A stretch of 53,151 bases of DNA from an uncultured beta proteobacterium (GTDB lineage Bacteria > Pseudomonadota > Gammaproteobacteria > Burkholderiales > SG8-41). Every line of letters starts with the position of its first letter. Position 1 is the first letter of the stretch. The notes below the pieces were generated by a model that made no database searches, had not been told where the DNA came from, and saw only the letters and a list, made by a program, of their open reading frames with translations. The position numbers and the translations under genes are program-made. The stretch spans positions 1-53,151 of the forward strand of contig CAIZLW010000012.1 of NCBI GenBank assembly GCA_903933915.1, in the 5' to 3' direction. Of the stretch, positions 1-53,151 are shown in pieces.

Positions 1-1572
1 ATTTTCGGCGTTACCACACAGGTTTCCTCGTCTTACATCATCCTGTTTGTCTGCTTTGCCGCTTTTCTGCAGGTGTCCAAGGTTGGTGATTACATCAATG
101 ACCTGTGCAACGCCATGTTCGGCTGGGCGCGCGGCGGTCCGGCGAAGGCTGCGGTCGCTTCCGGCATCCTGTTCGGATCGATTTCGGGCTCAGCCGTGGC
201 GAATGTGGTGGCTTCGGGCATGGTGACCATCCCGATGATGCGCAAGGTGGGCTATGACAAGCCCACTGCGGCCGCCATCGAGGCGACTTCATCCACGGGC
301 GGACAGATTACACCGCCGGTATTGGGGGCAGGCGCATTCCTGATGGCCGAAATCACCGGCATTCCATACAGCGAAATCGCACTCGCAGCGGTGATTCCAG
401 CCTTGCTGTTTTACATCGCCTGCTGGATTCACGTCGATCTGCATGCGATCAGGCTGGGGCTGCGCGGCCTGCGCAAGGATGAGCTGCCGCCATTGTTTGA
501 AATGCTGAAGCGCCTGTATCTGTTTTCGCCGATTGTCGTGCTGGTCTGGGGGTTGCTGGCGGGTTATTCGCCATTCCGGGCGGGCGGGCTGGGCATCCTG
601 ACGGCGCTGATCGTCGGTTGGATGGCGATACGATTTGGTGATCTTGAGTTGCGTCCGGATTCGCAGGCGCCGATCCGGCCCGGATTGGCTTTTGCGACGG
701 CTTTGCTGGTCAGGATTCTTTCGCTGGTGGCGCTCGGTGCTGTTGCCGGACTGGTCATTTTTTATATACCGGGAATGCTCAAGAGTGTTGCTGGCGAGTG
801 GGCGGGGATGGGAGTTGGTTTCGCCCTGCTTGTTGTGCTGACGGTAATGTTTGGCTGGCGCAAGACGCTGGAAGGACTCAACCTTGCCGCGCGTGACACC
901 GTCCAGTTGGTGGCGGTCTGTGCCTGCGCCGGCATCATTGTTGGTGTGGTGGCGCTGACCGGTATCGGCGGACGTTTTTCCGAATTGATTCTGGGCATCG
1001 CGGGGACCAGTCAACTGATCGCGATGATTTTTGCCGCCGGTGTGGCCTTGATCCTCGGGATGGGCATGCCGACCACGGCGGCCTATGCCATTGCTGCGGC
1101 AGTGATTGCGCCCGGCCTGACCAAGATCGGCGTGGCGCCGCTGGTGGCCCATCTGTTCATCTTTTACTTTGCGGTGATTTCAGCGATTACGCCGCCGGTT
1201 GCGCTGGCCTCGTTTGCCGCTGCCGGCATGTGCAATGCCGATCCCTGGAAAACCTCATGGATCGCACTGAAAATGGGCCTGGCGACCTTCCTGGTGCCGT
1301 TCATGTTTTATTACAGTCCCTTGCTGTTGCTCAAAGGCAATCCCTTTGACATTGCCCAGGCCTTCATCACGGCGTCGGTTGGGGTATGGTTTCTGGCCGG
1401 GTCCACCGAAGGCTGGTTTGGCGGCAAACTCGCCATGCCCTTGCGTGTGGTGATGTTCTTTGCTGCGCTGTGCCTGATTCATCCGGGCACGATTACGGAC
1501 GTGTTCGGGCTGGCGGTCGGGGTACCTATTTATCTCTGGCAGCGGATGCGACTGCGTGCCGCTGCGGCCTAG
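1..1572 (+). CDS. TRAP transporter fused permease subunit (3' part)
   Basis: The reading frame is open from base 1, so the gene starts upstream of the window; the GTG at 73 is only an internal codon. The visible part (about 523 residues) is almost entirely hydrophobic, with many predicted membrane helices. It contains DctM-type signatures: the SGSAVANVVASG and STGGQITPPVLGAGAF region and the later GMGMPTTAAY motif. This is the large membrane subunit of a tripartite ATP-independent periplasmic transporter, of the fused small-plus-large type usually partnered with a TAXI receptor. It would use an ion gradient to import a carboxylate-like solute; the substrate cannot be read from the sequence. 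No receptor gene is visible downstream, so it should lie upstream. The family call is firm. Confidence 0.9.
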   Translation: MFGVTTQVSSSYIILFVCFAAFLQVSKVGDYINDLCNAMFGWARGGPAKAAVASGILFGSISGSAVANVVASGMVTIPMMRKVGYDKPTAAAIEATSSTGGQITPPVLGAGAFLMAEITGIPYSEIALAAVIPALLFYIACWIHVDLHAIRLGLRGLRKDELPPLFEMLKRLYLFSPIVVLVWGLLAGYSPFRAGGLGILTALIVGWMAIRFGDLELRPDSQAPIRPGLAFATALLVRILSLVALGAVAGLVIFYIPGMLKSVAGEWAGMGVGFALLVVLTVMFGWRKTLEGLNLAARDTVQLVAVCACAGIIVGVVALTGIGGRFSELILGIAGTSQLIAMIFAAGVALILGMGMPTTAAYAIAAAVIAPGLTKIGVAPLVAHLFIFYFAVISAITPPVALASFAAAGMCNADPWKTSWIALKMGLATFLVPFMFYYSPLLLLKGNPFDIAQAFITASVGVWFLAGSTEGWFGGKLAMPLRVVMFFAALCLIHPGTITDVFGLAVGVPIYLWQRMRLRAAAA

Positions 1573-1625
1573 GAATTCCCGGCTGCGCCCGTCCCTGAGC
1601 CGGTAATTCCGCCAAAGTCCTTGTT

Positions 1626-1637
1626 TTTACCGGTAAA
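1626..1637. other. 12-bp perfect palindrome in the ndk upstream region
   Basis: TTTACCGGTAAA is a perfect palindrome in the 147-base gap between the TRAP permease and ndk. The core CCGGTAA recurs at about 1600 and 1642, giving three copies within 50 bases. It may be a regulator site for ndk or part of the transporter's transcription end. No regulator can be named. Confidence 0.35.
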
Positions 1638-1719
1638 TCTGCCGGTAAGTGTCTTTTATTCAAGGCGTTATCGTGCTATTCTTCCGGGTTATTTCAAACT
1701 CTGGAAGTAGGGGATTTTC

Positions 1720-2145
1720 ATGGCTGTCGAACGCACGCTTTCCATCATCAAACCCGATGCCGTTGCCAAAAACGTGATCGGTCAGATTTACTCCCGTTTT
1801 GAGGGCGCCGGGCTGCGTATTGTTGCCGCCCGCATGACCCAGTTGTCCAAAGCTCAGGCCGAGGGTTTTTATGCGGTGCACAAAGAGCGCCCTTTCTTCG
1901 GCGAACTCGTTGCATTCATGATTTCCGGCCCGGTGATGATCCAGGTGCTGGAAGGCGAAAACGCGATGCAGAAAAATCGCGACCTGATGGGCGCCACGGA
2001 TCCGAAGAAGGCTGATAAAGGCACGATCCGTGCTGATTTCGCCGACAGCATTGACGCGAACGCCGTGCACGGTTCCGATTCCGCGCAAAACGCGGCGATC
2101 GAGATCGCCTACTTTTTCCCCGCGCTCGAAGTGCATTCGCGCTGA
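1720..2145 (+). CDS. ndk: Nucleoside diphosphate kinase
   Basis: A 141-residue cytoplasmic enzyme that transfers the gamma phosphate of ATP to other (deoxy)nucleoside diphosphates through a phosphohistidine. It has the normal family length. The N-terminal [12 protein letters not shown] strand and the active-site motif NAVHGSDS, with catalytic His117, are intact. It stands first in a plus-strand run with rlmN 27 bases downstream, the usual betaproteobacterial order. The start follows a purine-rich stretch (GGAAGTAGGGG) about ten bases upstream. Confidence 0.98.
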
Positions 2146-2172
2146 GCGGCTTGCAGAACAACCGGGCTGCCA

Positions 2173-3306
2173 ATGTCGTCCAATCTGCTGGGGCTTAACC
2201 GCGCGCAGTTTCAGGTGTGGTGCGAGGAACGCGGAGAGAAGCCGTTTCGCGCCCGGCAGATGATGCGCTGGATGCACCAATCGGGCATCAATGATTTTGC
2301 GCTGATGTCCGATGTCTCTCGCGATTTCCGCGAGCAACTGTCGGCCTGCGCGGTGATCGAGGCGCCGCCGGTGTTGAAAGACACCACGGCGCCTGACGGC
2401 ACCCGTAAATGGCTTTTTGATGTCGGCACCGGCAATGCGATCGAAGCCGTCTACATTCCCGAAGGGGATGCTGAGGATGAGCCGGCAGCCGAGGGTGCGC
2501 CTGCTGCGCGTCGTTATCGCGGCACCTTGTGCATCTCTTCACAGGCGGGCTGCGCGCTGGAGTGTTCGTTCTGTTCGACCGGGCGCCAGGGATTCAACCG
2601 TAACCTGACCACCGCTGAAATCGTCGGTCAACTGTGGCATGCCAGCCGCAGTCTGTCGGCGGCAACCGGCATGGAGCGGCCGATCACCAATGTGGTGATG
2701 ATGGGTATGGGCGAGCCGCTGGCGAATTTCGACAACGTCGTGCCGGCGATGCAGTTGATGCTGGATGACCATGCCTACGGCATTTCCCGGCGCCGTCTGA
2801 CGCTGTCCACCTCGGGCATTGTTCCCGCGATGGATCGTCTGCGTGATGCCTGCCCGGTGGCGCTGGCGGTTTCACTGCATGCGCCCAACGACGCGTTGCG
2901 CGACGAACTGGTTCCGATCAACCGTAAGTATCCGATCAAGGAACTGATGGCGGCCTGTGTGCGCTATATCGAGAAGGCGCCGCGCGATTTCGTCACTTTT
3001 GAATATGTATTGCTTGCCGGAATCAATGACAGCGTCGCGCAGGCGCGCGAACTGGTGCGGACAGTGAAGCCGGTGCCCTGCAAGATCAATCTGATTCCGT
3101 TCAACCCGTTTCCGGATTCCGGTTATGAGCGCAGTGCGGCCCCGGCCATTGCCGCGTTCCGCGACGTGCTGCACCAGGCCGGCCTGACGACCACCGTGCG
3201 CAGAACACGCGGCGATACGATTGATGCGGCCTGCGGCCAGTTGGCCGGTCAGGTCCGTGACAAGACCCGGCGCGTACAGCGACGCCTGGAGGAGAGCGGA
3301 ACATGA
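2173..3306 (+). CDS. rlmN: Dual-specificity 23S rRNA A2503 / tRNA A37 C2-methyltransferase
   Basis: A radical-SAM methyltransferase of 377 residues. The Fe-S cluster motif C-x3-C-x2-C is at Cys127, Cys131 and Cys134, and a C-terminal Cys354 in [11 protein letters not shown] matches the methyl-carrying cysteine of the family. The [12 protein letters not shown] motif is also present. RlmN makes 2-methyladenosine in the peptidyl-transferase centre of 23S rRNA and in some tRNAs. An acidic, Ala/Pro-rich insert at about residues 98-112 is slightly unusual. The stop overlaps the pilW start by four bases (ATGA), suggesting translational coupling. Confidence 0.97.
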
Positions 3307-4121
3307 CTCGAGAGGCAAAAAAGATGAGCATGCGCGCACTGAGTTTTACGGTATGGCTGGGCATTGCGGCGCTGTTTGCCGGTTGCGCAGGCACCGGACA
3401 GGAGTCGAATGATTTGCAGCCGTCCGTCAATACCACCGGCAACGAAAGCGACGCGCGCAACCGTGCGCGCATTCATACCGAACTGGCGGCAGGTTATTTC
3501 GAGCTTGGCAATATCGGCGTCGCGCTTGAGGAAGTACGGATTGCGGAACAGTCGGATTCATCCTATGCGCCGATTTACAACGTCGCCGCGCTGGTCTACG
3601 CCGCGCTGAAGGACGATCGCCGGGCGGAAGAAAGCTTCAACCGCGCGTTGCGGCTTGCCCCGGGTGACTCCGATGCCAACAACAATTACGGCATGTTCTT
3701 GTGTCAGCGCAAACGCGAAGCGGAAGGCATCAAATACCTGCTCACGGCAGTGCAGAATCCGCTGTATCTGAATCCCGAGCGTTCGCTGACCAATGCCGGC
3801 GTCTGCGCGCGCCTTCGTGGCGACACGGCCGCAGCGCAGGAGTATTTCCAGCGTGCGGTGACGATCAGGCCCAACCAGGCCCAGGCGCTGTACCAGCTCG
3901 CTGACCTGGCTTATGCTTCAGCCAATTACGCAGCGGCGCAAGGATACCTGCGCCGTCTTGCCCAGGCCGCTCAGGCCAATGCCGAAGTGCTGTGGCTGGC
4001 GGTACGTGTGGAGCGCCGTATGGGCAATGCCGTCGGTGAAGCCAGTTATACGCAACAATTGCGCAAGAATTTTCCAGAATCCAAAGAGGCGGCTGCCCTG
4101 CAGGCGGGCCGGTTTGAATGA
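3303..4121 (+). CDS. pilW: Type IV pilus biogenesis/stability lipoprotein PilW (TPR protein)
   Basis: A 272-residue outer-membrane pilotin-type lipoprotein. A short basic N-terminus and hydrophobic stretch end in a lipobox, LFAGC, with lipidated Cys28. Tetratricopeptide repeats fill most of the remainder, with typical A-x-Y-x-L-G-x-A spacing from about residue 55. PilW/PilF proteins pilot the secretin PilQ to the outer membrane. The start at 3303 has a strong GGAGGAG site at 3289-3295 and overlaps rlmN; an in-frame ATG at 3324 would also leave a complete signal peptide. Placement between rlmN and rodZ matches the family's usual locus. No other pilus genes are in the window. Confidence 0.9.
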
Positions 4122-5026
4122 GCGAGGCTGATACGCCGGTTGAATCTGCGGTTCCCGCGCCCGAGTCCACCGCGGCGTTGCGCCCTGGCCGTGCGCTGGC
4201 TGAGGCCCGGACTCGCCGTAATCAGACCATTGCCGAGGTTGCCCAGCAGCTGAAGCTGTCGTCGACGCAGGTTGAGGCGTTGGAGGCGGAAGACTACGCG
4301 CACTTGCCGGGACCGGTGTTCGTTCGCGGCTTTGTGCGCAATTACGCGCGTCTGATGGATCTGGATGGCGAAGCGCTGGTTGCCGGACTGACGATGCCGC
4401 AGGACCCGCTGGCTACCGGTGCCGCGATACCGCACTCGCACAACATTCCGTTTCCTGACGGTCGCGGACCACGCTGGCCCATCTATGTCGCGTTGATTGC
4501 GGTGCTGGCGGCCATTGTGGTGTTGTTCGAGTTCATTTATTCATCGTCTCCCGCTGCCGTGTCGACGGCACCAAAAGCGGAAGAGTCCGCTGCGGCTGCT
4601 GCGGCGCCGGCTTTACCTGCTGCGCGATTGCCGATTCAGGCGGATGGATCTGCGCAGGCGCTAACCGTGCCTGTGGCGGAGCCCGTTCAACCCGCTGCCG
4701 CACCTGCGCCCGTACCGGCACCGGCACCGGCACCGGCACCGGCACCAGCACCGGCACCAGCACCAGCGCCTGCGGCAAAGCGGGCGGGTGTTGTTGAAGT
4801 GAAAATGGTGTTCGACACGCAATCCTGGGTTGAGGTGCGCGACCGGGAAGACCGCATCGTATTTTCGCAACTCAATCCGGCAGGGGCGGTGCAGATTGTG
4901 CAGGGACTGCCGCCGCTGAACGTGGTGATCGGTAATGCCAGCGGCGTGCGCGTGACTTACAACGGACGCCAGGTGGATCTGGCGCCGCACACCAAGATCG
5001 AAGTCGCGCGGTTGACTCTGGAATGA
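4118..5026 (+). CDS. rodZ: RodZ-like cytoskeletal protein (HTH domain, membrane helix, DUF4115)
   Basis: A bitopic membrane protein of 302 residues. Residues 21-90 form a cytoplasmic helix-turn-helix domain ([20 protein letters not shown]), the part that binds MreB in RodZ. Residues 119-141 form one membrane helix. A periplasmic Pro/Ala-rich linker covers about 193-219, and a C-terminal beta domain of the DUF4115 type follows. RodZ couples MreB to the elongation machinery. It overlaps pilW by ATGA and precedes ispG by seven bases, as in many proteobacteria. The linker is encoded by a hexanucleotide repeat that could vary in length. Confidence 0.88.
4714..4767 (+). repeat. Hexanucleotide tandem repeat encoding a Pro-Ala linker
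   Basis: Nine consecutive copies of ACCRGC (six ACCGGC, three ACCAGC) encode the alternating Pro-Ala spacer of RodZ. Because the unit is six bases, gain or loss of copies keeps frame and only changes linker length by two residues per copy. Confidence 0.9.
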
Positions 5027-5033
5027 TGCTGCG

Positions 5034-6305
5034 ATGACTACGTGTCTGCCATCCCATGGTCCGGCGGCCCGCCGGCGCAGCGTCGGTGTGACCGTCGGCG
5101 ATGTGGTTGTCGGCGGCGGTGCGCCGATCGTGGTGCAGTCGATGACGAATACCGATACAGCCGATATCGCCGGCACAGTCGAGCAGGTGGCCGCATTGGC
5201 GCGCGCCGGCTCCGAGATCGTTCGTGTGACGGTGAATAACGCAGAAGCCGCGGCCGCGGTTCCGATGATCCGCGAGCAGCTCGACAAACGCGGCGTCAAT
5301 GTGCCGCTGGTGGGCGACTTTCATTTCAACGGCCACCGCCTGCTGACGCAGCACCCGGCCTGCGCCGAGGCGCTGGCCAAACTGCGCATCAATCCGGGAA
5401 ACGTCGGCAAGGGCGCGAAGCGCGATCAGCAGTTCGCGACCATGATTGATTTTGCCTGCCGGCTGAACAAGCCGGTACGTATCGGCGTCAACTGGGGCAG
5501 TCTTGACCAGGAACTGCTGGCGCGCCTGATGGACGAAAACGGCCGGCTGCCGCAACCGCGCGATGCGACCGTGGTGATGCGTGATGCACTGGTCACTTCG
5601 GCGCTGGAAAGTGCGCGGCAGGCTGAGGCTCTGGGATTGCCGCATGACCGCATTGCGCTGTCATGCAAGGTCAGCGGCGTGCAGGATCTGATCGCGGTTT
5701 ACCGCGACCTTGCGACGCGTTGCGACTATCCGCTGCATCTCGGGCTGACCGAGGCCGGCATGGGTTCCAAAGGCATTGTCGCTTCGACGGCGGCGATGGC
5801 GGTGCTGTTGCAGGAAGGCATCGGCGACACCGTTCGCGTTTCGCTGACCCCCGAGCCGGGCGGCGATCGTACGCGTGAAGTGATCGTTGCGCAGGAATTG
5901 CTGCAGACGATGGGTCTGCGCTCGTTTGCGCCGCTGGTGATTGCCTGTCCGGGTTGCGGGCGCACGACGAGCACGGTGTTCCAGGAACTGGCCGACCGCA
6001 TCCAGGGTTATTTGCGCGCGCAGATGCCGGAATGGCGCGGCCGTTATCCCGGTGTCGAGAACATGCATGTCGCAGTGATGGGTTGCGTGGTCAACGGACC
6101 CGGCGAGAGCAAACAGGCCAATATCGGCATCAGCCTGCCGGGTTCCGGCGAGACGCCGGTGGCGCCGGTGTTTGTCGATGGTGTAAAAACGGTGACGCTG
6201 AAGGGTGACCGGATCGCCGAAGAATTCCAGCGTATCGTCGATCAGTACGTGCGCGATCATTACGGTTCTGCCGAAGCATTGGCGGTGGCTGCGGCCGCGC
6301 GCTGA
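5034..6305 (+). CDS. ispG: (E)-4-hydroxy-3-methylbut-2-enyl-diphosphate synthase
   Basis: A 423-residue cytoplasmic iron-sulfur enzyme of the methylerythritol phosphate pathway to isoprenoids. It reductively opens the cyclic diphosphate MEcPP to HMBPP. The three 4Fe-4S ligands are visible: Cys305 and Cys308 in ACPGCGR, and Cys351 in [11 protein letters not shown]-terminal TIM-barrel landmarks ([11 protein letters not shown] and DFHFNG) are intact. The length is at the upper end for the short bacterial form. It lies in the rodZ-ispG-hisS order conserved in proteobacteria. Confidence 0.98.
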
Positions 6306-6325
6306 ACGGACGGGATTTCAGGACA

Positions 6326-7603
6326 ATGGCCAACAAGGTGCAGGGCGTACGCGGCATGAATGACGTGCTGCCCGACGACGCGCGTTTCTGGGCGTTTTTC
6401 GACACTACGGTGCAGCGCTGGTTGCATGCCTACGGCTACCGCGAGATCCGCATGCCCATTCTTGAGCGCACAGAGCTGTTCGTGCGCTCAATCGGCGAGG
6501 TTACCGACATTGTCGAGAAGGAGATGTACACCTTCACCGACGAGTTGAACGGCGAACAGCTGACGCTGCGTCCCGAAGGAACGGCGTCTTGCGTGCGCGC
6601 GGTGATCGAGCACAACCTGCTGTATCCAGGTCCGCAACGGCTGTGGTACCGCGGGCCGATGTTTCGCCATGAGCGGCCGCAGAAGGGGCGTTACCGCCAG
6701 TTTCATCAGGTCGGTGTCGAGGCCCTGGGTTTTGCCGGGCCGGACATCGACGCTGAACACATCCTGATGTGTGCACGCCTGTGGCAGGACCTCGGGTTGG
6801 ACGGCATCACGCTGGAGCTGAATTCCCTGGGTTCGGCTGAAGCGCGCGCGCGGTACCGCACGAAGCTGGTGGCTTATCTGGAAAGCCGGGTCGGTGAACT
6901 CGACGAGGACGCAAAGCGGCGCATGCACAGCAACCCGCTGCGCGTGCTCGACAGCAAGAATCCGGCGATGCAGACCGTGATTGAAGCGGCACCGCAACTG
7001 GCGGATGATCTGGATGATGAATCCGCGCAGGCCTTTGCCGCCCTGCAAGGGTCGTTGCGGGCGGCCGGGCTGGCGTTTCGCATCAATCCGCGCCTGGTGC
7101 GCGGGCTGGACTATTACAATGGCACCGTTTTCGAATGGGTGACCGACCGGCTGGGCGCGCAGGGCACGGTGTGCGCAGGCGGCCGTTATGACGGATTGAT
7201 TGAACAGATCGGCGGTAAACCGGCGCCGGCCTGCGGCTTCGCCATGGGGGTCGAGCGCCTGCTGGCTTTGCTGGTCGATGGCGGCGCCGCAGTTCCGGAA
7301 GCCGTGGCTGATGCCTATATTGTTCGCCAGGGTGATGCGGCGATGGCTTTCGGCGAACAGATGGCCGAGCGCATGCGTGATGCCGACCTTGCGGTCATCC
7401 TGCATTGCGGCGGCGGCAGCTTCAAGTCGCAGATGAAAAAAGCCGACGGCAGCGGCGCCCGGTTTGCGGTGATCATCGGTGACGATGAAGCGCAGGCTGG
7501 CATGTTGACGGTGAAATCGCTGAGGGTAGAGCAGGATGAGATGCGGCGGGAACAGGTGCGCGTTTCGCTGTCGGAAGCGTGCGAGATTATAAAAACTAGG
7601 TAA
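6326..7603 (+). CDS. hisS: Histidyl-tRNA synthetase
   Basis: A 425-residue class II aminoacyl-tRNA synthetase, close to the E. coli length. Family motifs are present: the [15 protein letters not shown] region, [11 protein letters not shown], the motif 2 loop [22 protein letters not shown], the histidine-specific [12 protein letters not shown], and GGRYDGL followed by [10 protein letters not shown] (motif 3). A C-terminal anticodon-binding domain ends the protein. It charges tRNA-His and is a true synthetase, unlike the related HisZ encoded at 14825. The next gene begins four bases after the stop. Confidence 0.98.
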
Positions 7604-7607
7604 ATCA

Positions 7608-8243
7608 ATGGCTTACGATCTAGAAGAGCAGGAACAGCTGGCGGCAATCAAATCTTGGTGGTCGCAATACGGCAAATTGGTCATGGTGACCGTCGTCGCA
7701 GCCTTGCTGGTCGTCGGCGGCATCCGCGGCTGGTACTACTACCGCAATACGCAGGCCGCTTCAGCGCTGACATTGTTCGATCAGATGCAACGCGCGGAAC
7801 GCGCCAGCGATCAGAAGAAAGTCCGCGATATTGCCGCGCAGATTGTCGACAAATATGCGTCGACGCAATATGCAACGCTGGCTTCGCTGGCGGCTGCGAA
7901 AAGCAATTTCGATACCGGCGATCTTCCGGCGGCGAAAACCCAGTTGCAGTGGGTGATCGATAACGGCAAGGAGGCGGAGGCGCGTGATGTGGCGCGGCTG
8001 CGGCTCGCAAGGGTGCTGCTCGACGAGAAAAATCCGGCCGAGGCGCTGAAGCTGCTCGAGACTAAGCACGGTGACAGCTTTGCCGGACTTTATGCCGACG
8101 TCAAAGGCGATGCGCTGCTTGCCAGCGGCAAACGCGCCGAAGCGCATGCGGCCTATCAGGTTGCGCTGGAGAAGAGCGACGCCGCGAGTCCGACACGCCA
8201 GATCGTCCAGCTGAAACTCGATGCATTGGGCGAGACCAAGTAA
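7608..8243 (+). CDS. yfgM: YfgM-like TPR membrane protein, ancillary SecYEG partner
   Basis: A protein of 211 residues with a short cytoplasmic N-terminus (MAYDLEEQEQL), one membrane helix at about 24-43, and a periplasmic tail of alpha-helical TPR-like repeats. This architecture and the location between hisS and bamB define the YfgM (DUF2133) family. YfgM associates with SecYEG and the chaperone PpiD at the inner membrane. Its stop overlaps the bamB start by one base, so the two are co-translated. Confidence 0.88.
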   Translation: MAYDLEEQEQLAAIKSWWSQYGKLVMVTVVAALLVVGGIRGWYYYRNTQAASALTLFDQMQRAERASDQKKVRDIAAQIVDKYASTQYATLASLAAAKSNFDTGDLPAAKTQLQWVIDNGKEAEARDVARLRLARVLLDEKNPAEALKLLETKHGDSFAGLYADVKGDALLASGKRAEAHAAYQVALEKSDAASPTRQIVQLKLDALGETK

Positions 8244-9394
8244 TGCGCTATCTGTCGCTGCTCGCCGCTGTCCTGCTGTTGCAGGGATGCCAGACCGTAT
8301 CCGACACCTATGACGGCTGGTTCGGCTCCGGAACCAAGCAGAAGGCGGCGGAACTGGTGAAATTCGAGGCGCGCGCCGCGATGCGCGTCGTCTGGCAGGC
8401 CAGCGTAGGCAGTGCGCAGAACAGAGGGTTTTATCCGGCGACGATTGGAAACACCGTTTATGCCGGTGGCGCTTCCGGCCAGATCGCCGGTTTTAACGCC
8501 AACACCGGTGCGCAACTACTGCGGTTCGAAGCCGGTACGCCGTTGTCCGGTGGTGTGGGCTTCGGTTCGGGATTGATCGTGGTCGGCACCGCACGCGGTG
8601 AGGTGCTGGCTTTTGAGCCCACCGGCAAGCCCGTCTGGAAGGTGCAACTGACCGGCGAGGTGCTGTCGCCGCCGGCCGGCGCCGAAGGCTTGATTGTGGT
8701 CAGGACCGGAGACGGCCGCATTTATGGTTTGAATGCCGCGGATGGCAAACAGCGCTGGGTCTATCAGCGTGCCTTGCCGCCGCTGGCCGTGCGCAGTTAC
8801 GCCGGCATCGTGGTGGACCGCGGTGCGGTGTTTGCCGGATTTCCCGGTGGTCGCCTGGTGGCGATTGCGCTGCAGAACGGCAATGTCGGATGGGAATCCG
8901 TCGTCGCTTTGCCCAAGGGTACTACCGAACTGGAGCGTGTAACCGATGTGACGAGTTTCCCGGTGCTGGATGGTGCGCAGGTCTGCGCCGTGGCTTTCCA
9001 GGGAAGAGTTGCCTGTTTTGACGCGCAGCGCGGCGAGACGATGTGGGCGCGGGATGTCTCAAGCATTGCCGGCATGGGCATGGATGCGCGCAATGTGTAT
9101 GTCACCGATGAACGCGGCGCGGTGCAGGCTTATGACCGCCGCGCCGGCTCGGGTCTTTGGAAGCAGGATAAGCTGCAGGGCCGCTGGGCGACTGCGCCGC
9201 TGGCGCTGGGGCGTTACGTCATCGTTGGCGATTACCAGGGTTATGTGCATGTCATGTCGCGCGATGATGGCGCGTTCGTCGCGCGTATCGCGACTGACGG
9301 CAGCCCGATTCAGGTGCCGCCTGTCGCCATCGACCTGTCCACGCTCTTGGTGCAGACTCGCAATGGCGGGGTTTTTGCGATCAATATCCAGTAA
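8243..9394 (+). CDS. bamB: Outer membrane protein assembly factor BamB
   Basis: A 383-residue lipoprotein. The signal peptide (MRYLSLLAAVLLLQGC) ends in a lipobox with Cys16. The mature part is a beta propeller with repeated PQQ-type blades, for example YAGGASGQIAGFNANTG, VRTGDGRIYGLNAADGKQRW, and later blades ending in VFAINIQ. BamB is the scaffold lipoprotein of the BAM complex that folds beta-barrel proteins into the outer membrane. One likely client is the TpsB barrel encoded at 24999. The yfgM-bamB-der order is conserved. Confidence 0.95.
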   Translation: MRYLSLLAAVLLLQGCQTVSDTYDGWFGSGTKQKAAELVKFEARAAMRVVWQASVGSAQNRGFYPATIGNTVYAGGASGQIAGFNANTGAQLLRFEAGTPLSGGVGFGSGLIVVGTARGEVLAFEPTGKPVWKVQLTGEVLSPPAGAEGLIVVRTGDGRIYGLNAADGKQRWVYQRALPPLAVRSYAGIVVDRGAVFAGFPGGRLVAIALQNGNVGWESVVALPKGTTELERVTDVTSFPVLDGAQVCAVAFQGRVACFDAQRGETMWARDVSSIAGMGMDARNVYVTDERGAVQAYDRRAGSGLWKQDKLQGRWATAPLALGRYVIVGDYQGYVHVMSRDDGAFVARIATDGSPIQVPPVAIDLSTLLVQTRNGGVFAINIQ

Positions 9395-9500
9395 CAGCAG
9401 TCCGGTAACCGGGGATTGCTAACCGCGTCGCCGCCTTTGGCGCGTCGCACCGATTTTCAATAGGCCGCAGCGGTAATGCGGCATCAGCGGTATTTTTGAC

Positions 9501-10841
9501 ATGAAACCCACAGTCGTCATCGTCGGCAGACCCAACGTCGGTAAATCGACGTTGTTCAACCGGCTTACCCGCACCCGCGAAGCGATCGTGGTGGACTCTC
9601 CGGGTATTACCCGCGACCGTCATTACGGCGAAGGCCGTGTCGGCCCGAAATCCTATCTGGTGGTCGATACCGGCGGTTTCGAGCCGGTGGCCAAGGACGG
9701 CATTTATCACCAGATGGCGCGGCAGACGCGGCAGGCGGTGGATGAGGCCGATGTCGTGCTGTTCATTGTCGATGCCCGTGCCGGTTTGACCGCGCAGGAT
9801 CGCGAAATCGGCGAGGAACTGCGCCGCAGCGGCCGCAAGATCTGGATCATCGTCAACAAGGCGGAAGGCATGAATTCCGCAATGTCGACTGCCGAATTCC
9901 ATGCGCTGGGACTGGGTGAGCCGCTGGCGATCTCCGCGGCGCATGGTGAGTATGTCAGCGACCTGATGGATCTGGTGCTGGAGGAATTTTCGGCGCCTGA
10001 CCGCGATAAAGAGGATGAATCCAAGCATCCCAGGATCGCCATCGTCGGACGGCCTAATGTCGGCAAGTCGACGCTGGTCAATGCACTGCTCGGTGAAGAA
10101 CGGGTGGTGGTGTTTGACTTGCCGGGAACCACGCGCGATTCGATCTCCATCGAATTCGAGCGCGAAGGCAAGCGCTACACGCTGGTCGATACCGCCGGCA
10201 TGCGCAAGCGCGGCAAGGTTGACGAGGCGGTCGAGAAGTTTTCAGTGATCAAGACGCTGCAGTCGATTGCTGACGCCAACATCGCCATCCTGGTGCTGGA
10301 CGCGCGGCAGGAAATCTCCGAGCAGGATGCGCATATCGCCGGATTTATTCTGGAAGCCGGGCGCGCGCTAGTCGTCGCCGTCAATAAATGGGAAGGACTC
10401 GACGAAGGCGAGCGCGAGCAGATCAAGCGTGATGCTGCGCGCAAACTGAATTTCCTCAATTTCGCGCGCTTTCATTTTATTTCGGCGCTGGAGGGGCAGG
10501 GCATCGGTGCCTTGCTGCGTTCGGCGGACGAGGCTTACGCCGCAGCCATGGCCGAACTGGCGACGCCGCGGTTGACGCGGGCGTTGATGATGGCAGTCCA
10601 GCAGCAGCAACCCCCGCGTTCGGGCATGGTGCGGCCGAAGATGCGGTATGCCCATCAGGGCGGGTCCAATCCGCCGCGGATCATTGTTCACGGAACGGCG
10701 CTGGAGGGGGTCTCTGATTCCTACCGGCGTTATCTGGAACGATTCTTCCGCGACACGTTCAAACTCACAGGGACGCCGCTCAGAGTTGAGTTCAAGACCG
10801 GCCGGAATCCCTTTGCAAACCGCGCGGCCAAACGCAGCTAA
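9501..10841 (+). CDS. der: Ribosome biogenesis GTPase Der (EngA)
   Basis: A 446-residue protein with two tandem G domains, the diagnostic architecture. The first P-loop is [12 protein letters not shown] near residue 9 and the second, [12 protein letters not shown], is near residue 180; each is followed by a DTxG switch II motif. The NKAEG and NKWEG motifs are the base-specificity loops. A C-terminal KH-like domain and basic tail ([15 protein letters not shown]) bind rRNA. Der is essential for maturation of the 50S subunit. The 106-base gap before it holds a six-base-pair hairpin at 9464-9482 but no clear promoter. Confidence 0.98.
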
Positions 10842-10908
10842 CTCTATGGCCAGACGGGAAAAATTAGGCTAGAGTGATTGTTCGAATAACTAAAACTAAG
10901 AGGGTACC

Positions 10909-11148
10909 ATGAGTAATAAAGGGCAGTTGCTACAAGACCCGTTCCTGAACGCCTTGCGTAAGGAACATATCCCCGTGTCGATTTATCTCGTTAACGGCAT
11001 CAAGCTGCAGGGGCAAGTGGATTCCTTCGACCAGTATGTGGTGCTGTTGAAGAATACGGTGACGCAGATGGTCTATAAACATGCGATCTCCACCGTGGTG
11101 CCGGCGCGTGCGGTCAGCCTGCAGATGGACGAAAAAATAGATAACTAG
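10909..11148 (+). CDS. hfq: RNA chaperone Hfq
   Basis: A 79-residue Sm-like protein that forms a hexameric ring and pairs small RNAs with mRNAs. The Sm1 signature ([31 protein letters not shown]) and the Sm2 signature ending in YKHAIST are intact. The C-terminal tail is very short, as in many betaproteobacteria. An AGAGGG ribosome site lies just upstream. It is followed by hflX-hflK-hflC, the conserved hfq-hfl order. Confidence 0.98.
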
Positions 11149-11170
11149 TTGTTTTTATTGAAAAATATTG

Positions 11171-12289
11171 ATGTTTGAGCGTCCGGGTAGTGGCGCCAAA
11201 GCCGTCGTTGTGGCGCTTGATTTCGGCGTCCCGGATTACGCCGAAAGCGTCGAAGAGCTGCAATTGCTTGCGCGCAGCAGCGGCGTTTCCGTGGCTGCCG
11301 TGGTTCGCGGTCGTCGCGAGCGCCCCGATGCCGCCCTGTTTGCCGGCAAGGGCAAAGTCGATGAAATTGCCCAGAGCGTCACCGATACCGGCGCCTCACT
11401 GGTTTTGTTCAACCACGCCCTGAGCCCGATCCAGGAACGCAATCTGGAGCGCAAGCTTAATTGCCGCGTGGTCGACCGCACCAGCCTGATCCTCGATATT
11501 TTTGCCCAGCGCGCGCGCAGCCACATCGGCAAGTTGCAGGTGGAACTGGCGCAGCTCGAGCACCTGTCGACCCGGCTGGTCCGCGGCTGGACCCACTTGG
11601 AGCGTCAGCGCGGCGGTATTGGCATGCGCGGCCCCGGCGAAACGCAATTGGAAACCGACCGCCGGCTGCTCGGCAAACGCGTCAAGGTGCTCAAGGAAAA
11701 GCTGGTGAAAGTACGCGCCCAGCATGCCACCCAGCGCCGCTCGCGCGAACGGGCTCAGGTGTTTTCGATCTCCCTGGTCGGTTATACCAATGCCGGCAAG
11801 TCAACCTTGTTCAACCGGCTGACCCGTTCCGACGCCTATGCGGCCGACCAGCTGTTTGCGACCCTGGACACCACGACCCGACGGCTGGGCGGTATCGAAG
11901 GGGCGTCGGTGGTCATTTCGGACACCGTCGGTTTCATCCGCCACCTGCCGCATACTCTGGTCGAAGCTTTCCAGGCGACGCTGGAGGAGACGGTGCATGC
12001 CGATCTGCTGCTGCATGTGGTGGACGCCAGCAGCCCGGACCGCGACGCGCAGATCGCCGCAGTCAACATCGTGCTGGCCGAGATCGGCGCCGACAAAACA
12101 CCGCAGATCATGATCATGAATAAGATCGACCGCACCGTGTTCGAGCCCCGGGGCGAGCGTGACGAGTGTGCTAGAATTTCCCGTGTCTGGCTAAGTGCAG
12201 TAAACGGTGATGGTGTCGAGCTTTTGCGCACCGCCATCGGAGAACATGCGCTTGAAGCCGCCAGTTCCAATCAACCCGCTGCAGCCTGA
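11171..12289 (+). CDS. hflX: GTPase HflX
   Basis: A 372-residue ribosome-associated GTPase. An N-terminal domain contains the GKGKVDE motif. A coiled-coil region follows, with the family motif RGGIGMRGPGETQLETDRR. The G domain has P-loop GYTNAGKSTLFN near residue 205, DTVGF and NKID. HflX splits stalled ribosomes, notably under heat stress. I start at the ATG at 11171; a TTG three bases earlier is less likely. There is no clear Shine-Dalgarno sequence, and the leader is an AT-rich stretch (11149-11170). Confidence 0.95.
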   Translation: MFERPGSGAKAVVVALDFGVPDYAESVEELQLLARSSGVSVAAVVRGRRERPDAALFAGKGKVDEIAQSVTDTGASLVLFNHALSPIQERNLERKLNCRVVDRTSLILDIFAQRARSHIGKLQVELAQLEHLSTRLVRGWTHLERQRGGIGMRGPGETQLETDRRLLGKRVKVLKEKLVKVRAQHATQRRSRERAQVFSISLVGYTNAGKSTLFNRLTRSDAYAADQLFATLDTTTRRLGGIEGASVVISDTVGFIRHLPHTLVEAFQATLEETVHADLLLHVVDASSPDRDAQIAAVNIVLAEIGADKTPQIMIMNKIDRTVFEPRGERDECARISRVWLSAVNGDGVELLRTAIGEHALEAASSNQPAAA

Positions 12290-12302
12290 AAAAACTGATC
12301 CG

Positions 12303-13589
12303 ATGATTGCATCCTCAAGGTCTCTCCGCGACCGCCTCAAAGGCGGTCTTGCCCGGATACTGGCACCATTGCTCTCCCTCAACGATCCGCAATGGGGGCG
12401 CCGGCCGAACAACGGCGGTAACCAGGGCCCCCCTGACCTCGATGAGATCTGGCGCAATCTGAACAGCAAGCTGAGCCGCCTGCTCGGCGGCAAGGGCGGC
12501 GGTTCCAGCGGAAATGAATCGCCCGGCGGGGGTGGCCCGAGCGCCGGCGCAATCGGAGGCGGTGCGGGACTGTTGCTCGGACTGATCCTTGTCGTATGGC
12601 TTGCCAGCGGCTTCTACATTGTCAATGAAGGTCAGCGCGGTGTCGTGCTGCGCTTCGGCAAATTCGTCGAGGCGACGATGCCGGGGCCGCGCTGGCATCT
12701 GCCGTATCCGGTCGAATCCGCCGAGGTGGTCAACGTGGCGCAGGTGCGTACCGTCGAAATCGGCTACCGCAACAACGTCAAGAGCAAGGTGCTGAAAGAG
12801 GCGCTGATGCTGACCGACGACGAGAACATCATCGACGTCCAGTTCGCGGTGCAGTACGTGCTGAAAAGTCCGAATGATTTCCTGTTCAACAATCGCGCCA
12901 CGGATGACTCCGTGCTGCAGGCCGCCGAAACGGCGATCCGTGAAATTGTCGGCCGCAGCAGCATGGACTTCGTGCTGTATGAGGGGCGTGCCGAAGTGGC
13001 GGCCAAAGCGCGCCAGCTGACCCAGGAAATCCTTGATCGTTACCAGACCGGCATCAACGTCAGTAACGTGACCATGCAGAACGCGCAGCCGCCCGAGCAG
13101 GTGCAGGCGTCGTTCGATGATGCGGTCAAGGCGGGGCAGGATCGCGAACGGCAGAAAAATGAAGGTGAAGCCTACGCCAATGACGTGGTGCCGAAAGCCC
13201 GCGGTATGGCGGCACGGCTGATGCAGGAGGCCGAGGGTTATCGCAGCCGTGTGGTCGAGCAGTCGCAGGGTGATGCCGCACGCTTCCGCCAGATCGTCGC
13301 CGAATACAGCAAGGCGCCGCAGGTGACGCGCGACCGCCTTTATCTCGACGCCATGCAGCAGATTATGAGCAGCACCAGCAAGGTACTGGTCGACCAGAAG
13401 GGCGGCGGCAATATGCTGTACCTGCCGCTGGACAAGCTGATGCAGATGAACGCGGGTACCGTTGCGTCTGGCGCCGCGCCCGAAGCACCGGCGTCGGCGA
13501 AAACTGCCGATCCGGCTGCGCCTGCAGCCGACGGCGCTGCGCGGGGCCGCGAAGCCTTCCGCAGCCGTGACCGGGAGGCACGTCAATGA
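12303..13589 (+). CDS. hflK: FtsH protease modulator HflK
   Basis: A 428-residue SPFH/band-7 membrane protein. An N-terminal Gly-rich cytoplasmic segment with the family marker LNDPQWGRR is followed by one membrane helix at about residues 85-107. The large periplasmic band-7 domain begins FYIVNEGQRGVVLRFGKF. The C-terminus is Ala/Pro-rich. HflK and HflC form a cage around the FtsH protease in the inner membrane. An upstream in-frame ATG at 12207 would overlap hflX by 80 bases and adds non-conserved sequence, so 12303, 13 bases after hflX, is preferred. Confidence 0.94.
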   Translation: MIASSRSLRDRLKGGLARILAPLLSLNDPQWGRRPNNGGNQGPPDLDEIWRNLNSKLSRLLGGKGGGSSGNESPGGGGPSAGAIGGGAGLLLGLILVVWLASGFYIVNEGQRGVVLRFGKFVEATMPGPRWHLPYPVESAEVVNVAQVRTVEIGYRNNVKSKVLKEALMLTDDENIIDVQFAVQYVLKSPNDFLFNNRATDDSVLQAAETAIREIVGRSSMDFVLYEGRAEVAAKARQLTQEILDRYQTGINVSNVTMQNAQPPEQVQASFDDAVKAGQDRERQKNEGEAYANDVVPKARGMAARLMQEAEGYRSRVVEQSQGDAARFRQIVAEYSKAPQVTRDRLYLDAMQQIMSSTSKVLVDQKGGGNMLYLPLDKLMQMNAGTVASGAAPEAPASAKTADPAAPAADGAARGREAFRSRDREARQ

Positions 13590-14467
13590 AACAGAATTTT
13601 GGAGCGATGATCGCCGGCGCCATTGCGCTGCTGCTGATACTCGGCATGTCGATGTTCGTGGTTGATCAGCGCCAGAACGCCATCGTGTTCCGTCTCGGTG
13701 AGGTGGTGTCGATCAAAAAGGATCCGGGTCTGTATTTCAAGGTGCCGCTGCTCGACAACGTGCGCTTTTTTGATGTGCGCATCCTGACCATCGACACTGC
13801 GGAACCCGAACGTTTCCTGACGTCCGAGAAGAAAAACGTGCTCGTCGACCTGTTCGTCAAATGGCGGATCACCGATGTGCGCAACTATTACACCTCGGTC
13901 GCCGGCGACGAAATGCGCGCACAGACACGGCTGTTGCAGACCATCAATGACGGTTTGCGCGCCGAGTTCGGCAATCGTACGGTGCATGACGTGGTTTCGG
14001 GCGAGCGCGACAAGATCATGGATCTGATGCGCAACAAGGCCAACGAAGACGCCTCGAAGATCGGTGTTGAAGTGTTGGACGTGCGTCTGAAACGGGTCGA
14101 TCTGCCACAGGAAGTCAGCGAGTCGGTGTATCGCCGGATGGAAGCCGAACGCAAGCGGGTGGCCAATGAACTGCGTTCGACCGGTTCGGCGGAGTCGGAG
14201 AAGATCCGCGCCGATGCTGACAAGCAGAAAGAGGTCATTCTCGCTGAAGCCTACCGCGATGCGCAGCGGATCAAGGGTGAGGGTGATGCCAAGGCCTCGG
14301 CGATTTACGCCAAGGCTTATGAGATCAATCCCGAGTTCTACGCTTTCTACCGCAGTCTCGAAGCCTACCGCGCCAGTTTCAAGAGCAAGAGCGACGTTAT
14401 GGTGCTGGAGCCGAACTCCGAATTCTTCAAATACATGAAATCGGGTGGCAAGGCTGGCGGCAAGTGA
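13586..14467 (+). CDS. hflC: FtsH protease modulator HflC
   Basis: A 293-residue SPFH/band-7 protein and obligate partner of HflK. An N-terminal membrane anchor at about residues 7-23 precedes the band-7 domain (MFVVDQRQNAIVFRLGEVV) and a long helical region (SESVYRRMEAERKRVANELR) that builds the HflKC cage wall. It overlaps hflK by four bases (ATGA), consistent with stoichiometric co-translation. Confidence 0.96.
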   Translation: MKQNFGAMIAGAIALLLILGMSMFVVDQRQNAIVFRLGEVVSIKKDPGLYFKVPLLDNVRFFDVRILTIDTAEPERFLTSEKKNVLVDLFVKWRITDVRNYYTSVAGDEMRAQTRLLQTINDGLRAEFGNRTVHDVVSGERDKIMDLMRNKANEDASKIGVEVLDVRLKRVDLPQEVSESVYRRMEAERKRVANELRSTGSAESEKIRADADKQKEVILAEAYRDAQRIKGEGDAKASAIYAKAYEINPEFYAFYRSLEAYRASFKSKSDVMVLEPNSEFFKYMKSGGKAGGK

Positions 14468-14531
14468 CCTCGGCGCGGCCATTGGCCGCGCCCGTTGAGA
14501 GCGGAGCGGCACGCCATGCAGCGACCCGCCG

Positions 14532-14720
14532 ATGACTGACAATCTGCTGACCGCCTTTGCCCTGATGCTGGTGATTGAGGGCCTGATGCCTTTCCTGGTC
14601 CCCAACGCCTGGCGCGAGACCTTCCGGCGGCTGATCGAGATGAGTGACGGTCAACTGCGGTTTGTCGGCCTGAGTTCGATGCTGGCCGGCCTGATCCTGC
14701 TTTATTTCTTGCGTGGTTGA
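14532..14720 (+). CDS. DUF2065 family small membrane protein
   Basis: A 62-residue protein with two predicted membrane helices (about 5-23 and 44-60) joined by a short polar loop, with the family pattern LMLVIEGLMPFLVPNAWR and MSDGQLRFVGLSSMLAGL. This is the DUF2065/YjeT family, regularly found between hflC and hisZ or purA. Its function is unknown. Identification rests on length, topology, sequence pattern and position. Confidence 0.85.
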   Translation: MTDNLLTAFALMLVIEGLMPFLVPNAWRETFRRLIEMSDGQLRFVGLSSMLAGLILLYFLRG

Positions 14721-14736
14721 GGCTCCCCCAAGCTTC

Positions 14737-14742
14737 TATAAT
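14737..14742 (+). promoter_or_regulatory. Possible -10 element upstream of hisZ-purA
   Basis: A perfect TATAAT lies 82 bases before hisZ, directly after the DUF2065 gene. No good -35 sits at the standard distance: TTGCGT at 14709 would need a 22-base spacer. It is offered as a weak candidate for a promoter that separates hisZ-purA from the hfl genes. Confidence 0.3.
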
Positions 14743-14824
14743 GTGCGCTTTTGCGCCGACCACCGCGTCCATAGCCCCTGTTTTGACCTTTGCACCTTTA
14801 CCTTTGACCCTTTGAACGTTTGCC

Positions 14825-15985
14825 ATGAGAACCTGGCTGCTGCCTGAATATATTGAGGACATCCTGCCCGTCGAGGCGCGCCGCATCGAGCGGCTGCGCC
14901 GGCTCATCCTCGACGACTTTGCGGTGCATGGCTATGAACTGGTGATGCCGCCGCTGCTGGAGTATGTCGATTCGCTGCTGACCGGCACCGGGCACGATCT
15001 TGATCTGCAGACCTTCAAGCTGGTGGATCAGCTGACCGGGCGCATGCTCGGCGTGCGCGCCGACATCACGCCGCAGGTGGCGCGCATTGACGCGCACCTG
15101 CTCAACCGCGGCGGCATCACCCGGCTCTGTTACAGCGGCAGCGTGCTGCGCACCCTGCCGGGCATGAACCGCACCCGCGAGCCGCTGCAGATCGGCGCCG
15201 AGATCTACGGCCATGCCGGCATTGAAAGCGATATCGAAGTGCAGCGCCTGCTGCTGCGCGCGCTGCGTCTCGCCGATATCCGCGACGTGTCGCTGGACAT
15301 CGGTCATGTCGCGGTGTTCCGAGCACTGCTGCGCCGGGGCCGCGTGTCGCGCGAACTCGAAGCCGACCTGTTCCAGGCAATGCAGTCCAAGGATGTTACG
15401 GCGATCACCGCACTGACCAAGGGGCTGGACCGTGCCACGCGCGCCGCGCTGGCCGAACTGCCCGGTCTGTATGGCGGCGTGGAAGTGTTGGCGCGTGCGA
15501 GGCGCGTATTGCCGGCGATTCCGGAAATCCGCAGCGCCTTGCGCGACCTGACGGCGCTGTCGCGGCCGCTCGCCGATCTGGCGAAGATCCGCAGTTTTGA
15601 TCTCGGTGAATTGCGCGGTTATCACTATCACAGCGGCGTCGTGTTCGCGGCGTATTCGAACACGCGGCCCAATGCGGTGGCGCAGGGCGGTCGTTACGAC
15701 GAAGTCGGCAAGGCTTTCGGCCGCGCGCGGCCGGCGACCGGCTTCAGCATGGATATGCGCGAACTGGCCGCTGCCGCGAATGAAGGACGTACCCCGTCGC
15801 GGGTGCTCGCACCGTACCGTCCCGCTGACCGTGCATTGACGCAACGCATTGCGGCATTGCGCAGTCGGGGTATCGTAGTCATTGAAGATCTGCCCGGGCA
15901 TGCCCGGTTTCGCGGCGAACTTGAATGCGATCGCGAACTGGTGCTGCGTGCTGGCCGCTGGGCAGTGCAAAAACGAAAGAGTTAA
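14825..15985 (+). CDS. hisZ: ATP phosphoribosyltransferase regulatory subunit HisZ
   Basis: A 386-residue paralogue of the histidyl-tRNA synthetase catalytic domain. It lacks the anticodon-binding domain and the synthetase-specific RGLDYY motif, which here reads GYHYHSGVVF. HisZ forms a complex with the short catalytic HisG and confers histidine feedback control on the first step of histidine synthesis. It retains GGRYDEVG and a motif-3-like ATGFSMDMREL. HisZ placed before purA is common in betaproteobacteria. hisG itself is not in the window. Confidence 0.95.
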   Translation: MRTWLLPEYIEDILPVEARRIERLRRLILDDFAVHGYELVMPPLLEYVDSLLTGTGHDLDLQTFKLVDQLTGRMLGVRADITPQVARIDAHLLNRGGITRLCYSGSVLRTLPGMNRTREPLQIGAEIYGHAGIESDIEVQRLLLRALRLADIRDVSLDIGHVAVFRALLRRGRVSRELEADLFQAMQSKDVTAITALTKGLDRATRAALAELPGLYGGVEVLARARRVLPAIPEIRSALRDLTALSRPLADLAKIRSFDLGELRGYHYHSGVVFAAYSNTRPNAVAQGGRYDEVGKAFGRARPATGFSMDMRELAAAANEGRTPSRVLAPYRPADRALTQRIAALRSRGIVVIEDLPGHARFRGELECDRELVLRAGRWAVQKRKS

Positions 15986-16040
15986 TTTAAATTTTTTTTA
16001 AATAATATTTTACGCCATACCGGGTATGGCAATTCGATGA

Positions 16041-17345
<1,305 letters not shown>

Positions 17346-17351
17346 TGGCAC

Positions 17352-17382
17352 GGCAGGGCACGGCTTGTTGCCGTGCCCTGCC
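17352..17382 (+). terminator. Perfect 13-bp hairpin after purA
   Basis: GGCAGGGCACGGC (17352-17364) and its exact complement (17370-17382) flank a TTGTT loop, seven bases after the purA stop. It is very GC-rich, but no T tract follows, so it may act as a pause or 3'-end stabiliser rather than a classic intrinsic terminator. It separates purA from the opposing tRNA gene. Confidence 0.6.
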
Positions 17383-17415
17383 TGCCCGATACTAACTACC
17401 TCTATCGCCTGACAT

Positions 17416-17500
17416 TGGTGCCCAGAAGAGGACTCGAACCTCCACGGTATTACCCGCCAGCACCTGAAGCTGGTGCGTCTACCAATTCCGCCATCTGGGC
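17416..17500 (-). tRNA. tRNA-Leu (anticodon CAG)
   Basis: An 85-base tRNA on the minus strand. The acceptor stem GCCCAGA/TCTGGGC is followed by ACCA, so the CCA is encoded. The D-arm region is GGCGGAATTGGTAGACGC. The anticodon stem CCAGC/GCTGG encloses the loop TTCAGGT, giving anticodon CAG for the leucine codon CUG. A short variable arm (GGGTAATACC) and the T-loop GGTTCGAGTCC are visible. It lies in a gap between two plus-strand genes and is transcribed against them. Confidence 0.97.
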
Positions 17501-17538
17501 AAGGGCGCGATTCTAGCCCATGAAAGCTATTTATTCAA

Positions 17539-19725
17539 ATGAAAAAACCCAAAAAAACAACTGCAAGCGGCGCTAAAGGCTCACGTCGCGAAAACGATCC
17601 CCACCAAGAGCGCGAGGCGGGGCTTTATGAGCATCCCGTTCCCAGCCGCGAACTGATTCTTGAAGTGATGGTCGAGGCCGGCGTTCCGCTCGAGGAAGCC
17701 GATCTCGTCCGTGAACTCGATATCCGCAAGCGTGAGCGTGAGGCGTTTAATCGCCGTATCGCCGCGATGGAGCGCGACGGCCAGATCATGCGCAACCGCC
17801 GCGGTGATTTATGCATTGCTGAAAAACTCGATCTCGTCAAAGGCCGTGTGCTGGGCCACAAGGACGGTTTCGGTTTCCTGGTGCGCGATGAGGGCGGGCC
17901 TGACCTGTTCCTCGGCTCGGGTGAGATGCAGAAAGTGCTGCACGGCGACCGCGTGATGGCGCGTATTTCCGGCACGGACCGGCGCGGCCGGCCCGAAGGC
18001 AAGATTGTCGAAGTGCTGGAGCATGGCCAGACGCGTTTTGTCGGTCGCCTGCACGTCGAACACGGCGTGAGCTTTGTCGCCGCCGAAGACAAACGCATCA
18101 GCCAGGATTTCGTGATTCCGGCCGGCGAGTCCGGCAAGGCGAAAGCCGGGCAGGTGGTCACGGTTGAAATCATTTCCCAGCCGGGCCGCCAGACCAAGCC
18201 GATGGGGCGCGTGGTTGAAGTGCTCGGCAACTACGCCGATCCCGGCATGGAAATCGAGATCGCGCTGCGCAAGCACACGCTGCCGTGGATATTCCCCAAA
18301 GACGCCGAGGCCATTGCCGCCAAGCTGCCCAAGGGCGTGCGCAGCACCGACCACAAAAGCCGTATTGATCTGCGTGACCTGCCGCTGGTCACCATCGACG
18401 GCGAAACCGCGCGCGATTTCGACGACGCGGTGTTTGCCGAACCGGTCGGCAGCGGTTTCCGGCTGGTGGTGGCAATCGCTGACGTCAGTCATTACGTCAA
18501 GGAGGGCGACGCGCTGGATGTCGAGGCGCGCAGCCGCGGCAATTCCGTGTATTTCCCGCGCCGGGTAATTCCGATGCTGCCCGAGGCGCTGTCCAACGGA
18601 CTGTGTTCGATCAATCCGGATGTCGAGCGGCTGGCGATGGTCTGCGACATGCAGATCGACAGTCATGGCCACGTCAAAGCGTACAAGTTTTATCAGGCGG
18701 TGATGCTGTCGCATGCGCGGTTCACCTATACCGAAGTCGCGGCCATCCTCGATGATCCGCGTGGCGCGGCGGCGCGCCGCCGCAAGGCGCTGGTGCCGCA
18801 TCTGCAGACTTTGTACAAGCTTTATCACCAGCTGGCGAAGGCGCGTGCCAAGCGTGGCGCCATCGATTTCGAGACCATCGAAACGCAGATGATTTTTGAT
18901 GACAAGGGCAAGATCGAGAACATCGTGCCGGTGATCCGCAACGACGCGCACCGGCTGATCGAGGAATGCATGCTGGCGGCCAACGTCTGTACCTCCGACT
19001 TCCTGCGAGAGCGCGGCCACCCGGTGCTGTACCGTGTGCATGAAGGTCCGACGCCGGAGAAACTCGCCGCGCTGCGTGATTTTCTCAAGGGTTTTGGTTT
19101 GCAGCTGCCCGGCGGCGAAACGCCGCACGCGTCCGATTACGCCAAGCTGCTGGCGAAGGTCAAAGGCCGGCCGGACGAACAGTTGCTGCAGACGGTGATG
19201 CTGCGATCGCTCAAGCAGGCGGTGTATACGCCGAAGAATGCCGGCCACTTTGGTCTTGCCTACGAGTCCTATACCCATTTCACTTCGCCGATCCGCCGTT
19301 ATCCCGATCTGCTGGTGCATCGCGCGATCAAGGCGGTGCTCATTGGCGGCACCTACGATCCGGGCGACTGGCAGCAACTCGGCGCGCAATGCTCGATGAC
19401 CGAGCGTCGTGCCGACGAAGCGACGCGCGACGTGACGGCGTGGCTGAAGTGTTATTACATGCGCGACCGTGTCGGTGAAACCTTCATGGGCAGCATTGCC
19501 GGTGTGGCGGCCTTCGGTGCATTTGTCGCGCTCGACGACGTCTATGTCGAAGGGCTGGTGCACATCTCCGACATGGGCAAGGATTACTACAAGTACGACG
19601 CGGCCCGGCATGAACTGATGGGTGAGCGCACCAAGCAGCGTTACCGTCTGGGTGATCGGCTGCGGGTGAAAATCGCCCGGGTCGATCTCGGTGCCGCGCG
19701 TATTGACTTTGTCCTGGCCAATTAA
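17539..19725 (+). CDS. rnr: Ribonuclease R
   Basis: A 728-residue 3'-5' exoribonuclease of the RNB family that degrades structured RNA. In order: a lysine-rich N-terminus, a winged-helix segment, cold-shock domains (KGRVLGHKDGFGFLVRDEGG), the RNB catalytic centre with acidic cluster DGETARDFDDAV near residue 287, and an S1 domain at about 645-727 (VAAFGAFVALDDVYVEGLVHISDM). It ends right after the S1 domain and lacks the long Lys-rich tail of E. coli RNase R, which explains the shorter length. rlmB follows, as in E. coli. Confidence 0.96.
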   Translation: MKKPKKTTASGAKGSRRENDPHQEREAGLYEHPVPSRELILEVMVEAGVPLEEADLVRELDIRKREREAFNRRIAAMERDGQIMRNRRGDLCIAEKLDLVKGRVLGHKDGFGFLVRDEGGPDLFLGSGEMQKVLHGDRVMARISGTDRRGRPEGKIVEVLEHGQTRFVGRLHVEHGVSFVAAEDKRISQDFVIPAGESGKAKAGQVVTVEIISQPGRQTKPMGRVVEVLGNYADPGMEIEIALRKHTLPWIFPKDAEAIAAKLPKGVRSTDHKSRIDLRDLPLVTIDGETARDFDDAVFAEPVGSGFRLVVAIADVSHYVKEGDALDVEARSRGNSVYFPRRVIPMLPEALSNGLCSINPDVERLAMVCDMQIDSHGHVKAYKFYQAVMLSHARFTYTEVAAILDDPRGAAARRRKALVPHLQTLYKLYHQLAKARAKRGAIDFETIETQMIFDDKGKIENIVPVIRNDAHRLIEECMLAANVCTSDFLRERGHPVLYRVHEGPTPEKLAALRDFLKGFGLQLPGGETPHASDYAKLLAKVKGRPDEQLLQTVMLRSLKQAVYTPKNAGHFGLAYESYTHFTSPIRRYPDLLVHRAIKAVLIGGTYDPGDWQQLGAQCSMTERRADEATRDVTAWLKCYYMRDRVGETFMGSIAGVAAFGAFVALDDVYVEGLVHISDMGKDYYKYDAARHELMGERTKQRYRLGDRLRVKIARVDLGAARIDFVLAN

Positions 19726-19765
19726 AAAATTTCAATAAAAACAAATACTTAAAAGATATTTAGCA

Positions 19766-20500
19766 ATGAGCGATTTGCACCTGATCCACGGTTTTCATGC
19801 GGTCACCAGCCGCCTGCGTCAGCGCGAAGACGTGGTGAAGGAGATCTACTTCGACAGCGCACGCCACGACCGCCGCGGCAAGGACCTGCTGGCGCTGGCG
19901 GAAACTCGCGGCGTGCGCGTGATCATGGTCGACGGCAAGCGTCTGGACGGCATGACCGGCAACCAGCGCCACCAGGGTGTTGCCGCGCGGGTGGAGGCGG
20001 TGAAAATGCCGACGCATATCGATGACGTTCTCGATGAACTCACCGAGCCGCCGTTGTTATTGATTCTCGATGGCGTTACCGATCCGCACAATCTCGGCGC
20101 CTGCCTGCGCGTTGCTGACGGCATGGGCGCGCATGCGGTGATCGCGCCCAAGGACCACGCCGTCGGGCTGAATGCCACGGTGGCCAAGGTCGCCAGCGGC
20201 GCGGCCGACTCGGTGCCGTACATCATGGTCACCAACCTCGCGCGCACCATGCGTGAATTGAAGGAGCGCAACATCTGGCTGGTTGGCGCTGACGAGCGCG
20301 CCGAGAAGGATCTCTACGGCATCAAACTCAACGGCCCTCTGGGCTGGGTGCTCGGCGCCGAAGGCGAGGGCATGCGCCGACTGACCCGTGAAACCTGCGA
20401 CGAACTGGCGCGCATTCCCATGCTCGGCAGCGTCGAAAGCCTCAATGTTTCGGTGTCGGCGGGGATCTGCCTGGCCGAGGCGCGCCGCCAGCGTCGCTAA
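19766..20500 (+). CDS. rlmB: 23S rRNA (guanosine-2251-2'-O)-methyltransferase
   Basis: A 244-residue SPOUT (TrmH/SpoU) methyltransferase. The substrate-binding N-terminus starts [12 protein letters not shown] and contains [12 protein letters not shown]. The C-terminal knot has motif 1 ([18 protein letters not shown]), motif 2 ([14 protein letters not shown]) and motif 3 ([18 protein letters not shown]). It methylates G2251 in the ribosomal P loop. The 40-base gap after rnr is AT-rich with no clear ribosome-binding site and contains the 12-mer CAATAAAAACAA at 19733. Confidence 0.97.
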
Positions 20501-20643
20501 AGGCGCAGATTGTTGCACCGGGATGATGCCTGCAGCCCCGATTTCCCCCTTGTTTTGCATGTTGACGGTGCAGTCGTGCGAATTGTCACATCTCCGTGCA
20601 AAAAAAGCGTTCCCGGCACTCCCGTTCGCCCCTAAATACCGCC

Positions 20644-20649
20644 TATAAT
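20644..20649 (+). promoter_or_regulatory. Possible -10 element for the two-partner secretion locus
   Basis: A perfect TATAAT lies 82 bases before the tpsA start, in the 231-base gap after rlmB. The -35 position (about 20621) reads CCCGTT, a poor match, so an activator may be needed if this is the promoter. Nothing else in the gap is recognisable. Confidence 0.35.
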
Positions 20650-20731
20650 TTCAAGTAGATGCAGCCTGCGGCGCGCATCGCTTCAGTTGCCCGCGAGCAG
20701 TCTGCTTGGATTTGGTGATTCAGGGGGCTGT

Positions 20732-23700
20732 ATGAAGAAAAATACCGGTTCGCAACACGCGCGCAACTCCGTTATTCAATCCGAATTCCATCTGCGTCCC
20801 AAGATCGCCGCATTGGCCGTCGCCGCCTGCTTCAGCAGTGTCGTGCTCGCCAATCCGACCGCGCCGACGGTGGTGCACGGCACCGCCAGCTTCGCGCAGG
20901 CGGGCAGCATCCTCAACGTTACCAACAGTCATAACGCAATCATCAACTGGGGATCATTCTCCATCGGCGTCAATGAGCTGACCAAATTCATCCAGCCTTC
21001 GGCGCTGTCGGCGGTGTTGAACCGCGTCGTCGGGCAGGATCCTTCGGCGATCCTCGGCGCCTTGCAGTCCAACGGCCGCGTGTTCCTGCTCAACCCGAAC
21101 GGCATTGTTTTCGGTGCCGGCTCGCAGATCAACGTCGCCGGCCTGGTGGCCTCGACCCTGAATATGTCGAACGCGGACTTCCTCGCCGGTCGCATGAACT
21201 TCACCGACGGCGCCGGTGCCGGCGCGGTGGTGAACAATGGCTCGATCAATGCATCGGGCGGCCCGGTCTATATGGTCGGCAATGCGGTCACCAACAATGG
21301 CATCATCACCAGCCCCGGTGGCGAGATCGTATTGGCGGCGGGCAACAGCGTGGAACTGGTCAACCCCGGCACGCCGAATCTGCGTGTTGAAATCCAGGCG
21401 GACAGCAACGAAGCGCGCAACCTCGGCAGTGTGGTGGCCGACGCAGGACGTATCGGCATCTACGCCGGCCTGATCAAGCAGGGCGGCGTGCTCAACGCCA
21501 ACAGCGCGGTTGCTGAGGGCGGCCGCATCATGCTCAAGTCGACCCGCCGTACGGATCTGGAGGTTGGCAGCGTCATCAGCGCGCGTGGCACGAATGGCGG
21601 CAGGATCGAAGTGCTTTCCGGCATGACTGAGGGGCAAGTCGTTGTTGCAGGACGTCTTGATGCCTCGGGCACAGGTGGGGCTGGTCAGGGTGGATTTGTT
21701 GAGACATCGGCCGCCCACGTTGCGATTGATGCGTCAACCCGGGTCAATACGATTGGCGGTTCTGCGTCCGGTCGCTGGGTGATTGACCCCATCGACTTTA
21801 CGATTTCAGCCGGTAGCGGCCGCTTGACCACCAGCGGTATTGGGGCCGATACGCTGGCGACCAATCTGGCGACATCGCCGACGGAAATTTTTACCGCAGG
21901 TCCGGGTGACAATATTTCGGTTGATGCTGCAGTGTCTTGGAATAGCGTCAATTTCCTGAAATTGACCGCGCACAATAACCTTACGGTCAATCAGCCAATC
22001 GCCAATGCCGGCACTGGTGCCATCCATCTGACCTCCGGTTGGGATGGCAATTCGATGACCGCTCCCGTTGTCGGAAGCCCTGGCAATATCATTCTCAATG
22101 CGCCTGTCTCGACGCAGGGTGTGATGCACCTGATTGCCGGCGGGAATATTACCCAGGCTGTGGAATCGCTGATGATCCCCGCGATTTCCGCAGACCAACT
22201 GCTCGCGGTTAGTCAGGCTGGCGCTGTCAGCCTGGATACATGGACTAACTCGGTGAATACCATTGCCGGCAGTGCCGTCAATGCATTCCGTTTCAAGAAC
22301 GACAAAAGTCTGACGGTCGGTTCTGTGGGCGGTATATCCGGTATTTCTGTTGTCAATCCTGTCAGTGACGCTCTAGTGAGCCTTGCGTTGGATGGAGTCG
22401 CGCCTCCGAATCTGGTCATCAACAAGGATATTCGGGTCAGCGGCGGTGTCGGTAATGACTCTAAAGCCGGTGACGCGACTATTTTACTCAGTGCGGTCTC
22501 CAGCTACGGTGGCAACATCTCGATTAATAACGCGACGGTGTCCGCAATTGGCGGTATTTCCTCCACGGATTCAGGAGGATTAGCCAGTGTGGACGTTTCT
22601 GCGCCTTTAGGTAACATCGCAATCAACGGCAGCACGATTGAGGCGAGGGCCGGAAATGGCGCCGGATACTACGGCGGTGCAGCCTACATCAACCTGGAGA
22701 CGGAATTTTCAGGTGACATTTCCGTCGTGAACGGCAGCACCGTCCGCGCAATCGGGGGGGATGCAACATCATCTGCGGGTAGTGCAGGGATTGATGTGTC
22801 TGCCGCCAATCAATTGACGGTTGACGGATCAACATTTATTTCCACGGGTGGCAATGGCATTTCAGGCATTGATGTCGCTGGAAGTGGTGGTTCGGCTTAT
22901 TTAAATCTTTACTCCAACGACTTCTCAACCGGTGGGATATCGATTAATGCCAGCCAGTTATCCATAACAGGCGGTTCGGGATTTTCTGGTTTTGGCGGTA
23001 GATCCGATGTCGACCTTGTTTCCAATGCGGGTGATATCACCATCACCGGCAGCGCGATAAACGCGGGATTATCGACGCAAGGCAGAAGGGCCGAAATTAA
23101 TATCTCAGCATCGATTGGAGACATCAACGTCAGCGCCAGTGACCTTCAAGCGAGGGCTGGGTCCGAAGATTATTATGGCAAATCTGCCTCTATCGATTTG
23201 AACGCTACTTCAGACACGGGAGCCATCTCGGTTACCAACGGCAGCACCCTGTTTGCCCGTGGCGGCGATGGCGGCGCGGCCTCTTATGGAGGCAGCGGTT
23301 TTGGCAAAATCGATATTTCTGCCGAGGTGATAACGGTTTCTGGCTCAACGCTATCCGCGCAGGGAGGGGACGGAAACTCTCAAATCAGCGGATTCGGCGG
23401 TACTGCCTACATCGACATTTTGGCTGGTGGCGGCATTTCCATTAACGCCAGTCAGGTGTCGGCAACCGGTGGTATGGGATATTCCGGTTATCAGAATGGC
23501 AGTGCGTATATCGATTTATCAACGTCCTCCGGTGGGATCAATATCACCGGCGGTAGCACCCTGACCGCAACGGGGGGTTACACAGCCAGCATTGACATTA
23601 CTGCCGATGCGGGGTCGGTCACGCTGGCGGACAGTTCGGTCCGGTCGGCTGCGGGGGCTGATGGCGGTGAAGGCAACATTAGGATTGTTGCTTCCAATGG

Positions 23701-24772
23701 TTCCATCAACGCCGCGACCGGCACCATCAGTGCTGTCGGGAATTCCAATTATTATTATGATCCTCAAATTCATCTGAGCGGCCTTTCCGGGGTGACGCTG
23801 GGTTACGTTGAGGCTGATCAATACGTCGAAGTTTATTCTTCCAGCGGCGCGATTGTTAACGGCAATGCCGGACTGAACATCAGTGCTCCTGAGGTGTATT
23901 TGAATGGTTACAGTGGTGTGGGCTCAATCGCCAATCCCATCGAAATCAAGGCCTCATCACTCGGTGTTTATTCGGGTAATGGAAATGTGGGGGTGATCAA
24001 CACCGGCGATCTGATGCTCAACAGTTTTTACGCCTACGGCGGCATGGCGATTAACGCAATCGGCTCCCTGACGGTTGATGGCGCTGAAGGTAGCGCCGGA
24101 GGCGATCTGTCGCTGCTGGCCAATGGCGACATCAATCTTATTGACGTTTCGATTCATGCCAACGGTAATCTTCTGCTCAATGCCGGCGGGAACATCAATG
24201 TGGGCGGCAGCTATTACAGCTCTGCACATGGTGACACCGGAACGACTGCCGTGGCGGGTGGGAATCTGAACGTTTATTCCAGCTATATGTACGGCGGTTC
24301 CACTCTGGGCTCTTTCTCCAGCAATACCACCGTCAAAACCGGCGGTAATGTGGTAGTCGACAATTCGTCGATCCTTGGCGGTCCCGACGTGATGATGCAG
24401 GTCGGTGGCGCTGTTTTTGTGAATGGCACGCAGTCGAATCCGGGCCGCATTGAGGCCGGGGCCATTTACACCATCTCGCTGGAACTGACCAATCTGACCA
24501 ACGGCGGATTCTCCGTCAATGGCGTGATCGGTTCAGTCTATGACGAAGCGGCCAACACGGGTTTCCGGACCAACGGCAATTGGGCAGTACTGGGTGAAAC
24601 CATGATGGTGACTTACACCGGCGCATCGATTTCACCGCCCACTGAAACGCTGATCGTGGCCATGAACCAGGCCATCACACCGCCGGAAAAGGAGCAGTCC
24701 ACCGGAGCGATAGAGTCGGAAGACGAAAAAAACAAGGACAAGAAAAAGGATCTGCCGATTTGCGGCAAATGA
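20732..24772 (+). CDS. Two-partner secretion exoprotein (TpsA), FHA-type N-terminal domain
   Basis: A 1346-residue secreted beta-helix protein. An extended signal region (about residues 1-43) ends near VVLANPTAP. The TPS domain follows, with hallmark LNRVVGQDPSAILG and FLLNPNGIVFGAGSQINVAGLVAST. Residues about 580-1000 are degenerate Gly/Ser-rich repeats built on ISINAS-type strands. The tail is hydrophilic and lysine-rich, ending KKKDLPICGK; its Cys is the only cysteine of the mature chain. TpsA proteins are adhesins or hemolysins exported by a TpsB pore, encoded next. No toxin domain is visible, so an adhesin is most likely. Start: ATG at 20732 with an AGGGGG site, rather than the upstream in-frame TTG at 20687. 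Confidence 0.9.
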   Translation: MKKNTGSQHARNSVIQSEFHLRPKIAALAVAACFSSVVLANPTAPTVVHGTASFAQAGSILNVTNSHNAIINWGSFSIGVNELTKFIQPSALSAVLNRVVGQDPSAILGALQSNGRVFLLNPNGIVFGAGSQINVAGLVASTLNMSNADFLAGRMNFTDGAGAGAVVNNGSINASGGPVYMVGNAVTNNGIITSPGGEIVLAAGNSVELVNPGTPNLRVEIQADSNEARNLGSVVADAGRIGIYAGLIKQGGVLNANSAVAEGGRIMLKSTRRTDLEVGSVISARGTNGGRIEVLSGMTEGQVVVAGRLDASGTGGAGQGGFVETSAAHVAIDASTRVNTIGGSASGRWVIDPIDFTISAGSGRLTTSGIGADTLATNLATSPTEIFTAGPGDNISVDAAVSWNSVNFLKLTAHNNLTVNQPIANAGTGAIHLTSGWDGNSMTAPVVGSPGNIILNAPVSTQGVMHLIAGGNITQAVESLMIPAISADQLLAVSQAGAVSLDTWTNSVNTIAGSAVNAFRFKNDKSLTVGSVGGISGISVVNPVSDALVSLALDGVAPPNLVINKDIRVSGGVGNDSKAGDATILLSAVSSYGGNISINNATVSAIGGISSTDSGGLASVDVSAPLGNIAINGSTIEARAGNGAGYYGGAAYINLETEFSGDISVVNGSTVRAIGGDATSSAGSAGIDVSAANQLTVDGSTFISTGGNGISGIDVAGSGGSAYLNLYSNDFSTGGISINASQLSITGGSGFSGFGGRSDVDLVSNAGDITITGSAINAGLSTQGRRAEINISASIGDINVSASDLQARAGSEDYYGKSASIDLNATSDTGAISVTNGSTLFARGGDGGAASYGGSGFGKIDISAEVITVSGSTLSAQGGDGNSQISGFGGTAYIDILAGGGISINASQVSATGGMGYSGYQNGSAYIDLSTSSGGINITGGSTLTATGGYTASIDITADAGSVTLADSSVRSAAGADGGEGNIRIVASNGSINAATGTISAVGNSNYYYDPQIHLSGLSGVTLGYVEADQYVEVYSSSGAIVNGNAGLNISAPEVYLNGYSGVGSIANPIEIKASSLGVYSGNGNVGVINTGDLMLNSFYAYGGMAINAIGSLTVDGAEGSAGGDLSLLANGDINLIDVSIHANGNLLLNAGGNINVGGSYYSSAHGDTGTTAVAGGNLNVYSSYMYGGSTLGSFSSNTTVKTGGNVVVDNSSILGGPDVMMQVGGAVFVNGTQSNPGRIEAGAIYTISLELTNLTNGGFSVNGVIGSVYDEAANTGFRTNGNWAVLGETMMVTYTGASISPPTETLIVAMNQAITPPEKEQSTGAIESEDEKNKDKKKDLPICGK
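22500..23720 (+). repeat. Degenerate beta-helix repeats within the exoprotein gene
   Basis: At least six imperfect units each encode a strand pair of the type ISINAS / GSTxxAxGG followed by a Gly-rich turn and an IDL strand. Clear examples start near 22512, 22932 and 23430, where GGISINASQLSITGG and GGISINASQVSATGG differ at one position. The pattern suggests growth by internal duplication. Limits are approximate. Confidence 0.65.
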
Positions 24773-24813
24773 TCAGCGATGGTGCACCGGCCTGATGTTG
24801 AAGCGGCCGGCTC

Positions 24814-24844
24814 AAAAAAACCGGTTCTTGCAGCCGGTTTTTTT
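24814..24844 (+). terminator. Intrinsic terminator after the exoprotein gene
   Basis: Stem AAAAAACCGG / CCGGTTTTTT with a nine-base loop, ending in a T run, 41 bases after the stop codon. It separates the exoprotein from its transporter, so the transporter gene probably has its own promoter or is expressed by read-through. Confidence 0.8.
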
Positions 24845-24998
24845 GGGGCAGAGGGTGGATATGTGACTTATTGCGCTGTATCCGGGGTAAATCTGCCATA
24901 ATCATCACCACTTGAATGCGCAAATTGGGGTGCGAGTTGAGGCGATGGGGATGCCTGCAATACGGGCTGAAAGTAATTAATTTTTAGTAATAAAAACA

Positions 24999-26603
24999 AT
25001 GACTTACAGTAAATTTTTGATGGCCCGTACGGTGTTGGCTGCAGCACTTTTGCTGTCTCCGGTGTGGGCCGGCGCACAGGAAGTCGCGCAAGAGGTGGTG
25101 ATCCCGGCGCCCAAGTTCAACATTGATCGTTTTGAAGTCGTCGGCGACAACATCCTCGGCGCTGAAACGGTCCAGCGCCTGGTCACACCGTTTACCGGCA
25201 AAGACAAGGACTTCAGCGACGTGCAGCGCGCGCTGGAAACGCTGGAAGTGGCCTACCGCGAGCGCGGTTTTGGCGTGATCCAGGTGCAGTTGCCCGAGCA
25301 GGACATCACCCGCGGCATCGTCCGCTTCAACATCAACCAGCCGAAAATCGGCAAGGTGAATGTCGAAGGCAACCAGTATTTCAGCACCCAGAACGTGCGT
25401 CGTTCGCTGCCGGCGGTGAAAGAGGGCGAGACGCCGAACTCGAATGAGATCGCGCGCAATCTGCAGATCGCCGCCGAGCACCCGGTCAAGCAGTCGAATG
25501 TGCTGCTGCGCTCCGGCGAAAATGAAGGCCTTGTTGACGTCAACGTGCGCGTTACCGACGATCGTCCGTGGCGCCTGCTGGCGACGCTGGACGACACTGG
25601 CTCTTCGGATACCGGTTACATGCGCCTCGGTATCGGTTTCCAGCAAACCAACCTGTTTGACCGCGACCACGCGTTTACCGCGCAGTACGTGACGTCGCCG
25701 ACCAATATGGACCAGGTCTCGATCTACGGTCTGGGTTACAAGATTCCGTACTACCGGCTGAACAGCACGCTGGAAATGTTCGGCGGTTATTCCGATGTCG
25801 ATTCGGGCGTGGTGTCCGGCCTGTTCAATGTCAGCGGCAAGGGTTCGATCTTCGGTGCGAAATGGAACTACTTCCCGCAGAAGTGGAACGACATCGAGCA
25901 CAAGATTTCTTTCGGCCTCGATTACCGCGCGTACCAGAACAACGTGACCCTGGGCGGCGTCGGTTTTGTGCCGGACATCACCGTGCATCCGGCATCGCTC
26001 GGTTATGCCGGCATGTTGCGGATGACCGCCAGTGAGTTGAGTTTTAACGCATCGATGTCGAGAAACATTCCCGGCGGGCAGGACGGCACACAGGCCGATT
26101 TCGAAGCCTCGAGGACAGGGGCCAAGGCGGATTACACCATCCTGCGTTACGGTGCGACCTATTCCCACGCCTTCCGCAGCGAATGGCAGGGGCGTATTGC
26201 CTTCGTCGGGCAATTTACCCGCGACCTGCTGGTTTCCGGTGAGCAGTTCGGTATCGGCGGCATGGATACCGTGCGCGGTTACCAGCCGCGTGAAGCCTCA
26301 AACGACTACGGGTATGCCACCCAGCTCGAGATGTACACCCCGAATCTTTCCGACAATCTGGGCATGAGCGACAAATGGCGTTCGCGGCTGGTCGGCTTTT
26401 ACGATTTCGGCAACGTTTACCGCAACGATCCCCTGGCCGGCGAGCAGGCCGGAGCGTATCTGGCGAGCGCCGGCGTCGGCATGCGCCTCACCTACGGCAA
26501 AAGCGTCAGCCTGCGTCTCGACCTGGCGCAGATCCTCAAGGCCTTCGGCACCCGCCAGACCGACGACATGCGCCTGAACGGCAGCCTGGTGCTGGTTTAT
26601 TAA
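24999..26603 (+). CDS. Two-partner secretion outer-membrane transporter (TpsB, ShlB/FhaC/HecB family)
   Basis: A 534-residue outer-membrane pore. The signal peptide spans residues 1-26 (cleavage after AGA). Two POTRA domains cover about 38-190, where FEVVGDNILGAETVQRLV and KVNVEGNQYFSTQNVRRSLP are typical strands. The 16-strand barrel follows and contains the Omp85-superfamily VRGY motif near residue 424 in GGMDTVRGYQPREAS. The chain ends in an aromatic C-terminal strand (NGSLVLVY), the BAM recognition signal. It translocates and possibly activates the exoprotein encoded immediately upstream. The start has no Shine-Dalgarno sequence but an AT-rich leader. Confidence 0.93.
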   Translation: MTYSKFLMARTVLAAALLLSPVWAGAQEVAQEVVIPAPKFNIDRFEVVGDNILGAETVQRLVTPFTGKDKDFSDVQRALETLEVAYRERGFGVIQVQLPEQDITRGIVRFNINQPKIGKVNVEGNQYFSTQNVRRSLPAVKEGETPNSNEIARNLQIAAEHPVKQSNVLLRSGENEGLVDVNVRVTDDRPWRLLATLDDTGSSDTGYMRLGIGFQQTNLFDRDHAFTAQYVTSPTNMDQVSIYGLGYKIPYYRLNSTLEMFGGYSDVDSGVVSGLFNVSGKGSIFGAKWNYFPQKWNDIEHKISFGLDYRAYQNNVTLGGVGFVPDITVHPASLGYAGMLRMTASELSFNASMSRNIPGGQDGTQADFEASRTGAKADYTILRYGATYSHAFRSEWQGRIAFVGQFTRDLLVSGEQFGIGGMDTVRGYQPREASNDYGYATQLEMYTPNLSDNLGMSDKWRSRLVGFYDFGNVYRNDPLAGEQAGAYLASAGVGMRLTYGKSVSLRLDLAQILKAFGTRQTDDMRLNGSLVLVY

Positions 26604-26647
26604 GTGATTTTGGGGCTTATTGCCCCGGATATGGCGCTGACAAGCCC

Positions 26648-26675
26648 TTGATTCTGAGGGGCGTTCCGGTATAAT
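26648..26675 (+). promoter_or_regulatory. Sigma-70 promoter of the rpsF-priB-rpsR-rplI operon
   Basis: TTGATT (26648-26653), a 16-base spacer, and a perfect TATAAT (26670-26675). It lies 110 bases before the rpsF start and 45 bases after the transporter gene, giving an untranslated leader of about 100 bases. Confidence 0.75.
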
Positions 26676-26732
26676 CCCGGCCTCCCGTGCGGCGCCTGCT
26701 GCGCGGGTATACGAAATGAAATCCCTTCCTTG

Positions 26733-26758
26733 CCACACCGCGCTCGCATCGCGGGTGG
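26733..26758 (+). promoter_or_regulatory. Candidate S6:S18 ribosomal leader hairpin
   Basis: A hairpin CCAC-A-CCGCG / CGCGG-GTGG with a seven-base loop and one bulged A sits in the rpsF leader. Many bacterial rpsF leaders bind the S6-S18 heterodimer through a stem with a conserved CCG trinucleotide and shut down translation. The CCG, the bulge and the position fit that pattern, but the match to the consensus was made by eye. Confidence 0.45.
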
Positions 26759-26785
26759 CCCCAACAGCCCAAAAGGAGTACTTGA

Positions 26786-27190
26786 ATGCGACATTACGAG
26801 ATCGTTTTGATCGTCCATCCGGACCAAAGCGAGCAGGTCCCGGCGATGGTTGACCGTTATCGTCAGCTGATCACCGGCCGCAAAGGCGCGATCCATCGCT
26901 ACGAAGACTGGGGTCGCCGCCAGATGACCTACCCGATTCAGAAGCTGCACAAAGCGCACTACGTGATGATGAACATCGAATGCGACAACGAGACGCTGCT
27001 CGAGCTCGAGCACGCATTCAAGTTCAACGACGCCGTTCTGCGCCACCTGACTGTCAGCATGGACGAGGCCGTTACGATACCGTCGCCGATGATGCGGGAA
27101 GAGAAGTCGCGCCCGACCACGGATGATGCAAGGCCGGCAGCAGCACCTGCGGCCCCTTCAACCCCTGTAGCAGCGGAGAGCGCGGCGTAA
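26786..27190 (+). CDS. rpsF: 30S ribosomal protein S6
   Basis: A 134-residue ribosomal protein with the S6 fold: [21 protein letters not shown] at the N-terminus and [22 protein letters not shown] in the core. A charged, then Ala/Pro-rich C-terminal tail extends past residue 100, as in many betaproteobacteria. S6 pairs with S18 on the platform of the small subunit. An AAGGAG site precedes the start. It abuts priB with no spacing. Confidence 0.98.
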
Positions 27191-27487
27191 GTGAGCCGGA
27201 ATACGGTCAGGCTGATTGGAGTCCTGGCCGCGGTTGAACCCTTGCGTCACACCCCCGCCGGCCTGCCTGTAGTTGAATTTACGCTGGCCCATGCCTCGGA
27301 ACAGACCGAGGCAGGACAGCAAAGGCAGGTGGAGTTCGAGATGGCGGCGAAAGCCACCGGCGAACTGGCAGCCCGGGTCGCCGGAATACGGCAGGGCAGC
27401 GGGATGGATGTGCAGGGGTTTCTCAACCGCAAGCATCGCATGAGCAGGCAGATTGTCCTGCACGTAACGAACATGGAACTGATCTAG
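27191..27487 (+). CDS. priB: Primosomal replication protein N (PriB)
   Basis: A 98-residue OB-fold single-stranded DNA-binding protein of the SSB superfamily, starting at GTG. Features: [31 protein letters not shown] and the central [12 protein letters not shown] strand. PriB bridges PriA and DnaT in replication restart. The rpsF-priB-rpsR-rplI order is diagnostic. dnaB, the helicase whose reloading PriB supports, is encoded just downstream. Confidence 0.93.
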
Positions 27488-27501
27488 AAAAGGAAACGCA
27501 C

Positions 27502-27798
27502 ATGGCACGCATTGGCGGAAGTGGCGGTAAAGGTAAATTCGGCAAAGGCAAAGGCAAGGACGGCCGTAAAAAGGGCAATGCCCTGTTTCGTCGTCGCAAG
27601 TTCTGCCGCTTTACGGCTGAAGGCATCAAGCTGGTCGACTACAAAGACATCAGCCTGCTGAAGGATTTCATCAACGAAAACGGCCGAATCATCCCCGCCC
27701 GCATCACGGGCACCAAGGCGCGCTACCAGCGCCAACTGGGGATTGCGGTCAAGCGCGCGCGCTTTCTGGCGCTGCTGCCTTACACCGACCTGCACTGA
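27502..27798 (+). CDS. rpsR: 30S ribosomal protein S18
   Basis: A 98-residue ribosomal protein. A glycine/lysine-rich N-terminal extension of about 25 residues precedes the conserved core ([21 protein letters not shown] and [28 protein letters not shown]). The core matches the usual roughly 75-residue S18; the extension is common in betaproteobacteria. S18 binds S6 and the 16S rRNA platform. Confidence 0.98.
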
Positions 27799-27808
27799 GA
27801 GGCCTGAC

Positions 27809-28261
27809 ATGCAAATCATTCTTCTTGAGAAAGTCATCAATCTGGGTACGCTCGGCGACGTGGTTCGCGTCAAGGACGGTTATGCCCGCAACTTCCTGAT
27901 CCCGCAGGGCAAAGCCAAGCGCGCCAATACGGCGAACCTGGCTGACTTCGAAAAGCGTCGTGTCGAGCTGGAAAAAGCACACGCTGAACTGCTGGCCCAG
28001 ACGCAGGAAAAAGGCGCCAAGCTCGAAGGCATGATGGTTCAGATCACGCAGAAGGCCGGCGTTGACGGCAAGCTGTTCGGCTCGGTCAACAACAGCGACA
28101 TCTCCGAAGCGCTGAAAAAGCAGGGCTTCGATGTGCCGAAGGCGACGATCCGCATGCCGGAAGGCCCGCTGAAAATGATCGGCGACTACCCGGTCAAGGT
28201 CTCACTGCACGCCGACGTGGTGGTTTCGATCACCGTCTCGGTGCTCGGCGATGCGTCGTAA
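27809..28261 (+). CDS. rplI: 50S ribosomal protein L9
   Basis: A 150-residue protein of normal length with the N-terminal L9 signature [36 protein letters not shown], a long connecting helix (residues about 40-75) and the C-terminal rRNA-binding domain. It starts at the ATG at 27809, 11 bases after rpsR with a GAGAGG ribosome site. A longer frame from 27743 would overlap rpsR and is rejected. A terminator follows. Confidence 0.98.
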
Positions 28262-28291
28262 GCACTGAATCAAAAGCGTTTTTCTGTAGGA

Positions 28292-28325
28292 CCAAAAAAG
28301 GGCTGGCAACAGCCCTTTTTTTTGG
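28292..28325 (+). terminator. Intrinsic terminator after rplI
   Basis: Stem CCAAAAAAGGGCT / AGCCCTTTTTTTTGG with a six-base loop, 31 bases after the rplI stop, ending in eight T residues. It closes the ribosomal protein operon and separates it from dnaB. Confidence 0.9.
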
Positions 28326-28409
28326 TAGATTGAAAGCCTGCTGCCGAATTCCCCTCTTCGCCGCTTTCAATAAATATCAATTAAAAACAATAACATAGAG
28401 ATATCCGCT

Positions 28410-29819
28410 ATGGTCCAGGTCGTCACCCCGTTCACCAAGGATGCGCAACTCGAAGCCGCGCGCACGCCGCCGCATTCGATCGAGGCGGAGCAGTCGGTGC
28501 TGGGCGGGTTGCTGCTCGACAACGTGGCCTGGGATCGCATTGGCGATGTGATCACCGAAGCGGATTTTTACCGCGGTGACCACCGCACGATTTTCCAGCA
28601 CATCGCCAAGCTGATCGAGCATAACCAGCCGGCCGATGCGCTGACGGTGGCGGAGAGTCTGGAGCGCAGCGGCAAACTGGCAGAAGTCGGCGGCCAGGCC
28701 TATATCGGTTCGCTGGCGCTGAACACGCCCAGCGCCGCCAACATCCGTCGTTATGCCGAAATCGTTCGCGACCGCGGGATCATGCGTAATCTCGCCGCGG
28801 TGGGCACGGCCATCGCCGATCTGGCATACAGCCCGAGCGGCAAAGATGCGCATATGCTGATCGACGAAGCCGAAGCCAAGGTGTTCCAGATTGCCGAGTC
28901 AGGCTCCAAGAACAAGCAGGGCTTTATCCGCATTGATCCGATCCTGACCGAGACGGTCGAGCGCATCGACATGCTCTACAGCCGCGAGAACAAGAACGAC
29001 GTCATTGGCCTGCCGACCGGTTTTGTCGATCTCGACCGCATGACTTCCGGTCTGCAGCCGGGCGAGATGGTGGTGATTGCCGGACGTCCGTCGATGGGCA
29101 AAACCGCACTGGCGATGAACATCGCAGAAAGCGCCGCGCTGGAAAGCAAAAAGGCGGTCGCCGTGTTCAGCATGGAGATGTCGGGTCCCCAGCTGGCGAT
29201 GCGGATGATCGGTTCGGTGGGGCGCGTGGATCAACACCAGTTGCGCACCGGCACCTTCAAGGAAGATGACTGGCCGCGGCTGGTGGATGCCGTGGGCAAG
29301 TTGAATGATGCGCAGCTTTATATCGACGACACCGCTGGTCTGAATGTGCTCGAGGTGCGCTCACGCGCACGCCGGCTGCACCGCCAGTGCGGTGGTCTGG
29401 CGCTGATCGTCGTCGACTACCTGCAGCTGATGTCGGGCACTGCATCGGGCGGACGCGAAGAAAATCGTGCGACCGAGATCGCCGAGATTTCGCGCTCGCT
29501 GAAAGGTATCGCCAAGGAACTGAAACTGCCGGTGGTCGCGCTGTCGCAGCTGAACCGCAGCGTCGACTCGCGTCAGGACAAACGCCCGATGATGTCGGAT
29601 CTGCGCGAATCGGGCGCCATCGAGCAGGACGCGGACGTGATCCTGTTCATCTACCGCGACGAGGTCTACAACGCCGATTCGCCGCGCAAGGGCATCGCCG
29701 AAATCATCATCGCCAAACAGCGTAACGGCCCGGTCGGCAAGATCGATCTGACCTTCCTCGGCAAATACACCCGCTTCGAGAGCTATGCCGGCGGCGGCAT
29801 CGGCAGCGCCGAATACTGA
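28410..29819 (+). CDS. dnaB: Replicative DNA helicase DnaB
   Basis: A 469-residue RecA-fold hexameric helicase that unwinds DNA at the fork. The N-terminal collar domain (PPHSIEAEQSVLGGLLLDN) is joined by a linker to the motor domain. The motor carries Walker A GRPSMGKTA near residue 226, Walker B (LALIVVDYLQLMSG), and SQLNRSVDSRQDKRPMMSDLRESGAIEQDAD. Length and motifs are normal, with no intein. The 84-base leader after the terminator is AT-rich. Confidence 0.98.
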   Translation: MVQVVTPFTKDAQLEAARTPPHSIEAEQSVLGGLLLDNVAWDRIGDVITEADFYRGDHRTIFQHIAKLIEHNQPADALTVAESLERSGKLAEVGGQAYIGSLALNTPSAANIRRYAEIVRDRGIMRNLAAVGTAIADLAYSPSGKDAHMLIDEAEAKVFQIAESGSKNKQGFIRIDPILTETVERIDMLYSRENKNDVIGLPTGFVDLDRMTSGLQPGEMVVIAGRPSMGKTALAMNIAESAALESKKAVAVFSMEMSGPQLAMRMIGSVGRVDQHQLRTGTFKEDDWPRLVDAVGKLNDAQLYIDDTAGLNVLEVRSRARRLHRQCGGLALIVVDYLQLMSGTASGGREENRATEIAEISRSLKGIAKELKLPVVALSQLNRSVDSRQDKRPMMSDLRESGAIEQDADVILFIYRDEVYNADSPRKGIAEIIIAKQRNGPVGKIDLTFLGKYTRFESYAGGGIGSAEY

Positions 29820-29851
29820 TTCTAACTGCTGCGCGGCCCGATCGCGGCGTC

Positions 29852-29904
29852 GCGCGGTGTTCGCAGCCTCGCCTATCCATGACGATAGGTCTCGGCTGCC
29901 GCGC
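29852..29904. other. Long imperfect hairpin between convergent dnaB and phoH
   Basis: Nested inverted repeats GCGCGG/CCGCGC, GCAGCC/GGCTGC and CCTATC/GATAGG enclose a CATGAC loop. A second hairpin (AGCAAG/CTTGCT, 29912-29939) and a short tandem CTCCTTG repeat follow. The 179-base gap contains no gene. The structure may terminate both convergent transcripts or be a dispersed palindromic element. Confidence 0.6.
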
Positions 29905-29998
29905 GCTGCGAAGCAAGTCCTCTTGGGGGACTCCTTGCTCCTTGCTCCTTGCGCTCGGGCCGCTCGCTACGGCCTTGATGCTGCGGTAGTTCCGCGGT

Positions 29999-31432
29999 TT
30001 AAAGCGACTCCGCCGCAAAATCCGCCAGCCGCGAACGTTCTCCGCGCATCAGCGTGACATGGCCGCCATGCGGCCAGCCCTTCATCCGATCGACGACGTA
30101 GGTCAGACCTGAACTGCCTTCGGTCAGGTACGGCGTGTCGATCTGCGAGATGTTGCCGAGGCACACCACCTTGGTTCCCGGGCCCGCGCGCGTGATCAGC
30201 GTCTTCATCTGCTTCGGCGTCAGGTTCTGCGCCTCGTCGATGATCACGAACTTGTTGAGGAAGGTGCGACCGCGCATGAAGTTCAGTGACTTGACCTTGA
30301 TGCGAGAACGGATCAGGTCGCGCGTCGCGGCGCGTCCCCATTCGCCGGCCTCGTCATCGGTGTGGTTCAGCACGTCGAGATTGTCCTCAAGCGCGCCCAT
30401 CCACGGATTCATTTTTTCTTCCTCGGTGCCGGGCAGGAAGCCGATGTCTTCACCCACCGGCACGGTGACGCGGGTGACGATGATTTCCGAGAAATTCTTT
30501 TCTTCCAGTGTCTGCGCCAGTGCCGCGGCCAGCGTCATCAGCGTCTTGCCGCTGCCGGCCTGGCCGAGCAGCGTGATGAAGTCGATGTCGGGATTCATCA
30601 GCGCGTTCAGTGCAAAATTCTGCTCACGGTTACGCGCGGTGATGCCCCAGACGCTGTTGCGCTGGTGACTGTAGTCCTTCAGCGTCTGCAGGATGGCCGT
30701 CTTGCCGCTGACTTCCTTGACCTGCGCCTGGAAGGGCTGATCGCCCTCGAGGAACAGGAACTGGTTGATCAGCAGGCTGCTGCACACCGGTCCGGTGACG
30801 CGGTAATAGGTGTGGCCGGCCTGCTGCCAGGACTCCATGTTCTTGCCGTGGCTCTCCCAGAAATTCTCCGGCAATGCGCAGATGCCGGTGTAGAGCAGGT
30901 CGGTGTCTTCAAGCACCTTGTCGTTGAAATAATCCTCGGCCGCCAGGCCCAGTGCGCGGGCCTTGATGCGCATGTTGATGTCTTTCGACACCAGGATGAC
31001 CTGGCGCTTCTGCTGCGTTTCCTGCAGGTGTTTGACGACGCCGATGATCTGGTTGTCGGCCTTGCCGCTGGGCAGGCTGGAAGGCAGCGTGCCGTTGATG
31101 GCTTCGGTCTGCAGGAACAGCTTGCCTTTGGCCGACTTGTCGCCGTGGCTGGCGAGCGGTATGCCCTCGGTGATGTCGTTCTGCAGCGCGCCGATGATTT
31201 CGTCGAGGTAACGGCTGGCCTGGCGCGCGTTGCGCGAGACCTCCGACATGCCTTTTTTGTTGCTGTCCAGCTCCTCGAGCGTGGCCATCGGGATGAACAG
31301 GTCGTGCTCTTCAAAGCGGAACAGCGACGTCGGGTCGTGCATCAGCACGTTGGTGTCCAGCACGAAAAGCTTGGCTGTGGCTGGCAGGCGGGAAACGAGT
31401 GTGGGGCTGGTGGCGGACTTACGCTGAATCAT
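29999..31432 (-). CDS. PIN domain-PhoH family ATPase (PhoH2-like)
   Basis: A 477-residue fusion protein. Residues about 20-180 form a PIN nuclease domain (LFVLDTNVLMHDPTSLFRFEEHD, with catalytic Asp26). The C-terminal half is a PhoH P-loop ATPase with GQAGSGKTLM near residue 290, Walker B FVIIDEAQN, and LNFMRGRTF. Members of this PhoH2 type act as RNA helicase-ribonucleases. No antitoxin partner is visible upstream, so this is the stand-alone form. It is convergent with dnaB and lies 50 bases downstream of the peroxiredoxin gene on the same strand. Confidence 0.92.
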   Translation of the reverse strand: MIQRKSATSPTLVSRLPATAKLFVLDTNVLMHDPTSLFRFEEHDLFIPMATLEELDSNKKGMSEVSRNARQASRYLDEIIGALQNDITEGIPLASHGDKSAKGKLFLQTEAINGTLPSSLPSGKADNQIIGVVKHLQETQQKRQVILVSKDINMRIKARALGLAAEDYFNDKVLEDTDLLYTGICALPENFWESHGKNMESWQQAGHTYYRVTGPVCSSLLINQFLFLEGDQPFQAQVKEVSGKTAILQTLKDYSHQRNSVWGITARNREQNFALNALMNPDIDFITLLGQAGSGKTLMTLAAALAQTLEEKNFSEIIVTRVTVPVGEDIGFLPGTEEEKMNPWMGALEDNLDVLNHTDDEAGEWGRAATRDLIRSRIKVKSLNFMRGRTFLNKFVIIDEAQNLTPKQMKTLITRAGPGTKVVCLGNISQIDTPYLTEGSSGLTYVVDRMKGWPHGGHVTLMRGERSRLADFAAESL

Positions 31433-31482
31433 GAGCCTCCCGGGGTTTCAGGCGTTGATTGGAAACCTGTATTTCCGGGGAA

Positions 31483-31941
31483 CTAGGAGAGGGTTTTTAC
31501 GAATTCCAGCACCTCTTGTACATGCCCCGGAACCTTTACGCCGCGCCACTCGCGGCGAACAATACCTTTGCCATCGACAACAAAAGTGCTGCGCTCAATG
31601 CCGCGCACTTTCTTGCCGTACATGTTCTTCATCTTGATGACGCTGAAGGCTTTGCAGGCGTCTTCCTCGACGTCACTGAGCAGATCGAAGGGGAAACCCA
31701 TCTTGGCTTTGAAGTTCTCGTGCGACTTGATGCTGTCGCGGGAGAGGCCAAAGACCACGCTGCCGGCCTTGGTAAATTGACCGTGCAGGTCGCGGAAGTG
31801 CTGCCCCTCGGTGGTGCATCCGGGGGTGTTGTCCTTCGGATAGAAGTAGAGGACGACGATTTTGCCGAGCAGGGTGCTCAGCTTGATGTTCTTGCCGCCG
31901 GTGGCGGGAAGTTCGATGTCTGGTGCGGGTTTTTCCAGCAC
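31483..31941 (-). CDS. bcp: Thioredoxin-dependent peroxiredoxin (Bcp/PrxQ)
   Basis: A 152-residue thiol peroxidase that reduces hydrogen and organic peroxides. The peroxidatic Cys42 lies in NTPGCTTEGQ. The position five residues later, where E. coli Bcp has its resolving cysteine, is not Cys. Cys96 in EEDACKAF is the only other cysteine and could serve as resolver. The start is GTG at 31941; an in-frame stop five codons upstream rules out a much longer protein. The C-terminal motifs (MYGKKVRGIERSTFVVDGKG) are typical. Confidence 0.93.
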   Translation of the reverse strand: MLEKPAPDIELPATGGKNIKLSTLLGKIVVLYFYPKDNTPGCTTEGQHFRDLHGQFTKAGSVVFGLSRDSIKSHENFKAKMGFPFDLLSDVEEDACKAFSVIKMKNMYGKKVRGIERSTFVVDGKGIVRREWRGVKVPGHVQEVLEFVKTLS

Positions 31942-32133
31942 GCTGGTGTTGATCGATTACGGTTCTGAAACGGTTGATCGGTAACTCTTGTTTATATCTT
32001 GGCGCAATTTTCAGCGGCATGCAACACCTGATTGTTGTCTTGGAACTGTCATGCCTTTGCAGTACGCCCGCAATGTCTTTGCAGCAACGTAAGCCCCCGA
32101 GACGGCCGTGTGGCCGATGCAACGGAGGGCGTC

Positions 32134-33543
32134 ATGAATATTGTCGTTATGGGTTGCGGGTATGTGGGGCTGGTGACAGGCGCCTGCCTTGCCGAGATGG
32201 GAAATCTGGTCACTTGCGTCGACACTGATCCGCGCCGCGTTGCGCAGTTGCGATTGGGCATCGTGCCCTTCTTCGAGCCGGGGCTCGAATCGCTGGCGCA
32301 GCGAAATACACAGCAGCGCCGCCTTTCATTTACCAGTGATCCCCGGGATGCGGTGGCGGTTGCGGACATTGTATTTATCGCCGTTGGCACGCCACAACTC
32401 GAGAGCGGTGGCGCTGATACCCGGCAGGTCATGGCCGCGGCGGCTGATGTCGCGCGTTACGCGCGCCCGGGTTGCGTGATCGTCAATAAATCCACTGCAC
32501 CGGTCGGCACTGCGGAGTCAATCCGCGAGATCGCTGAGCGCGAATCGTCGCGCCGCGGACAGACAGCGCGGCTGGAAGTGGTTTCCAATCCGGAGTTCCT
32601 GCGCGAGGGTGCCGCGGTTGACGATTTCATGCGGCCCGATCGCGTGGTGATCGGCGTTGAGGATGAGCGTTCGGAGCGGATCATGCGCGAATTGTATGCG
32701 CCGTTCGTGCGCAATCACGAACGGCTGATCGTGATGGGGTTGCGTGATGCGGAACTGGCGAAATACGCGGCGAATGCGATGCTCGCAACGCGCATTTCGT
32801 TCATGAATGAAATGGCCCGGCTGTGCAGCGCACTGGGCGCTGATGTGGAGAATGTGCGCCGTGGCGTCGGTTCCGATTCAAGGATCGGCTATTCCTATCT
32901 TTACGCTGGTTGCGGTTACGGCGGTTCCTGTTTTCCGAAGGACGTCAGCGCGCTGGCGGAAATGTCACGCAGCATCGGCATCGAATCCAGCCTGCTCGGC
33001 GCGGTGACCCGGATCAACGACGCGCAAAAACGCTGGGCGTTTGAAGTGATCTCCGCGCGTTTCGGCAAAAACCTGGGGCGCCGCCGTATCGGCGTCTGGG
33101 GCCTGGCGTTCAAGCCGCAAACCGATGACCTGCGCGAAGCGCCGGCCAAGGTGCTGATTGCCGATTTGCTGGGGGCGGGCGCGCAGGTCATCGCCCATGA
33201 TCCGGTGGCGATGCCGCGGGCGCAGGCGGAGTGGCCGGCACAATGGTTCGAATCCGGCGCTCTGCAGCTTGCTGCCGATCCGTACGAAGCCGCTGAAGGC
33301 GTGGACGCGCTGGTACTGGTGACGGAGTGGAAACCGTTCCGCTCGCCGGATTTTGCCGCGATCAAGGCGCGCATGCGCGGCAACCTGATTATCGACGGCC
33401 GCAACCAGTACGATCCCCGCCAACTGCGCGCGCTGGGATTTGATTATCGTGGTGTAGGTCGTGGTGCGGAGAGGCCGCGGCTGCAGGACGGTGTTGCCTG
33501 GCCAGTGCACCCGGGCGTCACCGAGCAGGGGGTGGCCGCATAG
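32134..33543 (+). CDS. ugd: UDP-glucose 6-dehydrogenase
   Basis: A 469-residue NAD-dependent oxidase that converts UDP-glucose to UDP-glucuronate for polysaccharide synthesis. The N-terminal Rossmann motif is VMGCGYVGLVTG. The catalytic Cys266 is in YGGSCFPKD. The last domain carries WGLAFKPQTDDLREAPA. The start is the ATG at 32134 with a GGAGGG site at 32124-32129; an earlier in-frame TTG at 32032 adds unrelated residues. The 192 bases upstream hold a short GGCC hairpin (about 32103-32116) but no clear promoter. UDP-galacturonate- or mannuronate-type sugars are less likely, given the UGDH-type sequence. Confidence 0.95.
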   Translation: MNIVVMGCGYVGLVTGACLAEMGNLVTCVDTDPRRVAQLRLGIVPFFEPGLESLAQRNTQQRRLSFTSDPRDAVAVADIVFIAVGTPQLESGGADTRQVMAAAADVARYARPGCVIVNKSTAPVGTAESIREIAERESSRRGQTARLEVVSNPEFLREGAAVDDFMRPDRVVIGVEDERSERIMRELYAPFVRNHERLIVMGLRDAELAKYAANAMLATRISFMNEMARLCSALGADVENVRRGVGSDSRIGYSYLYAGCGYGGSCFPKDVSALAEMSRSIGIESSLLGAVTRINDAQKRWAFEVISARFGKNLGRRRIGVWGLAFKPQTDDLREAPAKVLIADLLGAGAQVIAHDPVAMPRAQAEWPAQWFESGALQLAADPYEAAEGVDALVLVTEWKPFRSPDFAAIKARMRGNLIIDGRNQYDPRQLRALGFDYRGVGRGAERPRLQDGVAWPVHPGVTEQGVAA

Positions 33544-33544
33544 T

Positions 33545-33592
33545 GCGTTGACTTCACTCGTCGACGCATCGCGTTGACTCATCGCGTTGACT
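33545..33592. repeat. Three copies of GCGTTGACT between convergent genes
   Basis: The nonamer GCGTTGACT occurs at 33545, 33571 and 33584, with related GTCGACGC between, in the 74-base gap between convergent ugd and mnmH. No function is evident; slippage debris or a protein-binding site are both possible. Confidence 0.5.
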
Positions 33593-33617
33593 TGGCGCGT
33601 CGCTTTGCTGCGGTTGC

Positions 33618-34709
33618 TCAGGCCGCGGGCGACGCCGTCAGGATTTCTGTTGCCAGACGGTCGATGGCGTCGGCCGTGTGCGCATTGAGCTGGTGGCGTG
33701 CGGCCTGCGGCAGGCGCGGGTAATGATTGACGATGGCCCGCGTGTAGGCCGGATCATAGTGCTTGACCAGCAGTTCTTCCGTCAGCCGGCTCCACTGGCT
33801 GTCGCGCGCCATGTCCTGCCAGTTGTCGATGACCACGCCGCCATGCAGTGAACGCAGGCAGTCGAGCTGGGTATTGAGCAGTTTGGCGTCGCTGAGAAAA
33901 TGCACGTATTCGTCCATCAGCAGCGCCACGCGCACGGGAATCGGCGCTTCGATGACCACGCAGGCGCTTTGCCACATGGCATCAATCAGCTCCGGCGGCA
34001 CGCGCAGTTTGCCGATCTTGCGGCTTTCCGATTCCACATACACCGGCCGCTCCGGCGACAGGTGTTTCAGCGCATGCCAGACGCGGCTTTCAAACATTTT
34101 CTGCGCCGGTTGCGGTGCATCGGGCAGATTGCCGAGCACCGAACCGCGGTGCGCCGCGAGTTCTTCCAGATCCAGTACCTGGGCGCCTTGTTCCCTCAAT
34201 GCATGCAACAGCCGGCTCTTGCCGGTGCCGGTCATGCCACAGACCACGCGCCAGTCAAAACGCGCGGGCAGGGTGGTGAGTTCTTCGATAATGGCGCGGC
34301 GGTAGGCCTTGTAGCCGCCGTCGAGCTGGCCGACCTTCCAGCCGATCTGCGCCAGCACATGCGCCATCGCGCCGCTGCGCCCGCCGCCGCGCCAGCAGTA
34401 AATCAGCGGCCGCCAGTCGCGCGGCCGATCGAGCATGATGGCGTTGATGTGGCGCGAAATATTCGCGCTGACCAGCGCGGCGCCGATTTTTTTGGCGTCG
34501 AACGAAGAAACCTGTTTGTAGATGGTGCCGACGCGTTCGCGTTCGGCGTTGTTCAGCACCGGCAGATTGATCGCGCCGGGGATGTGGTCTTCGGCGAACT
34601 CACCCTCTGAACGGACGTCGATAATCTCGTCAAAATCATCGACTTGTGCTACGGTGACCGCGCTCGCTGAGCGGCCCCTGTGGGTCGCGTGTTCCGTGGC
34701 GTCAGACAT
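33618..34709 (-). CDS. mnmH: tRNA 2-selenouridine synthase (SelU/MnmH)
   Basis: A 363-residue enzyme that replaces sulfur with selenium at the wobble uridine of certain tRNAs, using selenophosphate from SelD. The N-terminal rhodanese domain contains IIDVRSEGEFAEDHIPGAIN and the active-site Cys105 in YCWRGGGRSG. The C-terminal P-loop domain has GMTGTGKSRLL near residue 158. I choose the ATG at 34709; a TTG four codons upstream is an alternative. It is divergent from selD across a 50-base gap, so promoters overlap and the pair form a selenium unit. Confidence 0.95.
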   Translation of the reverse strand: MSDATEHATHRGRSASAVTVAQVDDFDEIIDVRSEGEFAEDHIPGAINLPVLNNAERERVGTIYKQVSSFDAKKIGAALVSANISRHINAIMLDRPRDWRPLIYCWRGGGRSGAMAHVLAQIGWKVGQLDGGYKAYRRAIIEELTTLPARFDWRVVCGMTGTGKSRLLHALREQGAQVLDLEELAAHRGSVLGNLPDAPQPAQKMFESRVWHALKHLSPERPVYVESESRKIGKLRVPPELIDAMWQSACVVIEAPIPVRVALLMDEYVHFLSDAKLLNTQLDCLRSLHGGVVIDNWQDMARDSQWSRLTEELLVKHYDPAYTRAIVNHYPRLPQAARHQLNAHTADAIDRLATEILTASPAA

Positions 34710-34759
34710 GCTGCGGTTCAATGATGATCAGCGTTGCGTACATGGCGACATTCTAAATC

Positions 34760-35821
34760 ATGAACACCCCCATCGATGCCTCTTCTCTCCGCCTTACCCA
34801 GTTTTCCCACGGCGGTGGCTGAGGCTGCAAACTGACGCCGGCGTTGCTGAGCGAGGTTCTGGCTAAAACACCCGCTGCACTTCCTTTCAAGGATCTGCTG
34901 GTGGGCACGGAGTCGAGTGACGACGCCGCGGTGTATCGCATCAACGATACGCAGGCGATTGTCGCGACGACGGATTTTTTCACGCCCATCGTTGATGACC
35001 CGTTTGATTTCGGCCGCATTGCCGCGACCAACGCGATCTCCGATGTGTATGCCATGGGCGGCAAGCCCTTTATGGCACTGGCCTTGCTCGGCTATCCGAT
35101 CGGCAAAATACCGATGGAATCCGTGCAACGCATCATTGCCGGCGGTCATGCCGTGTGCGCTGAAGCCGGTATCCCGATTGCCGGTGGCCACTCGATTGAC
35201 GCGCCGGAACCGATTTACGGCCTGGTCGCGCTGGGTCTGGTGCATCCCGACCGCGTCAAACGCAATGACCGTGCAAAAGCCGGTGATGTGCTGATCCTCG
35301 GCAAGGGTCTCGGCGTCGGCATCATGAGTGCCGCGATGAAAAAAGGGCAGTTGAGTGATGCCGCTTACCAGCAGATGCTGGAGAGCGCGACCAAACTCAA
35401 CACGCCCGGCATCGAACTCGGTGCGATGGACGCCGTGCATGCACTGACCGATGTCACCGGTTTCGGCCTGATGGGCCATTTGCTGGAAATCTGCAAAGGC
35501 AGCGGCCTGGTGGCGCAGTTGGAGTGGTCCAAGGTTCCGGTGCTGTCGCTGGCGCAGCCGCTGGTCGAAGCCGGCTTTGTCACCGGCGCTTCGGATCGCA
35601 ACTGGGCGAGCTACGACAAACTGGTGCAGTTGCCGGAAGGCGACAGCGCCAACATGCGCAAGCTGATGACCGATCCGCAGACCAGCGGCGGTTTGCTGGT
35701 GGCCTGCGCGCCGGAAGCGGCGAATGCGGTTCTGGAGATTTTCCGCGCCAAGGGCTTTGCCCAGGCGGCGGTGATCGGACGGCTGGAAGCCGGCGCGCCC
35801 GGGGTGAAGGTCAGCAAATAA
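34760..35821 (+). CDS. selD: Selenide, water dikinase SelD, itself a selenoprotein (UGA = Sec21)
   Basis: A 353-residue enzyme that makes selenophosphate, the selenium donor for Sec-tRNA and for MnmH. The frame from the ATG at 34760 reads MNTPIDASSLRLTQFSHGGG, then an in-frame TGA at 34820-34822, then GCKLTPALL. The motif HGGG-(U/C)-GCK is the SelD active site, and the UGA falls exactly at the catalytic Sec/Cys. The rest of the chain (DFFTPIVDDPFDFGRIAATNA, GGHSIDAPEP) is normal, so the whole span is one gene and a call starting near 34844 would be truncated. A SECIS must lie just after the UGA; a weak GCT-GCAA/TTGC-AGC pairing is the best I see. Convergent with tesA. Confidence 0.93.
34820..34822 (+). 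other. UGA selenocysteine codon in selD
   Basis: In-frame TGA between HGGG and GCK codons, at the position occupied by Sec or Cys in all SelD enzymes. Conserved SelD sequence precedes and follows it without a frame change. Confidence 0.92.
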
Positions 35822-35839
35822 CCTCGTAAGCCACTGTTT

Positions 35840-36454
35840 TTATTTAACTTTTATGACGGGCGCCAGGGTTTTCCAGATCGTCTCCAGCATCAGCGGCTGC
35901 GCTTCCGCGGTCGGATGCAGGTTGTCCGCCTGAAACAGTTCGCGTTTATCAGCAAATCCCTCCAGCAGGAACGGCACCAGCGCCACGCGTTTGGCTTTCG
36001 CCACGTCGCGGAAGGTCGCACTGAACTTTTCGGTGTATTGCGGGCCGTAGTTGGGTGGAATCTGCATGCCAACCAGAATGACTTGTGATCGGGCGCTGCG
36101 CGCGGCGTCGATGATGCGTTCAAGGTTGCTGCGCATGGCCTTGAGATCGCTACCGCGCAGACCATCGTTGGCGCCCAGCGCAACAATCGTAATGGCGGGG
36201 CGGTGATTGCGTAATGCATCGTTGATGCGGTTCGCGCCGCCGAGCGTGGTTTCGCCGCTGATGCTGGCATTGACGACCGTATAATCAGTTTTTTTCTCGC
36301 GCAGGCGCTGCTGCAGCAGATGCGCCCAGTCCGAATTGCGCGGCACACCGTAGCCGGCCGACAGGCTGTCTCCGTAAACAAGGATGGTGGCGGCGGATGC
36401 CGCAGGCAATCCGCCGAGAGCGAACAGCAGGACAACCAACAAGCGAATGAGCAT
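35840..36454 (-). CDS. tesA: Multifunctional SGNH esterase (TesA-type arylesterase / thioesterase I / lysophospholipase)
   Basis: A 204-residue periplasmic SGNH hydrolase. The signal peptide covers residues 1-21 (cleavage after ASA). Catalytic Ser30 is in YGDSLSAGYG, the oxyanion motif is LGANDGLRG, and Asp177/His180 are in DNLHPT. TesA hydrolyses acyl-CoA, esters and lysophospholipids. The start codon overlaps that of the divergent ABC gene by two bases, the arrangement known from E. coli tesA-ybbA-ybbP. A longer minus-strand frame reaching 36877 is antisense to that gene and rejected. Confidence 0.93.
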   Translation of the reverse strand: MLIRLLVVLLFALGGLPAASAATILVYGDSLSAGYGVPRNSDWAHLLQQRLREKKTDYTVVNASISGETTLGGANRINDALRNHRPAITIVALGANDGLRGSDLKAMRSNLERIIDAARSARSQVILVGMQIPPNYGPQYTEKFSATFRDVAKAKRVALVPFLLEGFADKRELFQADNLHPTAEAQPLMLETIWKTLAPVIKVK

Positions 36455-37136
36455 GACTGACGAATCTCCGAAACCGATGGTGCGCGTAACCCAACTGGGC
36501 AAGCAGGTTACCACCGGCGATTCGGCATTGACCATCCTCAACAATGTGAGTTTCGACGTGGTGAAAGGCGAGGCGGTGGCCGTGGTCGGCGCTTCCGGCT
36601 CGGGCAAATCGACTCTACTCGGATTGCTGGCGGGACTCGACACGCCGACTTCGGGCAGCGTCAGTATCAGCGGCGAACAACTGTTCGCGCTGGATGAAGA
36701 CGGCCGCGCCGCATTGCGCGCGCGCCTGGTTGGTTTTGTGTTCCAGTCGTTCAACCTGCTGCCGGCGATGACGGCGCTGGAAAACGTCATGCTGCCGCTG
36801 GAGCTGGCCGGCGAGTCCGGCGCATCGGCGGCTGCAAAAGCCCTGCTCGAGCGCGTTGGTCTCGGCGGACGACTCACCCATTATCCCAAACAGCTCTCCG
36901 GCGGCGAGCAGCAGCGGGTGGCGATTGCGCGTGCGTTTGCGACACGTCCGGCATTGCTGCTGGCGGATGAACCGACGGGCAATCTGGATGCGGCCACCGG
37001 TGCGGCGATCATCGACCTGATGTTTGAGCTGAACCGCGAACGCGGCACCACATTGATTCTGGTGACCCATGACCTTGAGCTGTCGCGGCGCTGCGGCCGC
37101 GCGCTGCGCCTGGCGGCGGGCGAACTGCAGTCATGA
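36453..37136 (+). CDS. ybbA: ABC transporter ATP-binding protein (YbbA/LolD type)
   Basis: A 227-residue ABC ATPase. Walker A is GASGSGKST, the Q-loop region is FVFQSFNLLPAMTALENVMLPLEL, the signature is LSGGEQQRVAIARAF, and Walker B is LLLADEPTGNLD. The sequence belongs to the LolD/MacB group that drives extrusion or mechanotransmission rather than import. It could start at 36447 (ATGAGC) or 36453; both overlap the tesA start. It overlaps the permease gene by four bases. The E. coli counterpart has no firmly established substrate. Confidence 0.93.
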   Translation: MTDESPKPMVRVTQLGKQVTTGDSALTILNNVSFDVVKGEAVAVVGASGSGKSTLLGLLAGLDTPTSGSVSISGEQLFALDEDGRAALRARLVGFVFQSFNLLPAMTALENVMLPLELAGESGASAAAKALLERVGLGGRLTHYPKQLSGGEQQRVAIARAFATRPALLLADEPTGNLDAATGAAIIDLMFELNRERGTTLILVTHDLELSRRCGRALRLAAGELQS

Positions 37137-39628
37137 GGTTAATTGCAGATGCCGTGCTGGCACTGCGCCTGCTGGCGCGCGACTGGCGTGCCGGTGAACT
37201 GACGCTGGTGGCTGTTGCAGTTGTTGTGGCCGTCGCCAGCGTCACCACCGTCGGTTTTTTTGCCGACCGCGTGCATCAGGCACTGAGCCGTCAGGCCAAT
37301 CAGCTGCTCGGTGCGGATCTGGTGATTTCCGGTGATCGTCCGCTGGACGCGGCGTTTACAGCGGCAGCCGATCAACGCGGTCTGCAAGTGGCGCGCATGC
37401 TGCGGTTTCCGAGTATGACGACCGGCAAGGAGCAGAGCGTGCTGGCGGAAGTCAAAGTGGTCACCGCGGGTTATCCCTTGCGCGGTGAATTGCGGATCGC
37501 GGAGGTGCAGAACGGTGCCGATCGCCGTGCGACTGAAATTCCAAAGCCCGGCACAGTGTGGGTGGACGAACGGCTGATCACCCGTCTGCAACTGCAGGTC
37601 GGTGATGCCATTGAAATCGGCATGAGCCGGCTGCCGATTGCGCAGATCATCACCCAGGAACCCGACAGCGCCATCGGTTTCATCAACGCCGGTCCGCGCA
37701 TCATGATCAATGACGCCGACATCGACGCCACCGGATTGGTCCAGGTCGGCAGCCGTATCCGTTATCGCATTCTGGTGGCAGGGGCGCCGGCAGCGATTGC
37801 CGATTACCGCAGCTGGGTGACGCCGAAACTGGCGCCGGGGCAGCGCGTTGAAAGCATTGAAGATGCGCGCCCGGAAATCCGCTCGGCGCTGGAGCGTTCC
37901 GAGAAATTCCTCAGCCTGGCCGCGCTGTTGAGCGTGGTGCTGGCCGCGGTGGCGATTGCGCTGGCCGCCCGGCGCTTCCTGCAGCGCCATCTCGATGCCT
38001 GCGCGATCATGCGCTGCCATGGCGCCAGCCAGTCACGGCTGGTGCGGCTGTATCTGCTGCAATTCATCGTGCTCGGCGCGGTGGCCAGTCTCGCCGGTTG
38101 TTTCGCGGGTTTTGTCGCGCAGCATGCATTGGCATTGTGGCTGGGCAGTCTGGTCACGGTGGAACTGCCGGGAGCGGGGTGGATGCCTGCGCTGCATGGT
38201 TTTGTCACCGGTCTCGCTTTGCTGCTGGGTTTTGCGTTGCCGCCGGTGATTGCGCTGGCCAAGGTGCCAACCTTGCGCGTACTGCGCCGGGACATTGGTG
38301 CGCCCAGCGGCATGGGGCTGCTCGGTTATGCGCTGGGCGCGGTGGTGATTGCCGGACTGATCATCTGGAAAGCAGGCGATCTGCGCTTGGGCAGCATGGT
38401 GTTCGGCGGATTTGCCGGGGCCATGCTGGTCGCGGGACTACTGGCCTGGGGCGTCATTGCATTGGTATCGCGATTAGGCGGGGCGGGCGTGTCCTGGCGT
38501 TTCGGTATTGCTAACCTGCGGCGGCGACCGCTGGCCAGCGTGTTGCAGGTTGTCGCCCTCGGTATTGGTGTGATGGCCTTGCTGACGCTGACCATCATCC
38601 GCAGTGAACTGCTCGACCTGTGGCAGCGCAGCCTGCCGCCGGATGCGCCTAACCGCTTTATCGTCAATGTGCAGCCCGAGCAGATTCCGGCATTGAAAAA
38701 ATTCTTTGAAGGTCGCGGCATGGCCATGCCCGAACTGCATCCGATGGTGCGCGCACGGCTGATCGGCATCAACGAGCGCAGCGTCGCACCTGCCGATTAC
38801 AGCGATGATCGCGCGCGCCGTCTGGTCGACCGCGAGTTCAACCTGTCGTGGGCGACGCAGATGCAGAAAGACAACCGGCTGATCGCCGGTAACTGGTGGG
38901 GCAATAAGCCTCGCTCAGACCAGTTCTCGATGGAGGATGGCATTGCCAAGGCGCTGGGTGTCGGTATCGGCGACAAGCTGACCTTTGATGCGGCGGGGAG
39001 CGCGTTCACCGCCGAGATCACCAGCCTGCGCAAGGTCGACTGGGATTCCTTCAACGTCAATTTCTTTGTCGTCTCGCCGCCGGGCCTGCTGGAAAAATAT
39101 CCGGCCAGTTATGTCACCAGCTTTTATCTGCCGCCGGGCAATGTCGAACTGCTCAATGCCTTGGTCAAACAATTCCCGAATTTCCTGCTGATCGATGTCG
39201 CGCAGGTGCTCGGACAGGTGCAGACCATGATCACCCAGGTCTCACGCGCAGTGCAGTTCGTGTTCCTGTTCACGCTGCTCGCCGGACTGGTGGTGTTGTA
39301 TGCGGCGATTGCCAGCACGCAGGATGAGCGGCTGTATCAGGCCACCATCATGCGTACGCTGGGCGCCAGCCGCAGTCAGCTCGCGCGCGCCAACCTCGCC
39401 GAGTTTGCAGTGATCGGCGCATTGGCGGGGCTGATCGCGGTCGCCGGGGCCAACGCGCTGGGTTATGTGCTGGCGCAGCGCGTGATCAATGTCGGTTATG
39501 AATTCAGCTATGCGCTGTGGGGCATCGGCATCATCGGCACTGTGCTCGGCGTGATGATCGCCGGCCACCTCGGCACCCGCCACGTGCTGCGCATCGCGCC
39601 GCTGCGTGTGTTGCGCATGCTGTCCTGA
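37133..39628 (+). CDS. ybbP: FtsX/LolC-type ABC permease (YbbP family)
   Basis: An 831-residue inner-membrane permease. One N-terminal helix precedes a large periplasmic domain (about residues 45-250), then three helices and a further pair. A second periplasmic domain (about 485-690) precedes the last three helices. The duplicated FtsX architecture and C-terminal MRTLGASRSQLARANLAEFAVIG motif are those of YbbP. It forms a unit with the ATPase immediately upstream (ATGA overlap). The cluster with tesA suggests a role in handling lipids or other envelope compounds, but the substrate is unknown. Confidence 0.92.
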   Translation: MRLIADAVLALRLLARDWRAGELTLVAVAVVVAVASVTTVGFFADRVHQALSRQANQLLGADLVISGDRPLDAAFTAAADQRGLQVARMLRFPSMTTGKEQSVLAEVKVVTAGYPLRGELRIAEVQNGADRRATEIPKPGTVWVDERLITRLQLQVGDAIEIGMSRLPIAQIITQEPDSAIGFINAGPRIMINDADIDATGLVQVGSRIRYRILVAGAPAAIADYRSWVTPKLAPGQRVESIEDARPEIRSALERSEKFLSLAALLSVVLAAVAIALAARRFLQRHLDACAIMRCHGASQSRLVRLYLLQFIVLGAVASLAGCFAGFVAQHALALWLGSLVTVELPGAGWMPALHGFVTGLALLLGFALPPVIALAKVPTLRVLRRDIGAPSGMGLLGYALGAVVIAGLIIWKAGDLRLGSMVFGGFAGAMLVAGLLAWGVIALVSRLGGAGVSWRFGIANLRRRPLASVLQVVALGIGVMALLTLTIIRSELLDLWQRSLPPDAPNRFIVNVQPEQIPALKKFFEGRGMAMPELHPMVRARLIGINERSVAPADYSDDRARRLVDREFNLSWATQMQKDNRLIAGNWWGNKPRSDQFSMEDGIAKALGVGIGDKLTFDAAGSAFTAEITSLRKVDWDSFNVNFFVVSPPGLLEKYPASYVTSFYLPPGNVELLNALVKQFPNFLLIDVAQVLGQVQTMITQVSRAVQFVFLFTLLAGLVVLYAAIASTQDERLYQATIMRTLGASRSQLARANLAEFAVIGALAGLIAVAGANALGYVLAQRVINVGYEFSYALWGIGIIGTVLGVMIAGHLGTRHVLRIAPLRVLRMLS

Positions 39629-39656
39629 TAGAGCATCACAATACAAAACCCCTTTC

Positions 39657-39720
39657 GCACCGTTCGGGCTGAGCCTGTCGAAGCCCGGCTGCCCTTCGAC
39701 CAGCGCAGGGCGAACGGTGT
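39657..39720. repeat. REP-like palindromic intergenic element
   Basis: A 64-base imperfect palindrome: CACCGTTCGGGCTGAGCC and a right arm ending in CAGGGCGAACGGTG, with inner arms TCGAAGCCC and GCCCTTCGA. Sequences of the type CTGAGCCTGTCGAAG are familiar as dispersed repeats in betaproteobacterial genomes. It follows the permease gene and may act as a 3'-end structure. Only one copy is in the window. Confidence 0.7.
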
Positions 39721-39813
39721 TGCTGTGTCAGGGGGGATGAACACCTCAACAGTCATTTCGGTTCCAGCGCCGCAGCGCCAACGATATACTGCAGAGAACA
39801 CCGGAACTGGCCC

Positions 39814-41085
39814 ATGAGTGAATCCCTGATTATTTATATCTTATTGTTTTTATTGGTTATTTTATGTGTTGTCGTGGTGGTGATGGCGATGCAGGGGCGC
39901 ACGGCCGCGAGCGCCACGCTCGGCTTGCAGCAATCCCTTGAAGACAAGCACCGGGCGATGCTCGGTGATCTGCACGACGGGCTGACCAAACAGGGCGACC
40001 GCCTGGGTGTGCAGGTCGCGGACTCCAGCGAACGCCAGCGCACATCCACCGCCGAAGAACTGAAACAGACCCGCGATGTGCTGCACGCGTTGCGGCTGAC
40101 GCTGACCCAGGAAATGGGCACGCAGCGCGAAGCCATGCTCGAACGCCTGGCGGCCACCACCGAATCGCTGAATGCCAAGATCGATGCGCGGCTCGGTGAA
40201 ATCGCCGGCAAGGTCAATGAACGTCTCGATGAAGGTTTCAAGAAAACCAACGAAACCTTCCTCAACGTAATGACCCGTCTGGCGACCATCGACGAGGCGC
40301 AGAAAAAAATAGAAAGCCTGACCACCAGCGTGGTCAGCCTGCAGGATCTGCTGGGTGACAAACGCGCCCGGGGTGCGTTTGGCGAGGTTCAGTTGGAAGG
40401 CCTGGTGCGCAATGTAATGCCGCCGAATGCCTATGACATGCAGTTCACGCTGTCCAACGGCACCCGTGCCGACTGCGTGCTGCGACTGCCGGCGCCGACC
40501 GGCATGGTCGCGGTCGACTCCAAATTTCCCCTGGAAAACTACCACCGCATGTTTGTGCCCGGTGTCAACGATGTTGACCGTGCGCTGGCACAGAAACAGT
40601 TCCGCAATGACATCAAGAAACACGTCGATGACATCTCGCGCAAATACATCATCCCCGGCGAGACCTCCGACGGCGCGGTGATGTTTGTGCCGGCCGAAGC
40701 GGTGTTCGCCGAAATCCACGCCCACCATGCCGAGACGGTGGAATACGCCAGCGCCAAACGCGTGTGGATTGTGTCGCCGACCACCCTGATGGCCGTGCTC
40801 AACACCGCGCGCGCAGTGCTGAAGGATGTCGAGACGCGCAAGCAGATTCATGTGATCAAGGAATCGCTGGCGCGACTGTCGGTGGAGTTCGGTCGCTTTG
40901 ACGAGCGCATGAAGGATCTCGCCAAGCACATCCGCCAGGCCTACGACGATGTCGAGCGGGTGCAGGTCACCAGCGGCAAGATCTCGCAACGCTTCGCCCA
41001 GATCGAAGGCGTCGAGCTGGACGACGAGGCCGAAGAGGCCAAAGTCCTGAAGTTGCATAACGATCGGCTGCGCGACGGCGGCTGA
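39814..41085 (+). CDS. rmuC: DNA recombination protein RmuC homologue
   Basis: A 423-residue protein. An N-terminal membrane helix (about residues 4-22) is followed by a long coiled coil (about 35-170), then the conserved nuclease-like core: ARGAFGEVQLEGLVRNVMPP, VAVDSKFPLENYHRM, and MFVPAEAVFAEIHAHH. RmuC limits DNA inversions at short inverted repeats; the domain resembles PD-(D/E)XK nucleases. The codons of the membrane helix are strikingly AT-rich compared with the rest of the gene. Confidence 0.95.
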   Translation: MSESLIIYILLFLLVILCVVVVVMAMQGRTAASATLGLQQSLEDKHRAMLGDLHDGLTKQGDRLGVQVADSSERQRTSTAEELKQTRDVLHALRLTLTQEMGTQREAMLERLAATTESLNAKIDARLGEIAGKVNERLDEGFKKTNETFLNVMTRLATIDEAQKKIESLTTSVVSLQDLLGDKRARGAFGEVQLEGLVRNVMPPNAYDMQFTLSNGTRADCVLRLPAPTGMVAVDSKFPLENYHRMFVPGVNDVDRALAQKQFRNDIKKHVDDISRKYIIPGETSDGAVMFVPAEAVFAEIHAHHAETVEYASAKRVWIVSPTTLMAVLNTARAVLKDVETRKQIHVIKESLARLSVEFGRFDERMKDLAKHIRQAYDDVERVQVTSGKISQRFAQIEGVELDDEAEEAKVLKLHNDRLRDGG

Positions 41086-41093
41086 GCGATCAG

Positions 41094-41873
41094 ATGGGTT
41101 GGTTTGCCCGATGGCGTCGCGGCCGCGCGGCGCAGCGCAGCGCGGTGAGCCCGGCCGAATGGTCTGCCGTCATCCAGCGGTTTTCCTTTCTGCGGGCACT
41201 GAATCCAGACGAGCAGGGCCGGTTGCGCGACCTCGTCGCCGCCTTCCTCGCTGAAAAATCCCTGCAGGGTGCCGGTGGTTTAACCATCACCCGCGACATC
41301 GAACTGGTGATCGCTGCGCAGGCCTGCCTGCTGGTGCTGAACCTCGACCTTGATTACTACCGCGACTGGGTCGAAGTCATTGTCTATCCCGATGAATTCA
41401 TCGTCGACCATGAAGTCACCGACGAAGACGGCATCGTGCATCGCGTGCGTGCGCCGTTATCCGGGGAGGCGTGGGAGCAGGGGCCGGTGATCCTGTCGTG
41501 GGAAGATGCCGAAGCCGCCGACGGCGGCGATGGCTACAACGTGGTGATGCACGAATTCGCCCACAAGATCGACATGCTCAACGGCGCCGCCGACGGCTTC
41601 CCGCCGCTGCACGCCGGCATGGACCGCGAGACATGGACAGGGACCTTCACAGAGGCGTTTGCGGATTTAGAGCGCCGGCTGGATGCCCGCGAAGACACGC
41701 TGATCGACGAATACGCCGCTGAAGACCCCGCCGAATTCTTTGCCGTGCTCAGCGAACTGTTTTTCGAGCGCCCCGATGCGCTGCGCCATGAATACCCTGC
41801 GGTTTACGCGCAGCTCGCAGCGTTTTACCGGCAGGACCCGTACGCAAGGCATAATGTGCTGACAGGTATTTAA
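41094..41873 (+). CDS. mtfA: Zinc-dependent peptidase MtfA
   Basis: A 259-residue cytoplasmic metallopeptidase of the MtfA (DUF980) family. The zinc motif HEFAH is at residues 153-157 in VVMHEFAHKIDMLNG, and a downstream glutamate-containing segment AAEDPAEFFAVLSELFF resembles the third-ligand region. In E. coli MtfA binds the repressor Mlc and so affects glucose uptake by the PTS. The neighbouring glk fits a link to glucose metabolism but does not prove it. It begins eight bases after rmuC. Confidence 0.93.
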   Translation: MGWFARWRRGRAAQRSAVSPAEWSAVIQRFSFLRALNPDEQGRLRDLVAAFLAEKSLQGAGGLTITRDIELVIAAQACLLVLNLDLDYYRDWVEVIVYPDEFIVDHEVTDEDGIVHRVRAPLSGEAWEQGPVILSWEDAEAADGGDGYNVVMHEFAHKIDMLNGAADGFPPLHAGMDRETWTGTFTEAFADLERRLDAREDTLIDEYAAEDPAEFFAVLSELFFERPDALRHEYPAVYAQLAAFYRQDPYARHNVLTGI

Positions 41874-41912
41874 AAAGCTGATTTAAAAACCCGACCAACC
41901 TCCGGATGGCTC

Positions 41913-42929
41913 ATGTCAGGTTCTCAATTCGTAATCGCCGCTGATATCGGCGGCACCCACGCCACCTTCGCCCTCGCTGAAGTTACCAACGAAGGCCCGC
42001 GCATCTTTATCGAAGACTCTCTCGCCAGCCGCGACTACCAGAACTTCGCGCCGCTGCTGCAGACATTCCTCGACCGTCCCGACGTCAAACCGGCGCGTGA
42101 ACACATCGTCGCGTCGTGCTTTGCGGTGGCCGGTCCGGTCAAGGACAACGCCGCCGTGCTGACCAACCTCGGCTGGCAGGTAGAAGGCGAAGCCGTCTCC
42201 GAGCAGTTCCAACTGCCCAATGTCACGCTGATCAATGACTTTCAGGCGGCAGGCCTCGGCGTGAGTTATTTGCCGTCCGCCAGCTTCGCTACGCTGCAGG
42301 CGGCGGAAGCGGATGAAGAAGCGCCGGCAATCATCGTCGGCGCCGGCACCGGGCTGGGTGTGGGCATGATCGTCAAATCCGGCAATCAATACCGCGTCGT
42401 GCCCTCGGAAGCCGGGCACGCCGACTTCGCACCCACCGATGAACTGCAGGACAAGCTTCTGCTGTATATGCGCCGCAACTTCGGCCGCGTGTCCTGGGAG
42501 CGGGTGATCTCCGGGCCGGGACTGATGCGGGTGTTCAGCTTTTTGCAGGACAGCGGGCTGGGCATCCCTTCAAAGCAACTGCTGGAGGCGACCAAACACG
42601 TGGGTGTTGATCCGGCAGAAGTCATCGCCGATTACGGCCTGCGCAAACTCGACCCACTGGCGGTGCGTGCGCTCGATTTGTTTGTCGCGGCCTACGGGGC
42701 TTTCGCCGGCAATATGGCGCTGGGGTCACTCGCGCGCGGCGGCGTCTATGTCGCGGGCGGCATTGCGCCGAAGATCATCAATCGTTTGAAGGAGGGCGCG
42801 TTCATGCGTGCCTTCACCGGGCGCGGGGCATTTACGCCGCTGCTGTCGGGGATACCGGTGAAAGTGGTGATGGATACGAAGGTTGGCTTGAAAGGGGCGT
42901 TGGGAGTGGCGGTTCAGACTGCAAAATAA
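41913..42929 (+). CDS. glk: Glucokinase
   Basis: A 338-residue ATP-dependent hexokinase-fold enzyme (bacterial Glk family) that makes glucose 6-phosphate. Phosphate-1 motif ADIGGTHATFAL is at the N-terminus, LINDFQAAGLG contains the catalytic Asp, and GAGTGLGVGMIV is the second phosphate motif. SEAGHADFAPTDELQ is the glucose-binding region. Length and motifs are normal. It is the last clearly core gene before the change in base composition. Confidence 0.96.
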   Translation: MSGSQFVIAADIGGTHATFALAEVTNEGPRIFIEDSLASRDYQNFAPLLQTFLDRPDVKPAREHIVASCFAVAGPVKDNAAVLTNLGWQVEGEAVSEQFQLPNVTLINDFQAAGLGVSYLPSASFATLQAAEADEEAPAIIVGAGTGLGVGMIVKSGNQYRVVPSEAGHADFAPTDELQDKLLLYMRRNFGRVSWERVISGPGLMRVFSFLQDSGLGIPSKQLLEATKHVGVDPAEVIADYGLRKLDPLAVRALDLFVAAYGAFAGNMALGSLARGGVYVAGGIAPKIINRLKEGAFMRAFTGRGAFTPLLSGIPVKVVMDTKVGLKGALGVAVQTAK

Positions 42930-42961
42930 TCCCGATCCTTTCTGATCAAGGGGAGTGAACG

Positions 42962-43042
42962 ATGCGACATATTGTTTTGCTGACGTTTGTCTTAACGGTC
43001 CTGATCGGCTGCGCCACTTTTGAAGGCGACAAGCAGATTTGA
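42962..43042 (+). CDS. Very short lipoprotein, possibly a truncated entericidin-like gene
   Basis: Only 26 codons, but it has a strong GGGGAG site (42951-42956) and a complete lipoprotein signal peptide, MRHIVLLTFVLTVLIGC, with lipobox LIGC and Cys17. Just nine residues follow the cysteine. Entericidin-type lipoproteins start in this way but continue for 20-25 more residues. The stop lies four bases before the convergent LysR gene, exactly where base composition changes, so the 3' end may have been lost when the accessory region joined. A real micro-lipoprotein is also possible. Confidence 0.5.
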   Translation: MRHIVLLTFVLTVLIGCATFEGDKQI

Positions 43043-43045
43043 TGT

Positions 43046-43981
43046 TCATCTTATCGATAATTGATCAAACAGCATGCCCTGGATTTGTTCTCGAGCTAAT
43101 GAAGGCGCAAACAACTCGATGAAATCATAGGTGTATGACCGTTGGTAAGTTCCTTTTCGTAACGCGATCTTGATTACATCTGGCTTGAATAAGTGACTGG
43201 CTTCAATCGCGACCAAGTCCGAATCGTCTTTTGAGTTATGCGCAAGTGATGCGACGATCGCAAGACCCAGGCCCGCCCTGACATAGGTCTTCATGACATC
43301 AACGTCTGTTGCGGTGAGCACGAAATTGGGTGAAAGCCCCTTGTTTTCGAAGGCTTCCAAGATGCGACGATGTACGGTGAATGGGGCTTCGTAGGTGATA
43401 AGTGGATGCTTAGCAAGCTGTGACAGAGTGGGCTTTTTAACGGAAGCCAATGGATGATCTTTTGGCGCAAGAATGATGCGGTGGTGTTTGTGGCAAGGGA
43501 AAAACATGATGTCTTTGGGACGCTCGACAGGCTCCGCGCATATTCCGATGTCAGCATTGCCGGAGGCGACCCAGGTGGCAATTTGATGCGGATCCCCTTG
43601 CCGCAGCACTAATCGGACGTTTGGGTATTGGGCAATGAAGGCGCTGACGACCTTGGGTAGGGAATAGCGGGCATGAGTGTGGGATGCAGCAACTATGAGA
43701 TTTCCACGCTTTTCCTTGCCATGGACCTTTCCCGCCTGACTGATATTCTCGATCTCGAATAACACCTTGCGGGCGCTTTCAAGAACCGCTTCACCTGGCC
43801 CGGTAAGGCCCAGGATTCGCTTCTTTGATCGCACAAATAGGGCCACGTCCAACTCGCTCTCCAAGGCAAGCATGTGACGGCTGACGCTGGGCTGAGAGGT
43901 ATGCAGCGCCTTTGCGGCGGCCGAGATGTTCAGGTTAGCGTTGACGACTTCGCAGAACAGCTGAAGGTGGCGCAAGTTCAT
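43046..43981 (-). CDS. LysR-type transcriptional regulator, CysB-like
   Basis: A 311-residue regulator. Residues 1-60 form the winged helix-turn-helix (MNLRHLQLFCEVVNANLNIS and AAKALHTSQPSVSRHMLALE). The remainder is a periplasmic-binding-protein-like effector domain. The sequence resembles the CysB/Cbl branch, for example ASHTHARYSLPKVVSAFIAQYPNVRL and FVLTATDVDVMKTYVRAGLGLAIVAS. CysB relatives sense sulfur-containing metabolites; here the ligand is unknown. I start at 43981 because upstream in-frame residues do not match the family. It is divergent from the selenoprotein operon, the classic arrangement for the regulator of the adjacent genes. Confidence 0.9.
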   Translation of the reverse strand: MNLRHLQLFCEVVNANLNISAAAKALHTSQPSVSRHMLALESELDVALFVRSKKRILGLTGPGEAVLESARKVLFEIENISQAGKVHGKEKRGNLIVAASHTHARYSLPKVVSAFIAQYPNVRLVLRQGDPHQIATWVASGNADIGICAEPVERPKDIMFFPCHKHHRIILAPKDHPLASVKKPTLSQLAKHPLITYEAPFTVHRRILEAFENKGLSPNFVLTATDVDVMKTYVRAGLGLAIVASLAHNSKDDSDLVAIEASHLFKPDVIKIALRKGTYQRSYTYDFIELFAPSLAREQIQGMLFDQLSIR

Positions 43982-44013
43982 ATGAGTAAATATACGGAAA
44001 GTGAATATTAACC

Positions 44014-44034
44014 ATTCAATTATAGTCTTTGAAT
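44014..44034. promoter_or_regulatory. Candidate LysR operator
   Basis: The inverted repeat ATTCAA-N9-TTGAAT sits in the 141-base divergent region, with a further half-site GAAT at 44003-44006. The right arm coincides with the -35 element of the plus-strand promoter, as expected for a LysR site that controls the divergent operon. Confidence 0.55.
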
Positions 44035-44057
44035 GTATGAAGATGCGCCCATATACT
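44029..44057 (+). promoter_or_regulatory. Sigma-70 promoter of the selenoprotein operon
   Basis: TTGAAT (44029-44034), a 17-base spacer and TATACT (44052-44057), 65 bases upstream of the selenoprotein start. The spacing is ideal. The -35 lies within the inverted repeat of the candidate operator. Confidence 0.65.
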
Positions 44058-44122
44058 TTTCCTGAGGGGATCAATTCGTCCCGAGTTGTGGCGTTCAATG
44101 TCGGATTACCGGGGGAGAGGTT

Positions 44123-44752
44123 ATGAGCACGATTGGTGTTGAAGCGACTATGCGGCTGGTAAACCCATTAGGCTTTCCGGACAAGATGCAGCACGCACTT
44201 GCGGCGAGGCTCAAGTCCCTGGAGGGCAAGACGATTGGGATCATCGACAACATCAAGCCCAATGCAGGATTGTTCTTGAGCTACATTGAAGAGATGCTGC
44301 TAAAAGACAATCCGACCCTTCGATTCATGAAGGTGAGAAAGAATTTCACCTCCAGCCGATTGATTGCGGATGAACTGGTCGGAAAGGTGCAAGGCGTTGT
44401 AAACGCCTGGGGTGATTGAGGGGGTTGCACGTCGTGGTGTATCCACGACTCAGCCTACCTGGAAAAGCATGGGGTTCCGACATCTACGATTGTCTCCACC
44501 GCGTTCCTGACCCCGGGTCGTTTGGCAGCCAAGAATCTGCAGATCGACGCCTTGCCTCTGCTGGTTACACCGCATCCGCTTAATGATCTGAATCCTGAGG
44601 AAGTTCGCGAGCTCGCCCGGGTGTCCTATCCGGTTGTGCTTCAGCAGTTATGCAGCCAGCAACCATTGCCGCTGGATACTCGCATTGATTTTGTTCATCC
44701 CGCCGTCCGCAGGAAACAGGCGAACGCTGCCAAATCGGGAGAGGCGAAATGA
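44123..44752 (+). CDS. UGSC-type selenoprotein with in-frame UGA (Sec99), motif U-G-G-C
   Basis: One 209-residue protein interrupted by a TGA at 44417-44419. The frame before it ends GVVNAWGD and the same frame continues GGCTSWCIHDSAYLEKHG to a TGA overlapping the next gene. The first part (98 residues) has an IGIIDNIKPNAG strand; the second part ends in a Lys/Ala-rich tail. The pattern GD-U-(G)-x-C-TSW matches what I know as the UGSC (seleno)protein family, with Gly in place of Ser. Sec99 and Cys102 form a redox-type U-x-x-C pair; the catalysed reaction is unknown. A strong GGGGGAGAGG site precedes the start. A SECIS-like hairpin follows the UGA. A nonsense-mutated cysteine gene is the alternative. 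Confidence 0.85.
44417..44419 (+). other. UGA selenocysteine codon
   Basis: In-frame TGA between the GGT-GAT and GGG-GGT-TGC codons, at the first position of a U-G-G-C motif. The frame stays open for another 110 codons of coherent protein. Confidence 0.83.
44423..44455 (+). promoter_or_regulatory. Bacterial SECIS hairpin
   Basis: A perfect seven-base-pair apical stem GTCGTGG/CCACGAC (44431-44437 and 44443-44449) closes a five-base loop TGTAT. A lower stem GGTTG/CAGCC (one G-U pair) extends it. The GU of the loop falls at +20 and +21 after the UGA, the same distance as in the E. coli fdhF element by my count, and SelB recognises such a loop GU. The hairpin lies entirely inside the coding sequence, as bacterial SECIS elements do. 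Confidence 0.75.
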
Positions 44753-45840
44753 ACGGTCCTAACTTCGAAAAATCCATCATCGAACTCGAAAACTCATGGG
44801 ACGCAGTCAACGCCTGGTTTCTTGAGAACGACATGACCGACGGACTGCCCATCATTCCTCCAACGGAAGATCGGGTGCGTGCGATGACCAGCTACGTTGA
44901 AACCGCGCTGGGATGGAAGCCGCAGGACGTGATCGGAAAGATTGCGCCGAAGAACGGTCTTGCAACAATTGAAAAGATAGCGGCGAACGCAGTCATGGCG
45001 GGTTGCCGCCCTGAATACATGCCGGTGCTGATCGCCTGTGTAAAGGGGGTGGCGGAGCCCAAGTTCAACTTGGACGCTTTGCAAACATCCACGCACAACA
45101 CTTCGGTTCTACCGATCGTGAATGGCCCGATTTGCAAGAGCATCAACCTGAATTACGGTTACAACTTTACTGGGAGCAGCTGGCAGAGCACCTCGACGAT
45201 CGGGCGTGCACTGCGTCTGGTCATGTCCAACGTCGGCGGCACGCCTGGCTCAATCAATATCCATACGCAGGGGCACATTGCCCGTTACGAGCATTGCATT
45301 GCGGAGAACGAGGATGAGAATCCCTGGGAGCCGCTGCATGTCGAGAAGGGATTCCCCGCAAATACCAGCGTGGTGACCCTGATCCCCGCATGCCCTGCGG
45401 CGATGATTGATGATAACGGGGGCAGCCAGACCGCGAAGGAGCTGCTGCGCACCATCGGAAGTTCGATTGCCTATGTCGGAAACCGGAATATCAATGGCGA
45501 CGGGCAACCCCTGCTGATTTTATGCCCGCAACATGCTCGGCTGCTCGCGCTGGGCGACTACAGCAAGGCCGATGTTAAGCGTTTTATCTGGGAGCGTGCG
45601 CGCGTTCCGTCAGGAGACGTACCCCGTGGAAATCTGACCAGTTTTGGCAAGAAAAACTTGAAGTTCTATGACCAGTTTAGCGATGACTATGGCTATCCTA
45701 TTTCCGACAAGGCTTCGGATATCGAGATAGTGGTTATGGGCGGAACAGGTACCCACAGTTTGTCAGTGCAGACGAGGCTGGCCTGTGAAAACGTTTCGGT
45801 GCCGATCCTTAAAAAAGATGGTTCTCCATTCGTCGTTTAG
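44749..45840 (+). CDS. Uncharacterised conserved protein partnered with the UGSC selenoprotein
   Basis: A 363-residue soluble protein with no signal peptide or membrane helix. It overlaps the selenoprotein gene by four bases (ATGA), implying coupled translation and a shared function. Distinctive stretches are DGLPIIPPTEDRVRAMTSYV, VMAGCRPEYMPVLIACVKGV, STHNTSVLPIVNGP, a Gly/Ser/Asn-rich segment, and EDENPWEPLHVEKGF. I recall similar proteins of unknown function in diverse bacteria but know no enzymatic assignment. Five cysteines (Cys86, Cys97 and others) could take part in redox chemistry with Sec99, but no CxxC or cofactor motif is seen. No function is assigned. Confidence 0.85.
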   Translation: MNGPNFEKSIIELENSWDAVNAWFLENDMTDGLPIIPPTEDRVRAMTSYVETALGWKPQDVIGKIAPKNGLATIEKIAANAVMAGCRPEYMPVLIACVKGVAEPKFNLDALQTSTHNTSVLPIVNGPICKSINLNYGYNFTGSSWQSTSTIGRALRLVMSNVGGTPGSINIHTQGHIARYEHCIAENEDENPWEPLHVEKGFPANTSVVTLIPACPAAMIDDNGGSQTAKELLRTIGSSIAYVGNRNINGDGQPLLILCPQHARLLALGDYSKADVKRFIWERARVPSGDVPRGNLTSFGKKNLKFYDQFSDDYGYPISDKASDIEIVVMGGTGTHSLSVQTRLACENVSVPILKKDGSPFVV

Positions 45841-46044
45841 CGTACTTTGCAAATGCATCTGAGTGTTTTGGGTGTCGCCTTGTCTGGGAATCAGGTTAAA
45901 GTGAAAAATAAACCCAATATGGATGTTCGGAGTCGTAAGAAAGGTCAAGCAAGGTCAATTCAAGTCATCTGGTAAATCTGGATAGGTGCTGCAGGCAAAT
46001 AAAAGCGCCAACCAGAAAAAACCGCAAAAAACGGAGGAGGCAAT

Positions 46045-47016
46045 ATGCACAAGGCCATTTGCGCTGGGCTGATGTTTGGGCTGATGGGAAGCATTGCAGG
46101 TCATAGTATGGCGCAGACCTATCCGACAAAACCGGTGCGATTGATTGTTCCTTTTGCCCCGGGCGGAACTACGGAAGTGCTGGCTCGAATGATTGGCCAA
46201 AAAATGGGCGAGCATTTGGGCCAATCCGTCGTCGTTGATACCCGTCCCGGTGCCTCGGGTAGCCTAGGTGCCGGCATCACTGCAAGCGCGTTGCCCGACG
46301 GATACACGTTGTTATTCACTTCGCTTTCGCCGATTGTGATCAACGTGAATTTGTCGAGCATGAAGCTCACCTACAACCCTGAAAAGGATCTGGCGCCAGT
46401 ATCGGTAATTACCAAAGTACCGTCGGTTTTTACGATTCATGCAGACTCGCCAATGCGCAGTATCAAGGATCTGATTGCATCCGCGAAAGCCGCCCCAGGC
46501 AAGATCTCGTACGGATCCTCCGGCGTTGGAAGCGTTAACCATCTCATCGGAGAGATGTTCAAGCTGAATGCCGGTGTGGATTTGTTGCATGTTCCTTATA
46601 AAGGGGCTGGACAGGGTTTAGTCGGTTTGATGACCAAGGAGGTGCAGATGATCCTTGCCGCACCTCCAGCCGTGCTCCCCGCCGTTCGAAACAATCAGTT
46701 ACGAGCATTGGCCGTTTCAAGCGCCAATCGTTCTCCGGCTATGCCCAATGTTCCAACGGTTATTGAGTCTGGGATTCCCGGGTTTGATCTTTCAGCATGG
46801 TATTGCCTGATGGCGCCGGCCGGTACTCCGCGTCCGATCATCGACAAAATTCGCGCTGCCTTGATAAAGACCATAACTGTGCCTCCGGTTTCTGATCGGT
46901 TGATAGGAGAGGGTGCTGCACCGGAGCCAACCACACCCGAAGAGTTCGCAAAGCTCATCCGGGCAGACCTCAAGATCTGGGCCAAGGCCGTCCAGGTTTC
47001 CGGTGCCGATAAGTAG
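46045..47016 (+). CDS. Bug-type tripartite tricarboxylate transporter receptor (TctC family), first copy
   Basis: A 323-residue periplasmic solute-binding protein with a signal peptide ending in SMAQ (cleavage near residue 24). Family motifs: YPTKPVRLIVPFAPGG at the mature N-terminus, DTRPGASGSLGA, ALPDGYTLLFT, and HVPYKGAGQ. Bug proteins bind carboxylates or related small acids and hand them to TctAB permeases or act as sensors. No TctA or TctB gene is visible. A strong GGAGGAGG site precedes the start. The 204-base gap before it contains only a 40-codon ORF that I do not support. Confidence 0.93.
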   Translation: MHKAICAGLMFGLMGSIAGHSMAQTYPTKPVRLIVPFAPGGTTEVLARMIGQKMGEHLGQSVVVDTRPGASGSLGAGITASALPDGYTLLFTSLSPIVINVNLSSMKLTYNPEKDLAPVSVITKVPSVFTIHADSPMRSIKDLIASAKAAPGKISYGSSGVGSVNHLIGEMFKLNAGVDLLHVPYKGAGQGLVGLMTKEVQMILAAPPAVLPAVRNNQLRALAVSSANRSPAMPNVPTVIESGIPGFDLSAWYCLMAPAGTPRPIIDKIRAALIKTITVPPVSDRLIGEGAAPEPTTPEEFAKLIRADLKIWAKAVQVSGADK

Positions 47017-47058
47017 CGTGGAGAAAAGCGCTCATTCGTAACAAGTAAGGGAATCGAG

Positions 47059-49080
47059 ATGTCGATGCTGTTGCAGCAGCCAGGGATGCTGGGCACTCTG
47101 AAGCTTAAGAACCGGGTAACGATGGCGCCGTTAGGCACCAATTTCAGTACTAGCGATGGACTGATTACCGAGAGAGACAAGGCTTACTACGCCGAGCGTG
47201 CGAAGGGCGGTGTGGCCATGATAATGACCTCGGCAATGGGCATAACGGGCCGCGCCCGGGCTCATCGCTTTACCCCTGTTTGTTATCACGACCGCTTTAT
47301 CCCGGGGCTGGCCAGCTTGGTGGAGACCATTAAGGCGCATGACTGCGTGGTATTCGGGCAGTTGAATCATCACGGTGCGCTGCTGCATGAACCGGGAATG
47401 GACCCAGTGGGCCCATCCGACTGGATCAATCCGAAAACCGGAGACGCCGTGCGCCCGATGACAATCCCGGAAATTGTGGACGTGCAGAAGAACTTTGCCA
47501 CTGCAGCGCGGCGACTATGGATTGCTGGCTACGACGGTGTCGAAATCCATGCCGCAAACGGCTATTTATTCCAGCAGTTTTTCACGCCACGGATCAATAA
47601 GCGTGCTGATGCGTATGGTGGTTCAGTGGAAAACCGCATGCGCTTTCTGATTGAAACCGTAAAGCGCATGAAGGATGCCGCCCCGGATTTGCACCTCATG
47701 GTTCGTTTTAGCGTCAGCGAATTCACGGCCGACGGCTATTCGGAAGAGGATGCAATCGTTCTGGCGCAGAATCTTGAGCGTGCAGGCGTGGTTGCTCTTG
47801 ATTTGTCCGGTGGGAGCAATGAAACGCCGCAGTTATCGAAATTCTGTATTCAGACGCCTTCGTTTCCCAGGGCCTGCCTGGCGCCCTATGCCAAGCGCAT
47901 CAAGGATGCTGTTTCAATTCCCGTGATAGTCGCTGGCCGGATTGTTGAGCCAGCAGATGCCGAAGGCGTTTTGGCATCGGGGAGTGCGGATTTCATCTCA
48001 CTCGGACGCGCTTTGTATGTTGATCCACACTGGTGCTTGAAAGCGTTTGGTCATGTCAAAGCCCCTGTTCGCCCCTGTATTGCGTGTAATGTTTGCCATG
48101 ACCGCCTTTCCTCAGAAAAGGATGTGTCATGCGTTCAGAATCCGATGATGGGAACAGCATTTGAATCGCTGGAATTGGCTGAGCCGCATTTGTTTCCACG
48201 ATCGTCGGCGGCTGCAAAAAGAAGTCGTGTGCTTATTCTGGGTGCCGGGGTCAGCGGCGTTGAGACGGCTCGTGTAGCTGCTGGTCGAGGGCATCAGGTT
48301 GAAATTTGGGAGAAAAGCGCGCAAGTCGGCGGTCAGATTCACCTTGCAACAAGCGCCCCTGATAAGAAGGAAGTGGCAGGAGCGTGGACCTACCCCTATG
48401 AAGAGGTCGTCGCTCTTAAGGTGCCGATCAGAACCAATACTTTAGCAACGGCTGTGAGTATCAAGGCCTTTAACCCCGACATTGTCGTCCTGGCAACTGG
48501 GGCTACGCCGAAGGCGCCGCCTTTTGAAATATCCAAGGTGGGTAATCAGACCGCTGTTCTCCAGGCCTGGGATGTCTTGAGTTCTCCGGAGCGCATTCCA
48601 GCGGGCGCTGAGGTCACCATCGTTGGCGGTGGCACGGTGGGTTTGGAAACCGCAGACTTGTTAGTCAAGCGTGGCTGCAGTATTGCGCTGATTGAGCCAA
48701 GGGCAGGACTTGCCGAGGGCATGTCAAAGAGTAACCGCATGGAAGTGATCGATCGGTTACGGGCAGCCCAGGTGAATATCCTGGTCAAGACAGAGGTTGT
48801 CGCAGTCAAAAATGGGACTTTGACTTTGCGTGATGTGGGCGGTGCGGAACAATCCCGTTCAATAGGCGAATTTCTGATTATTGCTGTCGGAGTGCAACCG
48901 AATCTTGAAATGACCGCATTGCTTGATCAAGTGGGGGTGCCCTACATTGCAATTGGGGATTGTTTTCAGCCCGGGGATTTCATGAGTTGCTTAAGGGATG
49001 CGCGCATGGTCGGCGCCAGCATTGATAATCATGCGGCGCATCCCATTCGACTGCAACCTGACATGGTGCGGTTAAGCTAA
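47059..49080 (+). CDS. Old yellow enzyme/2,4-dienoyl-CoA reductase/trimethylamine dehydrogenase-like flavin and Fe-S oxidoreductase
   Basis: A 673-residue multidomain enzyme. Residues 1-335 form an FMN-binding TIM barrel (LKNRVTMAPLGTNF, GVEIHAANGYLFQQFF and SLGRALYVDP). A 4Fe-4S motif C-x2-C-x2-C-x11-C follows at Cys340, 343, 346 and 358. Two nucleotide-binding domains complete it (LGAGVSGVETARVA near residue 392 and VGGGTVGLETADLL near 520) for FAD and NAD(P)H. Relatives reduce enoyl groups, demethylate amines or carry out other reductive steps; the substrate here is unknown. The histidine pair of the barrel (ILE-HA) is present. It probably receives the substrate imported through the Bug system. 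Confidence 0.92.
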   Translation: MSMLLQQPGMLGTLKLKNRVTMAPLGTNFSTSDGLITERDKAYYAERAKGGVAMIMTSAMGITGRARAHRFTPVCYHDRFIPGLASLVETIKAHDCVVFGQLNHHGALLHEPGMDPVGPSDWINPKTGDAVRPMTIPEIVDVQKNFATAARRLWIAGYDGVEIHAANGYLFQQFFTPRINKRADAYGGSVENRMRFLIETVKRMKDAAPDLHLMVRFSVSEFTADGYSEEDAIVLAQNLERAGVVALDLSGGSNETPQLSKFCIQTPSFPRACLAPYAKRIKDAVSIPVIVAGRIVEPADAEGVLASGSADFISLGRALYVDPHWCLKAFGHVKAPVRPCIACNVCHDRLSSEKDVSCVQNPMMGTAFESLELAEPHLFPRSSAAAKRSRVLILGAGVSGVETARVAAGRGHQVEIWEKSAQVGGQIHLATSAPDKKEVAGAWTYPYEEVVALKVPIRTNTLATAVSIKAFNPDIVVLATGATPKAPPFEISKVGNQTAVLQAWDVLSSPERIPAGAEVTIVGGGTVGLETADLLVKRGCSIALIEPRAGLAEGMSKSNRMEVIDRLRAAQVNILVKTEVVAVKNGTLTLRDVGGAEQSRSIGEFLIIAVGVQPNLEMTALLDQVGVPYIAIGDCFQPGDFMSCLRDARMVGASIDNHAAHPIRLQPDMVRLS

Positions 49081-49113
49081 TTATTTCACCGGATGGTGGT
49101 GCCATGAGATCCG

Positions 49114-50466
49114 ATGGATAGTGTGCTCAAGCGATTGGTGGATTTCTCGGCGTATCTTCGATACGAAGACCTCGGTGGGGATGTTGTTCACGCCTGCAAA
49201 CAGCGCGTCACTGACTATGTTGGCTGCGGACTCGGGGGATATGACTCGACCCCGAGCGCTGTAGCCCGTTCCATGGCAATGCGCGTCACCGTACTCACGG
49301 GATCGAGGGTGATCGGCACCGCACGTAGAACGTTGCCGGAGCTGGCGACTTTTGCGAACGGGGTGGCGGCACGTTACCTTGACGGAAACGATAATTTCCC
49401 GAGCGGCGGGCATCCCAGCGACACAATCAGCGCCCTGATGGCAGTTGCAGATTATTCTCGTAAGGACGGCAAGTCATTAATTCTGAGCGTTGCCCATGCC
49501 TATGAGATCTATTACTGCATGTATCAGTCGCTAAAGCTGCGCGATAAAGGCTACGACTACGTTTTGTATACAACAGCGGCAAGCGCTGCTGGGGCCGCAC
49601 GTTTACTGGGACTTGATGCGGAGCAGTCAGGCCACGCAATCTCTCTGGCAATCACCCCTAACCTTGCGCTTGGCGTGACAAGACGCGGGCATCTCTCAAT
49701 GTGGAAGGGATGCGCTGGGGGAAACGCGGCAAGAAATGGCGTATTTGCAGCTATTCTTGCATCAGAGGGGTTAACCGGCCCTGAACATCCCTTCGAAGGT
49801 TCCCATGGACTTTGGGAGCTCGTTGACGAGCACGCAATGTCTCCACTGGCAGGTTCCAGTGCAGAGCTTAAAGTGTTGCAGGCATGCACAAAAAACTTTT
49901 TGACGGAATACCATTCCCAGTTACCCGTTGAGCTTGCCTTGCAGTTGTATAATGAAGTGGCAGTCGAGGATATCCAGTCAATCAGGATTCATACTTACTG
50001 GTTTACATTCAGTGAGATCGGAAATGAGCCGGAAAAATGGCATCCGACGACTCGTGAAACAGCGGATCACAGTCTGCCGTTTATTATTGCTGCAGTTCTC
50101 CTTGATGGTCGATTCAGCGACGAAATATTTTCGGACCAGCGGCTGCAGGATCAACGAATTCATGATCTGGCCGACAAGATTTCAATTTTCGAGGACCTGG
50201 AATTCTCCAAGCGAGCCCCGAAAGAGCTGCCTTGCAGAATTGAAATTCAATTAAAGGATGGATCTGTAAGATCGGCGCAAGGAACCTATCCAGTGGGGCA
50301 CTGCAAAAAGCCGATGACAGATCGGCAAATAGAAGAGAAGTTTGTCGGACTGGCTGGCCGCGCATTGAAGGCTCAACGTGTGTCGCGAGTGCTTGGCGAG
50401 CTTGGCCGACTTGAATCGATCACAAATTATGATCAACTCTACGATTCATTGATCGTCGAACAGTAG
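49114..50466 (+). CDS. MmgE/PrpD family protein
   Basis: A 450-residue cytoplasmic protein of the MmgE/PrpD fold, which includes 2-methylcitrate dehydratase, cis-aconitate decarboxylase and several epimerases and isomerases. Typical elements are CKQRVTDYVGCGLGGYDSTPSAVAR, FANGVAARYLDGNDNFPSGGHPSDTISALMAVAD, and GKSLILSVAHAYEIYYCMY. The C-terminal lid domain (IQSIRIHTYWFTFSEIG, KWHPTTRETADHSLPFIIAA) is intact. It lacks neighbours of the methylcitrate cycle, so it is probably not PrpD proper but a dehydratase or isomerase acting on a di- or tricarboxylate-like intermediate. Confidence 0.92.
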   Translation: MDSVLKRLVDFSAYLRYEDLGGDVVHACKQRVTDYVGCGLGGYDSTPSAVARSMAMRVTVLTGSRVIGTARRTLPELATFANGVAARYLDGNDNFPSGGHPSDTISALMAVADYSRKDGKSLILSVAHAYEIYYCMYQSLKLRDKGYDYVLYTTAASAAGAARLLGLDAEQSGHAISLAITPNLALGVTRRGHLSMWKGCAGGNAARNGVFAAILASEGLTGPEHPFEGSHGLWELVDEHAMSPLAGSSAELKVLQACTKNFLTEYHSQLPVELALQLYNEVAVEDIQSIRIHTYWFTFSEIGNEPEKWHPTTRETADHSLPFIIAAVLLDGRFSDEIFSDQRLQDQRIHDLADKISIFEDLEFSKRAPKELPCRIEIQLKDGSVRSAQGTYPVGHCKKPMTDRQIEEKFVGLAGRALKAQRVSRVLGELGRLESITNYDQLYDSLIVEQ

Positions 50467-50512
50467 CGACTGGAAGTGGTCTGAAGTGAATTTCAAAACG
50501 ACGGGAAAAACC

Positions 50513-51499
50513 ATGCCTGAATCATTGTGTCGATCCCGTATGCTTGCGCTCGCTGGCGTTATTGCTTCATTTATACCTGCGATCTCTTTTGGTCAGGACT
50601 TTCCTTATAAGCCAATCAGGATTATCGTTGGATTCGCACCGGGCGGGTCTAATGATATTGTCGCTCGTATTGTGGCGCCGCGATTATCCGAGCTTCTTAA
50701 GACCAATGTTGTCGTTGAAAATCGCCCTGGTGCCAATGCGATGATTGGGACGGATGCTGTGGCAAAAGCCCCTCCCGATGGTTACACCCTTGGCTTGGTC
50801 GGTGTAAGCAATCTCATCCTCAATCCACTGCTTTACCCGAAGAATCCCTATAACGCGATCAATGATTTCACGGGTTTAACGGCCGTTGGTGTGACGCACC
50901 AAGTCCTCTCAGTGCATCCTTCGGTACCAGCGCGAAATCTCAAGGAACTGATTGCATTGGCTAAGGCGAAGCCCGGGCAGTTAAACGTAGGCTCCCCCGG
51001 GGCGGGGGGTTTAAAACACCTGACACTGGAACTTCTTAATACCCTGGCGCATACACGCATTGAGCATATTGCCTATAAGGGTGGCGGCCCTGCGTTAATG
51101 GATGCTGTGGGTGGCCAAATTCATGGGGTGTTAGTTGATATCGCCGCTCCATACCCGTATATCAAGCAGGGGCGATTGCGTGGAATTGCAGTAACCGGGG
51201 AAGGTCGTGCCAAGCAATTGCCGGATGTGCCGACCGTTGTTGAGCAAGGGATCAAGATGGTTTCACTCAATTGGTTCGCGCTTGTCGCGCCAGCAAAAAC
51301 CCCACAGATTGCGATTGATCGTCTGCACTCTGGTTTGGTCAGGGCTTCGCAGGCGTCCGATGTCAAGGAACGTTTTGAAGCCATAGCAGTGGAATCCTAT
51401 TCTCACCCGTCCCCAGACGCATTCCAGAAATTCGTGCGTGACGAATATGCGCGTTGGGGAAAAGTTGTTAAAGACTCTAACGTTGCTGCTCAGCTTTGA
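50513..51499 (+). CDS. Bug-type tripartite tricarboxylate transporter receptor (TctC family), second copy
   Basis: A 328-residue periplasmic binding protein with a signal peptide ending SFGQ. Motifs: FPYKPIRIIVGFAPGGSNDIVAR, VVENRPGANAMIGTDAVAKAPPDGYTLGL, and HIAYKGGGPALMDAVGGQ. It is a diverged paralogue of the receptor encoded at 46045. A GTG at 50486 would add nine residues; I prefer the ATG, which gives a compact signal peptide. Two receptors in one operon may bind two related substrates. Confidence 0.92.
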   Translation: MPESLCRSRMLALAGVIASFIPAISFGQDFPYKPIRIIVGFAPGGSNDIVARIVAPRLSELLKTNVVVENRPGANAMIGTDAVAKAPPDGYTLGLVGVSNLILNPLLYPKNPYNAINDFTGLTAVGVTHQVLSVHPSVPARNLKELIALAKAKPGQLNVGSPGAGGLKHLTLELLNTLAHTRIEHIAYKGGGPALMDAVGGQIHGVLVDIAAPYPYIKQGRLRGIAVTGEGRAKQLPDVPTVVEQGIKMVSLNWFALVAPAKTPQIAIDRLHSGLVRASQASDVKERFEAIAVESYSHPSPDAFQKFVRDEYARWGKVVKDSNVAAQL

Positions 51500-51523
51500 G
51501 CAGGCATTTTGTCTGTTTTTGAT

Positions 51524-53151
51524 ATGAAAGTGGATGTTGTCGAAACCGATGTCCTGGTTCTCGGGGGTGGCGTTTCCGGGTATCGAGCGGCAACTACTGC
51601 CGCGGAAGAAGGGGCATCGGTTGTGCACGCGTTTCGCGCACGCGGTGCATCGCAGTATATATTCGGATTTAATGTTCCGCTCGCGCACAAGGATCCCCGC
51701 GATACTCTTGACACATATGCGCAGGATATTGTCCGAGGTGGGTATCGATTGAACGACCCCAAGCTTGTTCAAGTGCTTGTAGAGGGGGCAAAACCTGCGC
51801 TTGATGAGTTGGTGAATATCGGCGTTCCATTTGCACGGAACGGCGAGAAGTTTGACCAATTAGCGCTCTCGGGCAATACCTATCCACGATCGGTGTACCA
51901 CCCACAGGGGCTCGGTCCGCTGGCAATTGGAAAGCTTGACGAGTATTCCTCGAAGTTGGGGGTGAGCAAATTCTCAGGGTGGAAGGTCATCGCGCTTTTG
52001 CAGGATGGTGGTGATGTCGTGGGAGCTTTGCTCTCGAAGATCAATGCCCCTCAACTAATGGTGGTCCATGCACGAGCAACCGTGCTGGCGACAGGGGGCA
52101 TCGGTCAGATCTATGCCGACAGCACCTATCCTGCGGATGTCGCTGCGGATTCTTATGCCATGGCTCATGCCGCCGGCGCGACTCTGATTGACATGGAGTT
52201 TGTGCAGTTTGAGCCGACAGTTACTGTATATCCGGAGGAATGCAGGGGTTTGGTCATGCCAACTGCGATGTTCGGTGAGGGGGCGAGATTGCTCAATGTG
52301 TTGGGTGAGCGGTTTATGTTGCGCTATAACCCCGAACACGCGGAGCTGCGCATTGAGAAGGCGCGAATCGCGCATTGCATCCAGAAGGAGATTTCCGAAG
52401 GTAGAGGCTTTCCCGATGGCACCGTGGCATTTGATACGACGGTTGTTCCACGGCATCGATTGGACAATCACATTGAAAAAATGAAGCGTTTGCGTGCCAA
52501 AGGCTTTGATCCCACCAAGGAGGCGCCGAGGGTTCGTCCTGCAGCTCATAGCCATATGGGGGGAATTCAAGTGGACGCCGGTGCATGGTCGGGCGTTCCG
52601 GGGTTGTTTGCTGCGGGGGAGGCGGCGGGTGGGGTGCACGGAGCCAGCCGGCTCGCAGGGAATGGCGCGAGTGACGTATTTGTTATGGGTGGTGTTGCTG
52701 GACGTTCCGCCGCGGGTTCGAAGGTTCAACTTGAGGGGCGCGACTGGAAAATGATTCATGAGCGGGCTCTTGAACCGCTCAGAGCAGCGACCGAACGTAG
52801 CGGTGAAGTAAAGCCGGACGAAATTAAAACCGCAATCCGAGAAACGTTACTAAGCGCTGCAGGCCTGTATCGTGACAGTGAAAAGCTAAATGAAGGATTG
52901 GTAAAGCTCCACGCGTTGCAGAATGAAATTGATCATGGATTATCAACACGAGACTCAAAAGAGGCAGTGCGCGCACTTGAGGCAGACAACATGGTGAAAG
53001 TGGCCCGCTTTATCGTTATGTCTGCACTGCGACGCGAAGAGAGTCGAGGGGCACATCAACGCACGGATTATCCGGAATCAAATGACGATTCCTGGTTGTG
53101 TCATGTCGGTATTAAGCCAAAGGAGGCAGGTGCTGCTGTCTTCAATTCACC
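51524..53151 (+). CDS. Fumarate reductase/succinate dehydrogenase-type FAD flavoprotein (5' part)
   Basis: The frame from the ATG at 51524 stays open to the window end (542 codons), so the gene is cut off. The N-terminal dinucleotide motif is LVLGGGVSGYRAA (Gly14-Gly19). Later elements are ARATVLATGGIGQIYADST, MEFVQFEPTVTVYPEE, and SHMGGIQVDAGAWSGVPGLF followed by GEAAGGVHGASRLAGNGASD. These are the FAD-binding and capping domains of the FrdA/SdhA/NadB/AprA superfamily. It has no signal peptide, so it is cytoplasmic. Enzymes of this kind oxidise or reduce C-C bonds and usually work with a small Fe-S subunit, which should lie just downstream. The exact reaction is unknown. Confidence 0.9.
   Translation, partial: MKVDVVETDVLVLGGGVSGYRAATTAAEEGASVVHAFRARGASQYIFGFNVPLAHKDPRDTLDTYAQDIVRGGYRLNDPKLVQVLVEGAKPALDELVNIGVPFARNGEKFDQLALSGNTYPRSVYHPQGLGPLAIGKLDEYSSKLGVSKFSGWKVIALLQDGGDVVGALLSKINAPQLMVVHARATVLATGGIGQIYADSTYPADVAADSYAMAHAAGATLIDMEFVQFEPTVTVYPEECRGLVMPTAMFGEGARLLNVLGERFMLRYNPEHAELRIEKARIAHCIQKEISEGRGFPDGTVAFDTTVVPRHRLDNHIEKMKRLRAKGFDPTKEAPRVRPAAHSHMGGIQVDAGAWSGVPGLFAAGEAAGGVHGASRLAGNGASDVFVMGGVAGRSAAGSKVQLEGRDWKMIHERALEPLRAATERSGEVKPDEIKTAIRETLLSAAGLYRDSEKLNEGLVKLHALQNEIDHGLSTRDSKEAVRALEADNMVKVARFIVMSALRREESRGAHQRTDYPESNDDSWLCHVGIKPKEAGAAVFNS

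Follow-up and report, generated by a model that had tools for sequence, protein, structure and literature searches.

A UGSC-containing protein with a UxxC motif, found also in fusion with a part termed 'Unknown_1', is already in print (PMC2398784). The passages of that paper drawn on here, in which the family was catalogued by 2008 at the latest, place UGSC among the commonest aquatic selenoproteins and suggest a Trx-like fold. According to excerpts of a 2026 review (PMC13188914), UGSC belongs to the families with largely uncharacterised functions; the same excerpts describe the UxxCxxC motif of GrdB and its role, and give the largest bacterial selenoproteomes as 57 and 63 genes, counted over all families. 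A link between UGSC and GrdB was not apparent by title in the open-licence papers covered that mention UGSC, selenoprotein and glycine reductase.

The window, i.e., the whole 53,151-nucleotide stretch of DNA from an uncultured beta proteobacterium that was analysed, contains a UGSC-family gene, the frame of which is open apart from one TGA (residue 99) until a TGA stop codon terminates it at 44750-44752 (Table 1). Gene calling with translation table 11 returned only the ORF 44123-44419 of 98 residues, and starting from the first TTG past the TGA, the downstream fragment has 76 residues; both sizes are those which the initial annotation, made from the sequence alone, had predicted for conventional calling.

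Table 1. Features of the window discussed in the text.
Feature	Position	Strand	Remarks
mnmH (tRNA 2-selenouridine synthase)	33618..34721	-	
selD	34760..35821	+	in-frame TGA 34820-34822 (HGGG-U-GCK)
LysR-type regulator, CysB-like, divergent	43049..43981	-	L074 has a copy at the equivalent position (85% identity)
Predicted UGSC-family selenoprotein gene, U-G-G-C subfamily	44123..44752	+	209 residues, Sec99; PF24696 match
Predicted selenocysteine codon TGA	44417..44419	+	29/29 orthologues; Cys in Natrinema and Halalkalicoccus homologues
Predicted SECIS element	44420..44460	+	apical stem 44431-44437/44443-44449, loop GU 44439-44440; fold, codon freeze, covariation
Partner gene	44749..45840	+	363 aa, no significant Pfam/NCBIfam match; start overlaps UGSC stop (ATGA)
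TctC substrate-binding protein (tripartite tricarboxylate type)	46045..47016	+	
Flavin oxidoreductase, old-yellow-enzyme (OYE) and pyridine-nucleotide domains	47059..49080	+	
MmgE/PrpD family protein	49114..50466	+	
Second TctC substrate-binding protein	50486..51499	+	

Close homologues of the UGSC protein were found in 21 of 149 relatives (own genome counted), amounting to 25 matches with that of the window, all of which contain an internal TGA. A scan of named genome contigs yielded 13 further loci, on contigs that were, bar one, titled as Betaproteobacteria or Burkholderiales MAGs; locus L081, on a contig titled Bordetella parapertussis (MAG), duplicates locus L070, and its title may be misassigned. 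U-G-x-C was present in the same frame in all 37 retrieved orthologue loci. For comparison, a set of 29 orthologues was compiled from the window, L050-L073 and L083-L086, with nine named-contig loci (L074-L082) left out as duplicates of loci from the relatives' genomes. The TGA is kept in 29/29 of these, in line with the initial reading of it as lying in frame between the halves of one protein, and opens a U-x-x-C motif as had been stated there, namely U-G-G-C in 28 and U-G-A-C in one (L073). A further Cys seven residues past the Sec position is found in 27/29 (U-G-G-C-x-S-W-C).

Downstream of the TGA, the hairpin GTCGTGG-TGTAT-CCACGAC was found as initially described, with seven perfect pairs and the loop GU at +20/+21, the spacing of bacterial SECIS elements; folding of the 44-nt stretch yields -21.8 kcal/mol (z = -3.32), a value that none of 200 shuffles equalled. 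Across the 29 orthologues, the stem codons are TCG in 29, CAC in 28 and GAC in 29, the single CAT exception still pairing as G-U. Essentially one-codon usage thus holds for the three stem columns, compared with 0/51 other comparably invariant residue columns, and mean codon entropy was 0.07 bits versus 1.20 bits (rank test p = 0.002). Among 60 distinct sequences of the window's SW class, pairing was seen in 98.3% of 420 stem cells, and 12 cells were changed on both sides (five G-C to A-U, five G-C to C-G, two U-A to G-U). Stem covariation was assessed by five measures in all, two of them less striking: the covariation score was 0.111 versus 0.037 when shuffled, with 0/500 shuffles reaching 0.111 and a slid maximum of 0.053, and the count of pairs changed on both sides was matched by 13/500 shuffles and the number of pair types by 122/500. 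Of 63 distinct SW-class sequences, 61 have GT at +20/+21. Hairpins of the U-G-x-C-P-A class are in a different register and are at best 78% paired (41 distinct sequences). An Rfam search returned no SECIS family, with matches at chance level only.

The own genome, a 3.80-Mb assembly in 246 contigs (completeness 100, contamination 7.19), was searched for selA, selB and selC, a check that had been suggested along with the initial reading, and all three were found on one contig (C77), with selA, selB and tRNA-Sec scoring above cut-off; ARAGORN reported a tRNA-SeC with anticodon TCA on this contig. SelD and MnmH, the presence of which in the window had been pointed out, are indeed encoded there (Table 1). 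The selD gene is an in-frame-TGA gene itself (LTQFSHGGG-U-GCKLTP), its table-11 ORF beginning past the TGA at TTG 34844; the RNA downstream of this TGA folds no better than shuffles (z -0.37). Based on the retention of the TGA in 29/29 orthologues, frozen synonymous sites, a covarying SECIS element and complete Sec machinery, TGA 44417-44419 almost certainly encodes Sec, which makes 44123-44752 a selenoprotein gene.

The UGSC protein matched Pfam PF24696 over the whole domain with 132.8 bits (gathering cut-off 25) and NCBIfam NF041046 with 117.3 bits, under the equivalog cut-off of 125. The likeness to UGSC proteins with Gly for Ser, which the initial annotation had noticed, therefore stands as to family but not as to distinctiveness: of 121 distinct UGSC domains across all retrieved loci, 116 contain U-G-x-C; at x, Ser is the most frequent residue (42), followed by Gly (37), Thr (24), Ala (7), Asn (5) and Val (1). 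With Gly being ordinary among relatives, U-G-G-C was dismissed as a novelty. Cys three residues past Sec was present in 116/116 Sec genes, the search motif having demanded that Cys.

As for Cys or Sec at residue 99, for which a check of homologues had been proposed, the Sec-free homologues L247, L249, L250 and L101 carry Cys. Neither this result nor the search for selA, selB and selC brought the refutation for which the initial annotation had named them as tests. Four of 14 plasmid records with a UGSC match were inspected (L247-L250). Natrinema zhouii, a haloarchaeon, has VVNAYGD-C-GSCTSWC where the window has VVNAWGD-U-GGCTSWC; the haloarchaeon Halalkalicoccus jeotgali has AYGD-C-GSCSSW and Neorhizobium galegae GH-C-STC, and the bacterial locus L101 reads LSD-C-GSCTSC. 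The fourth record, plasmid p2-T1 of Acidovorax sp. T1, retains both the TGA and the hairpin seen in the window; its annotation lists the relative only as a hypothetical protein of 96 residues, terminated at the TGA.

A fused UGSC-partner copy on contig C131 of the own genome (27271-27780) is devoid of both Sec and resolving Cys (DGGTATSWG); in its partner half, GM replaces GC, so that the Cys normally present there is gone as well. This paralogue is possibly a non-catalytic or repurposed copy.

PF24696 is rare, with matches in 4/299 genomes of a phylum-wide sample (own genome counted). The own genome has 12 matches, i.e., ten with one TGA, the C131 copy without Sec and a contig-end fragment; 39 were counted in G047 and 29 in G038. 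In the relative G021, 57 matches were found in an unfinished 330-contig assembly (completeness 98, contamination 2), 51 with exactly one TGA, three with TGA and another stop, and three with none. From 40 of its regions, 50 distinct Sec genes were read; matches on its contigs C45, C307 and C7 are outside these regions. The single-family count in G021 approaches the largest published bacterial selenoproteomes.

A second gene accompanies UGSC, which, like the likeness to GrdB, is absent from the initial annotation of 44123..44752, the selenoprotein reading of which holds. Searching the partner and 20 relatives against Pfam and NCBIfam gave no convincing family, the only matches being stray single-member ones with E values of 0.028 and above; because the copies of the two databases used have no model, the gene is missed in annotation. 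Within the retrieved sequence, the partner start was found at 26/29 orthologue loci, with the ATGA overlap in 24/26. Of the 12 partner copies in the own genome, 11 have UGSC sequence alongside, which is a complete domain in ten cases and, on C104, a fragment that the partner precedes; partner fusions comprise three selenoproteins and the Sec-free C131 copy. The twelfth copy, on C105, is an orphan with no UGSC domain within its 3954-base locus (L092). For the UGSC gene on C211 no partner was seen, the contig ending 111 bases upstream. Over 58 partners, D31, A78, G85, G126, G152, R153, N161, E186, W193 and G201 are invariant, and C86 is Cys in 56/58, Met taking its place in the C131 copy; as the partners L092 and L152, without a Sec neighbour, keep this Cys, C86 is not simply tied to Sec.

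Taking as paired any partner longer than 600 bases and at most 400 bases from the Sec gene, 49/50 UGSC Sec genes of G021 are fused to or beside a partner homologue (32 fused, 11 UGSC first, six partner first). The fusion alignment comprised 23 fusions, leaving out L121 and L131, which have TAG besides TGA, and several near-duplicates. Mirror-tree comparison of UGSC and partner distances in G021 gave r = 0.939, whereas 1000 shuffles did not exceed 0.152. Where the genes are fused, such agreement comes about automatically; when only the 11 unfused pairs with UGSC first were taken, r was 0.869 and the highest shuffle value 0.794, a narrower margin. UGSC and partner also adjoin in two haloarchaea. 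We conclude with confidence that UGSC and its partner form an obligate two-component unit.

Two other accounts of the locus were weighed. The gene might be decayed and its TGA either a genuine stop or the product of faulty sequencing, as truncation by ordinary gene calling would suggest and as the C131 paralogue, truly without both Sec and Cys, exemplifies; given a TGA in every one of the 29 orthologues, downstream synonymous sites that are frozen, a SECIS element that covaries and a complete Sec machinery, such decay is most improbable. Likewise, the partner might be merely co-transcribed with a UGSC protein that acts alone, to which the orphan partner on C105 and the UGSC gene on C211, seen without a partner at a contig end, would lend themselves. 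Fusion in 32 of the 49 G021 pairs, the occurrence of both gene orders, the agreement of the trees and the joint presence in two haloarchaea argue against independent action, making it very unlikely, and favour the two-component unit.

In the neighbourhood, TctC homologues were found at 12/13 named-contig orthologue loci (absent: L074), the OYE homologue at 1/13 and LysR at 1/13 (E 1e-15), several of these loci being short. Neighbours other than TctC vary among orthologues, and a conserved substrate operon was discarded on this ground; for the same reason, the substrate is not readable from context. In G021, a TctC gene was located at most 1.9 kb from 38/50 UGSC modules compared with 37.7% of random placements, a contrast that may be inflated because the controls (20 regions of 15 kb) were hand-picked from contigs lacking UGSC matches. 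In the own genome, 40 neighbouring ORFs were assigned to many different catabolic families, mostly with one match each, and the haloarchaeal pair in L247 is surrounded by genes for a CoA transferase, a lyase, an amidohydrolase and TctC.

Profile comparison by hhalign of 114 UGSC sequences (domains with fewer than 140 profile positions and non-U domains left out) with GrdB, the profile of which was made from four sequences only, gave a score of 49.0 and a probability of 90.4% over ~97 columns, spanning the helix and the C-terminal region with Sec aligned on Sec. In controls, 200 column shuffles reached at most 25.9 and the reversed profile 18.3; with the GrdB motif masked, 34.4-35.6 was obtained at a probability of 40-48%. 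By class, U-G-x-C-P-A sequences scored 56.0 against GrdB and the window's SW class 41.4 (74%); against a PrdB-like set, the values were 45.9 and 17.4, the latter equalling background. TctC gave 17.9 with the UGSC profile and a set of 24 thioredoxins 16.3, within the shuffle range; a thioredoxin relation was accordingly set aside on profile score, i.e., on sequence and not on structure. The difference between 49.0 and 16.3 makes the GrdB link likely and leaves the thioredoxin link without sequence support. Judged by these profiles, the UGSC domain is probably a relative of the GrdB-type Sec domain. A PDB sequence search retrieved no significant chain for UGSC, partner or GrdB relatives.

A Pfam scan of the UGSC protein (E 0.01) had PF24696 as sole match and no PF07355, so the protein is described as working like GrdB rather than as a member. 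At E 1e-8, PF07355 had no match in the own genome and matches in 37/120 relatives. At all 24 PF07355 loci (L173-L196), a TGA closes the frame right past the final conserved strand, and with this TGA read as Sec, the sequence goes on as U-G-T-[SC]-T-R-C-G or U-P-N-C; the Sec half is absent from PF07355 matches because the profile stops just short of this TGA. In loci L177-L196, the selenoprotein is PrdB-like, carrying U-P-N-C and a C-terminus that is much extended; it is present in most of the 37 PF07355-positive relatives. The partner shows no profile similarity to GrdE (15.5), GrdB or PrdB and was rejected as a relative of these; hence, the other half differs from that known for GrdB. GrdE-GrdB-like pairs, named by reading of their sequences, lie beside TctC in L217 and L218, in the latter also beside a PrpD-like gene.

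On balance, we favour a two-component GrdB-like reductase, in which UGSC would be the Sec half and the 363-residue product the other half. The substrate would be an imported small organic acid, held by the invariant D31, R153, N161 and E186 of the partner. The Sec99 selenolate, located where a strand ends and a helix starts (U-G-G-C-x-S-W-C), would attack the bound acid and bring about reductive cleavage of a C-N, C-S or similar bond; Cys102 (or Cys106) might then resolve the adduct to a selenenyl sulfide, after which the enzyme would be reset by a reductant of the thioredoxin type. Each paralogue might serve its own imported substrate. Reductive substrate cleavage by the UGSC-partner enzyme is put forward tentatively, its substrate, the bond cleaved, the resolving Cys and the reductant being inferred by analogy with GrdB and from context. 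With similar reserve, the genes may represent two-component GrdB-like selenium reductases of a class not recognised so far, which radiated in one family of Betaproteobacteria as a substrate-diversified catabolic toolkit, each copy with its own uptake protein and with more than 50 genes in one genome.

Against this reductase stands the reading of UGSC as a thioredoxin-fold thiol/peroxide oxidoreductase, with the partner as protein substrate or reductant. UxxC is a common redox motif, the literature suggests such a fold, and a Trx fold is compatible with the sequence evidence alone; the thioredoxin score lies inside the shuffle range, far below that for GrdB, and 50 paralogues with their own partners and a TctC context would be left unexplained, which renders this reading rather unlikely. 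Of comparable, perhaps marginally lower, probability is a Se-dependent catabolic enzyme in which Sec acts as the nucleophile of a non-reductive reaction of the transferase, lyase or dehalogenase type. The catabolic neighbourhoods with their differing enzymes and the invariant polar residues of the partner would suit such chemistry; the Cys at +3 from Sec in 116/116 genes, albeit required by the motif, and the Cys forms suggest redox resolution.

The partner, the GrdB-like domain and the catabolic context make UGSC testable as an enzyme. The selenoprotein itself is cut by annotation, as on p2-T1. If the proposed reductase holds true, selenium in these bacteria would serve substrate breakdown and not antioxidant defence.

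Compared with the known systems, the protein of the window shares with the UGSC family (PF24696/NF041046) the whole-domain match and Sec within U-G-x-C, and differs in Gly for Ser, the extra Cys of U-G-G-C-x-S-W-C and a score below the NF041046 cut-off. With thioredoxin, it has a CxxC-type motif in common, whereas the profile score is that of background. The D-proline reductase PrdB-like proteins likewise carry U-x-x-C right past a similar strand and are approached by the U-G-x-C-P-A class, unlike the SW class of the window, which remains at background. GrdB of glycine/betaine/sarcosine reductase (component B, PF07355) is matched over ~97 columns, Sec on Sec, and GrdB genes in relatives also have TctC and PrpD-like neighbours (L218); UGSC, however, is without the N-terminal part of GrdB, and in place of GrdE, the subunit of the glycine reductase complex, it has a partner that profile comparison does not place with GrdE.
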